From a virus: a DNA stretch of 39,046 nt. The notes below the pieces were generated by a model. The model saw only the letters and a program-made list of their open reading frames with translations. It had not been told where the DNA came from and did no database searches. A program made the position numbers and the translations under genes. Each line of letters opens with the position of its first letter. Positions within the stretch are counted from its first letter, which is position 1. Where the stretch lies: positions 1-39,046 of the IMG/VR virus record IMGVR_UViG_3300021085_000082, one strand, 5' to 3'. Positions 1 through 39,046 of the stretch are shown piece after piece.

Positions 1-84
1 TTTGAAAAGAGCGGTAGCACAACTTACACTTATAGTTTTACATTTAGCTTGACCGCTGAAAACAGCGGGGAGGGTGGTGAATAG
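1..84 (+). CDS. C-terminal end of an unidentified protein (partial)
   Basis: The first frame is open from the window edge to a TAG at 82-84 and gives the last 27 residues of a protein rich in Ser, Thr and Gly, ending TAENSGEGGE. The alternation of polar and aromatic residues suggests a beta-rich tail. It lies upstream of a promoter-like region, so it probably ends a preceding transcription unit. Nothing in the fragment identifies a family; a virion protein is possible because structural genes would be expected to the left. Confidence 0.55.
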   Translation, partial: FEKSGSTTYTYSFTFSLTAENSGEGGE

Positions 85-116
85 TATAAGTTTCAGAAAA
101 TTATATGTGGACTAAT

Positions 117-146
117 TTAGTTGATTAATCAATCAAATGATATAAT
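117..146 (+). promoter_or_regulatory. Extended -10 promoter with palindromic operator candidate
   Basis: TATAAT at 141-146 is preceded by TGA, making an extended -10 element. A weak -35 (TTAGTT, 117-122) lies 18 nt upstream. The spacer contains the perfect 12-bp palindrome TTGATTAATCAA at 121-132, where a repressor could sit. It precedes the rightward run of small membrane protein and curli genes and is the only promoter-like site seen before that block. It is inferred by eye. Confidence 0.5.
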
Positions 147-171
147 AAATGCTTCACACAGGAGGTGAAAT

Positions 172-330
172 ATGGATTTTTTATTAGATATAATAACAAC
201 AGTTACTTACATTGTTACTGGTGCGTCTTTAATAGCTGCTTGGACTCCGTCTCAAAAGGATGATAAGTGGATAGGAAAGATGTTTTCCTACATAGATTTA
301 CTTGCACTTAATTTTAAAGTCAAGAAATAA
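172..330 (+). CDS. Small single-TM membrane protein (52 aa)
   Basis: A strong ribosome site (AGGAGGTG at 160-167) precedes the ATG. The 52-residue product has a hydrophobic N-terminal half (about residues 3-25, FLLDIITTVTYIVTGASLIAAW) and a polar, lysine-rich end. It is the first gene after the promoter near 117-146 and is followed 4 nt later by another membrane protein. Size and position before lysis-like and secretion genes would suit a small holin or membrane accessory protein, but there is no diagnostic motif, so the role is open. Confidence 0.7.
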   Translation: MDFLLDIITTVTYIVTGASLIAAWTPSQKDDKWIGKMFSYIDLLALNFKVKK

Positions 331-334
331 GTAA

Positions 335-682
335 ATGGATGCGGTTGCGATAATAACCGAATTAGGTTTTCCTGTTGCAGCTGCATTCGGACTAGGTTGG
401 TTTATATACAAATTAATAATGCGTATTGTAGACGGCATGGAAACTAAACTCGATGTTGTTGATCAAAAGGTAGCAGAACAAATATCAGCAATAGAAGAGC
501 GTTTAGGATCTAAACTTGATTCTCAACACGGTATTCTGGTAGCATTAATTGACAGAGTGCGAAGTTTAGACAACGAGATTATAAGGCAAGATACTCTTAT
601 AAAAACTATTCTCGGAGTACCACAGTTAATAGATAGCAATAAGATTGCTAAGGCGGATAGAGATGACCAAAGAAGAGATTAA
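335..682 (+). CDS. Membrane-anchored coiled-coil protein
   Basis: The 115-residue protein has one N-terminal membrane segment (about residues 4-30, AAAFGLGWFIYKLIM) followed by a long heptad-rich helix (about 35-90) and a charged tail. The layout, a TM anchor plus coiled coil, resembles small phage proteins annotated as holin-associated or haemolysin XhlA-like. The next gene (csgF) starts inside its last 20 nt. It could be part of lysis or a partner of the curli proteins; no family is assigned. Confidence 0.7.
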   Translation: MDAVAIITELGFPVAAAFGLGWFIYKLIMRIVDGMETKLDVVDQKVAEQISAIEERLGSKLDSQHGILVALIDRVRSLDNEIIRQDTLIKTILGVPQLIDSNKIAKADRDDQRRD

Positions 683-1160
683 AGAAGCCAAAGAAAAAGA
701 TTTAATAATTAAAATTGTATCTTTGATAGGCATAGTTTTATTTGTATGTATATTTGTACAGAATGTAAAATCAGATGAAATGGTACATAAATTTAAGTCG
801 CCTTCTTTTTCGGGTATAGGAACATCAGCTCATTATTTAACTATAGAAAATCAACAATATTCTAGGCGTATGACCGTGAAGGCAGAGCTGAAAGCATTGC
901 AAGATGAAATAGAAAGAGACAAAGAAAATACAACACTTGCAAGATTTATAAGAAACTTAGAGTCTAGAATATATGCACAGTTATCTAGACAGCTTGTAGA
1001 GAATCTATTTGGAGAGACTCCCAGCGATAGTGGTGTTTTAACTTTAGAAGGAAACACTATAGAGTATAATGTTGTAGACGGAATAATAACTTTAAACATT
1101 ACAGATTCAGATGGTAATACGACAACTATATCTCTTCCTATCGGGAATTTTGCTTTCTAG
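663..1160 (+). CDS. csgF: CsgF-like curli assembly protein
   Basis: After an N-terminal hydrophobic segment (about residues 19-37), the sequence follows the CsgF pattern: an F-K-S-P-S-F-S-G stretch matching the conserved F-x-N-P-x-F-G-G, a middle helix ending in SRIYAQLSRQLVENLF, and the closing beta segment with LEGNTIEYNVVDGIITLNIT and TTTISLP. CsgF is known to bind CsgG at the outer membrane and position the fibre nucleator. ATG 663 is preferred to 645 because AAGGCGG lies 7 nt upstream. The N-terminus is longer and more charged than a normal signal peptide, with no clear AxA site, so it may stay anchored. The end overlaps csgG by 50 nt. Confidence 0.9.
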   Translation: MTKEEIKEAKEKDLIIKIVSLIGIVLFVCIFVQNVKSDEMVHKFKSPSFSGIGTSAHYLTIENQQYSRRMTVKAELKALQDEIERDKENTTLARFIRNLESRIYAQLSRQLVENLFGETPSDSGVLTLEGNTIEYNVVDGIITLNITDSDGNTTTISLPIGNFAF

Positions 1161-1977
1161 CTGTGCTTTATTATTTGACCCAATAGAAAACAACATACCC
1201 CCGTTACAAAGAATAGAGAAGCCAGAGATTGGATCTCTTCTTGTATATGAGCTTGCATCAATAAAAAATGCAAATAAGGTAAAGCCAGTTATAGCTATAT
1301 ACGCAGGATCTTTTACAGACCAAACAGGGCAAAGAAGAAGTAATAGCAACTATGCAACATTCTCAACAGCAGTAACACAATCCCCAGACGCATATCTTAT
1401 AAGAGCACTTAAGCATGCTGGAAGTAATAATGACGGCTTTTTTGAAGTTGTTGAACGTGTTGGATTGGACAACGTAACAAAAGAACGTCAAATAATAAGA
1501 AGTACACGAAAAGAATTTAAAGAAAATACACAATTACAGCCATTAATGTTTGCAGGTTTGCTAATGCAGGGTGGTGTGATATCTTATGAAAGTAACCTAA
1601 AAAGCGGTGGTGCAGGTGCTAGATATCTTGGAATAGGAATGTCTAGACAATATAAGCAAGACACAGTGACTATATCATTAAGAACTGTATCTGTAAGTAC
1701 GGGAAAGGTTTTGCTTGAAGTGTTGGTAACAAAGACAATACTTAGTGCATCTATTGATAGTGATGTTTTTAGATTCATAACTGATGCAACTGAGCTGGTA
1801 GAAATTGAGGGCGGTTTAGTTAGGAATGAGTCTACAAACATAGCATTACAAACAGCTATAGAAACCGCAGTATTACAAACAATTAAGGAAGGTGCAGAAA
1901 AAGGATATTGGAGCATTTATGAAAACATTAAAACTATTAACTGCGATGATGATTGTGTTTCCGCTATACGCGGCTGA
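1111..1977 (+). CDS. csgG: CsgG-like outer-membrane secretion lipoprotein
   Basis: The 288-residue product has a lipoprotein signal with lipobox LSSC (Cys18, then Ala, which favours the outer membrane). The body matches CsgG by eye over its whole length: FSTAVTQS, ERVGLDNVTKERQIIR, YESNLKSGGAGARYLGIG, LRTVSVSTGKVLLEV and KTILS. CsgG forms a nonameric pore that exports curli subunits. Of the E. coli constriction residues Tyr51, Asn55 and Phe56, Phe is kept while the other two appear as Ser and Thr, so the pore neck may be altered. Length is close to the usual 262-277. Its signal region is encoded inside the end of csgF. No CsgE or CsgC is visible in the window. Confidence 0.95.
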   Translation: MVIRQLYLFLSGILLSSCALLFDPIENNIPPLQRIEKPEIGSLLVYELASIKNANKVKPVIAIYAGSFTDQTGQRRSNSNYATFSTAVTQSPDAYLIRALKHAGSNNDGFFEVVERVGLDNVTKERQIIRSTRKEFKENTQLQPLMFAGLLMQGGVISYESNLKSGGAGARYLGIGMSRQYKQDTVTISLRTVSVSTGKVLLEVLVTKTILSASIDSDVFRFITDATELVEIEGGLVRNESTNIALQTAIETAVLQTIKEGAEKGYWSIYENIKTINCDDDCVSAIRG

Positions 1978-2629
1978 CAACGAAATATATGTTGACCAAT
2001 CAGGAGCTACAGCTAACATAGATTTAGAACAACTAGGATCATCTAATATTATTGGAGGTCTTAATTCAATAGCAGGAACCCTCACACCACTAGATCTTGA
2101 TGGACTTAATTTAACACTTGATATTAATCAAATAGGTAATACTAATAAATTTCTAGGTGATATATATGGCGATAACGTAACGGGTTTTTTTGAGTTTGAC
2201 GGCGATAGCAACACCTTCACAATTCAAGCAGATCCAACAGATACTTACGGCATAAGTGGTTCAGATTATAATGTTGATGTAACTGGAAATTCTAATACAT
2301 TTACCTTAGATACAGGAGTAAGTGCACTCAGTGAAAATCTAGATCTTGATTGGATCATCAATGGCGACAGCAACACATTTGATTTTGATATAAACTATGA
2401 TGGTGCCACTAACTATGTAGATGTTGATGGCGACAGCAATACAGTTAATTTTACAGGAAGTGGTTATGCAGGAGGATATTTCTACCTTGATCAAACGGGA
2501 AACAGTAGAACCTTCAACATCATACAGTCTTCAACTCTTGCTTCTGATTGGTTACAGATTAACTCTACTGGTTCTAATGGCACTATTTGTGTCGTTCAGA
2601 ACGATGGCGGAACCTCCACAGGCTGTTGA
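1919..2629 (+). CDS. Secreted curlin-repeat protein (CsgA/CsgB-like)
   Basis: ATG 1919 gives a clean Sec signal peptide (KTLKLLTAMMIVFPLYA, cleavage after LYA), which is why it is preferred to 1892. The roughly 215-residue mature protein carries about eight imperfect units of the form hydrophobic-x-hydrophobic-D/N/Q-x-x-G-N/D-S-N-T-F, for example INQIGNTNKF, DGDSNTFTI, TGNSNTFTL, NGDSNTFDF and DQTGNSRTF. Curlin repeats stack as amyloid beta-strands; here many Gln positions are Asp, giving a very acidic fibre candidate. Two Cys lie near the C-terminus, one of them the final residue. It overlaps csgG by 59 nt and is the obvious substrate for that pore. Confidence 0.85.
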   Translation: MKTLKLLTAMMIVFPLYAADNEIYVDQSGATANIDLEQLGSSNIIGGLNSIAGTLTPLDLDGLNLTLDINQIGNTNKFLGDIYGDNVTGFFEFDGDSNTFTIQADPTDTYGISGSDYNVDVTGNSNTFTLDTGVSALSENLDLDWIINGDSNTFDFDINYDGATNYVDVDGDSNTVNFTGSGYAGGYFYLDQTGNSRTFNIIQSSTLASDWLQINSTGSNGTICVVQNDGGTSTGC

Positions 2630-3659
2630 TATAGGAAATATATCTGAGCTCACGGGCTCAGCACAGGTTATAAGAGACAAGCCATATCAGGCAAAACAAA
2701 GATTTGATATACAGCAGAATGATGAAGCTATTACTACTAATGGTCGCATGGCTATTACCTTCCTTGATGAGTCTCAGGTAAAGTTAACAGAGAACTCAAC
2801 TCTAACTATAGACGAATATATATTTGACCCCAACCCCAGTAAATCAAAAATGGCTATTACGTTTGGACTTGGTACTGCTAGGTTTATTACTGGCGGATTA
2901 AACAAAATAGACAAGAACAATATAGATCTTAAAACGCCAACAGCTAACATAGCAATTCGCGGTACTGACTTTACGGTTACTGTAGATGAGATAGGCAGAT
3001 CATTATTAATCCTTTTGCCAAATGAACTGGGTGTTGCAAGCGGGGAAATAATAGTCACCACGGCAATAGGTTCAGTAACTCTTAATAAACCATACCAGGC
3101 AACAACAGTTGATGTCTTTGAAAAATCTCCAAGCCCACCAGTGATACTTGACCTAACTCTAGACCTGATAGACAACATGCTAATAGTAACGCCACCAAAG
3201 CAAGAACAAGTAATAGAAGACTCTATTCAGACAAACAAAAAAAGCATTCTAGATTTTGATGACCTGGACATAGATTATCTGGAAGAAGACTTTTTAGATT
3301 CTGATAAAGATCTAGAGTTTACAGAGCTAGATATAAACTATTTAGATGTAAATTTCTTAGAAGACTTATTAGATGTAATAGATGCACTACAAGAAATAAA
3401 GCAGGAAGATCAGCTAGCCCAAGACGCAACATCTATCAATATAGTTGGAACTAAATTTGGTCAAGATCTAAACACACAAATAACCTCTTTTGTAACAGGA
3501 GAGGTGTTGACCATTATGCGTAGCGTAAGCGATACTGCTAGGTTAGATGTAGACTCATCTCAGAGCTATACTATTATCTTTTTACAAGACGGCACTTCTA
3601 ATATTATTAAAGTAAACGGCGGAACAGGTAGCACTATTAAAATCACTCAAACTAATTAA
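2577..3659 (+). CDS. FecR-domain protein with acidic linker and curlin-like C-terminus
   Basis: Residues about 15-170 form a FecR domain (GSAQVIRD, DEAITTNGRMAITFLDES, TLTIDEYIF, TPTANIAIRGTDFTV). A very acidic stretch follows with repeated DYLEEDFL/NYLDVNFL units, then an end with QDGTSNIIKV and GGTGSTIKITQTN that resembles curlin repeats. FecR domains bind or scaffold in the periplasm or on the surface and often pair with CHASE2 cyclases. The start is uncertain: ATG 2577 fits the overlap pattern of the operon, but TTG 2538 would add a better signal peptide (MLLIGYRLTLLVLMALFVSF). The stop codon overlaps the next start. Confidence 0.8.
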   Translation: MALFVSFRTMAEPPQAVDIGNISELTGSAQVIRDKPYQAKQRFDIQQNDEAITTNGRMAITFLDESQVKLTENSTLTIDEYIFDPNPSKSKMAITFGLGTARFITGGLNKIDKNNIDLKTPTANIAIRGTDFTVTVDEIGRSLLILLPNELGVASGEIIVTTAIGSVTLNKPYQATTVDVFEKSPSPPVILDLTLDLIDNMLIVTPPKQEQVIEDSIQTNKKSILDFDDLDIDYLEEDFLDSDKDLEFTELDINYLDVNFLEDLLDVIDALQEIKQEDQLAQDATSINIVGTKFGQDLNTQITSFVTGEVLTIMRSVSDTARLDVDSSQSYTIIFLQDGTSNIIKVNGGTGSTIKITQTN

Positions 3660-5407
3660 TGAAACGTATACTATTCACAATACTTATAATACTAGGAATG
3701 CCATTAGTATTTAAAAGCACTCCTACAGAAATACTTAAATTAAAAATATACGATGCTTTAGTCAAAGAACAGGATCCATCTGGTTATTTTACAGTCATAA
3801 ATCTTGATGAAGATTTTATAAATCAAGAGGGCGGATATCCAGTTCCAAGATCCAGGCTTGCACAAATAAATAAAGATATATTAGATGCTGGTGCTTTGGG
3901 GGTGGGTTGGGTTATTGCATTTCCTCACCCAGATCGACTCGGGGGAGATAAAGAATTTGCAGAGTCTTTACAACAAGGTACATCAATATTGGCAATGTTT
4001 GAAGCCCCAAATCAAATATACCCAAAAACAGTTGGAACTGTAATGCTGGGTACAGGTAAAGGTGGTATGTTATCCAAAGGTGTAGTTCAAAATACTAACA
4101 ACCTTAGAAATTATATACAACAGGGTATTGCAACTGCACCTACCGATATAGACAATCTTGTCAGAAGAATACCTTTATTATTAAAAACACCTGACGGATA
4201 TGTTCCCGCGTTTGGTACGGAGGTTTTAAAAGCACTCGTTGGTGCAGATACTTATGTCATCAAAAGCAATGAGCTTGGCATAGAAGAGATAAGGGTGAAA
4301 GGATTAGATCCTGTTAAAACAGATTCACTGGGAAGAAAGTGGATTAGTTGGATAAGAACACCAGAAACCACATTGGATGAAATGAATGTTCTTAATAAGT
4401 TTGTTTTTATTGGAGTTACTGCTCCAGGAATCTCACCACAAATAGCAACCCCAGTTGGATTATTGGAACCACATAAAATTCAAGCTGCATTATCTGAGTC
4501 AATTCTTGTAAAAAACTCTCCAAGGGTTCCAGATTTTGCTTTGGCGTTGGAAATTGCAATTTTTGGAATTTTCGTGTCTCTGACATGGCTTGTAATCAAT
4601 TATCTTGGTGTTACTAAGGGCATATGTATGGCAGTAATTTTGCTGTTAACCACGGGGCTCTCAGGAGTTATTAGCATTCAAAAAGGGTTTTTGATAGATT
4701 TTTCGTGGACTTTTGTGTCTCAGTTTATAACTGGAGCTATTGCGTTCTATTTGAACTTTAGAAAGCAGCATAAATTGCGTCAACAGATAAAAAAACAATT
4801 TGAACATTATCTAGATCCAAGACAAGTTAAACAATTACAAAAAAATCCAGACCTCCTGAAACTCGGGGGAGAAAAAAAAGAAGCAACATTTTTATTTACA
4901 GATGTTAGAGGCTTTACAAATTTAAGTGAGAAGCTAGAACCAGAACAAGTAACAGAAATTATGAACAAGGTTTTAACAGTTCAAGTGGAATGCGTTCAGG
5001 CTCATGGTGGTATGGTAGATAAATTTATTGGCGATGCATGTATGGCTATTTTTTCAGCACCACTATATTTAGATCAGCATGAGAAGAGAGCGGTAGCTTG
5101 TGCACAAGATATGAGAACAGCAATAAGACAGTTGCAAAAAGAATTACCAGAACCAATAGCAATTGGTATTGGAGTAAATACTGGATATGCAGTTATTGGA
5201 AACATGGGATCACAAACTAGATTTGATTATTCTGCTATTGGTGACTGTGTAAATACAGCTGCTAGATTAGAGTCAGCAACCAAGGAGGCGGGCGTAGATA
5301 TATTGATTGGCGAATCAACTGCAAAAAAAGTCAATAATAAGTTAAAATTGTTAGAACCAATAAAAGTTAAAGGAAAAGAAAAGCCTTTAATCATATATAC
5401 AGTTTAA
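3659..5407 (+). CDS. CHASE2-domain class III adenylate/guanylate cyclase
   Basis: The 582-residue membrane sensor has an N-terminal TM (1-20), an extracytoplasmic CHASE2 domain (about 25-285), three TM segments (about 292-367) and a cytoplasmic class III cyclase domain (about 400-580). The catalytic site looks intact: metal aspartates in FTDVRGFT and DKFIGDA, the base-selecting Lys in DKFIGD and Asp in FDYSAIGD, and the transition-state Asn and Arg in CVNTAARLE. It should make cyclic AMP from ATP in response to a periplasmic cue. The ATG overlaps the fecR-like stop, so the pair is probably translationally coupled. This is an unusual gene for a phage. Confidence 0.93.
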   Translation: MKRILFTILIILGMPLVFKSTPTEILKLKIYDALVKEQDPSGYFTVINLDEDFINQEGGYPVPRSRLAQINKDILDAGALGVGWVIAFPHPDRLGGDKEFAESLQQGTSILAMFEAPNQIYPKTVGTVMLGTGKGGMLSKGVVQNTNNLRNYIQQGIATAPTDIDNLVRRIPLLLKTPDGYVPAFGTEVLKALVGADTYVIKSNELGIEEIRVKGLDPVKTDSLGRKWISWIRTPETTLDEMNVLNKFVFIGVTAPGISPQIATPVGLLEPHKIQAALSESILVKNSPRVPDFALALEIAIFGIFVSLTWLVINYLGVTKGICMAVILLLTTGLSGVISIQKGFLIDFSWTFVSQFITGAIAFYLNFRKQHKLRQQIKKQFEHYLDPRQVKQLQKNPDLLKLGGEKKEATFLFTDVRGFTNLSEKLEPEQVTEIMNKVLTVQVECVQAHGGMVDKFIGDACMAIFSAPLYLDQHEKRAVACAQDMRTAIRQLQKELPEPIAIGIGVNTGYAVIGNMGSQTRFDYSAIGDCVNTAARLESATKEAGVDILIGESTAKKVNNKLKLLEPIKVKGKEKPLIIYTV

Positions 5408-5415
5408 GAGGAATT

Positions 5416-5898
5416 ATGAAAGCATTATTAAAAAACATAGTAGGTGCAGTCGCCCCAACCTTGGGTTCTGCATTGGGCGGACCAATGGGAGGCATGGCAG
5501 CTAATATGATATCTGAAGTACTAGGCGTTCCCAACACACCTAAGTCAATACAAAAAGCCATACAAGAAGCAACACCAGAACAAATGCTTGAGCTAAAAAA
5601 AGCAGAGCAGGCATTTGAAGTTCAGATGAGAGAGCTAGATGTAGATGTCTTTAGGCTAGAGGTTGCTGATGGACAGGATGCCAGAAACAAGTTTAGTAAA
5701 GATTGGACAGCAAGAATTATGGGAATAGCAGTCGTTGGTGGATTTATGGGTTACATATTTCTCGTTACCTTGCAGCCACCAGAGCAAAATAGCGAAGCTT
5801 TAATAAATTTAGTTTTAGGATATTTAGGTGGTTTGGCTAGTGCTGTGATATCTTTTTATTTTGGTGCTTCTAACTCATCAAACGATAAACAGGATTAA
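5416..5898 (+). CDS. Holin-like protein (GTA holin 3-TM type)
   Basis: ATG 5416 follows AGAGGAATT. The 160-residue product has a glycine-rich amphipathic N-terminus (about 5-37), a charged helix typical of this family (ELKKAEQAFEVQMRELDVDVFRLEVADGQDAR, about 58-92), then membrane segments at about 103-122 and 133-152. This matches the architecture of 3-TM holins of gene transfer agents. Holins open the inner membrane to time lysis. It sits between the curli/cyclase cassette and the tail genes. A second holin-like gene lies at 35926. Confidence 0.7.
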   Translation: MKALLKNIVGAVAPTLGSALGGPMGGMAANMISEVLGVPNTPKSIQKAIQEATPEQMLELKKAEQAFEVQMRELDVDVFRLEVADGQDARNKFSKDWTARIMGIAVVGGFMGYIFLVTLQPPEQNSEALINLVLGYLGGLASAVISFYFGASNSSNDKQD

Positions 5899-5901
5899 CG
5901 C

Positions 5902-7569
5902 GTGGCTGGATTTAAACTTACAACATTTAGCGGGATAAACAAAAAGATCTCTCCAAGACTTATACCAGAGGATATGGCTCAGGACGCACAAAATGTTTTT
6001 TTGGATTCAGGAAGAATAGAAGGCTTGCCAATAGATGTCAATGATGCATCAGAGCCAAGCACGCATCCAGCAAGTGATATATCAGGAACAACAAAGACAA
6101 TACACAAAGTAACCGCAAATCAATGGCTTACATTTGATGATGATGTTGACATTATTAACAGCCCTATAAAAGAGGACCAATATGGAAGATTCTACTTTAC
6201 TGGCTATGGTACTTTTCCTAAGTACGGCAATAGCTCTACTTTATTTTCAGGATCTGGTCCCTATCCAACTGCAACATTTAGGCTTGGTCTTCCAAATCCA
6301 GCAGCAATAACAAGCATAGCTGTCGATAATACATCAGCAGATCCAGGTGCTGCAATCAGCTCAAGAGCCTATTTATACACAGAGGTTACAAGTTTTGGAG
6401 AGGAAGGTCCTCCATCCGCAGTCACCTCAAGCGACATTGTTGACGCATCGAACGGCTCAACCGTAACAGTAACCCTTCCCGCAATAACATCAGGCAACTA
6501 CTCAATAGCTAAAAGAAGGATTTATAGAACAGATGTTAATGGTGTGTTTAGGTTTGTTGGAGACACAACAACAACAACAGCACATGCAATTAGCGATACT
6601 GTCCTGGATGATGTTCTCGGGGAAGAAATAGAATCAGCCGACAATCTTGCACCGCCAGATGATGTAACAGCATCACATCCAGACGGACCAATGTTAGGGC
6701 TTACTACTATGCCAAACGGTATTACGTCAGGCTTCTCAGGAAATACTTTACTATTTAGTGAAGCATTTTTACCACACTCATACCCACTTGGTAATCAGTT
6801 AACGACAAAAGACGATATTGTTGCTATAGCATCTATCGCCTCGGGTCTTCTTATAACAACTAAAGGCAAACCATTAATGGCTTCTGGAACAGACCCAAGC
6901 TCTATGGCTATGGTTGAAATAGATGCAAATCTGCCCTGTAGTAATAAAAGATCTTTAGTAGACATGGGAGAGTATGCGATTTACTCTTCTCCAGATGGAT
7001 TGGTGCTAGCATCAAATTCAGGAATACAGCTTATAACTGAACAAATAATGACAAGAGATCAGTGGCAAGACTATTACCCAGAGAATGTGGATGGCTACGA
7101 GTATGAAGGAAAGTATATTGGATTCACATGGGACGGAACAAACTCCTCCACTAAAAGAGGATTTCTATTTGATCCTAGGGGACAGAAGAATGCTTTTGTT
7201 AACTTAGACTTTTATGCAACCGCAGGATATAACGATAGACAAGAAGATGTTTTATATTTGGTAATAAACGGAACTCTTAAAAAATTTGTACAGGGCACAA
7301 CTCCCAGATCTTATCTTTGGAAATCTAAAGAATTTTATACAAACAGACCGCTGTCACCAGGAATAGCAAAAGTTAGTGCAGAGTCGTATAGCTCACTTAC
7401 TTTTAAAATGTATGCTGATGGAAATTTAAAGCATACACAAACCGTAACAAGTGAAAATATATTTAGATTACCTGGAGGATATAAGGCTAAATCTTTTGAG
7501 ATACAATTAGAAGGAACAGACATAGTTAATGAAGTTTGTGTTTATGAGAGTCCACAGGAGATAGTCTAA
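5902..7569 (+). CDS. Tail-associated virion protein
   Basis: The start is GTG. The 555-residue protein is beta-rich, with no membrane segment. The N-terminus (GFKLTTFSGINKKISPRLIPEDMAQDAQNVFLDSGRIEG) is of the kind found in phage proteins encoded beside tail fibres. A central part (about 140-260) looks like a fibronectin-like repeat (SSRAYLYTEVTSFGEEGPPS). It lies 3 nt after the holin-like gene and abuts the tail fibre, so a role in the tail tip or adsorption apparatus is inferred. Confidence 0.65.
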   Translation: MAGFKLTTFSGINKKISPRLIPEDMAQDAQNVFLDSGRIEGLPIDVNDASEPSTHPASDISGTTKTIHKVTANQWLTFDDDVDIINSPIKEDQYGRFYFTGYGTFPKYGNSSTLFSGSGPYPTATFRLGLPNPAAITSIAVDNTSADPGAAISSRAYLYTEVTSFGEEGPPSAVTSSDIVDASNGSTVTVTLPAITSGNYSIAKRRIYRTDVNGVFRFVGDTTTTTAHAISDTVLDDVLGEEIESADNLAPPDDVTASHPDGPMLGLTTMPNGITSGFSGNTLLFSEAFLPHSYPLGNQLTTKDDIVAIASIASGLLITTKGKPLMASGTDPSSMAMVEIDANLPCSNKRSLVDMGEYAIYSSPDGLVLASNSGIQLITEQIMTRDQWQDYYPENVDGYEYEGKYIGFTWDGTNSSTKRGFLFDPRGQKNAFVNLDFYATAGYNDRQEDVLYLVINGTLKKFVQGTTPRSYLWKSKEFYTNRPLSPGIAKVSAESYSSLTFKMYADGNLKHTQTVTSENIFRLPGGYKAKSFEIQLEGTDIVNEVCVYESPQEIV

Positions 7570-10500
7570 TGGCTAAAACAAGGGGAACCTTTGTTGTACC
7601 AAGAAGCTTCGATAACGAAGGCAAAAGGTTTGCTAATTCACTTAATGATTCAATAGCACAGCTCAAAGGCGAAAAAGGAGATAAGCTCGATTCAGCAGTA
7701 ACTTTCAGAGATCTTATTGATTCAGGTATAGCAAAAAGAAATTTCTCTTTTACGTCTGGAGGTTCTAGCTTTGTTATTATAGGAGGCAGCGAGGATCAGG
7801 GCGAAGAGCCAACAGTCCCAACAGGGGTTACAGCAGACGGAGCCTTTGAAAACATATTAATTTCTTGGGATAGTCCATTTTATAGAGGACACTCGCACAC
7901 AGAGATTTATGTAAATACCTCGGACACTTTTGCAACAAAAACATTTATAGCATCTGTAAGTGCAGCGGTGTTTTCACATCAGGTTGGGACGGGTCAAACA
8001 AGATACTACTGGCTTAGAAATGTAAGCTCTAACGGAAAGAAAAGTGGGTTTAATTCTATAAATGGAGTAGAGGCATCAACTGCAATAGATATTGGTGCAG
8101 TTATGAGCGAGCTCAATGAATCAATATCTCAACTCCCAGGATTCGCAACATTAAATTCAGACATAACTGTAAACCTCAACTCTCAAACGATAGCACTACA
8201 GAACGCGGTTACATCTATAGATACAGCCGTTGATACAGCACAGGCGGCGGCAACATCAGCACAGTCTACAGCTAATACAGCAGCCAGCGATATAACATCA
8301 TTGGCTTCAACATTAAGCACCCTAACAACTACAGCTACTCAGACAATAAGATCTGACACTCCGCCCCAAAACAGAAACGACAACAGCTCTCTTCAGGCTG
8401 GAGATATTTGGATTGAAACTGATAATAATAATCAGATATATATTTATACGGGGTCTTCTTGGTCAACAACATCTTCAGGAGCAGCGTCTTCCGTTGATAC
8501 AACATTGCAGTCACAGATAGACGCAAACGAGCTGGCTATTGAATCCAATGCCGACAACATACTTTTGGTTGCTGGTGTCGCTGGTGCTACTAATATATCA
8601 ACATCAGTTAATATAACATCTTTAAATTCAGCTATAACAGACGGAACGACTGGGTTATCTGCTAATGCATCTGCTATATCTAACTTAACAACAAGAGTAA
8701 CTTCTGCTGAGGGCAGTATAACTACAAACTCACAAGATATAACGTCTCTTACTAACAGCTTATCTACAGCTAATAGCAACATAACAAGCAATGCCTCATC
8801 AATAAACAGTTTACAAAATCAGATAACGGCTAACGATGGAGACATAACATCTGTATCATCAAGCGTAACCTCTCTTACTAACAGTTTATCCACAGCTAAT
8901 ACCAATATAACAGCTAACTCTAGTGCTATCACTGGGCTGACATCTAGCGTGTCAACCATAAATGGTACTTTAACTACTGCACAGTCAGATATAACAGCCC
9001 TTGAGTCAAGCGTCACAACCGCAGAGGGAAATATAACAGCCAACTCTAGTGCTATTACTGGGTTGACAAGCTCTATATCTACAGCAAATGGAAACATATC
9101 TACCTTGCAATCAGATGTAACATCTTTGGAAACAGATCTAACAACCGCAGAGGGAAACATAACAACAAACACATCTGCAATATCTACTTTGCAAAGCTCT
9201 GTGTCTGCAAATGATAATGATATAACAGCAATTAATGCGTCTATAACTTCTTTGAATACGTCTGTAAATAATGCAAATACAAATATATCAACTAACGCTT
9301 CAGCTATAACGGGGTTAGATACAAGGGTTACTTCAAACGAATCGACCCTTACAACAAGGGCAGCGGCTACCGATGTAACGGCTTTACAAACATCGTTGAA
9401 CACATTATCAACAGAGGTAGACACAAAGACAAGAACCTTCGCTCAAGGCAGCGTCCCAACAGCAACGTCAATAGGGGATCTTTGGATAAATACAAATGAT
9501 GATAATAAAGTATATAGAGCTTATTCAGCTACGGCTGATGAGATAGCAACAGGAGAGTGGCAGCTATTAAGGGATGAGGGTATAGTTGTCAACGCAGGAG
9601 CCATAAGCACACTACAAAGCACTGTTAGCACTCAAGGCAATAATATAACCTCTAATTCATCTGATATATCAACATTAACAAACAACTTGGCAACAGCTAA
9701 TGGAAGTATATCTGCTAACTCTGGTGCTATAACTTCTTTACAGTCAACGGTCAGCACTCAAGGCAATTCTATATCAAGCATATCTAACGATGTAACATCA
9801 TTGGATAATACTGTAACCACCATACAAACAGATTTAGATGCGGCAGAGGTAACAATAACTTCAAACTCTAGTGCTATTAGTGGATTAGATAGTAGAGTTA
9901 CTACAGCAGAAGGATCTATAACCTCACAAGCTAGTGATATAACAGCACTACAAACATCTGTCTCTGGAAATGATACGGATATATCTGGTCTGTCCAGCTC
10001 AGTATCGTCCTTGCAAGCACAGGTAACTTTAAATGATGGAGATATAACAGCTATAAATACTAGCATCACATCGCTTGAGTCTCAAATCACAAATAATGAT
10101 GATGATATATCTGGACAGTCAACAGCTATTAGTTCTTTACAGTCTTCTGTTAATCAACAGGGAACAGACATAACAGCAAATGCTTCTGCTATAACCCAAA
10201 TCACCAGTGATGTTAATGGTGTTTCTTCAAGCGTTACACAGCTATCTTCAACAGTTGCAGATATAGAAGGTAATGCAGCAGCAGCCTATGTATTACAGGT
10301 AGCAGCAGGGAGCAATCCACCAAGAATCGGCGGCATGGTTATTGAAAATAATGCATCCGCTGGCACAGGAACTGTTGATGTAACTTTTCAAACTGATAGC
10401 TTTCAAATAGTATCACCTAATGGTGGTTTTATATCTTCGCCATTTATAGTTAGAAGCTCTGCAACAACATTAAACGGAGTAAGTGTTCCAGCTGGTGTTT

Positions 10501-11672
10501 ATATGCAAGACGCATTTATACAAAACGGAGCTATAACCAACGCCAAAATAGGCAACGCTGCTATTGATGATGCAAAAATTGATAGTCTAAGTGCAACAAA
10601 AATAACATCAGACACTATAGATGCGGCAAGAATAGATGTTAATGGATTAATAAGTGCTAATAACATAATTGTTGAAGGCAATCTGTCTACAGACGGACAA
10701 ACTTCTATCCACGGCGGTAATATACAAACTAGCACAATCTCTGCTAACAAGTTAACAATTACACCCGTAGAGGCAGGCGGAACAGCTGCTGACATAAACA
10801 ATAACACCACGACCATCGAAGGCGGGAAAATAAAAGCAAACACCATAACTGTAGAAAATGTAAATACAGATAACTTTGCACTGCCAACAAAAGGCGGAAA
10901 GAAATCAGGAACAGAAATTGGTGGGTTTTATTATAATGATATGAGACATGCTCATGTAGCAGAGATAGGAACTGGAGCAGGATTCTACACTGGATTTGTA
11001 AGAGCAAAGGGCGGAGCAGGTCAGGTCAAAACAGTAAACTTTTTTATATCTGATGGCGATTTTGGAAACAATGGAAGTCCAACATCAAATGCTCCATATG
11101 ATGTAAATACACACACGTCTACAAATGGAGATACAACAGCACCCAGTGAATCTCAATCCCATATAGTTTATATAACACCATTGATAGAAAAACTACCAGG
11201 ACACGTTAGTCAATCAAGGCTTGTATCATCTGCGGACACCACTAACATACCTCTAACATTTAGATATGAGGGAAGTGGAACTCTAAACTTTTTTATTAGG
11301 GGTCAGGGTGACAGCAATCCAGCCTATGTAGATTATGTGGAAGCAAGGTTTATGAAGTTTGGAGTCAACACTCCTAATCAATTTACTTTTACTGATAAGT
11401 ACGGGCAAGCAAAAAACACAACAATAACAAGTAATACGCAAACTCTTAGCGGATCCTTCACAAGTGCTACGGCATCATTCCTCACAGGAACTCACACGAG
11501 TGCAGAGTTTAGTATCAATGGTGGTGCTTATTCAAACGCAGCAAGGACTGTAAGCAACGGAGATCAAATAACTATACAGCTACTGTCTAGCAGTGCTGGA
11601 TTTAATACAAGAAATGCAATACTCCAGGTTGGAGAAACACAAGATACTTGGTCGGTAACAACGGTATTCTAA
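7569..11672 (+). CDS. Long coiled-coil tail fibre / tip protein
   Basis: This 1367-residue protein has an N-terminal collagen-like turn (GEKGDK), a fibronectin type III-like domain (about 78-165), and about 700 residues of repeating Ser/Thr/Asn units such as ANSSAITGLTSSVST and TTAEGNITANSSAIT, predicted to form a trimeric coiled coil. Two WI-T/N motifs in short beta insertions (DIWIETDNNNQIY; DLWINTNDDNKVYR) resemble small domains common in tail fibres. Near residue 900 is a segment like the central fibre of lambda J (NGAITNAKIGNAAIDDAKI), followed by a beta-rich C-terminus that probably contacts the receptor. Confidence 0.85.
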   Translation: MAKTRGTFVVPRSFDNEGKRFANSLNDSIAQLKGEKGDKLDSAVTFRDLIDSGIAKRNFSFTSGGSSFVIIGGSEDQGEEPTVPTGVTADGAFENILISWDSPFYRGHSHTEIYVNTSDTFATKTFIASVSAAVFSHQVGTGQTRYYWLRNVSSNGKKSGFNSINGVEASTAIDIGAVMSELNESISQLPGFATLNSDITVNLNSQTIALQNAVTSIDTAVDTAQAAATSAQSTANTAASDITSLASTLSTLTTTATQTIRSDTPPQNRNDNSSLQAGDIWIETDNNNQIYIYTGSSWSTTSSGAASSVDTTLQSQIDANELAIESNADNILLVAGVAGATNISTSVNITSLNSAITDGTTGLSANASAISNLTTRVTSAEGSITTNSQDITSLTNSLSTANSNITSNASSINSLQNQITANDGDITSVSSSVTSLTNSLSTANTNITANSSAITGLTSSVSTINGTLTTAQSDITALESSVTTAEGNITANSSAITGLTSSISTANGNISTLQSDVTSLETDLTTAEGNITTNTSAISTLQSSVSANDNDITAINASITSLNTSVNNANTNISTNASAITGLDTRVTSNESTLTTRAAATDVTALQTSLNTLSTEVDTKTRTFAQGSVPTATSIGDLWINTNDDNKVYRAYSATADEIATGEWQLLRDEGIVVNAGAISTLQSTVSTQGNNITSNSSDISTLTNNLATANGSISANSGAITSLQSTVSTQGNSISSISNDVTSLDNTVTTIQTDLDAAEVTITSNSSAISGLDSRVTTAEGSITSQASDITALQTSVSGNDTDISGLSSSVSSLQAQVTLNDGDITAINTSITSLESQITNNDDDISGQSTAISSLQSSVNQQGTDITANASAITQITSDVNGVSSSVTQLSSTVADIEGNAAAAYVLQVAAGSNPPRIGGMVIENNASAGTGTVDVTFQTDSFQIVSPNGGFISSPFIVRSSATTLNGVSVPAGVYMQDAFIQNGAITNAKIGNAAIDDAKIDSLSATKITSDTIDAARIDVNGLISANNIIVEGNLSTDGQTSIHGGNIQTSTISANKLTITPVEAGGTAADINNNTTTIEGGKIKANTITVENVNTDNFALPTKGGKKSGTEIGGFYYNDMRHAHVAEIGTGAGFYTGFVRAKGGAGQVKTVNFFISDGDFGNNGSPTSNAPYDVNTHTSTNGDTTAPSESQSHIVYITPLIEKLPGHVSQSRLVSSADTTNIPLTFRYEGSGTLNFFIRGQGDSNPAYVDYVEARFMKFGVNTPNQFTFTDKYGQAKNTTITSNTQTLSGSFTSATASFLTGTHTSAEFSINGGAYSNAARTVSNGDQITIQLLSSSAGFNTRNAILQVGETQDTWSVTTVF

Positions 11673-11673
11673 T

Positions 11674-12006
11674 ATGATTCATGAATTTAACTACACATAC
11701 GAATTTGTAAGACTGAACTCAGATATGGTTCATGGAATAAAGGTTATTACTGAGGTTGTTGTAAACATAACAGCCGTAAGAACAGATGATGAAAGCGTTT
11801 CTGCAACAAAAGAGGATTGGGTAACTTTTTCACCTTACAGTAGAGTAAAGAGACTTGATGATGAGATGTTGCATATAGATTCTGTTACTAATGACATTGC
11901 ACTACAGTGGGCTATAGCAATATTTTCAGAAAAAGAAAGCGACCTAAATACCATATTTACTGCTATGATTTATGGTATAGATTATGTACATCCACCAGAG
12001 GAATAA
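11674..12006 (+). CDS. Hypothetical protein after the tail fibre (110 aa)
   Basis: It starts 1 nt after the fibre stop. The soluble, acidic 110-residue product has alternating strands (YTYEFVRL, KVITEVVVNITAV) and a C-terminal helix. Position suggests a fibre accessory or chaperone, but the sequence shows no recognised motif. Confidence 0.65.
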   Translation: MIHEFNYTYEFVRLNSDMVHGIKVITEVVVNITAVRTDDESVSATKEDWVTFSPYSRVKRLDDEMLHIDSVTNDIALQWAIAIFSEKESDLNTIFTAMIYGIDYVHPPEE

Positions 12007-12047
12007 GCTTTGATACATGTAATAAAAAGTGATATCTTACAAGAAAA

Positions 12048-12452
12048 ATGTTAACTCAAGTTGATGTAAGAGTTTACTGGGATTCCGTTGAGCGTGGCTT
12101 GCGGGAAATAAAAAAAGAAGCAAACCCAGATTGGCGACCAGAGGACATATATACTGCTATAGTAAACGGAGTAGCAGAGCTTTATATAGATATAGAGCAA
12201 GAGCCATGTGAGAGCTTTATTGTTCTACAAGAAAAGCCAGCAATGTTTAGTCCAACAAAGTCGTTACTCATTTGGATAGCATATGATAAAAGAGGAGATG
12301 CTAACAAGAGGTATATGGAATACATAGAAGAAATGGCAAGAAACAGAGGGTGCAATAAAGTTGAGTTTTGGACTCCGTGGAGAAAACTTGCTCAAGCATT
12401 ATCTGACAAAGATTATAAAACAAAATTATACATAGTGGAAAAGGAGTTATAA
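12048..12452 (+). CDS. Phage protein with GNAT-like layout
   Basis: The 134-residue product begins with a helix (VYWDSVERGLREIKKEA), then WRPEDIYTAIVNG, strands ending in SLLIWIAYDKRGD, and a helix plus EFWTPWRKLA. Similar proteins occur beside internal virion genes of podovirus-like phages and are sometimes annotated as N-acetyltransferase-like; no clear acetyl-CoA loop is seen. The gene ends on the first base of the next start codon. The 41 bp before it hold no strong ribosome site. Confidence 0.65.
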   Translation: MLTQVDVRVYWDSVERGLREIKKEANPDWRPEDIYTAIVNGVAELYIDIEQEPCESFIVLQEKPAMFSPTKSLLIWIAYDKRGDANKRYMEYIEEMARNRGCNKVEFWTPWRKLAQALSDKDYKTKLYIVEKEL

Positions 12453-13039
12453 TGGGCGGAGGCGGCGGATCAACAACAATACCAGACACAGCATCACAAA
12501 AAGCTTTGGCTTCAATAGCTGCAAAAAGATTTAATCTTTACCAACAATATTATGTGCCTTTAGAAAATCAATTTATGTCAGATGTGGCAGGAATGATGGA
12601 CCCAACAGCATTTGAAAGTGTTGAAGGTTTTGTAAACTCTATTCAACAACCCGAGTTTCAAGCTGCAAGAAAAAACATGCAACAACAAGCTTTCGCCATG
12701 GGAGCAGATCCAACGAGTGGTCAGTATCAAGCTAGGGCATCACAAATGCAACAAGCACAGGCTAAAGGAATGGGGCTGGGAACGGCTGAGGCTCTTTCAG
12801 GTCAGGTGGATAGATATTATCAAGGCATGCAAAATATAGTAGCTATGGGTCAAGGTCAAGCAGGACAAGCTATTTCTGGTCTGGGAGATGTGGCAAACAT
12901 TGCACAACAAAGAGCATCAGCTGAAGCTAAAACATCATTTACAAATTATCTAGGAAGACAACAAATGATTGGCTCTGCTGTTGGCATGGGAGTTGGTCTT
13001 GGAATGATGGGTGGGTCAGGTGGTGGAGGTAACAATTAA
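12452..13039 (+). CDS. Internal virion / ejection-type protein (195 aa)
   Basis: A glycine run (MGGGGGS) opens a protein dominated by Gln, Ala and Met-rich helices (AARKNMQQQAFAMGAD, MQQAQAKGMGLG) and closes with a glycine-rich hydrophobic segment (about 165-195). Small alanine/glutamine-rich proteins ahead of a giant protein are typical of podovirus internal core or ejection proteins, comparable in position to T7 gp14. ATG overlaps the previous stop, and its own stop overlaps the next ATG. Confidence 0.65.
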   Translation: MGGGGGSTTIPDTASQKALASIAAKRFNLYQQYYVPLENQFMSDVAGMMDPTAFESVEGFVNSIQQPEFQAARKNMQQQAFAMGADPTSGQYQARASQMQQAQAKGMGLGTAEALSGQVDRYYQGMQNIVAMGQGQAGQAISGLGDVANIAQQRASAEAKTSFTNYLGRQQMIGSAVGMGVGLGMMGGSGGGGNN

Positions 13040-13536
13040 TGGCTTTTTATAATATATCTGACTTTACTAATAAAGGCTTTGGTTATAATCCAACGGGATA
13101 TAATAGTGATTCCTTGTATGTAAATCCTTACAGGCAGGGTGATCAGTCTGCACAAGACATGATGGCAGATTTGTATGAGTCTGAATTTCAAGACTACTTA
13201 AATAGATTTTTTCCTGTGGAAAAGGACCTTATAGCCCAAATGACAACAGGATTTGAGGGCTTGCAACAAGAAGAAATAAATAGAGCACAGTCAGCTGTAG
13301 CAAAACAGTATGCTAATGTTAGAGGTCAAGAAACCAGAAGACAAGCAGGATATGGGCTAAACCTTAGACCTGAATCGCAAGGAGATTTTCAAAGATCAGA
13401 AACGTCTGCATTGGTAGCAGCTAAAAATTTTGCAAGAATGCGATCTGAGGAAAGAAGAATGCAAATATTATCTGGCGGAGGTCTGGGTGCTATGAGCCAG
13501 AAATCTGTTGCACAGGAAGGAGGATTGGGTGGCTAA
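13039..13536 (+). CDS. Internal virion-type protein (165 aa)
   Basis: The protein starts with an aromatic-rich, flexible N-terminus (YNISDFTNKGFGYNPTGYN) and continues in long charged and alanine-rich helices (INRAQSAVAKQYANVRGQETRRQ). It is translationally coupled to its neighbours on both sides. By position and composition it belongs to the ejection protein set; no family motif is visible. Confidence 0.6.
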   Translation: MAFYNISDFTNKGFGYNPTGYNSDSLYVNPYRQGDQSAQDMMADLYESEFQDYLNRFFPVEKDLIAQMTTGFEGLQQEEINRAQSAVAKQYANVRGQETRRQAGYGLNLRPESQGDFQRSETSALVAAKNFARMRSEERRMQILSGGGLGAMSQKSVAQEGGLGG

Positions 13537-13822
13537 AGGATTATTAGGTGTTGGTAGAGTTCAAAAAGAACAAGCTATGGGTGGTTTGCTTCAGTCGGCT
13601 AGAATGGAGGCACAACAAAATATAGCAGAACAGGGACTAAAACAGCAAAAAAAATTAGCCCAGTCACAAACAGCAGGACAGCTTGCTGGTGCTGGTGCAG
13701 TCGTTGGTTATGGAGCTCTCGGTGTTTCAGAGGGTATAAAAGTTGGCGGATCAGTCGGTGGTCCTGCGGGAGCAGCAGTGGGTGCAGCAATAGGATTTTT
13801 AGTTAGTAAATTATTTGGATAA
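13529..13822 (+). CDS. Small glycine-zipper virion protein
   Basis: GTG 13529 is chosen over TTG 13508 because AGGAGG lies just upstream. The 97-residue product has a Gln/Ala helix followed by a C-terminal glycine-zipper membrane-inserting segment (VGGSVGGPAGAAVGAAIGFLVSKLFG). Such zippers occur in phage ejection proteins that enter the inner membrane. It overlaps the previous gene by 8 nt. Confidence 0.65.
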   Translation: MAKGLLGVGRVQKEQAMGGLLQSARMEAQQNIAEQGLKQQKKLAQSQTAGQLAGAGAVVGYGALGVSEGIKVGGSVGGPAGAAVGAAIGFLVSKLFG

Positions 13823-13825
13823 ATT

Positions 13826-15526
13826 ATGGCAGGATTCGCAGACGGTTTTAATTCAGGATTAAGTATGATGCTCTCAGCAAGGCGTTTGTCCTTGTATGAA
13901 GAAGAGGCAGAAGCAAAAAGAAAAGAAGCAGAGAAGGCAGATATGCCTATTACTGATGTCGACCCAACTCTTGGTGGATCATTTGAACCAGGTACAACCA
14001 TGGGGCAAGCAAAAGACATTACCTCATTAAGAACATCAGAGCAAAATATTAAAGCGTCAGAGCAACAAGTTACCGCATCCAAAGCGACAACAGCACTTAC
14101 CGAAAAAAGAGGCAAACTTATCGATGTGCAACTAGATCCAGAAAGACTTGCCAGACAGGACACAATAGAAAAATTAAATATAGACGGTCTTGGTATTAAG
14201 AATGAAATGGATAAGCTTAACTACGAAAACGCTAGATCATATAAGAACGCAAAGCTTGGTGTAAATGTTTTTGGAAGCATGACAGCAGTAGCCGCTGAAT
14301 CAGACAAGGTTAGAGGCACAGCATCTTATGACGCAGCAATCATAGATATTGCTGGTCAAACTAGGGACGGATACGAGAATGGAGATATAGATATGTTAAG
14401 AGTTATATCTCCTAAATTTGTTAAAGCTACACAAACTTTAGCACCAATTATAAATCAAGGAATGCAAAATCCAGAAGCCTTTGAAAACTTAAATCTTGGA
14501 GATTACGGCGATTCACTAAATGATTTGTTTTCCATGAAATCACAAAAGTATATTGGAAAAAAATATATTGGAAATGATGGTACTGAGGGAGAAATTACAA
14601 AAGTAACACTTGATTTTGATTCTTTTAACATTGACCCACAAAGCATTAAAGGAGGGGGAACTGCTGTATTGCAGGGAGAATTCACATATAAAGATGCGAG
14701 CGGAAATGAATATAAAAAAACATCTTTTATACCAGATGCTGGAAAAGCTGTAATAAGGGAAACGCAAGACAGCTCTGATGCCAGATCTGTATCTTTAAAT
14801 GACATGATTGATTACTCATCTAGTGCTGTTTATTTGGTAAGCGAAGCTATTTCAAATAATGATCCAAATGTATTTAGGGTTGCAAGAGATGCAGAGGAAA
14901 TTAGAGTTGCCATGATTGAAAGAGATCCTACAGATTTGCAAAGAATAAAATCTAATGCAGTAGATGTATTTCTTAAAAATCAAGAGGGTTTAAACAGAGC
15001 GTGGGTTACAGCAAACTTAAACTCTGCTTCTGCAAAAATTGGATCTAATGATGCCAAAGGAGAAGACAGAGGAATTAAATCTATAATGGCTGCTGGTTTG
15101 GATATTATGTCAGATGTGTATACGGTTTCAGGGCAAGAGGCTTTAGATCTTGGTCTTGAGGGCTCTGGTACTTTTTATCGATTTAATAGAAATGATGACG
15201 GCTCACTGACAAAGACACCAAAACAAGCAGCGTTTGATTCTCTGCCAACCATAAATGACCTAGAAACAAGACTTAAGAAAGGTACCGCGTTTGAACAAAG
15301 AGAGATTGGATTAGAGACAGGTGGGTCTTTAGCGTTTAACAGTATAGATATAGACAGAAATGAAACTAAAGCAAACTACTTACCAAAACTACAAGGTCAA
15401 TATCCAGAAGAAAACATTAATGATTTGGTTGAAAATATAAATGCAAGATATAAAACAAGATATCCAAACAACCCGCCTTTAAGCGATTATGCATTATTAG
15501 AATTATTAAATAAAGTATTGAGGTAG
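13826..15526 (+). CDS. Internal virion / ejection-type protein (566 aa)
   Basis: The protein opens with FADGFNSGLSMMLSARRLSLYEEEAEAKRKEAEK, a helix common at the start of podovirus core proteins, then long helices (about 60-190) and a mixed alpha/beta middle. There is no enzyme motif. It directly precedes the giant 2653-residue protein with a 4-nt gap, the same relation as T7 gp15 to gp16, so a role in the ejection channel is inferred from context only. Confidence 0.65.
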   Translation: MAGFADGFNSGLSMMLSARRLSLYEEEAEAKRKEAEKADMPITDVDPTLGGSFEPGTTMGQAKDITSLRTSEQNIKASEQQVTASKATTALTEKRGKLIDVQLDPERLARQDTIEKLNIDGLGIKNEMDKLNYENARSYKNAKLGVNVFGSMTAVAAESDKVRGTASYDAAIIDIAGQTRDGYENGDIDMLRVISPKFVKATQTLAPIINQGMQNPEAFENLNLGDYGDSLNDLFSMKSQKYIGKKYIGNDGTEGEITKVTLDFDSFNIDPQSIKGGGTAVLQGEFTYKDASGNEYKKTSFIPDAGKAVIRETQDSSDARSVSLNDMIDYSSSAVYLVSEAISNNDPNVFRVARDAEEIRVAMIERDPTDLQRIKSNAVDVFLKNQEGLNRAWVTANLNSASAKIGSNDAKGEDRGIKSIMAAGLDIMSDVYTVSGQEALDLGLEGSGTFYRFNRNDDGSLTKTPKQAAFDSLPTINDLETRLKKGTAFEQREIGLETGGSLAFNSIDIDRNETKANYLPKLQGQYPEENINDLVENINARYKTRYPNNPPLSDYALLELLNKVLR

Positions 15527-15530
15527 CGTC

Positions 15531-18500
15531 ATGGAAGATCCAAGACTTGATCCATTTTCGCTTATTCCAGAAGAAGACAAGGACGATTTAGTAAAAGATG
15601 TTCTTAATATAGACCCGCAAACAAGCTTACCAGAAGACACCCAAAAAGATGAATCAACCTTCATTGACACATTTTTAGATCTACCAGGAGCTGGGTTTGG
15701 TCCTTTTTCAATAAGGCAAACAATGCAATCTCCAATTTCTGTTGGAAAGTCATTGGCGGCATCCGTTAGGAAGGCACCATCTGGAGCAAAACTTTTTGCT
15801 AACAATCTCAGTTATCAACTCCAAGAAACAAAAATTAGAAAAGACATGGGTAAAACCCCAGACAGTTCTTCTTTTGGAGTTGGGTTTGGAGAAGGTGCTG
15901 CATCAAGACTTGTAATGTCTCAAGAAAAAAACTTAATAGAAGCAGCCAGAAAAGAAAAAGAAGAGTCATTTAATGGATTGCCGACTGTTGAAAAACAAAA
16001 AATTATAGATGGGTATGTAGAATTTTTAGAAACAAACACCGATCAATACAATCAATTAACCAAAAGAATGTCTGATATAGACAAGTCTATGGGATTAAAG
16101 AAAACAGAAAAGGCTTTGTCTGCTGGTTTTGATAGTTTATTTATGATGACACCAGGTATTTTAGCTACCCTGGGCACAAAAAATCCTGCATTTATGTATG
16201 GGATGATACCAGTGTTTGGTGCTTACGAGTCTTCAGCCTCATATAGACAAGCTCGCATGAGTGGTCTAGATCATGGTGCTGCAATGAGAAACTCTACACT
16301 TAATGCCCTGTCTGAAATGGGAACTGAGTTGGTTCCACTACCATTTGTTTCAAAAACAATGAAAAAATATTGGAAGACAAATGGCAGCACTGTTCAAACT
16401 TTTATCCGTGATGGTTTCACAACAGCCTCTTTAGAATTAATTGGCGAAAATGTTAATACAGTCTTTCAAGAAACAAACAATGCACTCAGCGGGGTGAATA
16501 CTGACTTGGCTTTTGCATATGCAAACAAAGACAATCCAGCTTATGACGGTCCTTCTTGGGTTGATGTTATGCTTGATAATGCTTACATGACATCTATAGC
16601 CACTGTTGTTGGTGCTGGCGGAATGGTTAGCATGCAAGGTTCAGCAGCCTTTGCACCAGACATCAAGAAAGCATTGAACTCTTTAGACCCAAATCTTGCA
16701 AGAAGAATAGCAAGAGAATTAGATATTAATGCAAAACAAGTAAATGCAAATTACAAAGCAATTGATGATACATATAAGTGGCTTGATATTGGCAAAAGAT
16801 TTGATCCAGGTAAATCAATTCTTAGAAAAGAAGGTGGCACATCTACTCCTATAGAGGATAGAACAGCTGAAGAATTTATTGCACCATCAAGAGAATACTA
16901 TAATTTTGTGATGCCAGAAATGTTGGCTGATGAATTTCTTGCTGGACAAATTATTAAAAATAATCCTGTCAACGAACAGCTAACACAAGAAGAAATAGAT
17001 TTAGCTGTAGACTTACAAGCAGAAATTGGTGAGCTTGAGGGTCTTGATTTAAAAACAATTTTAACAGAAGGTAAAAAGGTTTTAAATATTATGGGTTTAA
17101 CAGAGGCTTTGGACCCGCAAACATTTGATGCCGAGATACAGAAAAGAATTAACGAATATGGTTTACAAATAGAGCAAGCTACAGATGAAACAAAGCTACA
17201 GCAGTTAAAGGCTGATCAAAAAACCTTAAAAGACTTTCTAATTAAAAAACAAATGCCACAAAAACCATTGGCACAAAAAACATTTAAGCCAGAATTTGGT
17301 GAAGACATAACCCTGTATGAGGGAGAGGCAGAAAGAAAAGCAAAGATAGGTGCAAACAAAACATTTATAGATCCAAAGATACAAGAGCCATCATCTCCAG
17401 ATGCTGTAAATAATGTAAAACAAAATATAGTTTTAGCCAAAAAATTTGATAAAAATAATATGGCAACATTTACAGACACAGATGAATTTGGTATTAATTT
17501 TAAAGATAAAAAATACACAGACCCTGTTGATGAGTACGGAAGAACATTGCAAGGCGTTGGAGATCTTCCTTCTATTAGAGATTTTAATAATACTGAAGTA
17601 GACGCGGTATCAGAAGCTATTAATAATTTATTTGAAATGGGTCTTCCAAGAAAAGTTTTTGAGGGCATACCTTTTATTGGGGTGCACAGCAATCAGCTTG
17701 ATTTTGAAATGCAAGAAAATACATCGCATGGACAATATTTTCCAAGCCCGTCTAGCAAATATATAACATTGTCGGCATCACAAATACCATCACAATTTGT
17801 AACACAAGAGACTGCCCCAGACTTTGGGTCTTTAAATCAAGATGACTTTAATCTTGGGTCTTTAACCGAGTTGCAGTCTACCTTGGCACATGAAATTGGT
17901 CATCATATAGATTTTGGTTTTGTTGAATTTAAACAATTTTCTGCTGAACAAGAACCTCTTACAGCATCATCACCGCTTTTTGAGCCTATAAATTTTAATT
18001 TTGAATTTGAAAATATTTTAAGAAAAAATAACAAAGAATCAATTTTGGATTTGACTGTTGAAGAACTAAAAAATTATAAATTTGAAACTGGTGGATCGGT
18101 AATGCAAGAGATGTTTAATCTTTATATCAACAATAGAGATTCACAAAGTCCGTATGCTGGACAAATATTTAGTTACCCATTTGATAAATTTTTAATTACT
18201 GCATATAAAGGATTTCCAGTTTTAGATAATGTGATTAGAACTGATAAAGAAGAGAGTACGCATCTTCGCTCTGAAGTATTCGCACAAATGGTGGGAATCA
18301 ATTATACTAACCCTAAACTATTTGATAATTATCAAAATAGTAAAAAGCTTTTACAGGATATAAACAATGTCTTTATTAATAACGAATTATCACAAATTGG
18401 TAGGGGATTACGAAATGCGTTTCAATCATCTCGTTCCGATGCAGATTCTCAAATATACACCAAAAGACTCCCTTATAAAGAGGCTAAAAAAAGCTTTGGA

Positions 18501-21500
18501 TACGAATCAGCCAGTGAAAGAATGGGAGAATCTCCAGTTAAACGAGACAGAGACGACATTCGACCTTCAATACAAGAATCAAACTATGTAGCAATAGGCG
18601 AACTTAAGCCTGATAAAAACAATCTCTATGCTGGTGCACCAAGAACAGGACCAGGACAATTTAAAAACACACAAAAAGACTTTGACAGTCTTGTAAGTGA
18701 TCTTGTCAAAATGGCAGAACAAAAAGACTTATCACTACTTGATGAGAGCAGACACTGGTATCGAAATATAAATCAAGAAATAGATTCCCTTGTTGCTGGA
18801 GATCCAGCTCTTAAAGAAAATGTTTTAAGAATGTTGACAATTTATTCCTCGCAAACACCTGTAGAAACTAACTTAGCTTATACATTAAGATCTTTGGTGT
18901 CTTTAGCTAAGGGTGGAGATCCTCTGCCAGGATTTCAACCGCTTGCTGGTGAGTACGCAAAGAAAGCAATGGAAGCCCAAGATTTTGGTCAAAAATTAAA
19001 CGGGGTAGGTTTTAAGCTACAAAGTTTTTATGAGAATTTAACTGCAAAAAATCCTAATGCTGTAACCATGGATACTTGGATGTTCAAAATGCTTGGGTTT
19101 GAAAAAGGTCAGGGAGCTATAGCAAACCACAGATACGGAACAGCAGTAATACAAAAAGCTACTGAGGCATATAATCAAAAAAATAATGACAATCTTACTC
19201 CAATGGAGATGCAGGCAGTTCTTTGGACATGGGTTAGAAATAAAGAAATGGCGGGTCAGGGTAAGACTGCTGAGTATATTGGTTATGAGACTTATTTAGA
19301 TAAGGCTTCTGCTATTGTTACTGGTGAAGTAATACCAACAGAAAAACTATCAGAGTTTGCTTTTGCAGAAAAATTAAATGCAAGACAAAAAGCAAAGCTA
19401 ACCAGAGAACTTCTAGAGGTAATAACAACATCTGAAGGAAAAAATAAAATCTTAGATGCATTGCCTGGAACGGGTTTATATAAGTTTTCCCACAGCTTTG
19501 GTGCCTATGATGGCAAAGTAAATCCAAACATATTAACAAGTTTAATTTTAGAAAAAGTTCAGGGACAACAACAATTTAGCGAACTAGATCTTTCTTATGC
19601 TGATGACTTCTTGAGAGCCTGGGGCTATGTATTTAGACAAGAAGCCATGCCATATTTTGTTTCTAATGAAAATATATCAGACGCTGATGCTTTTGATGTT
19701 AACAATGAGTCAGTTAATGTTGGGTCATACATTAAATTTATAGACACAAACGTCAACGCACCTTTTGAAATATCTGGAATATTAAGAAAACAACTACAAA
19801 CAGCTTTTGAAAAAGTCGGTATTGATGGGTTTACACAAATGGGTCAAGACTCAATATCTGCTATAAACTTTAAATTTGATGGGAATGTCATTGAAGGTTT
19901 TAACGAAAAAGTAGAACAAGCATTAAGCTCTGTTGGCATAGAGGATGTTGGGTTTGCTGTTGAACACGATATAAAATATAATACGCAGTACCTAACTAAT
20001 AATTGGAACGAGGATACAGATGGAGAAGGTTACATACAAGGACGACTTGAGGAAGGAAGCATACTTAAAGGGCTTGACGGTATCAGGTCAGAAGTTGATG
20101 AAGTCCTCTACAAATACAGAAACGAAATACAATCAGAAGGACCAGACGCAAACTTCCCAAGCACAGGATCAGAACCAGGAGCAGTAGGAAGACCCCTTGC
20201 AAAAAAAATAGTCTTGCCTAAAGATCAATTAGATAAAATTGATGAGGCTATAAATAACACACCACCAACAACACCACCAGCCCCACCAGGTGGAGTAGAC
20301 CCAAATGGAAATTTTACACCTCAAGAAATTGGCACATGGGCTAATTTTGTAGAAGAGATGAATATAAAAGTTGCCAATAAATTTGGCAGGCTTTGGACAA
20401 TAGAAGAAGATATTATTAAACAGTTTGGTGTTAATGGTGTTATTAATAGATTAATAGAGTCTGGAATAGATCCAAATAGTAGGGACTGGAGAGTTACAAC
20501 ACAAACAGATATTTTTTCAGGTCGTGCGAAAGATAAACTTAGAGATATAAGAGAAGATTTTTATATACCAATGTTAGAGTTTTTAACAGAAAAAAATATT
20601 TCTGAAGAAGAGTTTAATCATTTTATTTATAACTTACACGCACCAGAAAGAAATAAATATTTACCAACCCTTTTTGAAGAAAAACTTTTAGAAGCACAAA
20701 TAGAATTAAAAGAGGTTGAGGCAAGTGAAACTTCTAGTAAACAAGATTTAGCAAATGCTAGAAGAAAACTTACTATCATTCAAAAGAAAATGACCAAGGC
20801 TGAAAGAGGATCAGGCATTTATACAGAAGATGCAATTGCAACTCTTAAAAAATACGGCGTTATTTTTGACATGAAAAAAATGAAAGCTAGAGGTTCATTA
20901 ACAAAAGGTAAAAATTTATTAAAGGCATATGAAGATTATTTAAAGCCAATGATTGATAATACCAGGAGAACATATATAGACTCTGGTCTTATTCCTGAAC
21001 AAACTGTATTAGACTGGGACGCAAGATACAATTACTATGTTCCACTCGTTGGCTTTGCAGAAGATACATTGATTGACCCTGAAACGGGGAGAGAGATAGA
21101 AAGACCAAAGTCTACAAACCAACGCATAAACACACAAATGACAGTATCGGGATCTTTGGTTAAAAAGGCTACTGGTAGGGAGTCAGAAGCAAGCTCTCCT
21201 TTACAGCAATCTATAATACAAGCAACTTCTGCTTCAATAGAAGCGGAAAAAAATAGAGTTGTAAAATCATTAGCGGACTTAGCAAGAGCTTTTCCTAGTG
21301 ATCTATGGGAGGTTTCAGAAGATGCTGGTCAGGTTAAAAAAGTTGACGCTACTTGGGATCCTGTAAAGGGTAAGTCAAGAGTAGGTTTCAAAGAAGATGG
21401 GTTGCAAAAATATGTTGAGGTTTATGACAGAAGACTGGCACAAGGATTTGATAACTTTGATTCAACAGTTACCAGTGCTGGAATGAAAGCCATGAGGGCT

Positions 21501-23492
21501 GCAACAAGATATTTGTCAATGGTGAATACGTCTTTAGATCCAACATTTATGATTAATAATTTCATGCGAGATGTTCAAACTGGTTACTTTAATTTAATGG
21601 CTGAAGAACAAATTGAAGGCGGAAGAGCACAGGCATTAGAGATATCTAAAAAATACTATACAACCAAAAACATACTAACAAACGCAATTAATCTAGTAAA
21701 GTTTGAAAAATCAAGATCTCTTAACAAAGAAAATATAAAGATGGAGTTAGATTCTATCGCTAGAGAGGGAGTTGATATTACCCCAGAAGTTATTAAACAG
21801 GTTGAGAAAAAGTACGAACTAACACCAGAGCAAGTTAGAAAACAAATATTAGCAAGAAAATTTAAAGAGTTTGGTGGAGAGACTGGGTACATTGAGCAAA
21901 GAACAATGGATCAGTTAACACAGGAATTTCAAGACTTACAAGATATGTACGCTGGTAAATTTAAAGGAACTGCAAAACAAGGCGTAAAAAATGTCTTAGG
22001 TGTTATTGAGCGTATGAATATTGGTATTGAAAACGCAGCCAGGTTCACAGCTTTTGAGGGTTATGTTGAGTCTATGGGGGGATTTGAAAATGCAACTCCA
22101 GCGGTTTATGAAAAAGCTGCCGCACTTTCTAAAAACTTAACAATAAACTTTAATAGAATGGGAACAATGGGACCAAACATAAACGCTCTTTATATGTTCT
22201 TTAACGCTAGTATTCAAGGATCAGTAAATTTATTTAGGGGTCTTACTCCAAATAACTTTTCATCTAGAAAAGCAAAAGCCGCTGGTGCTCTTGCAATGAC
22301 GGGTGCTGTTAGTGCTTTATATAATATTTTATTTAGCGAAGAAGATGAAGACGGCAGGCTTTATTACGAAAAAATTCCAGACTGGGAGAAGCAAACTAAA
22401 TACATTATTATGTTCCCAGAGGCTCAGTTTGTAGATGGAGAGCTTAAAATAGAAAAGTGGGGAAGCGGGTCCAGATATAAAGTAATTGGAGAAAATGGTA
22501 GAGAGTATCCAATAGGCTTGGGGATCCCAATGCCATATGGTTACGCTATTTTTGCAAACACTGGAAGAGTTACAGTAGAGATGGCAATGGGTAATTTGTT
22601 AGACAACTATGACAAGTCTGTTGCTAAAGCAGGAATAGATCTTGGAGAATCTTTCTTACATAATTTTGCACCGTTATCAGTAGCACTACCAGACAAAAAA
22701 ACTGACAAGCCATTAATAGCCGAGTTATCACCAACATTTTCTCCGTCAGCAATTAGACCTATTGCAGAGCTTATGGTAAACAGAAACTTTTTCGGCAGTA
22801 AAATTTATTATGAGCCAATGTTCAACAGCACTGATCCAAAATCGTATAGAGAAAGTAAAAAAGTTTTAGACTTTATTGAAAAAACTACACAGGCGGTTAA
22901 CGATGCTACTGGGGGCAATGAGTTTTATTCTGGAACTCAAGACTGGGACCCAGCTGTAATACAACATCTTTTAGATGCGGCTGGCGGAGGTGTTTTTAGA
23001 ACTGGTAGAAGGGGGTACAACTTATTATTTAGTTATGACAGACCAACTGACAGACAAACACTTATAAAGAGAAGGTTCATTGCTGGTGTAGACGATGGTG
23101 CTGATTATGAATTTTTTCAAGAAAATTTATCTAAAGTAGAAAGAATTGAAAATGCGTATAGAAAGCTTTCTGAATCATTAGATCCATCAGAAGATCCAGA
23201 ACAATTTTTGGAAAGTCTTGGTTATGACAATAGCAATATCAGGTCCATAAGAGAGGTAGGAAATTTTCTTAATAAAGAGGCTACAAGAATGTATGGTAAT
23301 AACAGCATACTAAGCGGAGTTGAAAAAAACATACAAAATCTTAGAAAACAACAACAAGAAGCAAAAGAGTTATATCAAGAAAATGATCCAGAATACTATC
23401 ATGATGAATATGACAGGATTGAATTAGAAGTTTTAAGTGAAATGAAAAGATTTAATAAAGCTTTTATGCAAGCTTCTAAAAAGCGGGATTAG
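15531..23492 (+). CDS. Giant internal virion polyprotein with zincin motif and LPD-type domains
   Basis: The 2653-residue product is probably carried in the virion and ejected. Seen in order: helical and hydrophobic stretch (about 190-375); HEIGHH metalloprotease motif at about 787-792 with a candidate third zinc ligand in RSEVFAQ about 130 residues on; a domain with YSSQTPVETNL and MDTWMFKMLG (about 1020-1350) seen in large phage polyproteins; a proline-rich linker (about 1575-1595); helical regions; and an LPD38-like segment (about 1985-2270) with SLDPTFMINNFMRDVQ and ALYMFFNASIQGS, followed by a TM. Large polyvalent proteins of this kind combine enzymes acting on host targets. It ends the rightward structural run. 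Confidence 0.8.
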   Translation: MEDPRLDPFSLIPEEDKDDLVKDVLNIDPQTSLPEDTQKDESTFIDTFLDLPGAGFGPFSIRQTMQSPISVGKSLAASVRKAPSGAKLFANNLSYQLQETKIRKDMGKTPDSSSFGVGFGEGAASRLVMSQEKNLIEAARKEKEESFNGLPTVEKQKIIDGYVEFLETNTDQYNQLTKRMSDIDKSMGLKKTEKALSAGFDSLFMMTPGILATLGTKNPAFMYGMIPVFGAYESSASYRQARMSGLDHGAAMRNSTLNALSEMGTELVPLPFVSKTMKKYWKTNGSTVQTFIRDGFTTASLELIGENVNTVFQETNNALSGVNTDLAFAYANKDNPAYDGPSWVDVMLDNAYMTSIATVVGAGGMVSMQGSAAFAPDIKKALNSLDPNLARRIARELDINAKQVNANYKAIDDTYKWLDIGKRFDPGKSILRKEGGTSTPIEDRTAEEFIAPSREYYNFVMPEMLADEFLAGQIIKNNPVNEQLTQEEIDLAVDLQAEIGELEGLDLKTILTEGKKVLNIMGLTEALDPQTFDAEIQKRINEYGLQIEQATDETKLQQLKADQKTLKDFLIKKQMPQKPLAQKTFKPEFGEDITLYEGEAERKAKIGANKTFIDPKIQEPSSPDAVNNVKQNIVLAKKFDKNNMATFTDTDEFGINFKDKKYTDPVDEYGRTLQGVGDLPSIRDFNNTEVDAVSEAINNLFEMGLPRKVFEGIPFIGVHSNQLDFEMQENTSHGQYFPSPSSKYITLSASQIPSQFVTQETAPDFGSLNQDDFNLGSLTELQSTLAHEIGHHIDFGFVEFKQFSAEQEPLTASSPLFEPINFNFEFENILRKNNKESILDLTVEELKNYKFETGGSVMQEMFNLYINNRDSQSPYAGQIFSYPFDKFLITAYKGFPVLDNVIRTDKEESTHLRSEVFAQMVGINYTNPKLFDNYQNSKKLLQDINNVFINNELSQIGRGLRNAFQSSRSDADSQIYTKRLPYKEAKKSFGYESASERMGESPVKRDRDDIRPSIQESNYVAIGELKPDKNNLYAGAPRTGPGQFKNTQKDFDSLVSDLVKMAEQKDLSLLDESRHWYRNINQEIDSLVAGDPALKENVLRMLTIYSSQTPVETNLAYTLRSLVSLAKGGDPLPGFQPLAGEYAKKAMEAQDFGQKLNGVGFKLQSFYENLTAKNPNAVTMDTWMFKMLGFEKGQGAIANHRYGTAVIQKATEAYNQKNNDNLTPMEMQAVLWTWVRNKEMAGQGKTAEYIGYETYLDKASAIVTGEVIPTEKLSEFAFAEKLNARQKAKLTRELLEVITTSEGKNKILDALPGTGLYKFSHSFGAYDGKVNPNILTSLILEKVQGQQQFSELDLSYADDFLRAWGYVFRQEAMPYFVSNENISDADAFDVNNESVNVGSYIKFIDTNVNAPFEISGILRKQLQTAFEKVGIDGFTQMGQDSISAINFKFDGNVIEGFNEKVEQALSSVGIEDVGFAVEHDIKYNTQYLTNNWNEDTDGEGYIQGRLEEGSILKGLDGIRSEVDEVLYKYRNEIQSEGPDANFPSTGSEPGAVGRPLAKKIVLPKDQLDKIDEAINNTPPTTPPAPPGGVDPNGNFTPQEIGTWANFVEEMNIKVANKFGRLWTIEEDIIKQFGVNGVINRLIESGIDPNSRDWRVTTQTDIFSGRAKDKLRDIREDFYIPMLEFLTEKNISEEEFNHFIYNLHAPERNKYLPTLFEEKLLEAQIELKEVEASETSSKQDLANARRKLTIIQKKMTKAERGSGIYTEDAIATLKKYGVIFDMKKMKARGSLTKGKNLLKAYEDYLKPMIDNTRRTYIDSGLIPEQTVLDWDARYNYYVPLVGFAEDTLIDPETGREIERPKSTNQRINTQMTVSGSLVKKATGRESEASSPLQQSIIQATSASIEAEKNRVVKSLADLARAFPSDLWEVSEDAGQVKKVDATWDPVKGKSRVGFKEDGLQKYVEVYDRRLAQGFDNFDSTVTSAGMKAMRAATRYLSMVNTSLDPTFMINNFMRDVQTGYFNLMAEEQIEGGRAQALEISKKYYTTKNILTNAINLVKFEKSRSLNKENIKMELDSIAREGVDITPEVIKQVEKKYELTPEQVRKQILARKFKEFGGETGYIEQRTMDQLTQEFQDLQDMYAGKFKGTAKQGVKNVLGVIERMNIGIENAARFTAFEGYVESMGGFENATPAVYEKAAALSKNLTINFNRMGTMGPNINALYMFFNASIQGSVNLFRGLTPNNFSSRKAKAAGALAMTGAVSALYNILFSEEDEDGRLYYEKIPDWEKQTKYIIMFPEAQFVDGELKIEKWGSGSRYKVIGENGREYPIGLGIPMPYGYAIFANTGRVTVEMAMGNLLDNYDKSVAKAGIDLGESFLHNFAPLSVALPDKKTDKPLIAELSPTFSPSAIRPIAELMVNRNFFGSKIYYEPMFNSTDPKSYRESKKVLDFIEKTTQAVNDATGGNEFYSGTQDWDPAVIQHLLDAAGGGVFRTGRRGYNLLFSYDRPTDRQTLIKRRFIAGVDDGADYEFFQENLSKVERIENAYRKLSESLDPSEDPEQFLESLGYDNSNIRSIREVGNFLNKEATRMYGNNSILSGVEKNIQNLRKQQQEAKELYQENDPEYYHDEYDRIELEVLSEMKRFNKAFMQASKKRD

Positions 23493-23539
23493 TAAACATA
23501 CTATTGAGGGAGGTATGAAAAATAACCAACCCCGCTGAA

Positions 23540-23565
23540 GGTTTAAGTATCTAAGATACCAAACT
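23540..23565. other. Hairpin at the junction of virion genes and integrase
   Basis: GTATC-TAA-GATAC (23547-23559) is flanked by GGTTT and AAACT, giving a two-part stem that overlaps the integrase stop codon. It lies in the 58-nt gap between converging genes. No T-run follows on either strand, so it is a weak terminator; it may instead be part of an attachment site, which commonly lies beside int. Seven bases of dyad outside the core are only partly paired. Confidence 0.35.
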
Positions 23566-24351
23566 ATTGCTGACCTCACAAGCATCGCTAAGATAGTCCT
23601 TGGAAAGGTGAGCGTATCTATTCACTATATTAAAATCAGACCACCCACCAAGATGCTGTAATGTATGTAAGGGGGTTCCATTTTGCACATGATGAGTAGC
23701 CCAAGTGTGACGTATGTCGTGCCATCTAAATCCTTCTAGGTTTGCTTTCTTTAAAGCGTTATACCATCCAGTGTTAGAGGCTCTGTTAATCTTTCTGCCA
23801 GAATATGTGAAAACATACGGGCTTTCTTTTTTAATTGAATACAGAAGCTCTCTGCATTTCTTGTTAAGCGGGACCGAAAGACCTTTTCCGTTCTTTGTTT
23901 CAGTTCCATCTATAGAAATCTGATCTTTATTTATGTCATCCCATTTAAGATTAAAGCAGTTGGACATCCTCACCCCAGTAAGGAGGGAGAAGACAAAAGG
24001 TTTTTTTAAGTGCAGGGGGAGCACTGTATGTAAAACTTTAATGTCTTCCAGAGTAAAATACTTGGTTCTCTTAGGGAGTTCCTTTACTCTTTTAATCATA
24101 GGCTTGGTGTCCAACCACCCTAACTCTTCGTAGCCATACATGAGCACGGCTCTGAAGTAGTTTAAATATCTATTAACAGTTCCTGGTGATCCGTTTATCC
24201 CAGACCTTGCAATAGCTATTTGTTCTTTAGTAATACTCTTTATGTCCATGTCAGCAAACAAAGGATCAAAATATTTTCTATAGGTAAAATCGTTTTTACC
24301 CATTTTATTGAACCTGTAATATTGCCTAACAGTGTCGTGCCAAGTATTCAT
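23551..24351 (-). CDS. int: Tyrosine recombinase / integrase
   Basis: The 266-residue protein has a compact core-binding domain (about 1-90) and a catalytic domain with the expected residues: Arg in LLTGVRMSN, Lys in ETKNGKGLSVPL, HxxR in WHDIRHTWATHH, the His/Trp position in LGGWSD and the nucleophile Tyr in IVNRYAHLS. It should cut and rejoin attP and attB for lysogeny. It lacks an arm-binding domain, so it is shorter than lambda Int. Its start overlaps the stop of the small gene before it. No CI-type repressor is seen in the window. Confidence 0.93.
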   Translation of the reverse strand: MNTWHDTVRQYYRFNKMGKNDFTYRKYFDPLFADMDIKSITKEQIAIARSGINGSPGTVNRYLNYFRAVLMYGYEELGWLDTKPMIKRVKELPKRTKYFTLEDIKVLHTVLPLHLKKPFVFSLLTGVRMSNCFNLKWDDINKDQISIDGTETKNGKGLSVPLNKKCRELLYSIKKESPYVFTYSGRKINRASNTGWYNALKKANLEGFRWHDIRHTWATHHVQNGTPLHTLQHLGGWSDFNIVNRYAHLSKDYLSDACEVSNSLVS

Positions 24352-24533
24352 TATTTAATTAGTTTTGCTTGATGTATTACATCAATAAGATTCTCAATTC
24401 TTTGTCTGTAAACAGAAGCTTCGTCTGCTTTTTGCTGAATTGTTAAACCTTCTTTGTCATATATTTCTGAAATCTTAGACTCACAATGAATTTTAAGATT
24501 TTGTATGTCTTCTATTGTTATATCTATTACCAT
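24351..24533 (-). CDS. Small helical protein upstream of integrase (60 aa)
   Basis: The 60-residue product is nearly all charged helix (NLKIHCESKISEIYDKEG, ASVYRQRIENLIDVIHQAKLIK) and is coupled to int by a 1-nt overlap. A modest GAGGGA site precedes the ATG. It could be an excisionase-like or regulatory partner by position only; no helix-turn-helix or winged-helix motif is evident. Confidence 0.6.
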   Translation of the reverse strand: MVIDITIEDIQNLKIHCESKISEIYDKEGLTIQQKADEASVYRQRIENLIDVIHQAKLIK

Positions 24534-24585
24534 AATTCCCTCATAGTTAGTAATGTAAACATTGTAATTTGTTAAATTATCAAAG

Positions 24586-25299
24586 TCAAATAGTGTATTG
24601 TTTAAATAACTCTATTGGTATAAGGCATGCTATTTTCTTTTGTGCATCACCGCTACCAAGAATCTCTTTTGATTTTATATTGTTTATCATTATGCACTCA
24701 ATAATCTTTTTAGGCTTAGCCCAAAGAATCTCTTTTCCCGTATGTATGATCCAGTAGTCAGCCTCTGTGCTTAATAGTGCTGATGGTTTATTAAACATGT
24801 AAAGCTCAATGATAATGTTTCCAGTCTCTTGACTCTTGTAGTCAACCTTAACTTCTACCTTTAGGTTTTTCTCTGCTACAAATATATCGTATGGTTTAAA
24901 CTTACCAGGAACCTGTACTGCTGATGGGTATTTCTTTTTTATGGCATCAAGAACTAATTGTTCTAGTTCCTGACCAACCCTTAAATCTTTTTCAAATGCT
25001 TTATTGGTATCTGTTTTCAATTTTTGTAAATCCCTCCACCTATCTTCTTGTGATAAAACTTGTCTTATTTTAAAACCTTCAGCGGCATTTTTAATGTTTA
25101 TGATTTTTCTTTGTTCTTCTGGAAGCTGGTTCCATTTGTTGATTTCGTCTTCATGTCGTCCGCATGTCTTGCATCTTGTATCACCTATCATCGTTGAACA
25201 CACCCCGCCGTTGCACGGAGATCCTGATAGGCTACCTTCGCCTAGAATAGACGAGAGCCTCTCTGAGTGAGAGAGACTCTTTTCTAGTTTGTCATCCAT
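24586..25299 (-). CDS. DUF1289 zinc/iron-type domain fused to a PD-(D/E)XK nuclease
   Basis: Residues about 27-75 match DUF1289: SPCNGGVCSTMIGDTRCKTCGRHEDEINKW with four Cys, followed by LPEEQRKIINI. Residues about 110-200 look like a PD-(D/E)XK nuclease: a helix with Glu (GQELEQLVLDAIKKKYP), then YDIFVAEKNLKVEVKVDYKS giving Asp and E-x-K. DUF1289 is normally a small stand-alone bacterial domain thought to bind metal. In this operon of recombination genes, the protein may act as a structure-specific endonuclease or Holliday junction resolvase. This is inferred from motifs alone. Confidence 0.72.
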   Translation of the reverse strand: MDDKLEKSLSHSERLSSILGEGSLSGSPCNGGVCSTMIGDTRCKTCGRHEDEINKWNQLPEEQRKIINIKNAAEGFKIRQVLSQEDRWRDLQKLKTDTNKAFEKDLRVGQELEQLVLDAIKKKYPSAVQVPGKFKPYDIFVAEKNLKVEVKVDYKSQETGNIIIELYMFNKPSALLSTEADYWIIHTGKEILWAKPKKIIECIMINNIKSKEILGSGDAQKKIACLIPIELFKQYTI

Positions 25300-25301
25300 C
25301 T

Positions 25302-25580
25302 TTAGTTAGACGGCTCTTCCTCAGCCTCTACAGCCTCTACCTCTTCTTGCTGTACAACTTCGTACTTCTCAGGTAACTTCTCGGTGAGCTGTCCCTGATC
25401 CACTTGATTTCCAAGCTGTACCAGTCTTACTATCTCAGTAAGCAAAGGCATGATTGTATTTGTATGAAATCCCAGAACATTTAACCTGTTCTTGGCTTCC
25501 TTGGATAAAGAGTCAATCTCATACTCTCTAGCCTCTCCGTCTACATTTAAGATAATGTTTTTATTTTCTTGTTGTTCCAT
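25302..25580 (-). CDS. Small acidic phage protein (92 aa)
   Basis: The 92-residue product starts with a beta hairpin (NIILNVDGEAREYEIDSL), has a helical middle (TIMPLLTEIVRLVQLGNQVD) and ends in a run of Glu and Val (VEAVEAEEEPSN). GGAGC precedes its ATG. It lies between an SSB-like gene and the nuclease gene. The acidic tail could mimic DNA or bind a partner; the family is not recognised. Confidence 0.65.
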   Translation of the reverse strand: MEQQENKNIILNVDGEAREYEIDSLSKEAKNRLNVLGFHTNTIMPLLTEIVRLVQLGNQVDQGQLTEKLPEKYEVVQQEEVEAVEAEEEPSN

Positions 25581-25591
25581 TTTTGCTCCTT

Positions 25592-25849
25592 TTAGAATGG
25601 TAAATCATCTTCAATTGTACTTTTAGGAAAAACTTCATCAGTTTTTGGCTTAAAAGAAACATCGCTTTTAGGTTGTATGCTAAAGCTAAGGGCTGGGGAT
25701 TTTTCATTAGCACCAGGTTTTCTTTTCCAAGCACTAACAAAAAAATCTTCACCTTTAACATTCAGTTCTCCCCTGAAGTCAGGATGTTTTTCCGTTTCCT
25801 TTTTGTCGTTTTTCCAGATCGCACCGCGATTAGTATTATCGTATGTCAT
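25592..25849 (-). CDS. SSB-like single-stranded DNA binding protein
   Basis: The 85-residue protein has an OB-type start (GAIWKNDKKETEKHPDFRGELNVKGEDFFVSAWKRK) and ends in STIEDDLPF, which matches the acidic hydrophobic tip DDxPF by which SSB proteins recruit partners. It is encoded with an Erf annealase and an exonuclease, where an SSB is expected. It is shorter than bacterial SSB. ATG overlaps the stop of the preceding RHH-like gene by 1 nt. Confidence 0.7.
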   Translation of the reverse strand: MTYDNTNRGAIWKNDKKETEKHPDFRGELNVKGEDFFVSAWKRKPGANEKSPALSFSIQPKSDVSFKPKTDEVFPKSTIEDDLPF

Positions 25850-26013
25850 TATATATTTTTCTCCTTATTAACCCAAGACTCTAAAATTTTATTTACCATA
25901 TAAGCAATTTTTCTATCAAAGAATTTGTGGTCTTCTTTTTTACTTATTGCTATAAGTTTGTTGTAAACATCCTCTTCAATTCTTGAACTAATTGATTTTT
26001 TATTATTAGCCAT
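25849..26013 (-). CDS. Ribbon-helix-helix-like small protein (54 aa)
   Basis: This 54-residue gene is coupled to its neighbours: ATG at 26013 comes 4 nt after the YqaJ stop with GAGGA upstream, and its stop overlaps the SSB-like start. The sequence opens MANNKKSISSRIEEDVYNKL, fitting the short N-terminal strand and first helix of a MetJ/Arc-type fold, then a turn and a second helix (RKIAYMVNKILESWVNK). RHH proteins bind operators as dimers, so it is a candidate regulator of the divergent promoters at 27583-27680. Confidence 0.65.
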   Translation of the reverse strand: MANNKKSISSRIEEDVYNKLIAISKKEDHKFFDRKIAYMVNKILESWVNKEKNI

Positions 26014-26017
26014 TTTT

Positions 26018-26965
26018 TTATTCCTCTAGTAATTTGGTATAAATCCTTGAATCACCTTCAGATCTGTATTCTTCTAACACATCTCTTTCAATGTTCTGAT
26101 CCTTGACCAGTCGACTATAGTTAATTCTGCCTCTAGCTTGTGTCATGTGACATTTCACTGAAGACGTACCAAACGCCCCGCCATGTTTTTTTATCAACAT
26201 AGCAGACAATTCTTTTTTCCTAAGATCTAGGACAGAAGACTTGTCTTTGAGCTGCTTTAGTTCTTTTAATACAGTTGCAAGCTCTGATGTTTCATCAGTA
26301 TCTTCAACCGTTTTATAATTAATTCCTGGTTCATCTTTATCTTCTGACCATCTTTCAATATAAGTAAGATCCTTAGATTTTTCGTTGTACCAGTCCATAA
26401 ACTTTTGTGCTTTAGGTATATATGTTTGAGCCCACTTGGTGTCTCTTGATATCCATTGCTCAAAATATTCTGTATCGCTATACCATTGAAAGAAAAGCAT
26501 TTCATCAATGTCCATGCATTCCATAGCCATTTGCATTTGATGCCAGTAGTTTCTTTTCTGTTCCTTTACGTTTGTACATGGCTTAGATTGCGGACATTTT
26601 ATTTCTACCGCTGATATAGATCCATTCCTACCCTTAAGCATTATTCCGTCTGGTGATATGCCCATCCAATTGTGTTCAGGGTGAACAACAAAAGACGGCT
26701 GTGTTATTTTATATCCCATGCCAGCCAAAGTTTTTAAGGCTAAGGGCTCACTGTCAGTACCGTGCTTCATTGCAAACATAGCAAATTGATTAAAAGGGTC
26801 CTGTGTTAAATGGTTTGCCTCTCTAAAGATATCTCTTCCTAGTGCCTCCCACTGATCTCCCTTTGTCCAGATACATTCATCTACAGCCTTTGGAAGTCTT
26901 GTCCCAGTAATCCTGTTAGATCTTTGATCATGCCAAGCAGGGGTGCCTTGTTTTATCTGCACCAT
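26018..26965 (-). CDS. YqaJ-like (lambda-type) exonuclease
   Basis: The 315-residue protein shows the YqaJ/lambda exonuclease core: TPAWHDQRSNRITGT at the start, MKHGTDSEPLALKTLAGMGY, then catalytic MGISPDGIM and AVEIKCP, the Asp, Glu and Lys of a PD-(D/E)XK site, and YWHQMQMAMEC. It degrades one strand of dsDNA ends to make 3' overhangs for annealing. It overlaps the erf stop by 1 nt. The C-terminal third is coiled coil (KELKQLKDKSSVLDLRKKEL), perhaps for contacting the annealase. Confidence 0.92.
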   Translation of the reverse strand: MVQIKQGTPAWHDQRSNRITGTRLPKAVDECIWTKGDQWEALGRDIFREANHLTQDPFNQFAMFAMKHGTDSEPLALKTLAGMGYKITQPSFVVHPEHNWMGISPDGIMLKGRNGSISAVEIKCPQSKPCTNVKEQKRNYWHQMQMAMECMDIDEMLFFQWYSDTEYFEQWISRDTKWAQTYIPKAQKFMDWYNEKSKDLTYIERWSEDKDEPGINYKTVEDTDETSELATVLKELKQLKDKSSVLDLRKKELSAMLIKKHGGAFGTSSVKCHMTQARGRINYSRLVKDQNIERDVLEEYRSEGDSRIYTKLLEE

Positions 26966-27582
26966 TATTTCACCGCCTTGCTATATATAAGATTTAATTG
27001 CACTCTTGTTTCTTTATCATTACTAAGCTCTGCAACCTTGTCATAGTTTTTAAATATTTGTTGTGCCTGTTCTTTAGTTTCAGCAGATTTGAGTTCTTTT
27101 TTGAAGTCCTCTATTACAGAAAACTCATCTTGATCCTGTTCAGGTTGTGAGGATTTATCAACACCCTCTAACTCTGGCTCTTCTATACCCTCAAACGGTA
27201 CGCAGAATGTTTCAAGTAAAGCATTTCTGTAAGCAAAAGATCTTGCAGATTCCAGATCTTTTCCCTGTTGTGATTTGCTATGACCAACATATGATCTGTC
27301 TACATAAGACCCGTCATCAGTACAAACAAACCTCAAAGTTCCAACAACCCTTGTTAGTGTTGACCTACCATCATCTAAAAACTTAGTTGATACATTCAAG
27401 TCTGGTTGAACCAACGTAAGAACATTATTGTCGTGTAGTGGTTTAGAAAAAGATTGTATGATCTGATCTATACCCCTGTATTTATATTTTTGATAGCTAT
27501 TCACACCTTCTTTTGCAATAGGGTTTGCTAGCATATGTTTTTGCACATTAGATAGTGCTGTGTATATTTTTTGTTTTGTCAT
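26965..27582 (-). CDS. erf: Erf-family single-strand annealing protein
   Basis: The family signature is clear: YKYRGIDQIIQSFSKPLHDNNV, strands with RVVGTLRFVCTDDGSYVDR, and SKSQQGKDLESARSFAYRNALLETFCVPFEG. Erf anneals complementary single strands and pairs with the adjacent exonuclease. The C-terminal part (about 135-205) is acidic and helical. It is the first gene of the leftward operon; GGAGG lies 8-12 nt upstream of its ATG, and promoter elements lie within 50 nt. Confidence 0.93.
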   Translation of the reverse strand: MTKQKIYTALSNVQKHMLANPIAKEGVNSYQKYKYRGIDQIIQSFSKPLHDNNVLTLVQPDLNVSTKFLDDGRSTLTRVVGTLRFVCTDDGSYVDRSYVGHSKSQQGKDLESARSFAYRNALLETFCVPFEGIEEPELEGVDKSSQPEQDQDEFSVIEDFKKELKSAETKEQAQQIFKNYDKVAELSNDKETRVQLNLIYSKAVK

Positions 27583-27680
27583 TATAAAACCTCCGCAATG
27601 ATTGTAATATTTAATTAATTTTAAAACAATACTTTACAATGATTATTTTTTTTAGTTAAATGTCTGCATGAGGGAAAAGC
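27583..27680. promoter_or_regulatory. Divergent promoter/operator region
   Basis: This 98-bp gap separates the leftward recombination operon from the rightward replication operon. Rightward: TTTACA (27633-27638), 17 nt, TTAAAT (27656-27661), then GAGGG before ATG 27681. Leftward: TTGTTT (27629-27624), 17 nt, TACAAT (27606-27601). A motif TTACAAT(G/C)ATT occurs once on each strand (27634-27644 on plus; 27607-27597 on minus), overlapping the rightward -35 and the leftward -10, so one regulator could govern both. Confidence 0.6.
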
Positions 27681-28313
27681 ATGTCACTTGAATACATCAC
27701 AAAAGTTTTAAAGGTTGAAGTCAATTCAACACAAAAATTAATTTTAATAGTTTTAGCAAACTACTCAGATGAGTTTGGTCAATCATATCCATCACACAAA
27801 AAATTAACTGAGCTTACAAACTTGTCTTTGTCAGCCATAAAAAGTAATTTAAAAAAGCTTAAAGAAATGGAGCTGCTCGATTGGGAAAGAAGAGATAACA
27901 CGAGCAATCTTTATAAAATACAGGTATCGCCATATGCTGGCTACCCCCCGCCGTCAGGTGGCTACAATACTAAAGACTATACTAAAAAGATATATATATT
28001 AGATTTGGATAGGATTAATGAAATTTTTAAAGAGGTGACAGACAAGTCGTTCTATCAACATAGTGCTAACGCATTTAAGGCACAACCAAGATGGAAAGAA
28101 CTGCGTGAACTGGGGAGAAAAGGAATAGTCTCGCCAAAGACTGGAAATAAAATAGATTTAGTAGCAGAAGATTTTTGGTTTAGTTATTTTCAAATAGCAA
28201 ACTCAAGCGGTCATAGAAAATGGATAAGATCTTTTTGGGATAAGAAGCCACCTCTTACAACAATGTTAGGAATTAATCAGTTTGAAGCAATCATAGAGAG
28301 AAGATATGGATAA
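27681..28313 (+). CDS. Phage replication initiator, HTH type
   Basis: Residues about 15-75 form a helix-turn-helix domain (TQKLILIVLANYSDEFGQSYPSHKKLTELTNLSLSAIKSNLKKLKEMELL) of the kind found in phage replication initiators and helicase loaders. A proline/glycine linker (about 85-95) leads to a helical C-terminal domain with FWFSYFQIANSSGHRKWIRSFW. It overlaps the DnaB gene by 8 nt, the usual partner. It probably binds the origin, which may lie in this gene or just upstream. Confidence 0.75.
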   Translation: MSLEYITKVLKVEVNSTQKLILIVLANYSDEFGQSYPSHKKLTELTNLSLSAIKSNLKKLKEMELLDWERRDNTSNLYKIQVSPYAGYPPPSGGYNTKDYTKKIYILDLDRINEIFKEVTDKSFYQHSANAFKAQPRWKELRELGRKGIVSPKTGNKIDLVAEDFWFSYFQIANSSGHRKWIRSFWDKKPPLTTMLGINQFEAIIERRYG

Positions 28314-29613
28314 AGAAATATATGAATTAGAAGCAAATGTTATTGGTGCAATGATATTAAGTCATGCAAAGTTTCAGGACGCACAGGATCTTGGCTTGGA
28401 GCCAGAAGAGTTTGAAAGCGTTGCATACGGCAAAGCATATACAACCATGCTAGACCTTCGTGCATCAGATATGGTTACTCTTAGAAACAATATTAAAGAT
28501 GATATTCTATTTGATGAAATAAAATATGCTGCAACCTATTGTATTAGCCCTGCTGGGTTTGACGGATGGCTTAAGCAAATGAAATACAAGACAGCTAACA
28601 ACAAGCTTCTTAAACTATCAAAAGAAATACCAGAAATTGTAGAGTCAAGAACTACAATTGAGGAAAAGATAGATCAGGTCAATCAATCCCTGATAGATAA
28701 TAAAATTATAAAAAACATTGGAACTCCAAAACCAGTTTCTGATATTTTAGACAGTGTTGAGGAAGAGATAAGGCTTGCTGGCACAGAGGATCAAAATGTT
28801 ATTTCTACAGGATTTGGTGAAATAGATGAAAAGATCAAGGGCTTTAAGTCTGGAGATCTTGTTATTGTGGCTGGAAGACCAGGAATGGGTAAGACTACTT
28901 GGGCTTTAAACATAGCATCACATAATATATTTAAAGGTAAGACTGTCTTGATGTTTAGTTTGGAAATGACAAACGAACAGTTAATTAAAAAGATTATAAG
29001 CTCAGACTCTGGTCTAACAATAGACAAGATGATGTCTGGAGGAATGAGCCAGACAGAGTGGACAACCTTCAGGGACCATAAAGAAAAGTTATCTAAAACA
29101 AATCTATATGTCTATGATAAGTCACCAATTACAATAGAAACATTAATTAATAAAACTAAATCTATACAAGCGGTTAAGGATATAGATTTAATAGTAGTAG
29201 ATTATTTACAACTACTAATGACATCAAATAAAGCACCAAGCAACTCTGATTCCAGAACTGCTTCGATGACTTATATTTCAAATCTTCTGAAAGGATTGGC
29301 AAAGGACGTAGGTTGTCCGCTAATTTCGTTATCTCAATTAAACAGGGGTGTGGAGTCGAGAACGGATAAGAGACCAGTTCTTTCAGATTTAAGGGACTCT
29401 GGTTCTATTGAACAAGATGCTGATATGGTAATCATGCTTTACAGGGGTGATTATTATGATTCACTTGAAACAGGAAACTCAGAGGTTATAGTAAGAAAAA
29501 ATAGAATGGGTGAGCTAGGAGAGTTTGAGCTAGGGTTCGATGGAAGTCGATCTAAGTTCCTTGATCCAGCAGACATCGCATTCGGGAGAAGAAAAGAATA
29601 TGGACAGATCTGA
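28306..29613 (+). CDS. dnaB: DnaB-family replicative helicase
   Basis: The 435-residue protein has an N-terminal helical domain (about 1-110), a linker, and a RecA-like domain (about 165-425) with Walker A GRPGMGKTT, VLMFSLEM, Walker B LIVVDYLQLL, SQLNRGVESR and RDSGSIEQDADMVIMLYR, all standard DnaB motifs in order. Length matches the family. It unwinds DNA 5' to 3' at the phage fork. Confidence 0.96.
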   Translation: MDKEIYELEANVIGAMILSHAKFQDAQDLGLEPEEFESVAYGKAYTTMLDLRASDMVTLRNNIKDDILFDEIKYAATYCISPAGFDGWLKQMKYKTANNKLLKLSKEIPEIVESRTTIEEKIDQVNQSLIDNKIIKNIGTPKPVSDILDSVEEEIRLAGTEDQNVISTGFGEIDEKIKGFKSGDLVIVAGRPGMGKTTWALNIASHNIFKGKTVLMFSLEMTNEQLIKKIISSDSGLTIDKMMSGGMSQTEWTTFRDHKEKLSKTNLYVYDKSPITIETLINKTKSIQAVKDIDLIVVDYLQLLMTSNKAPSNSDSRTASMTYISNLLKGLAKDVGCPLISLSQLNRGVESRTDKRPVLSDLRDSGSIEQDADMVIMLYRGDYYDSLETGNSEVIVRKNRMGELGEFELGFDGSRSKFLDPADIAFGRRKEYGQI

Positions 29614-29935
29614 GAACTTTCACGAACAACTAAGAGCAATTATACCAAAAATATCTGAGGCAAGAGTCAACGTGCTTAAGTCTGAAGTAAATCTTAAAAG
29701 AGTTTTTTGGATAGAGCTTTGCCAAGCCAAGGAGGATGGAGAGCGTAGTTACAATGCTCAAAAATCTAAAGCAGAGGCTACTGAGAGCTATTATGAGGCA
29801 TCCTTACACGTTGCAGGTGCTAAGGCTAGCCTTGATGCTTTGCAGACAGAGAAGCAGGCTGTTGATATGCAGTTTGAAGAGTGGAGAACAAAAATGGCTA
29901 ACCTAAGATCAGAGAGGAATAGATATGGAGCATAA
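29600..29935 (+). CDS. Coiled-coil protein after the helicase (111 aa)
   Basis: ATG 29600 inside the helicase end is preferred to 29540 because GGGAGAAG precedes it. The 111-residue product is a continuous charged helix (SEARVNVLKSEVNLKR, KASLDALQTEKQAVDMQFEEW). No motif indicates function; the position suggests a replication accessory. It overlaps the next small gene by 11 nt. Confidence 0.7.
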   Translation: MDRSENFHEQLRAIIPKISEARVNVLKSEVNLKRVFWIELCQAKEDGERSYNAQKSKAEATESYYEASLHVAGAKASLDALQTEKQAVDMQFEEWRTKMANLRSERNRYGA

Positions 29936-30083
29936 TACCTTTAAAGATTATTGCAAAATGATGTACGAAGAGTGCAAAACTGAGAGAAGAAAACATAACG
30001 AACCTGAAATTACATACAAGGAATACGTTACAAACAATAACAAAATGTTACTTAAGGACTATGCGAGGAAGATCACCAACTAA
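29925..30083 (+). CDS. Small hypothetical protein (52 aa)
   Basis: This open frame (MEHNTFKDYCKMMYEECKTERRK at the start, ending YARKITN) fills the gap between the coiled-coil gene and the Ref-like nuclease and overlaps both (11 and 23 nt). Its ATG is preceded by GAGAGGAA. It is helical and charged, with two Cys. The overlaps and ribosome site support it; no function is seen. Confidence 0.6.
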   Translation: MEHNTFKDYCKMMYEECKTERRKHNEPEITYKEYVTNNNKMLLKDYARKITN

Positions 30084-30363
30084 AAAAGAAAAAGAGTGGA
30101 TGGATTCCATAGCCAATTTTGGCTGTGTAGTCTGTCATTTGTTTTATGGTTGTTACTCTCCCGCAGAAATACATCACATTGACGGAAAAACAAAACCGCA
30201 GGCACATCTTTTAACCTTACCTCTTTGTTATAAACATCACAGAGAGGGTGCAAACAATGACATGTATGTTTCACGGCATCCTTTTAAAAATGAATTTGAA
30301 AGAAGGTACGGGAAGCAAACAGATTTACTGGATAGACTTGTAGAACTAATAGAAAATGACTGA
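30061..30363 (+). CDS. Ref/DUF968-like HNH nuclease
   Basis: The 100-residue protein has GCVVCHLFYGCYSPAEIHHIDG and LPLCYKHHREG, matching the zinc and HNH-like core of Ref (recombination enhancement function) nucleases, known from P1 as a RecA-dependent nuclease. The end FERRYGKQTDLLDRL is also typical. It is short, consisting of the catalytic core alone, as in many phages. It sits among replication genes and probably aids recombination. Confidence 0.8.
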   Translation: MRGRSPTKKEKEWMDSIANFGCVVCHLFYGCYSPAEIHHIDGKTKPQAHLLTLPLCYKHHREGANNDMYVSRHPFKNEFERRYGKQTDLLDRLVELIEND

Positions 30364-30372
30364 GGAAAAATT

Positions 30373-30528
30373 ATGACAACACGAGAAAGGCTTGGGGGCT
30401 GGCATGGTGGAAAGGGAGATCGCGACAGGGTTTCCAATAAAGATAAGTTTAATGAAAACTTTGATAAGATTTTTGGGGAAAAGAAAAAAAAGAAGGATAA
30501 AGAATGCAAAGAAAAAAAACAGAAATAG
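30373..30528 (+). CDS. Small lysine-rich protein (51 aa)
   Basis: An ATG after TGAGGAAAA opens a 51-residue frame with a WHGGKGDRDR segment near the start and a lysine-rich tail (KIFGEKKKKKDKECKEKK). It overlaps the next gene by 25 nt. The first 30 residues resemble small phage proteins with the pattern R-x-x-W-H-G-G-K-G-D; no role is known to me. Confidence 0.6.
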   Translation: MTTRERLGGWHGGKGDRDRVSNKDKFNENFDKIFGEKKKKKDKECKEKKQK

Positions 30529-30794
30529 ATTATAAATATAACGAAGCAGATCTTATAGAAGAGTTTGCAAAATATGTGGACAAGACTTATGACCAGCATT
30601 ATTCATTAAACAGGTTTCAAGCCACAGAGTTCATAATGGATAGTGGGCACGGTGAAGGGTTCTGCATGGGTAATGTGATGAAATATGCACAACGCTATGG
30701 CAAAAAAGAAGGAAAGAACAGGGCTGATATACTTAAGGTGATTCATTATGGGTTCTTTGCTTTATACAATCATGATCTGCACAACAAGAAGTGA
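30504..30794 (+). CDS. DUF3310-like protein
   Basis: The 96-residue protein contains H-Y...QATEFIMDSGHGEGFCMGNVMKYAQRYGKKEGKNRADILKVIHYG, the pattern of the DUF3310 / SaV-like family often encoded in phage replication modules and sometimes fused to nucleotide kinases. A role in nucleotide metabolism is suspected for that family but not established. Its stop overlaps the next GTG start. Confidence 0.78.
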   Translation: MQRKKTEIDYKYNEADLIEEFAKYVDKTYDQHYSLNRFQATEFIMDSGHGEGFCMGNVMKYAQRYGKKEGKNRADILKVIHYGFFALYNHDLHNKK

Positions 30795-31084
30795 AGCACA
30801 CAGATCAGACAGGTCAAATAAACATATTACAATACGCACATAGAATTAGTCTTTTAAAATCCCATCAGGAGCGTATGAACTATCTTAGTGATATAGATGA
30901 AAATTTTATAGATTTGGTATATCTTACATCTATGCAAATGGGAATCGTCAACACCATTGCTGAACTTCCAACGCGGGAGGAAAGAAAAAAAGCATGGGAC
31001 GAACTACCAGAGCATACAAGGTCTATGAAGGGCATGAAGGATATGGTCTATCATAGAGTAGTAAGAAAATTTAGGAGTACATAA
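30791..31084 (+). CDS. Hypothetical helical protein, GTG start (97 aa)
   Basis: GTG overlaps the previous stop (GTGA). The 97-residue product is helical and charged (HRISLLKSHQERMNYLSDI, IAELPTREERKKAWDELPEH), with a basic end. No family is recognised. The tight coupling supports it as a real gene. Confidence 0.65.
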   Translation: MKHTDQTGQINILQYAHRISLLKSHQERMNYLSDIDENFIDLVYLTSMQMGIVNTIAELPTREERKKAWDELPEHTRSMKGMKDMVYHRVVRKFRST

Positions 31085-31085
31085 C

Positions 31086-31175
31086 ATGCCACAAGGAAAA
31101 GGAACATACGGAAAAACAAGAGGAAGACCCCCAATGAAAAAGGGTGCAAAGAAAGGCAAAAAAACTAAAAAGTAA
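31086..31175 (+). CDS. Lysine-rich micropeptide (29 aa)
   Basis: A 29-residue frame (MPQGKGTYGKTRGRPPMKKG, then a Lys run) begins 1 nt after the previous stop, and its stop overlaps the next start. R-G-R-P-P is an AT-hook-like core, so the peptide may bind the minor groove of AT-rich DNA. Similar MPxGKGTYG peptides are common in marine phages, which supports its being real. Confidence 0.65.
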   Translation: MPQGKGTYGKTRGRPPMKKGAKKGKKTKK

Positions 31176-31369
31176 TGCCTGCTAAAAAACCAGGAAAGAA
31201 AAAGTCCACTGTTAATTCTGCTGGTAACTATACTAAACCAACTATGCGTAAAAATCTTTTTAACAGGATCAAGGCTGGATCAAAGGGTGGACGGGCTGGA
31301 CAGTGGTCCGCAAGAAAAGCCCAGATGCTAGCAAAAATGTATAAAGCAAAAGGCGGAGGATACAAGTAA
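31175..31369 (+). CDS. Small basic protein (64 aa)
   Basis: The 64-residue product begins MPAKKPGKKKST and ends GGRAGQWSARKAQMLAKMYKAKGGGYK, a motif I associate with small basic phage proteins of marine genomes. It is rich in Lys, Arg and Gly and likely binds nucleic acid. It overlaps both neighbours by 1 nt. Confidence 0.72.
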   Translation: MPAKKPGKKKSTVNSAGNYTKPTMRKNLFNRIKAGSKGGRAGQWSARKAQMLAKMYKAKGGGYK

Positions 31370-31509
31370 TGATAGGAAAATTATTTGACAGATTTGTTGA
31401 ATGGAGTCTCAACAGGCAGGAATCACGCCTAATGAAAGAGCCAAAGCCAAAAAGAAAAGTTTCTAGAGTTAGAAGGAAGGCAAACGCTAAGAAAAAGAAT
31501 GCCACTTAA
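31369..31509 (+). CDS. Small basic protein (46 aa)
   Basis: This 46-residue frame (MIGKLFDRFVEWSLNRQESR, then KPKRKVSRVRRKANAKKK) fills the space between two basic genes, overlapping the first by 1 nt and the second by 11 nt. The N-terminal half is an amphipathic helix; the C-terminal half is highly basic. Function unknown. Confidence 0.6.
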   Translation: MIGKLFDRFVEWSLNRQESRLMKEPKPKRKVSRVRRKANAKKKNAT

Positions 31510-31741
31510 GAAACAACAAAAGTCTTTAAAAAGATGGACCAAGCAGAAATGGAGAACTCCAAGCGGAAAGAAGTCCTCAACTACTGGAGAGGTCTACGCC
31601 CCAGCTAAAACAATTAAGAAACTAAAGTCCACAGCCAAAGGAAGAAGCAAGCTAGCACAGGCAAACAAAAAGAAAAGACAAGCTACCGCCAAGGGCAAAC
31701 AACACGCAAGACATGGTTTGCACAAAGGAAAGAAAAGATAA
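31499..31741 (+). CDS. DUF5872-like basic protein (80 aa)
   Basis: The pattern LKRWTKQKWRTPSGKKSSTTGEVYAPAKTIKKL, followed by KKKRQATAKGKQHARHG, matches the small DUF5872 family found in phages and some environmental bacteria. It is extremely basic. Nucleic-acid binding or packaging is plausible but unproved. Its stop overlaps the next ATG. Confidence 0.75.
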   Translation: MPLKKQQKSLKRWTKQKWRTPSGKKSSTTGEVYAPAKTIKKLKSTAKGRSKLAQANKKKRQATAKGKQHARHGLHKGKKR

Positions 31742-32022
31742 TGTCTAAAAAAGATTCAAGGCTTACAAGAGCTGGCGTTAGTGGTTTTAATAAACCTAAA
31801 CGAACACCAAGTCATAAAACTAAATCACACGTTGTAGTAGCCAAGCAAGGAACCAAAGTAAAAACAATTAGGTTTGGTCAGCAGGGCGTGAGCGGGGCGG
31901 GAAAAAATCCAACCACCGCAAAAAACAAAGCCAGAAAGAAATCATTCAAAGCAAGACACGCCAAAAATATATCAAGAGGAAAGATGTCTGCCGCTTACTG
32001 GGCAAACAAAGTTAAATGGTAA
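31741..32022 (+). CDS. Basic phage protein with AGVSGFNKPKRTP motif (93 aa)
   Basis: The product begins SKKDSRLTRAGVSGFNKPKRTPSHKTKSHVVVAK, contains VKTIRFGQQGVSGAGKNP, and ends SFKARHAKNISRGKMSAAYWANKVKW. This conserved string occurs in many phage genomes as a DUF protein. It is very basic. It closes the run of five lysine-rich genes from 31086. Confidence 0.75.
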   Translation: MSKKDSRLTRAGVSGFNKPKRTPSHKTKSHVVVAKQGTKVKTIRFGQQGVSGAGKNPTTAKNKARKKSFKARHAKNISRGKMSAAYWANKVKW

Positions 32023-32023
32023 T

Positions 32024-32200
32024 ATGAAAATATTCCTTGGTTCACTTACCAACATTGATGACACATCACAAGAATTAATCATAGTTGCTCCAAACTGGGA
32101 GGAGGCGGAAGAGGCACTGCACGAAGTAGGATTAGATCTTATGGGTGAATTAAGTGAGGTTTTCGTTTATCATAAGGACGGTAAAAAAACCATACACTGA
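32024..32200 (+). CDS. Small acidic hypothetical protein (58 aa)
   Basis: The 58-residue frame starts 1 nt after the previous stop: MKIFLGSLTNIDDTSQELIIVAPNWEEAEEALHEVG and an end FVYHKDGKKTIH. It has the beta-alpha-beta look of small phage proteins with a W-E-E-A-x-x-x-L element. It is separated from the next start by 1 nt, so the genes are coupled. Confidence 0.65.
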   Translation: MKIFLGSLTNIDDTSQELIIVAPNWEEAEEALHEVGLDLMGELSEVFVYHKDGKKTIH

Positions 32201-32201
32201 T

Positions 32202-32399
32202 ATGAGCAAAAAAGAAGAGCTTCAAAAAAAGTTTCTAGAAAATGGACACGACAGAGTTATGATCAGATGGATACCAAGCAACCCTCATGGCAGAAAGCAC
32301 AAGGCAAGCGGATGGGTATACAAAATGAGTGGAGATGCTGAGTGGTCAAAACTTGGAAACAACTACGAAGATTCAATAAAAGAAATAGATTTACTTTAG
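32202..32399 (+). CDS. Hypothetical protein (65 aa), end of replication operon
   Basis: ATG 32202 is preferred to 32154 because it directly follows the previous stop. The 65-residue product contains RVMIRWIPSNPHGRKHKASGWVYKMSGDAEW, a small beta-rich domain. It is the last gene of the rightward run and overlaps the opposing gene at 32391 by 9 nt. Confidence 0.65.
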   Translation: MSKKEELQKKFLENGHDRVMIRWIPSNPHGRKHKASGWVYKMSGDAEWSKLGNNYEDSIKEIDLL

Positions 32400-32567
32400 A
32401 TCAAGCAACACGTCTGATACTGAAGCAACAGCCATCATTGCTTTTTTAATATCTGATTCTGTCAGATCATTAGGATAGTTATCAAGAATTAGTTTTTCTT
32501 GATAGTGAAAGCCGTTCTCTGATTTCAGATCTCTGGCTATTTTTATTATGGCTTCTTTTATTAACAT
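32391..32567 (-). CDS. Hypothetical protein beyond the leftward terminator (58 aa)
   Basis: The 58-residue helical frame (MLIKEAIIKIARDLKSENGFH at the start) lies after the terminator at 32626-32653, so it would need readthrough or a promoter of its own; none is obvious. ATG 32567 has a weak AGGTT site; the longer form from 32615 adds a hydrophobic start with no ribosome site. The composition looks protein-like, but support is limited. Confidence 0.45.
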   Translation of the reverse strand: MLIKEAIIKIARDLKSENGFHYQEKLILDNYPNDLTESDIKKAMMAVASVSDVLLDLK

Positions 32568-32625
32568 GGAACCTACTAGTCTACCAAAAAGAAAAATCAA
32601 TAACAGTCTTGACATTTAAAAAAGG

Positions 32626-32653
32626 CAAAAAAAAGCGAGGTAATTACCCCGCT
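32626..32653 (-). terminator. Intrinsic terminator of the leftward early operon
   Basis: The stem AGCG-A-GGTAATTACC-C-CGCT (32634-32653, one A/C mismatch) is followed on the minus strand by a run of eight T. It lies 16 nt past the stop of the zinc-ribbon gene. The other side is less T-rich, so it works best on leftward transcripts. Confidence 0.85.
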
Positions 32654-32668
32654 TCTCTTTTAATTTGT

Positions 32669-32815
32669 TTACTTTTTCTTTTTATATTCCTCCTCGTATG
32701 TAGTAAACCTTCTTTTACATTCCAGACATTCTCGTCTGCGTTTGTTGACTGATCCGTCAACGTACTTGCGTACATCTACAACTCTGGAGTTGCCGCCACA
32801 TTCTGAACAAGTCAT
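32669..32815 (-). CDS. NrdR-like zinc-ribbon microprotein (48 aa)
   Basis: A GGAGGTAGCGTAATG start opens a 48-residue frame: [20 protein letters not shown], then [18 protein letters not shown]. This is the zinc ribbon of the ribonucleotide reductase repressor NrdR (C-x2-C, SRVxD, RRRREC-x2-C-x2-RFTTYE), with Cys at 3, 6, 30 and 33. The ATP-cone that normally makes up the remaining 100 residues is missing. It could bind NrdR boxes and interfere with host nrd regulation, or be a general DNA binder. It is the last gene of the operon, coupled by 1 nt. Confidence 0.82.
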
Positions 32816-33312
32816 TACGCTACCTCCTCTGGTCTATATTCCCAGACACTTAAGTCACCAACAAGATCGCTAGTAACAACATCAAGCAAGGCTTTGGACA
32901 GCCAGTAGGCATCAGACTTTACCCAGTCCTCATGCTCGCAGGACTGATACATATAGCACTTGATCATGCCGTAAAGGTCTTTGGTACTTACCTTGGGGTA
33001 GCCACTGGTTCTTGATTGACATTGATTGATGTAAAGCAGAACCATGCTTTCATCAAACTCATTGTCTTTGCCTTCAGGGTTCCATGTAAAGAAACTCTTC
33101 CAGTTATCAGGATACCTAGCCTGTAGGCTTGTAACATTAGCCCTTGCAAGTATCTCAACCGCCTCCTGCGGGGAAGAAAAAGAAATCCTCTCCCTCGTTA
33201 CTAAGTTATAGGCATGACTAACAATCTTATCACTAGACATAGGGACGCTACCGTTCCCAAAGAACTTACCCATCTCACCCATATGATCTGCATTACATAA
33301 ATACGCACTCAT
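32815..33312 (-). CDS. Hypothetical early protein (165 aa)
   Basis: ATG 33312 is chosen over 33348 because GGAGGTGAAATA precedes it and it overlaps the upstream stop. The product begins [18 protein letters not shown] and has a C-terminal helical half with several Cys and Trp ([36 protein letters not shown]). Similar YLCN-starting proteins occur in phage early regions; no role is known. Confidence 0.7.
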
Positions 33313-33605
33313 TATTTCACCTCCTTGTTTGTAAATAATCTTATCCAATTACTGCCGTCTGTCTCTCTATATCCATTATTTGTTATGTAAGTAGGATATA
33401 TCGCACAATACATAGTTCCTTTTCTATAGTTTCCTGTGTCTGCTCCTGTTTCATCATGGCACTCAACATCAAAAAACTTTCCGCCTACTTCTATTTCAAC
33501 CCAATCTGATTCACATCCTTGTTTGTCTTTACAAAATTTGTTAAATATTTCAGAAGCTTTGCTTTTAGCTGTTTCAAGTTCTTGTTTAGTTATCCAATTA
33601 GTCAT
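33312..33605 (-). CDS. Hypothetical early protein (97 aa)
   Basis: The strong site GGAGGTGAAATAATG precedes it. The 97-residue product has an N-terminal helix (KQELETAKSKASEIFNKFC) and a beta-rich end (WVEIEVGGKFFDVECHD). Stop and start overlap both neighbours by 1 nt. Confidence 0.68.
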   Translation of the reverse strand: MTNWITKQELETAKSKASEIFNKFCKDKQGCESDWVEIEVGGKFFDVECHDETGADTGNYRKGTMYCAIYPTYITNNGYRETDGSNWIRLFTNKEVK

Positions 33606-33841
33606 TATTTCACCTCCATTTGTTTGTGTTCTTTGGCAATAGCATCTGCTCTACCCATTAAAAATAATTCATAAACCTTTTCTCTGTCTAGGCTGTCTCC
33701 ACCGCTCCATAGATTAGGAAAATTTGTTTTATACATTTTTAAATACTTGCACGCCTCTAAGGGTGCTATGTCATCTCCACTATCACGATAAAAATCTAGA
33801 AAGTAAGAAACAAATTTAGAGTTCTGATTATTTAGGCTCAT
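33605..33841 (-). CDS. Hypothetical early protein (78 aa)
   Basis: GGAGGTGAATAATG marks the start. The helical 78-residue product includes SKFVSYFLDFYRDSGD and EKVYELFLMGRADAIAKEH. It overlaps the preceding gene by 14 nt. No family is recognised. Confidence 0.65.
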   Translation of the reverse strand: MSLNNQNSKFVSYFLDFYRDSGDDIAPLEACKYLKMYKTNFPNLWSGGDSLDREKVYELFLMGRADAIAKEHKQMEVK

Positions 33842-34028
33842 TATTCACCTCCTCTATTGAAATTACGGTTTCTACTGGCTCTTCATTTGCACCATTCATC
33901 CATGCAAACATTAAAGCTTTTTTAGCCTCTTCGTGTGTTTTTTCATGTACTTCTATTTTGTAGGTCTTTGTGACCACAACTTCAAAGTCGTATCTTTTAT
34001 AATCTTTCATTGCTTCTTTTAAGTTCAT
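33828..34028 (-). CDS. Hypothetical early protein (66 aa)
   Basis: AAGGAGGTGAATAATG precedes it. The 66-residue product shows a strand-helix-strand form (YDFEVVVTKTYKIEVHEKTHEEAKKALMF ... VETVISIEEV), like small phage proteins with a DUF-type ferredoxin-like half. It is coupled to both neighbours. Confidence 0.65.
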   Translation of the reverse strand: MNLKEAMKDYKRYDFEVVVTKTYKIEVHEKTHEEAKKALMFAWMNGANEEPVETVISIEEVNNEPK

Positions 34029-34210
34029 TATTCACCTCCTTGTGTTATTAAACCTTGTTCTATTAAACCCATTGCAGTTCTACCAAACCAGCCCTGAAGT
34101 TGCCAAGCCAGACCAGTGTCAACTAAATGTTGCCATGCCTCCCTGACTTGATCCTCATGATCAGCTGGAATGAATCCCTCTGCAATACCTACAGCTGTGT
34201 AGTTATCCAT
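34028..34210 (-). CDS. Small early protein, DNYTAVGIAEGFI family (60 aa)
   Basis: The product has an N-terminal AVGIAEGFIPADHEDQVREAWQHLVDTGLAWQLQGWFGR stretch. The pattern A-E-G-F/x..A-W-Q-x-L-x-x-T-G-x-x-W-x-L-Q-G-x-x-G-R is common to tiny proteins in many phage early regions. GGAGGGCAATCATAATG precedes it. Function unknown. Confidence 0.72.
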   Translation of the reverse strand: MDNYTAVGIAEGFIPADHEDQVREAWQHLVDTGLAWQLQGWFGRTAMGLIEQGLITQGGE

Positions 34211-34422
34211 TATGATTGCCCTCCATTTTTTCTTTGTTCAAATAAATACGTTCTGTACTTTTGCCTAACAACGCCCTCAAAATCTCCGTCAGGATCAATT
34301 GCATACTGGCTCATGTGATCATATAGATTCTCTAAAGCATCCCAAGTAGTAACTTTTGCATCTACTAAGATTTGCTCCATGTCTTCTATTGATCTTTTCA
34401 TTTTCATTTCTATTGTTGTCAT
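34210..34422 (-). CDS. Hypothetical early protein downstream of ribozyme A (70 aa)
   Basis: Its start lies 27 nt after the predicted cleavage site of the ribozyme at 34444-34510, with AGGAGGG in that leader. The 70-residue helical product begins MTTIEMKMKRSIEDMEQILVD. After cleavage it would head a message covering the genes down to the zinc ribbon at 32669. Confidence 0.68.
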   Translation of the reverse strand: MTTIEMKMKRSIEDMEQILVDAKVTTWDALENLYDHMSQYAIDPDGDFEGVVRQKYRTYLFEQRKNGGQS

Positions 34423-34443
34423 ATTCCCTCCTACGGTTTGTTT

Positions 34444-34510
34444 GACTAAGACCTCCTCGATTCGCGGGGAAAAGAGAAGGTTTCGACCAATCAGGTCTCA
34501 TCAGTTAGCC
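34444..34510 (-). ncRNA. Type I hammerhead ribozyme A
   Basis: Read on the minus strand: stem I 5' side GGCUAA, core CUGAUGA, stem II GACC-UGAUU-GGUC, core GAAA, stem III CCUUCUC/GAGGAGG (7 bp, one G-U) closed by a 15-nt loop, cleavage triplet GUC, stem I 3' side UUAGUC. Every invariant core base is present, including G10.1-C11.1 and A15.1-U16.1. Cleavage is expected between 34450 and 34449. The upstream gene stops with TAG at the first base of stem I, and the next start is 27 nt after the cut. Confidence 0.95.
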
Positions 34511-34893
34511 TATGAGTGATAGTACATATCCCAGCTACGAACTATGTCATATATGTTGTACTCAGAACCATTCTTGATAGCCTCAGCAAGATCATTGAAG
34601 ACCGCTGATCTGTACTCATATCTGTCAGGCTTGTTAATGGTGTAGCCCTTGTCCATGAAGTAAGCAAAGGATTGGACCAGTCCATGATCCTTGGACTGCT
34701 CTTTAGTGATCCATCTAACCATGTCTTCTGCTTGATCATGGAATGATCTTTTGAGCTCAACATAATTCAAGAAGTTTGTGTGCTCACGTTGAATAAGCTC
34801 ATCTTTCTCACACTTGCCCATGATCTCAGTAGCAATAACCATTTCTTGTTCCCAAGTTATTTGAGCATCAGTTTTAGTATTTAGTTTTGTCAT
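34510..34893 (-). CDS. Hypothetical early protein between ribozymes B and A (127 aa)
   Basis: The 127-residue soluble product (start MTKLNTKTDAQITWEQEMV) is charged and helical, with an aromatic end (DIVRSWDMYYHS). GGGAGGTAAAT precedes the ATG. It is bounded on both sides by hammerhead ribozymes, so cleavage of both would free it as a single-gene message. No family is recognised. Confidence 0.7.
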   Translation of the reverse strand: MTKLNTKTDAQITWEQEMVIATEIMGKCEKDELIQREHTNFLNYVELKRSFHDQAEDMVRWITKEQSKDHGLVQSFAYFMDKGYTINKPDRYEYRSAVFNDLAEAIKNGSEYNIYDIVRSWDMYYHS

Positions 34894-34916
34894 ATTTACC
34901 TCCCAGTAATTGTTTT

Positions 34917-34968
34917 GACTAAGACTCCCCGTAGGGAGTTTCGCTCATTGAGAGCTCATCAGTTAGCC
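34917..34968 (-). ncRNA. Type I hammerhead ribozyme B
   Basis: On the minus strand: stem I GGCUAA, CUGAUGA, stem II GCUC-UCAAU-GAGC, GAAA, stem III CUCCC/GGGAG with a UACG loop of the stable UNCG class, GUC, then UUAGUC. The core is complete. Stems II and III differ in sequence from copies A and C while pairing is kept, which is compensatory change. Cleavage is expected between 34923 and 34922. The stop codon TAA of the upstream gene lies inside stem I. Confidence 0.96.
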
Positions 34969-35382
34969 TGCTTTGCGTATCACCTCCTCTTGTAACACTC
35001 TTGGGTTATTAAACTTCTTGAAGCCATAACTGTCGCAGAAATAAAAGTTACCCAGATCATCTTCAACAATGTCACCAACGCTCAAGCTGTGAAAGTTTGT
35101 ATGCTTGACGATTGATGATGCTGTATCAAGTGCATAATCAGAACCAGAGTTAAGAGCAACAAAAACATCTTCAGGATTGTTTCCCTCGATCTTTACATCA
35201 CAAACATGCGTGTAATGTTTGAAGTAGGAATCACTCCAATCTTTAAAACCCATCATTGTTTCTAATTTTGCTTTGTACTCAGGGTACTTCTCACCAGCAG
35301 AAGTATGGCTCTCACCATCTGTATTAACAAAGTCATAGACCTCATTGCTTACTGTTATTTGATATACGTTAAATGTTGTCAT
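34963..35382 (-). CDS. Hypothetical early protein between ribozymes C and B (139 aa)
   Basis: The 139-residue product begins MTTFNVYQITVSNEVYDFVN and has a beta-rich C-terminus with FHSLSVGDIVEDDLGNFYFCDSYGFKKF, a form seen in small phage early proteins (S-V-G-D-V-I-x-x-x-x-G). AAGGAGGCAATT precedes the ATG. Its last codon pair is GGC TAA, where TAA is also part of stem I of ribozyme B. Confidence 0.72.
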   Translation of the reverse strand: MTTFNVYQITVSNEVYDFVNTDGESHTSAGEKYPEYKAKLETMMGFKDWSDSYFKHYTHVCDVKIEGNNPEDVFVALNSGSDYALDTASSIVKHTNFHSLSVGDIVEDDLGNFYFCDSYGFKKFNNPRVLQEEVIRKAG

Positions 35383-35406
35383 AATTGCCTCCTTGGCTGT
35401 TTGTTT

Positions 35407-35456
35407 GACTAAGACGCCTCACGGCGTTTCGACCAATCAGGTCTCATCAGTTAGTC
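35407..35456 (-). ncRNA. Type I hammerhead ribozyme C
   Basis: On the minus strand: stem I GACUAA (6 perfect pairs with UUAGUC), CUGAUGA, stem II GACC-UGAUU-GGUC, GAAA, stem III CGCC/GGCG closed by a GUGA tetraloop of the GNRA class, GUC. All conserved nucleotides are present. Cleavage is expected between 35413 and 35412. TAA of the upstream gene (35453-35451) lies in stem I; the downstream start codon at 35382 is 30 nt after the cut with a strong ribosome site. Confidence 0.96.
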
Positions 35457-35762
35457 TTGAACCACTTGGTTTAAATGAAAATTCATGTTTTCTTGGTATT
35501 TTGTAAAACCACTAGAAGCTATTTCTTGTGATTGGATTAACCAAGCAGAAAATACTTCTTGCGGGCTTAGTGCAACCCAGCGAGTGTTATCAATGTACTC
35601 AAATACAGCCTCAAGAATTCCAACATATGTTGCATCGCTTGCAGGTTTACTTTTGTATGCCCATACATACATAAGGATAATGCTTGAAAGTGTTGGCTTT
35701 TCTGCATGCTTCATAGCGTTAGCTAGTATTTCGTTATTAGTTGTCTGTCTTAATGTTGTCAT
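35451..35762 (-). CDS. First gene of the ribozyme-bearing early operon (103 aa)
   Basis: ATG 35762 is preferred to 35795 because GGAGGGCAAT precedes it and the product then starts MTTLRQTT like its neighbours. The 103-residue protein is helical (TLSSIILMYVWAYKSKPAS, YVGILEAVFEYIDNTRWVALSPQEVFSAWL). No family is recognised. It follows a strong promoter and ends in ribozyme C. Confidence 0.7.
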   Translation of the reverse strand: MTTLRQTTNNEILANAMKHAEKPTLSSIILMYVWAYKSKPASDATYVGILEAVFEYIDNTRWVALSPQEVFSAWLIQSQEIASSGFTKYQENMNFHLNQVVQD

Positions 35763-35802
35763 ATTGCCCTCCTTTGGGTGTTTGTTTGTAAACATTGATT
35801 AC

Positions 35803-35832
35803 ATATTAATGCCATACGATATGTAGTGTCAA
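35803..35832 (-). promoter_or_regulatory. Sigma70-type promoter of the leftward early operon
   Basis: On the minus strand a perfect TTGACA (35832-35827) is followed after 18 nt by TAATAT (35808-35803). Transcription would start near 35796 and run through 35762-32669 to the terminator at 32626. The leader carries ACAAACAAAC and AGGAGGG. Confidence 0.8.
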
Positions 35833-35925
35833 CAAATATCTGCAATTATTTTTTTGATCTATAGAAATGTTTGTCTTGATCCTGTATCTTTATTTCATCA
35901 TCAACAGAACTTTTATCTGAAAGAA

Positions 35926-36195
35926 ATGGATACATCAGGAATAGAAATGCGTATAGCAAACCTTGAGAAACATATGGAAGAGGTACTTTCATTTGTGAGG
36001 CACATACCTGTGCTTGAGGAAAGAGTTGGAAGATCATTAAGCCAGTCTTCAGATCATGAGATAAGACTCAGAACTCTTGAGAAATCACAAATGAGAGACA
36101 ACGTGCAATCAAAGTGGGCTGAAAGAATTATTGGCGGTGTTGCAATTGGTTCTATCATGGGAATTGGCGGAGCAATATTTACTTATGTTCTTTAA
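35926..36195 (+). CDS. Coiled-coil plus C-terminal TM protein (holin/XhlA-like)
   Basis: ATG 35926 is favoured over 35854 because the longer form runs through the divergent promoter region. The 89-residue product has a coiled coil (MRIANLEKHMEEVLSFVRHIPVLEERVGR, LRTLEKS) and one C-terminal membrane segment (about 66-89, GGVAIGSIMGIGGAIFTYVL). This matches the small XhlA/haemolysin-like lysis proteins. The next gene starts inside its end. Confidence 0.72.
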   Translation: MDTSGIEMRIANLEKHMEEVLSFVRHIPVLEERVGRSLSQSSDHEIRLRTLEKSQMRDNVQSKWAERIIGGVAIGSIMGIGGAIFTYVL

Positions 36196-36613
36196 GAAAA
36201 ACGAACCAGAGGCGATACTTGAAAGATTCGCATATCTACCAGACGGAACTCTTGGCAAACTAACAATAGATGATCAAGTCTTTTGGATCGCAGAGCGTCC
36301 GTGGCGGGGAAATAAAAAAGAGGTCAGCTGTATACCAACAGGCACATATACATGTAAGGCGTATACATCAAAAAGATTTGGCAACACGTTCGAGATCACA
36401 GACGTAGAAGACAGAACATACATACTATTCCATGTAGGCAACTTTCCTGAGAAGGACTCACACGGATGTCTTCTTGTAGGTGAGAGCTTAATGAAAGGAA
36501 CCACCGCAGTATCATCAAGCAAGGTGGCAATGAAACGATTCAGGGATACACTCCAAGATGTCAAAGAGTTCGAGATCGAAGTCAAAGACACAACTCCATA
36601 CGACTGGTCGTAA
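36185..36613 (+). CDS. DUF5675 protein with SHGC motif
   Basis: ATG 36185 is chosen because the longer frame duplicates the upstream gene's region. The 142-residue product follows DUF5675: ERFAYLPDGTLGKLTID, WIAERPWRGN, SCIPTGTYTCKAY and YILFHVGNFPEKDSHGCLLVG. The H...SHGC pairing is like the active site of YkuD L,D-transpeptidases, so action on peptidoglycan is possible. It follows a holin-like gene, consistent with a lysis pair. No standard endolysin is otherwise seen in the window. Confidence 0.8.
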   Translation: MFFKKNEPEAILERFAYLPDGTLGKLTIDDQVFWIAERPWRGNKKEVSCIPTGTYTCKAYTSKRFGNTFEITDVEDRTYILFHVGNFPEKDSHGCLLVGESLMKGTTAVSSSKVAMKRFRDTLQDVKEFEIEVKDTTPYDWS

Positions 36614-37070
36614 GACTAGAACATGCACAACTTGCAAAACCTGCAAGGACATAACGAACTTTGAAATAAGCAAAGGATATAGAGCTAGGAAGTGTAAGGC
36701 GTGCCGTTCCGCGGGGAGAAGAAAAAGAATGACAACAAGCCCGTACTCTTACATAAGCAACCTATACTCACAGTTAGCATATAGACGTAAGAAGACACAC
36801 AACTTTGATATAGACAGAGACGACTTATACCGTATATACGACAAGCAAAAAGGTAGGTGTGAATACACAGGAGTATCAATGACTCATATCAAGGATGGAA
36901 CAGGCTATCACCTATCAAACATCTCTATTGATCGCATCAATAATGATCTTGGATATGTGCAAGGAAACATAGCTCTGGTGTGTCTGTCTTGTAACATGAT
37001 GAAGTACACGATGGAGTTAAAAGATTTGGTCAAATGGTGTAAACTAGTAGCACTACATAACGAGGAATAA
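36558..37070 (+). CDS. HNH endonuclease with zinc-binding N-terminus
   Basis: The protein has an N-terminal zinc cluster (CTTCKTCKDITNF, KCKACRSAGRRKR) and a C-terminal HNH-type core (GRCEYTGVSM, ISIDRINNDLGYVQGNIALVCLSCNMMK). HNH proteins beside the terminase genes of many cos phages cooperate with the large subunit in DNA cutting. Here it directly precedes terS by 2 nt. The 56-nt overlap with the upstream gene is long but the zinc cluster supports the early start. Confidence 0.82.
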   Translation: MSKSSRSKSKTQLHTTGRKTRTCTTCKTCKDITNFEISKGYRARKCKACRSAGRRKRMTTSPYSYISNLYSQLAYRRKKTHNFDIDRDDLYRIYDKQKGRCEYTGVSMTHIKDGTGYHLSNISIDRINNDLGYVQGNIALVCLSCNMMKYTMELKDLVKWCKLVALHNEE

Positions 37071-37072
37071 CT

Positions 37073-37483
37073 ATGCCAATTAACAACAAGACAATGAAGC
37101 AAAAGAAAGAGGAATTTGTTCAGCATTATTTGATAACAAAGAACGCAACTGAGTCAGCCAAAAGATGTGGATACTCAGAGAGGTCTGCTTACAATAGTGG
37201 GTACAGATTGATGAACGATGATGAGGTCCAAGAAATGCTTGCAAAAGAGTTGTCAGAGTCCAAGGAACGCAACCTACAAGACCATGACAGCATCATAGAG
37301 CAACTCAAAGCAGAAGCCCTTGGCGATGTAGGCGGTCACACCGCAGGAAGCCGTGTCAAAGCCTTAGAGCTACTCATGAAGTATTACCAGATGATTGATT
37401 CCTCTTCTAAGTTAGAGGTTTCAATGAAAGATTCTTGGTTTGAGACTTTAGATTTTGCCAGTAAAGAGGATCACCTTAATTAG
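37073..37483 (+). CDS. terS: Terminase small subunit
   Basis: The 136-residue protein matches the Terminase_2 family: TMKQKKEEFVQHYLITKNATESAKRCGYSERSAYNSGYRLMNDDEVQEML, a DNA-binding helix-turn-helix, then a helical oligomerisation region with AEALGDVGGHTAGSRVKALELLMKYY. It recognises the packaging site and loads the large subunit encoded downstream. Confidence 0.88.
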   Translation: MPINNKTMKQKKEEFVQHYLITKNATESAKRCGYSERSAYNSGYRLMNDDEVQEMLAKELSESKERNLQDHDSIIEQLKAEALGDVGGHTAGSRVKALELLMKYYQMIDSSSKLEVSMKDSWFETLDFASKEDHLN

Positions 37484-37641
37484 GTGACACTTTCATCAAT
37501 ATCATCATAGACCTCATCAAGAACCCTTTGTTTATAAGGGGCGGGAGTGCTGGACAAGGTACCTCATATACATATACCCATATCCCTCTCCCTCTCTCTT
37601 CCCCAAAATATAAAATATATAAATAGGGGGGGCATGTATTT
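37484..37641 (+). other. Intergenic gap between terminase subunits
   Basis: This 158-bp gap holds a weak hairpin (CCCTT / AAGGG near 37528-37544), an unusual pyrimidine run (CCCTCTCCCTCTCTCTTCCC near 37583-37602) and a seven-G run just before the terL start. It may contain a packaging site; no gene is seen. Confidence 0.35.
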
Positions 37642-39046
37642 ATGGACTTAGAAAGCAAAAAACCAGAAATCAAAAAAATTATAAATACCTTTAAATCGAA
37701 TTTGCCTCTTTACGCAAAGCACTGTTTAAAAATTATAAATAAACAAGGTAAGTTAATTGAGTTTGAGTTCAACGAAGCACAAAAAATGCTAGATGAACAA
37801 ATTAATAAACAAATAAAAGAGCGTGGGCACGTCCGAATATTAATATTAAAGTCCAGGCAAACGGGTATATCTACATACTGCCAGGCAAGAGGGTTCTGGA
37901 AAACAGTAACAGCACAGAATCAGAACGCCGTAGTGGTATCACATCTTAATGAATCCACAAAAGCTATCTTTGGAATGGTCAGAAACTTCTATGACAACCT
38001 ACCACACCCAATAGTTACACCAGAATTAAAAGAGTCTACTAGTAATTCAATGGCTTTTACCCACGGATCAAGATGGAGAATCGCTACAGCACGAACGGGA
38101 GAGGTTGGAAGGGGTTGGACTACTAACTATCTACATGGTTCTGAGGTAGCCTTCTATCCAAACGCAGATATTATTCCAGGATTATTACAAACAGTCCCCG
38201 AAGCAGAGTCCGAAATATTACTTGAGTCCACCGCGAATGGAGCAGGCGGTTGGTTTTATGACGCGTGTATGCGTTCACTGCGTGGTGAAGGCGAGTGGGA
38301 AATATGTTTTATCCCGTGGTACATGATGTCTGAGTATAGAAGGAAGGTAGATCCATACTTTGAGCTAGAGCGTGAAGAGGAAGATATTAAACGTATGTTT
38401 AATCTTGACGATGAGCAGGTAATGTTTAGACGATTGAAGATGCAGGAATTAGGTGGCGAAGATTTATTCAGACAGGAATATCCGTCCACCCCGCAAGAAG
38501 CGTTTTTGACTACAGGTAGATTGTTTGTTGAGCCCAAGTTTATAGATCAGGCGGCAGTAGAGTGCTACACCCCCGTTTCCCGATTTGACGTGCGAGATAC
38601 AGAGTTCGTACCACATGCAAAAGGGCTACTAAAAATTTTCGAGAATCCAAAGGATTCTCTAAGGTATTGTATTGGAGTAGACGTTGCGGAGGGATTGGAG
38701 CATGGAGACTACAGCTGCATCCAAGTCCTAGATCATATGGGGTGCCAAGTTGCAACCTGGTCTGGACACGTTGACCCCTTCGACCTAGCCTACATAGTTT
38801 CCAAAATCGGATTGCACTACAATAAGGCGTGGACATTGATTGAAAGAAACAACCACGGTCTAACTACAATAAGAAAAATACAAGAACTTAATTATCCAAA
38901 CCTTTATGTACAACAAACCGTAGACGATGCGTACACCGATAAGTTAACAAGGCGTGCAGGGTTTTTAACAACAAGCAAGACAAAGCCTCTAATTATTGAT
39001 AACTTAGCACACTTACTGAGACAAGGAGAAAGTGGTATAGTTGATA
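37642..39046 (+). CDS. terL: Terminase large subunit (partial at right edge)
   Basis: The frame from ATG 37642 stays open to the window end, 468 codons. The ATPase domain has Walker A-like LKSRQTGIST (about 74-83), NSMAFTHGSRWRIATARTGEVGRG, the catalytic region GSEVAF and ESTANGAGGWFYDA. The nuclease domain starts with YCIGVDVAEGLEHGDYSCIQV (about 341-361), giving the first metal aspartates. It pumps DNA into the procapsid and cuts it. The C-terminus, portal and capsid genes are expected beyond the window. Confidence 0.95.
   Translation, partial: MDLESKKPEIKKIINTFKSNLPLYAKHCLKIINKQGKLIEFEFNEAQKMLDEQINKQIKERGHVRILILKSRQTGISTYCQARGFWKTVTAQNQNAVVVSHLNESTKAIFGMVRNFYDNLPHPIVTPELKESTSNSMAFTHGSRWRIATARTGEVGRGWTTNYLHGSEVAFYPNADIIPGLLQTVPEAESEILLESTANGAGGWFYDACMRSLRGEGEWEICFIPWYMMSEYRRKVDPYFELEREEEDIKRMFNLDDEQVMFRRLKMQELGGEDLFRQEYPSTPQEAFLTTGRLFVEPKFIDQAAVECYTPVSRFDVRDTEFVPHAKGLLKIFENPKDSLRYCIGVDVAEGLEHGDYSCIQVLDHMGCQVATWSGHVDPFDLAYIVSKIGLHYNKAWTLIERNNHGLTTIRKIQELNYPNLYVQQTVDDAYTDKLTRRAGFLTTSKTKPLIIDNLAHLLRQGESGIVD

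Follow-up and report, generated by a model that had tools for sequence, protein, structure and literature searches.

Three type I hammerhead ribozymes at successive gene junctions of a temperate phage operon, with predicted roles in transcript cutting and as joints of gene cassettes

Three complete type I hammerhead ribozymes, as judged by core and fold and predicted to self-cleave, lie on the minus strand at three successive gene junctions of one phage operon. They are contained in a 39,046-nt stretch of viral DNA (IMG/VR record IMGVR_UViG_3300021085_000082), hereafter called the window. We consider it probable (roughly 0.8) that these elements are active ribozymes cutting the operon RNA, and that in the DNA each ribozyme and the leader following it act as a joint at which gene cassettes recombine. 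Structure, placement, covariation, the coupling of loop II to the flanks of stem I and the location of breakpoints at the ribozymes are established at the level of sequence. The operon comprises the following features:

35803-35832, minus strand: promoter-like site TTGACA-18-TAATAT, predicted start of the operon transcript (consensus match only)
35451-35762, minus strand: gene 1, 103 aa, family W (no PHROG, Pfam or PADLOC match)
35407-35456, minus strand: hammerhead ribozyme 1 (type I), predicted cut between 35413 and 35412 (model R1, 71.3 bits, E 2.9e-15)
34963-35382, minus strand: gene 2, 139 aa, family I (weak YodL-like match PF14191, 24.2 bits, cut-off 24)
34917-34968, minus strand: hammerhead ribozyme 2 (type I), predicted cut between 34923 and 34922 (model R1, 70.6 bits, E 4.3e-15)
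34510-34893, minus strand: gene 3, 127 aa, family A
34444-34510, minus strand: hammerhead ribozyme 3 (type I, long stem III), predicted cut between 34450 and 34449 (model R1, 59.2 bits, E 2.8e-12)
32815-34422, minus strand: distal block of six small genes with overlapping stop and start codons, without ribozymes
32627-32660, minus strand: intrinsic-terminator-like hairpin followed by a T run, predicted end of the operon transcript (consensus match only)

All three elements carry the catalytic core of type I hammerheads (CUGAUGA, GAAA and U16.1-C17) and read, 5' to 3' on the minus strand, as stem I, CUGAUGA, stem II, GAAA, stem III, C and UUAGUC. The 5' strand of stem I is GACUAA in element 1 and GGCUAA in elements 2 and 3, each facing the partner UUAGUC. 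In each element the helices are 6, 4 and at least 5 bp long. Stem I is open, loops close stems II and III, and the minimum free energy structure of each isolated element RNA was exactly the hammerhead fold (3/3). Since Rfam at gathering cut-offs found none of the three elements in the window, we built a covariance model of our own, R1, trained on 40 diverse elements from other viral contigs and phages, with the window and near-identical copies left out. Searching the window with R1 returned exactly three matches, which were the three elements. An earlier note on this DNA had proposed three complete minus-strand type I hammerheads with core and three helices, a claim borne out by the independent model, the cores and the folds.

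Scoring with the Rfam Hammerhead type I model, which the same note had suggested as a check, formally failed. Under permissive settings element 1 gave the best Hammerhead_1 score of the three, 27.1 bits against a gathering cut-off of 34, element 2 scored best with HH9 (17.3 bits), and element 3 reached 23.1 bits with RAGATH-1 and 15.3 bits with Hammerhead_1. The window elements share core, helix order and open stem I with Hammerhead_1 (RF00163) but stay under its cut-off, element 2 being nearer to HH9; we therefore file them as type I hammerheads by core and fold and not under RF00163. The letters near the core and stem I also resemble those of RAGATH-1-hammerhead (RF03152), whereas an extra upstream hairpin is a feature of RAGATH-1, and the scores of 24.5 and 23.1 bits were far under the cut-off of 56.3. 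In eight relative loci Rfam reported 2 elements and R1 found 20, so that the Rfam hammerhead cut-offs overlook most elements of the window type. HDV-like theta ribozymes of gut phages are likewise small self-cleaving ribozymes of phage transcripts with a proposed processing role, but they have another fold and lie at tRNA 3' ends, whereas the window hammerheads lie at joints of protein genes (PMC10879173).

The three ribozymes occupy successive junctions between one promoter-like and one terminator-like site, in a phage with integrase and packaging genes. The promoter-like site at 35832-35803 is the only such minus-strand match upstream of gene 1, and a scan of the window found no minus-strand terminator-like site between 36400 and 32660. 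This one-operon anatomy agrees with the proposal of the earlier note that the transcript cuts itself, as do the predicted messages for the genes at 35762, 35382 and 34893 and the block from 34422; the cleavage itself is a prediction. The terminator scan also bears on the idea that the hairpins serve in intrinsic termination or RNase III cleavage. Their stem III hairpins are GC-rich and stand at gene ends, as this idea would have it, but they are not followed by a U run, and the catalytic core plays no part in either process. We regard this explanation as exceedingly improbable, and its terminator version is ruled out by the scan.

The elements had further been described as lying exactly between genes. 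The succession of junctions holds, but strict separation does not: the TAA stops of gene 1 (35453-35451) and gene 2 (34965-34963) form the 3' half of the 5' strand of stem I in ribozymes 1 and 2, respectively, and the final base of the gene 3 stop TAG (34512-34510) is also part of stem I in ribozyme 3. As the six distal genes overlap by their stop and start codons, ribozymes and translational coupling split the operon into two parts. The leaders from predicted cut to next gene measure 30, 29 and 27 nt for ribozymes 1, 2 and 3, and cutting would act as if to give every gene one kind of leader. The leader of the promoter-proximal gene at 35790-35771 (ACAAACAAACACCCAAAGGAGG) is similar to those released by the ribozymes (CAAACAAACAGCCAAGGAGG). 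Searches of PHROGs, Pfam and PADLOC gave nothing firm on the functions of the cassette genes. The phage is temperate, as indicated by an integrase at 23551-24351, and further encodes RecE-like and ERF recombination proteins, a DnaB-like helicase and a small terminase subunit; its structural region includes a 2653-aa open reading frame (15531-23492).

More than 200 hammerhead elements of the window type were found in about 100 viral contigs, with up to 14 elements per record (G008, G009) among the matches listed. The DNA search pattern TAACTGATGAGNNCN{3,12}GNNCGAAAC, which covers only the 5' half of the motif and is silent on stem III and the 3' strand of stem I, matched at least 120 stretches of viral contigs and 13 stretches of prokaryotes, with 84,980 genomes searched. 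Both stem III and the 3' strand of stem I were completed in 129 of the 136 non-redundant viral matches listed, compared to 5 of 3020 when the 3' sequence was shuffled. This count serves as the unbiased test because the rows of the alignment had been pre-selected for stems. In that alignment standard pairs filled 99% of the pair cells, against 29-39% in slid versions, and 12 of 15 base pairs showed changes on both strands. Run over 1.07 Mb of loci, a structural finder detected 270 elements, whereas the reversed sequence gave 0. Together with the independent R1 matches, the shuffling test and the reversed-sequence scan rule out a chance origin of the elements. Many of the relative contigs are fragments.

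Stem I is exactly 6 bp long in 119 of 135 elements among the matches listed, and loop II is strictly associated with the bases beside it. In all 154 distinct elements listed with a UNNNU loop II, an A stands directly 5' and another directly 3' of the 6-bp stem I, and all 12 elements with a GNRA loop II among the matches listed carry U-A on the 3' side. Counted per contig, again among the matches listed, the rule held in 88/88 versus 7/7 (Fisher p = 9e-11), and in five contigs carrying both loop II classes each class kept its own flank rule. So strict an association fits loop II touching the bases on either side of the open stem I, a contact that we infer from sequence comparison. Fast cutting of natural hammerheads at low Mg2+ requires such tertiary contacts (PMC3088659, PMC6155905). 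The GNRA elements with U-A after stem I form a second architecture beside the UNNNU class in the same phages (L098, L099, L116, L062, L071).

Upstream stop and downstream start codons bracket 204 of the 223 elements with full context among the matches listed, and the median distance from cut to ATG among these matches is 26 nt. Measured from C3, stop codons start between -16 and +1 in 179 of the 204 two-sided junctions, and between -8 and +1 in 124. These stop-codon counts are biased since the search pattern demanded a TAA before the core, yet -3 was also where a TAA most often stood (24) in the 103 elements that the pattern does not match. The comparison of relatives reveals a fixed design: stem I is open and 6 bp long, and the stop codon of the upstream gene falls inside it or immediately ahead of it. 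Because of this position a terminating ribosome would cover the ribozyme. The same placement could indicate that the ribozyme is a sensor that cuts only if the upstream gene is poorly translated, and does not cut constitutively. We consider such gating by translation possible but rather unlikely: compact packing of genes could explain the placement of the stops, the statistic is partly due to the search pattern, and the response of cleavage to translation is putative.

In the reading that we prefer, cutting of the operon transcript at each ribozyme, the RNA would start near 35796 and run through the genes to the terminator at 32627. Each ribozyme, once transcribed and free of ribosomes, would cut after C17. 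The products would be three RNAs of one gene each, about 384, 490 and 473 nt long, plus a fragment of about 1.8 kb carrying the six translationally coupled distal genes. By the type I layout the upstream message would keep the whole ribozyme at its 3' end, folded into two hairpins with a 2',3'-cyclic phosphate terminus, and the downstream message would begin with a 5'-OH followed by a leader of 27-30 nt that contains a ribosome-binding site. The 6-bp open stem I would presumably let the downstream RNA depart after the cut. RNA ends of this kind would be protected from 5'-end-dependent decay and from 3' exonucleases. The likely effect would be to uncouple expression and, through altered stability, decay of genes that are gained and lost independently. 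The nearest-neighbour ensemble counts against active ribozymes: with 60 nt of flank on each side, stem I probability was 0.38, 0.02 and 0.01 for elements 1, 2 and 3, and such low values are typical of the relatives (55% below 0.1 with flanks), as computed with a nested-fold energy model that omits tertiary contacts and co-transcriptional folding.

The predicted products could also have another fate. In an excised RNA the 5' UUAGUC could pair with the RNA's own 3' stem I strand, and the 5'-OH and 2',3'-cyclic phosphate ends could then be religated by the ribozyme or by a host RtcB ligase to give a circular single-gene RNA. The 3' strand UUAGUC common to all three window elements is in line with this, and stem I strands are fully cross-compatible in 65 of 129 successive pairs within contigs, compared to 16% between contigs. 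However, half of the successive pairs are incompatible, which leaves obligate circularisation unsupported, and duplication or recombination would also yield shared strands. Moreover, Perreault et al. sought spliced or circular products and found none (PMC3088659). We therefore judge circularisation to be improbable.

The gene orders of relatives differ exactly at the ribozymes, which implies that these are also the joints of a cassette array. With W, I and A denoting the families of genes 1, 2 and 3 and HH a hammerhead, the order is W-HH-I-HH-A-HH-V in the window, I-HH-A-HH-L-HH-D in L145, c-HH-L-HH-A-HH-D in L142 (the third ribozyme detected by the model only), b-HH-A-HH-D in L140 and L147, and I-HH-L-HH-D in L156. 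Between L145 and L156, gene A was gained or lost exactly, with a single hybrid ribozyme remaining at the joint. When copies of gene A with unlike upstream genes were paired, identity 5' of the ribozyme was at random level (0-50% per 10-nt bin) and jumped at stem I; in most cases core and stem II agreed at 92-100% of positions (75-79% for L146), and the beginning of gene A at 82-98%. Homologues of gene 3 in L149 and L150, at 48-50% identity, have no ribozyme nearby, so that the ribozyme is not needed for this gene. The hammerhead after gene A in L142/L143 (around 3381-3454) carries one additional base where the core meets stem II (CTGATGATGACC) and may be a decaying or slower natural variant.

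These breakpoints would equally be expected if the elements were mere DNA linkers for homologous recombination of cassettes, the RNA fold having no role, since the ribozyme is where homology between relatives begins and is also the exact site of a cassette gain or loss. A linker would keep its sequence, however, whereas here the helices change on both strands while the core and the loop II-flank rule stay fixed. Covariation of the helices rules out a pure DNA linker, and we regard any such explanation as very improbable. Returning to the preferred combination of RNA cutting and DNA joints, we tentatively propose, at somewhat less than even odds, that the window elements belong to a distinct and widespread phage subfamily of hammerheads with open stem I and a dual use, freeing genes in RNA and joining single-gene cassettes in DNA. 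If so, a cassette inserted at a joint would automatically become its own message with a standard leader, and the accessory region of the phage would be a plug-in array held together by ribozymes.

The view in the earlier note that a serial intercistronic arrangement could not be named from known phages does not hold, as clusters of phage and prophage hammerheads flanking single genes, with proposed processing into single-gene mRNAs, were published in 2011 (Perreault et al., PMC3088659) and reviewed in 2017 (PMC6155905). The examples include the A. tumefaciens ardA triple, C. scindens, A. caulinodans and phages PaP3 and Bcep176; clustered phage hammerheads cleaved in vitro, and one triple arrangement (A. 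tumefaciens) also in E. coli (PMC3088659). The review describes the clustered pattern again and regards the role of hammerheads in bacteria and phages as open (PMC6155905). As in the window, several hammerheads flank single genes of one phage operon in these clusters, the genes vary in identity, and the same cutting is proposed. In contrast, all window-type elements belong to type I, have the upstream stop within or next to their 6-bp open stem I, and coincide with breakpoints of gene exchange; some of the published elements may belong to the same group. The loop II-flank rule, the stop codon in stem I and the use as cassette joints were not found in the published main texts, and may have been noticed earlier elsewhere. 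With hundreds of elements of one fixed anatomy, the window-type hammerheads make the question of role concrete and testable. The evolutionary pattern suggests why phages keep these ribozymes: transient genes could share one promoter without mutual dependence.

No DNA relatives of the operon were found among annotated phages, and BLAST of single elements gave convincing matches only in the Flavobacterium elemo phages; similar-looking matches in Caulobacter Colossusvirus and Prevotella Lak phages were not confirmed by R1. The cultured phages elemoA and elemoC show very few differences over about 210 nt, four of which are two compensatory pair changes in stem II (GACU/AGUC to GGUU/AACC). Cultured Flavobacterium phages (MT497017 and relatives) carry one element. 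The putative tertiary rule predicts which mutants should fail. The hammerhead of the elemo phages (L124, MT497017.1, region 5938-6063) is overlapped by an annotated antisense 'hypothetical protein' CDS (5968-6075), and an unannotated 21-codon ORF in MT497017.1 ends with a TAG at its stem I. The 5.8-kb contig L129 (1-5798), binned as Aliivibrio and probably a phage or prophage fragment, has nine R1 matches (eight strong), nearly one per gene. Hammerheads with long extra hairpins in stem III occur in L100 (7032-8736, coordinates of the reverse-complement strand).
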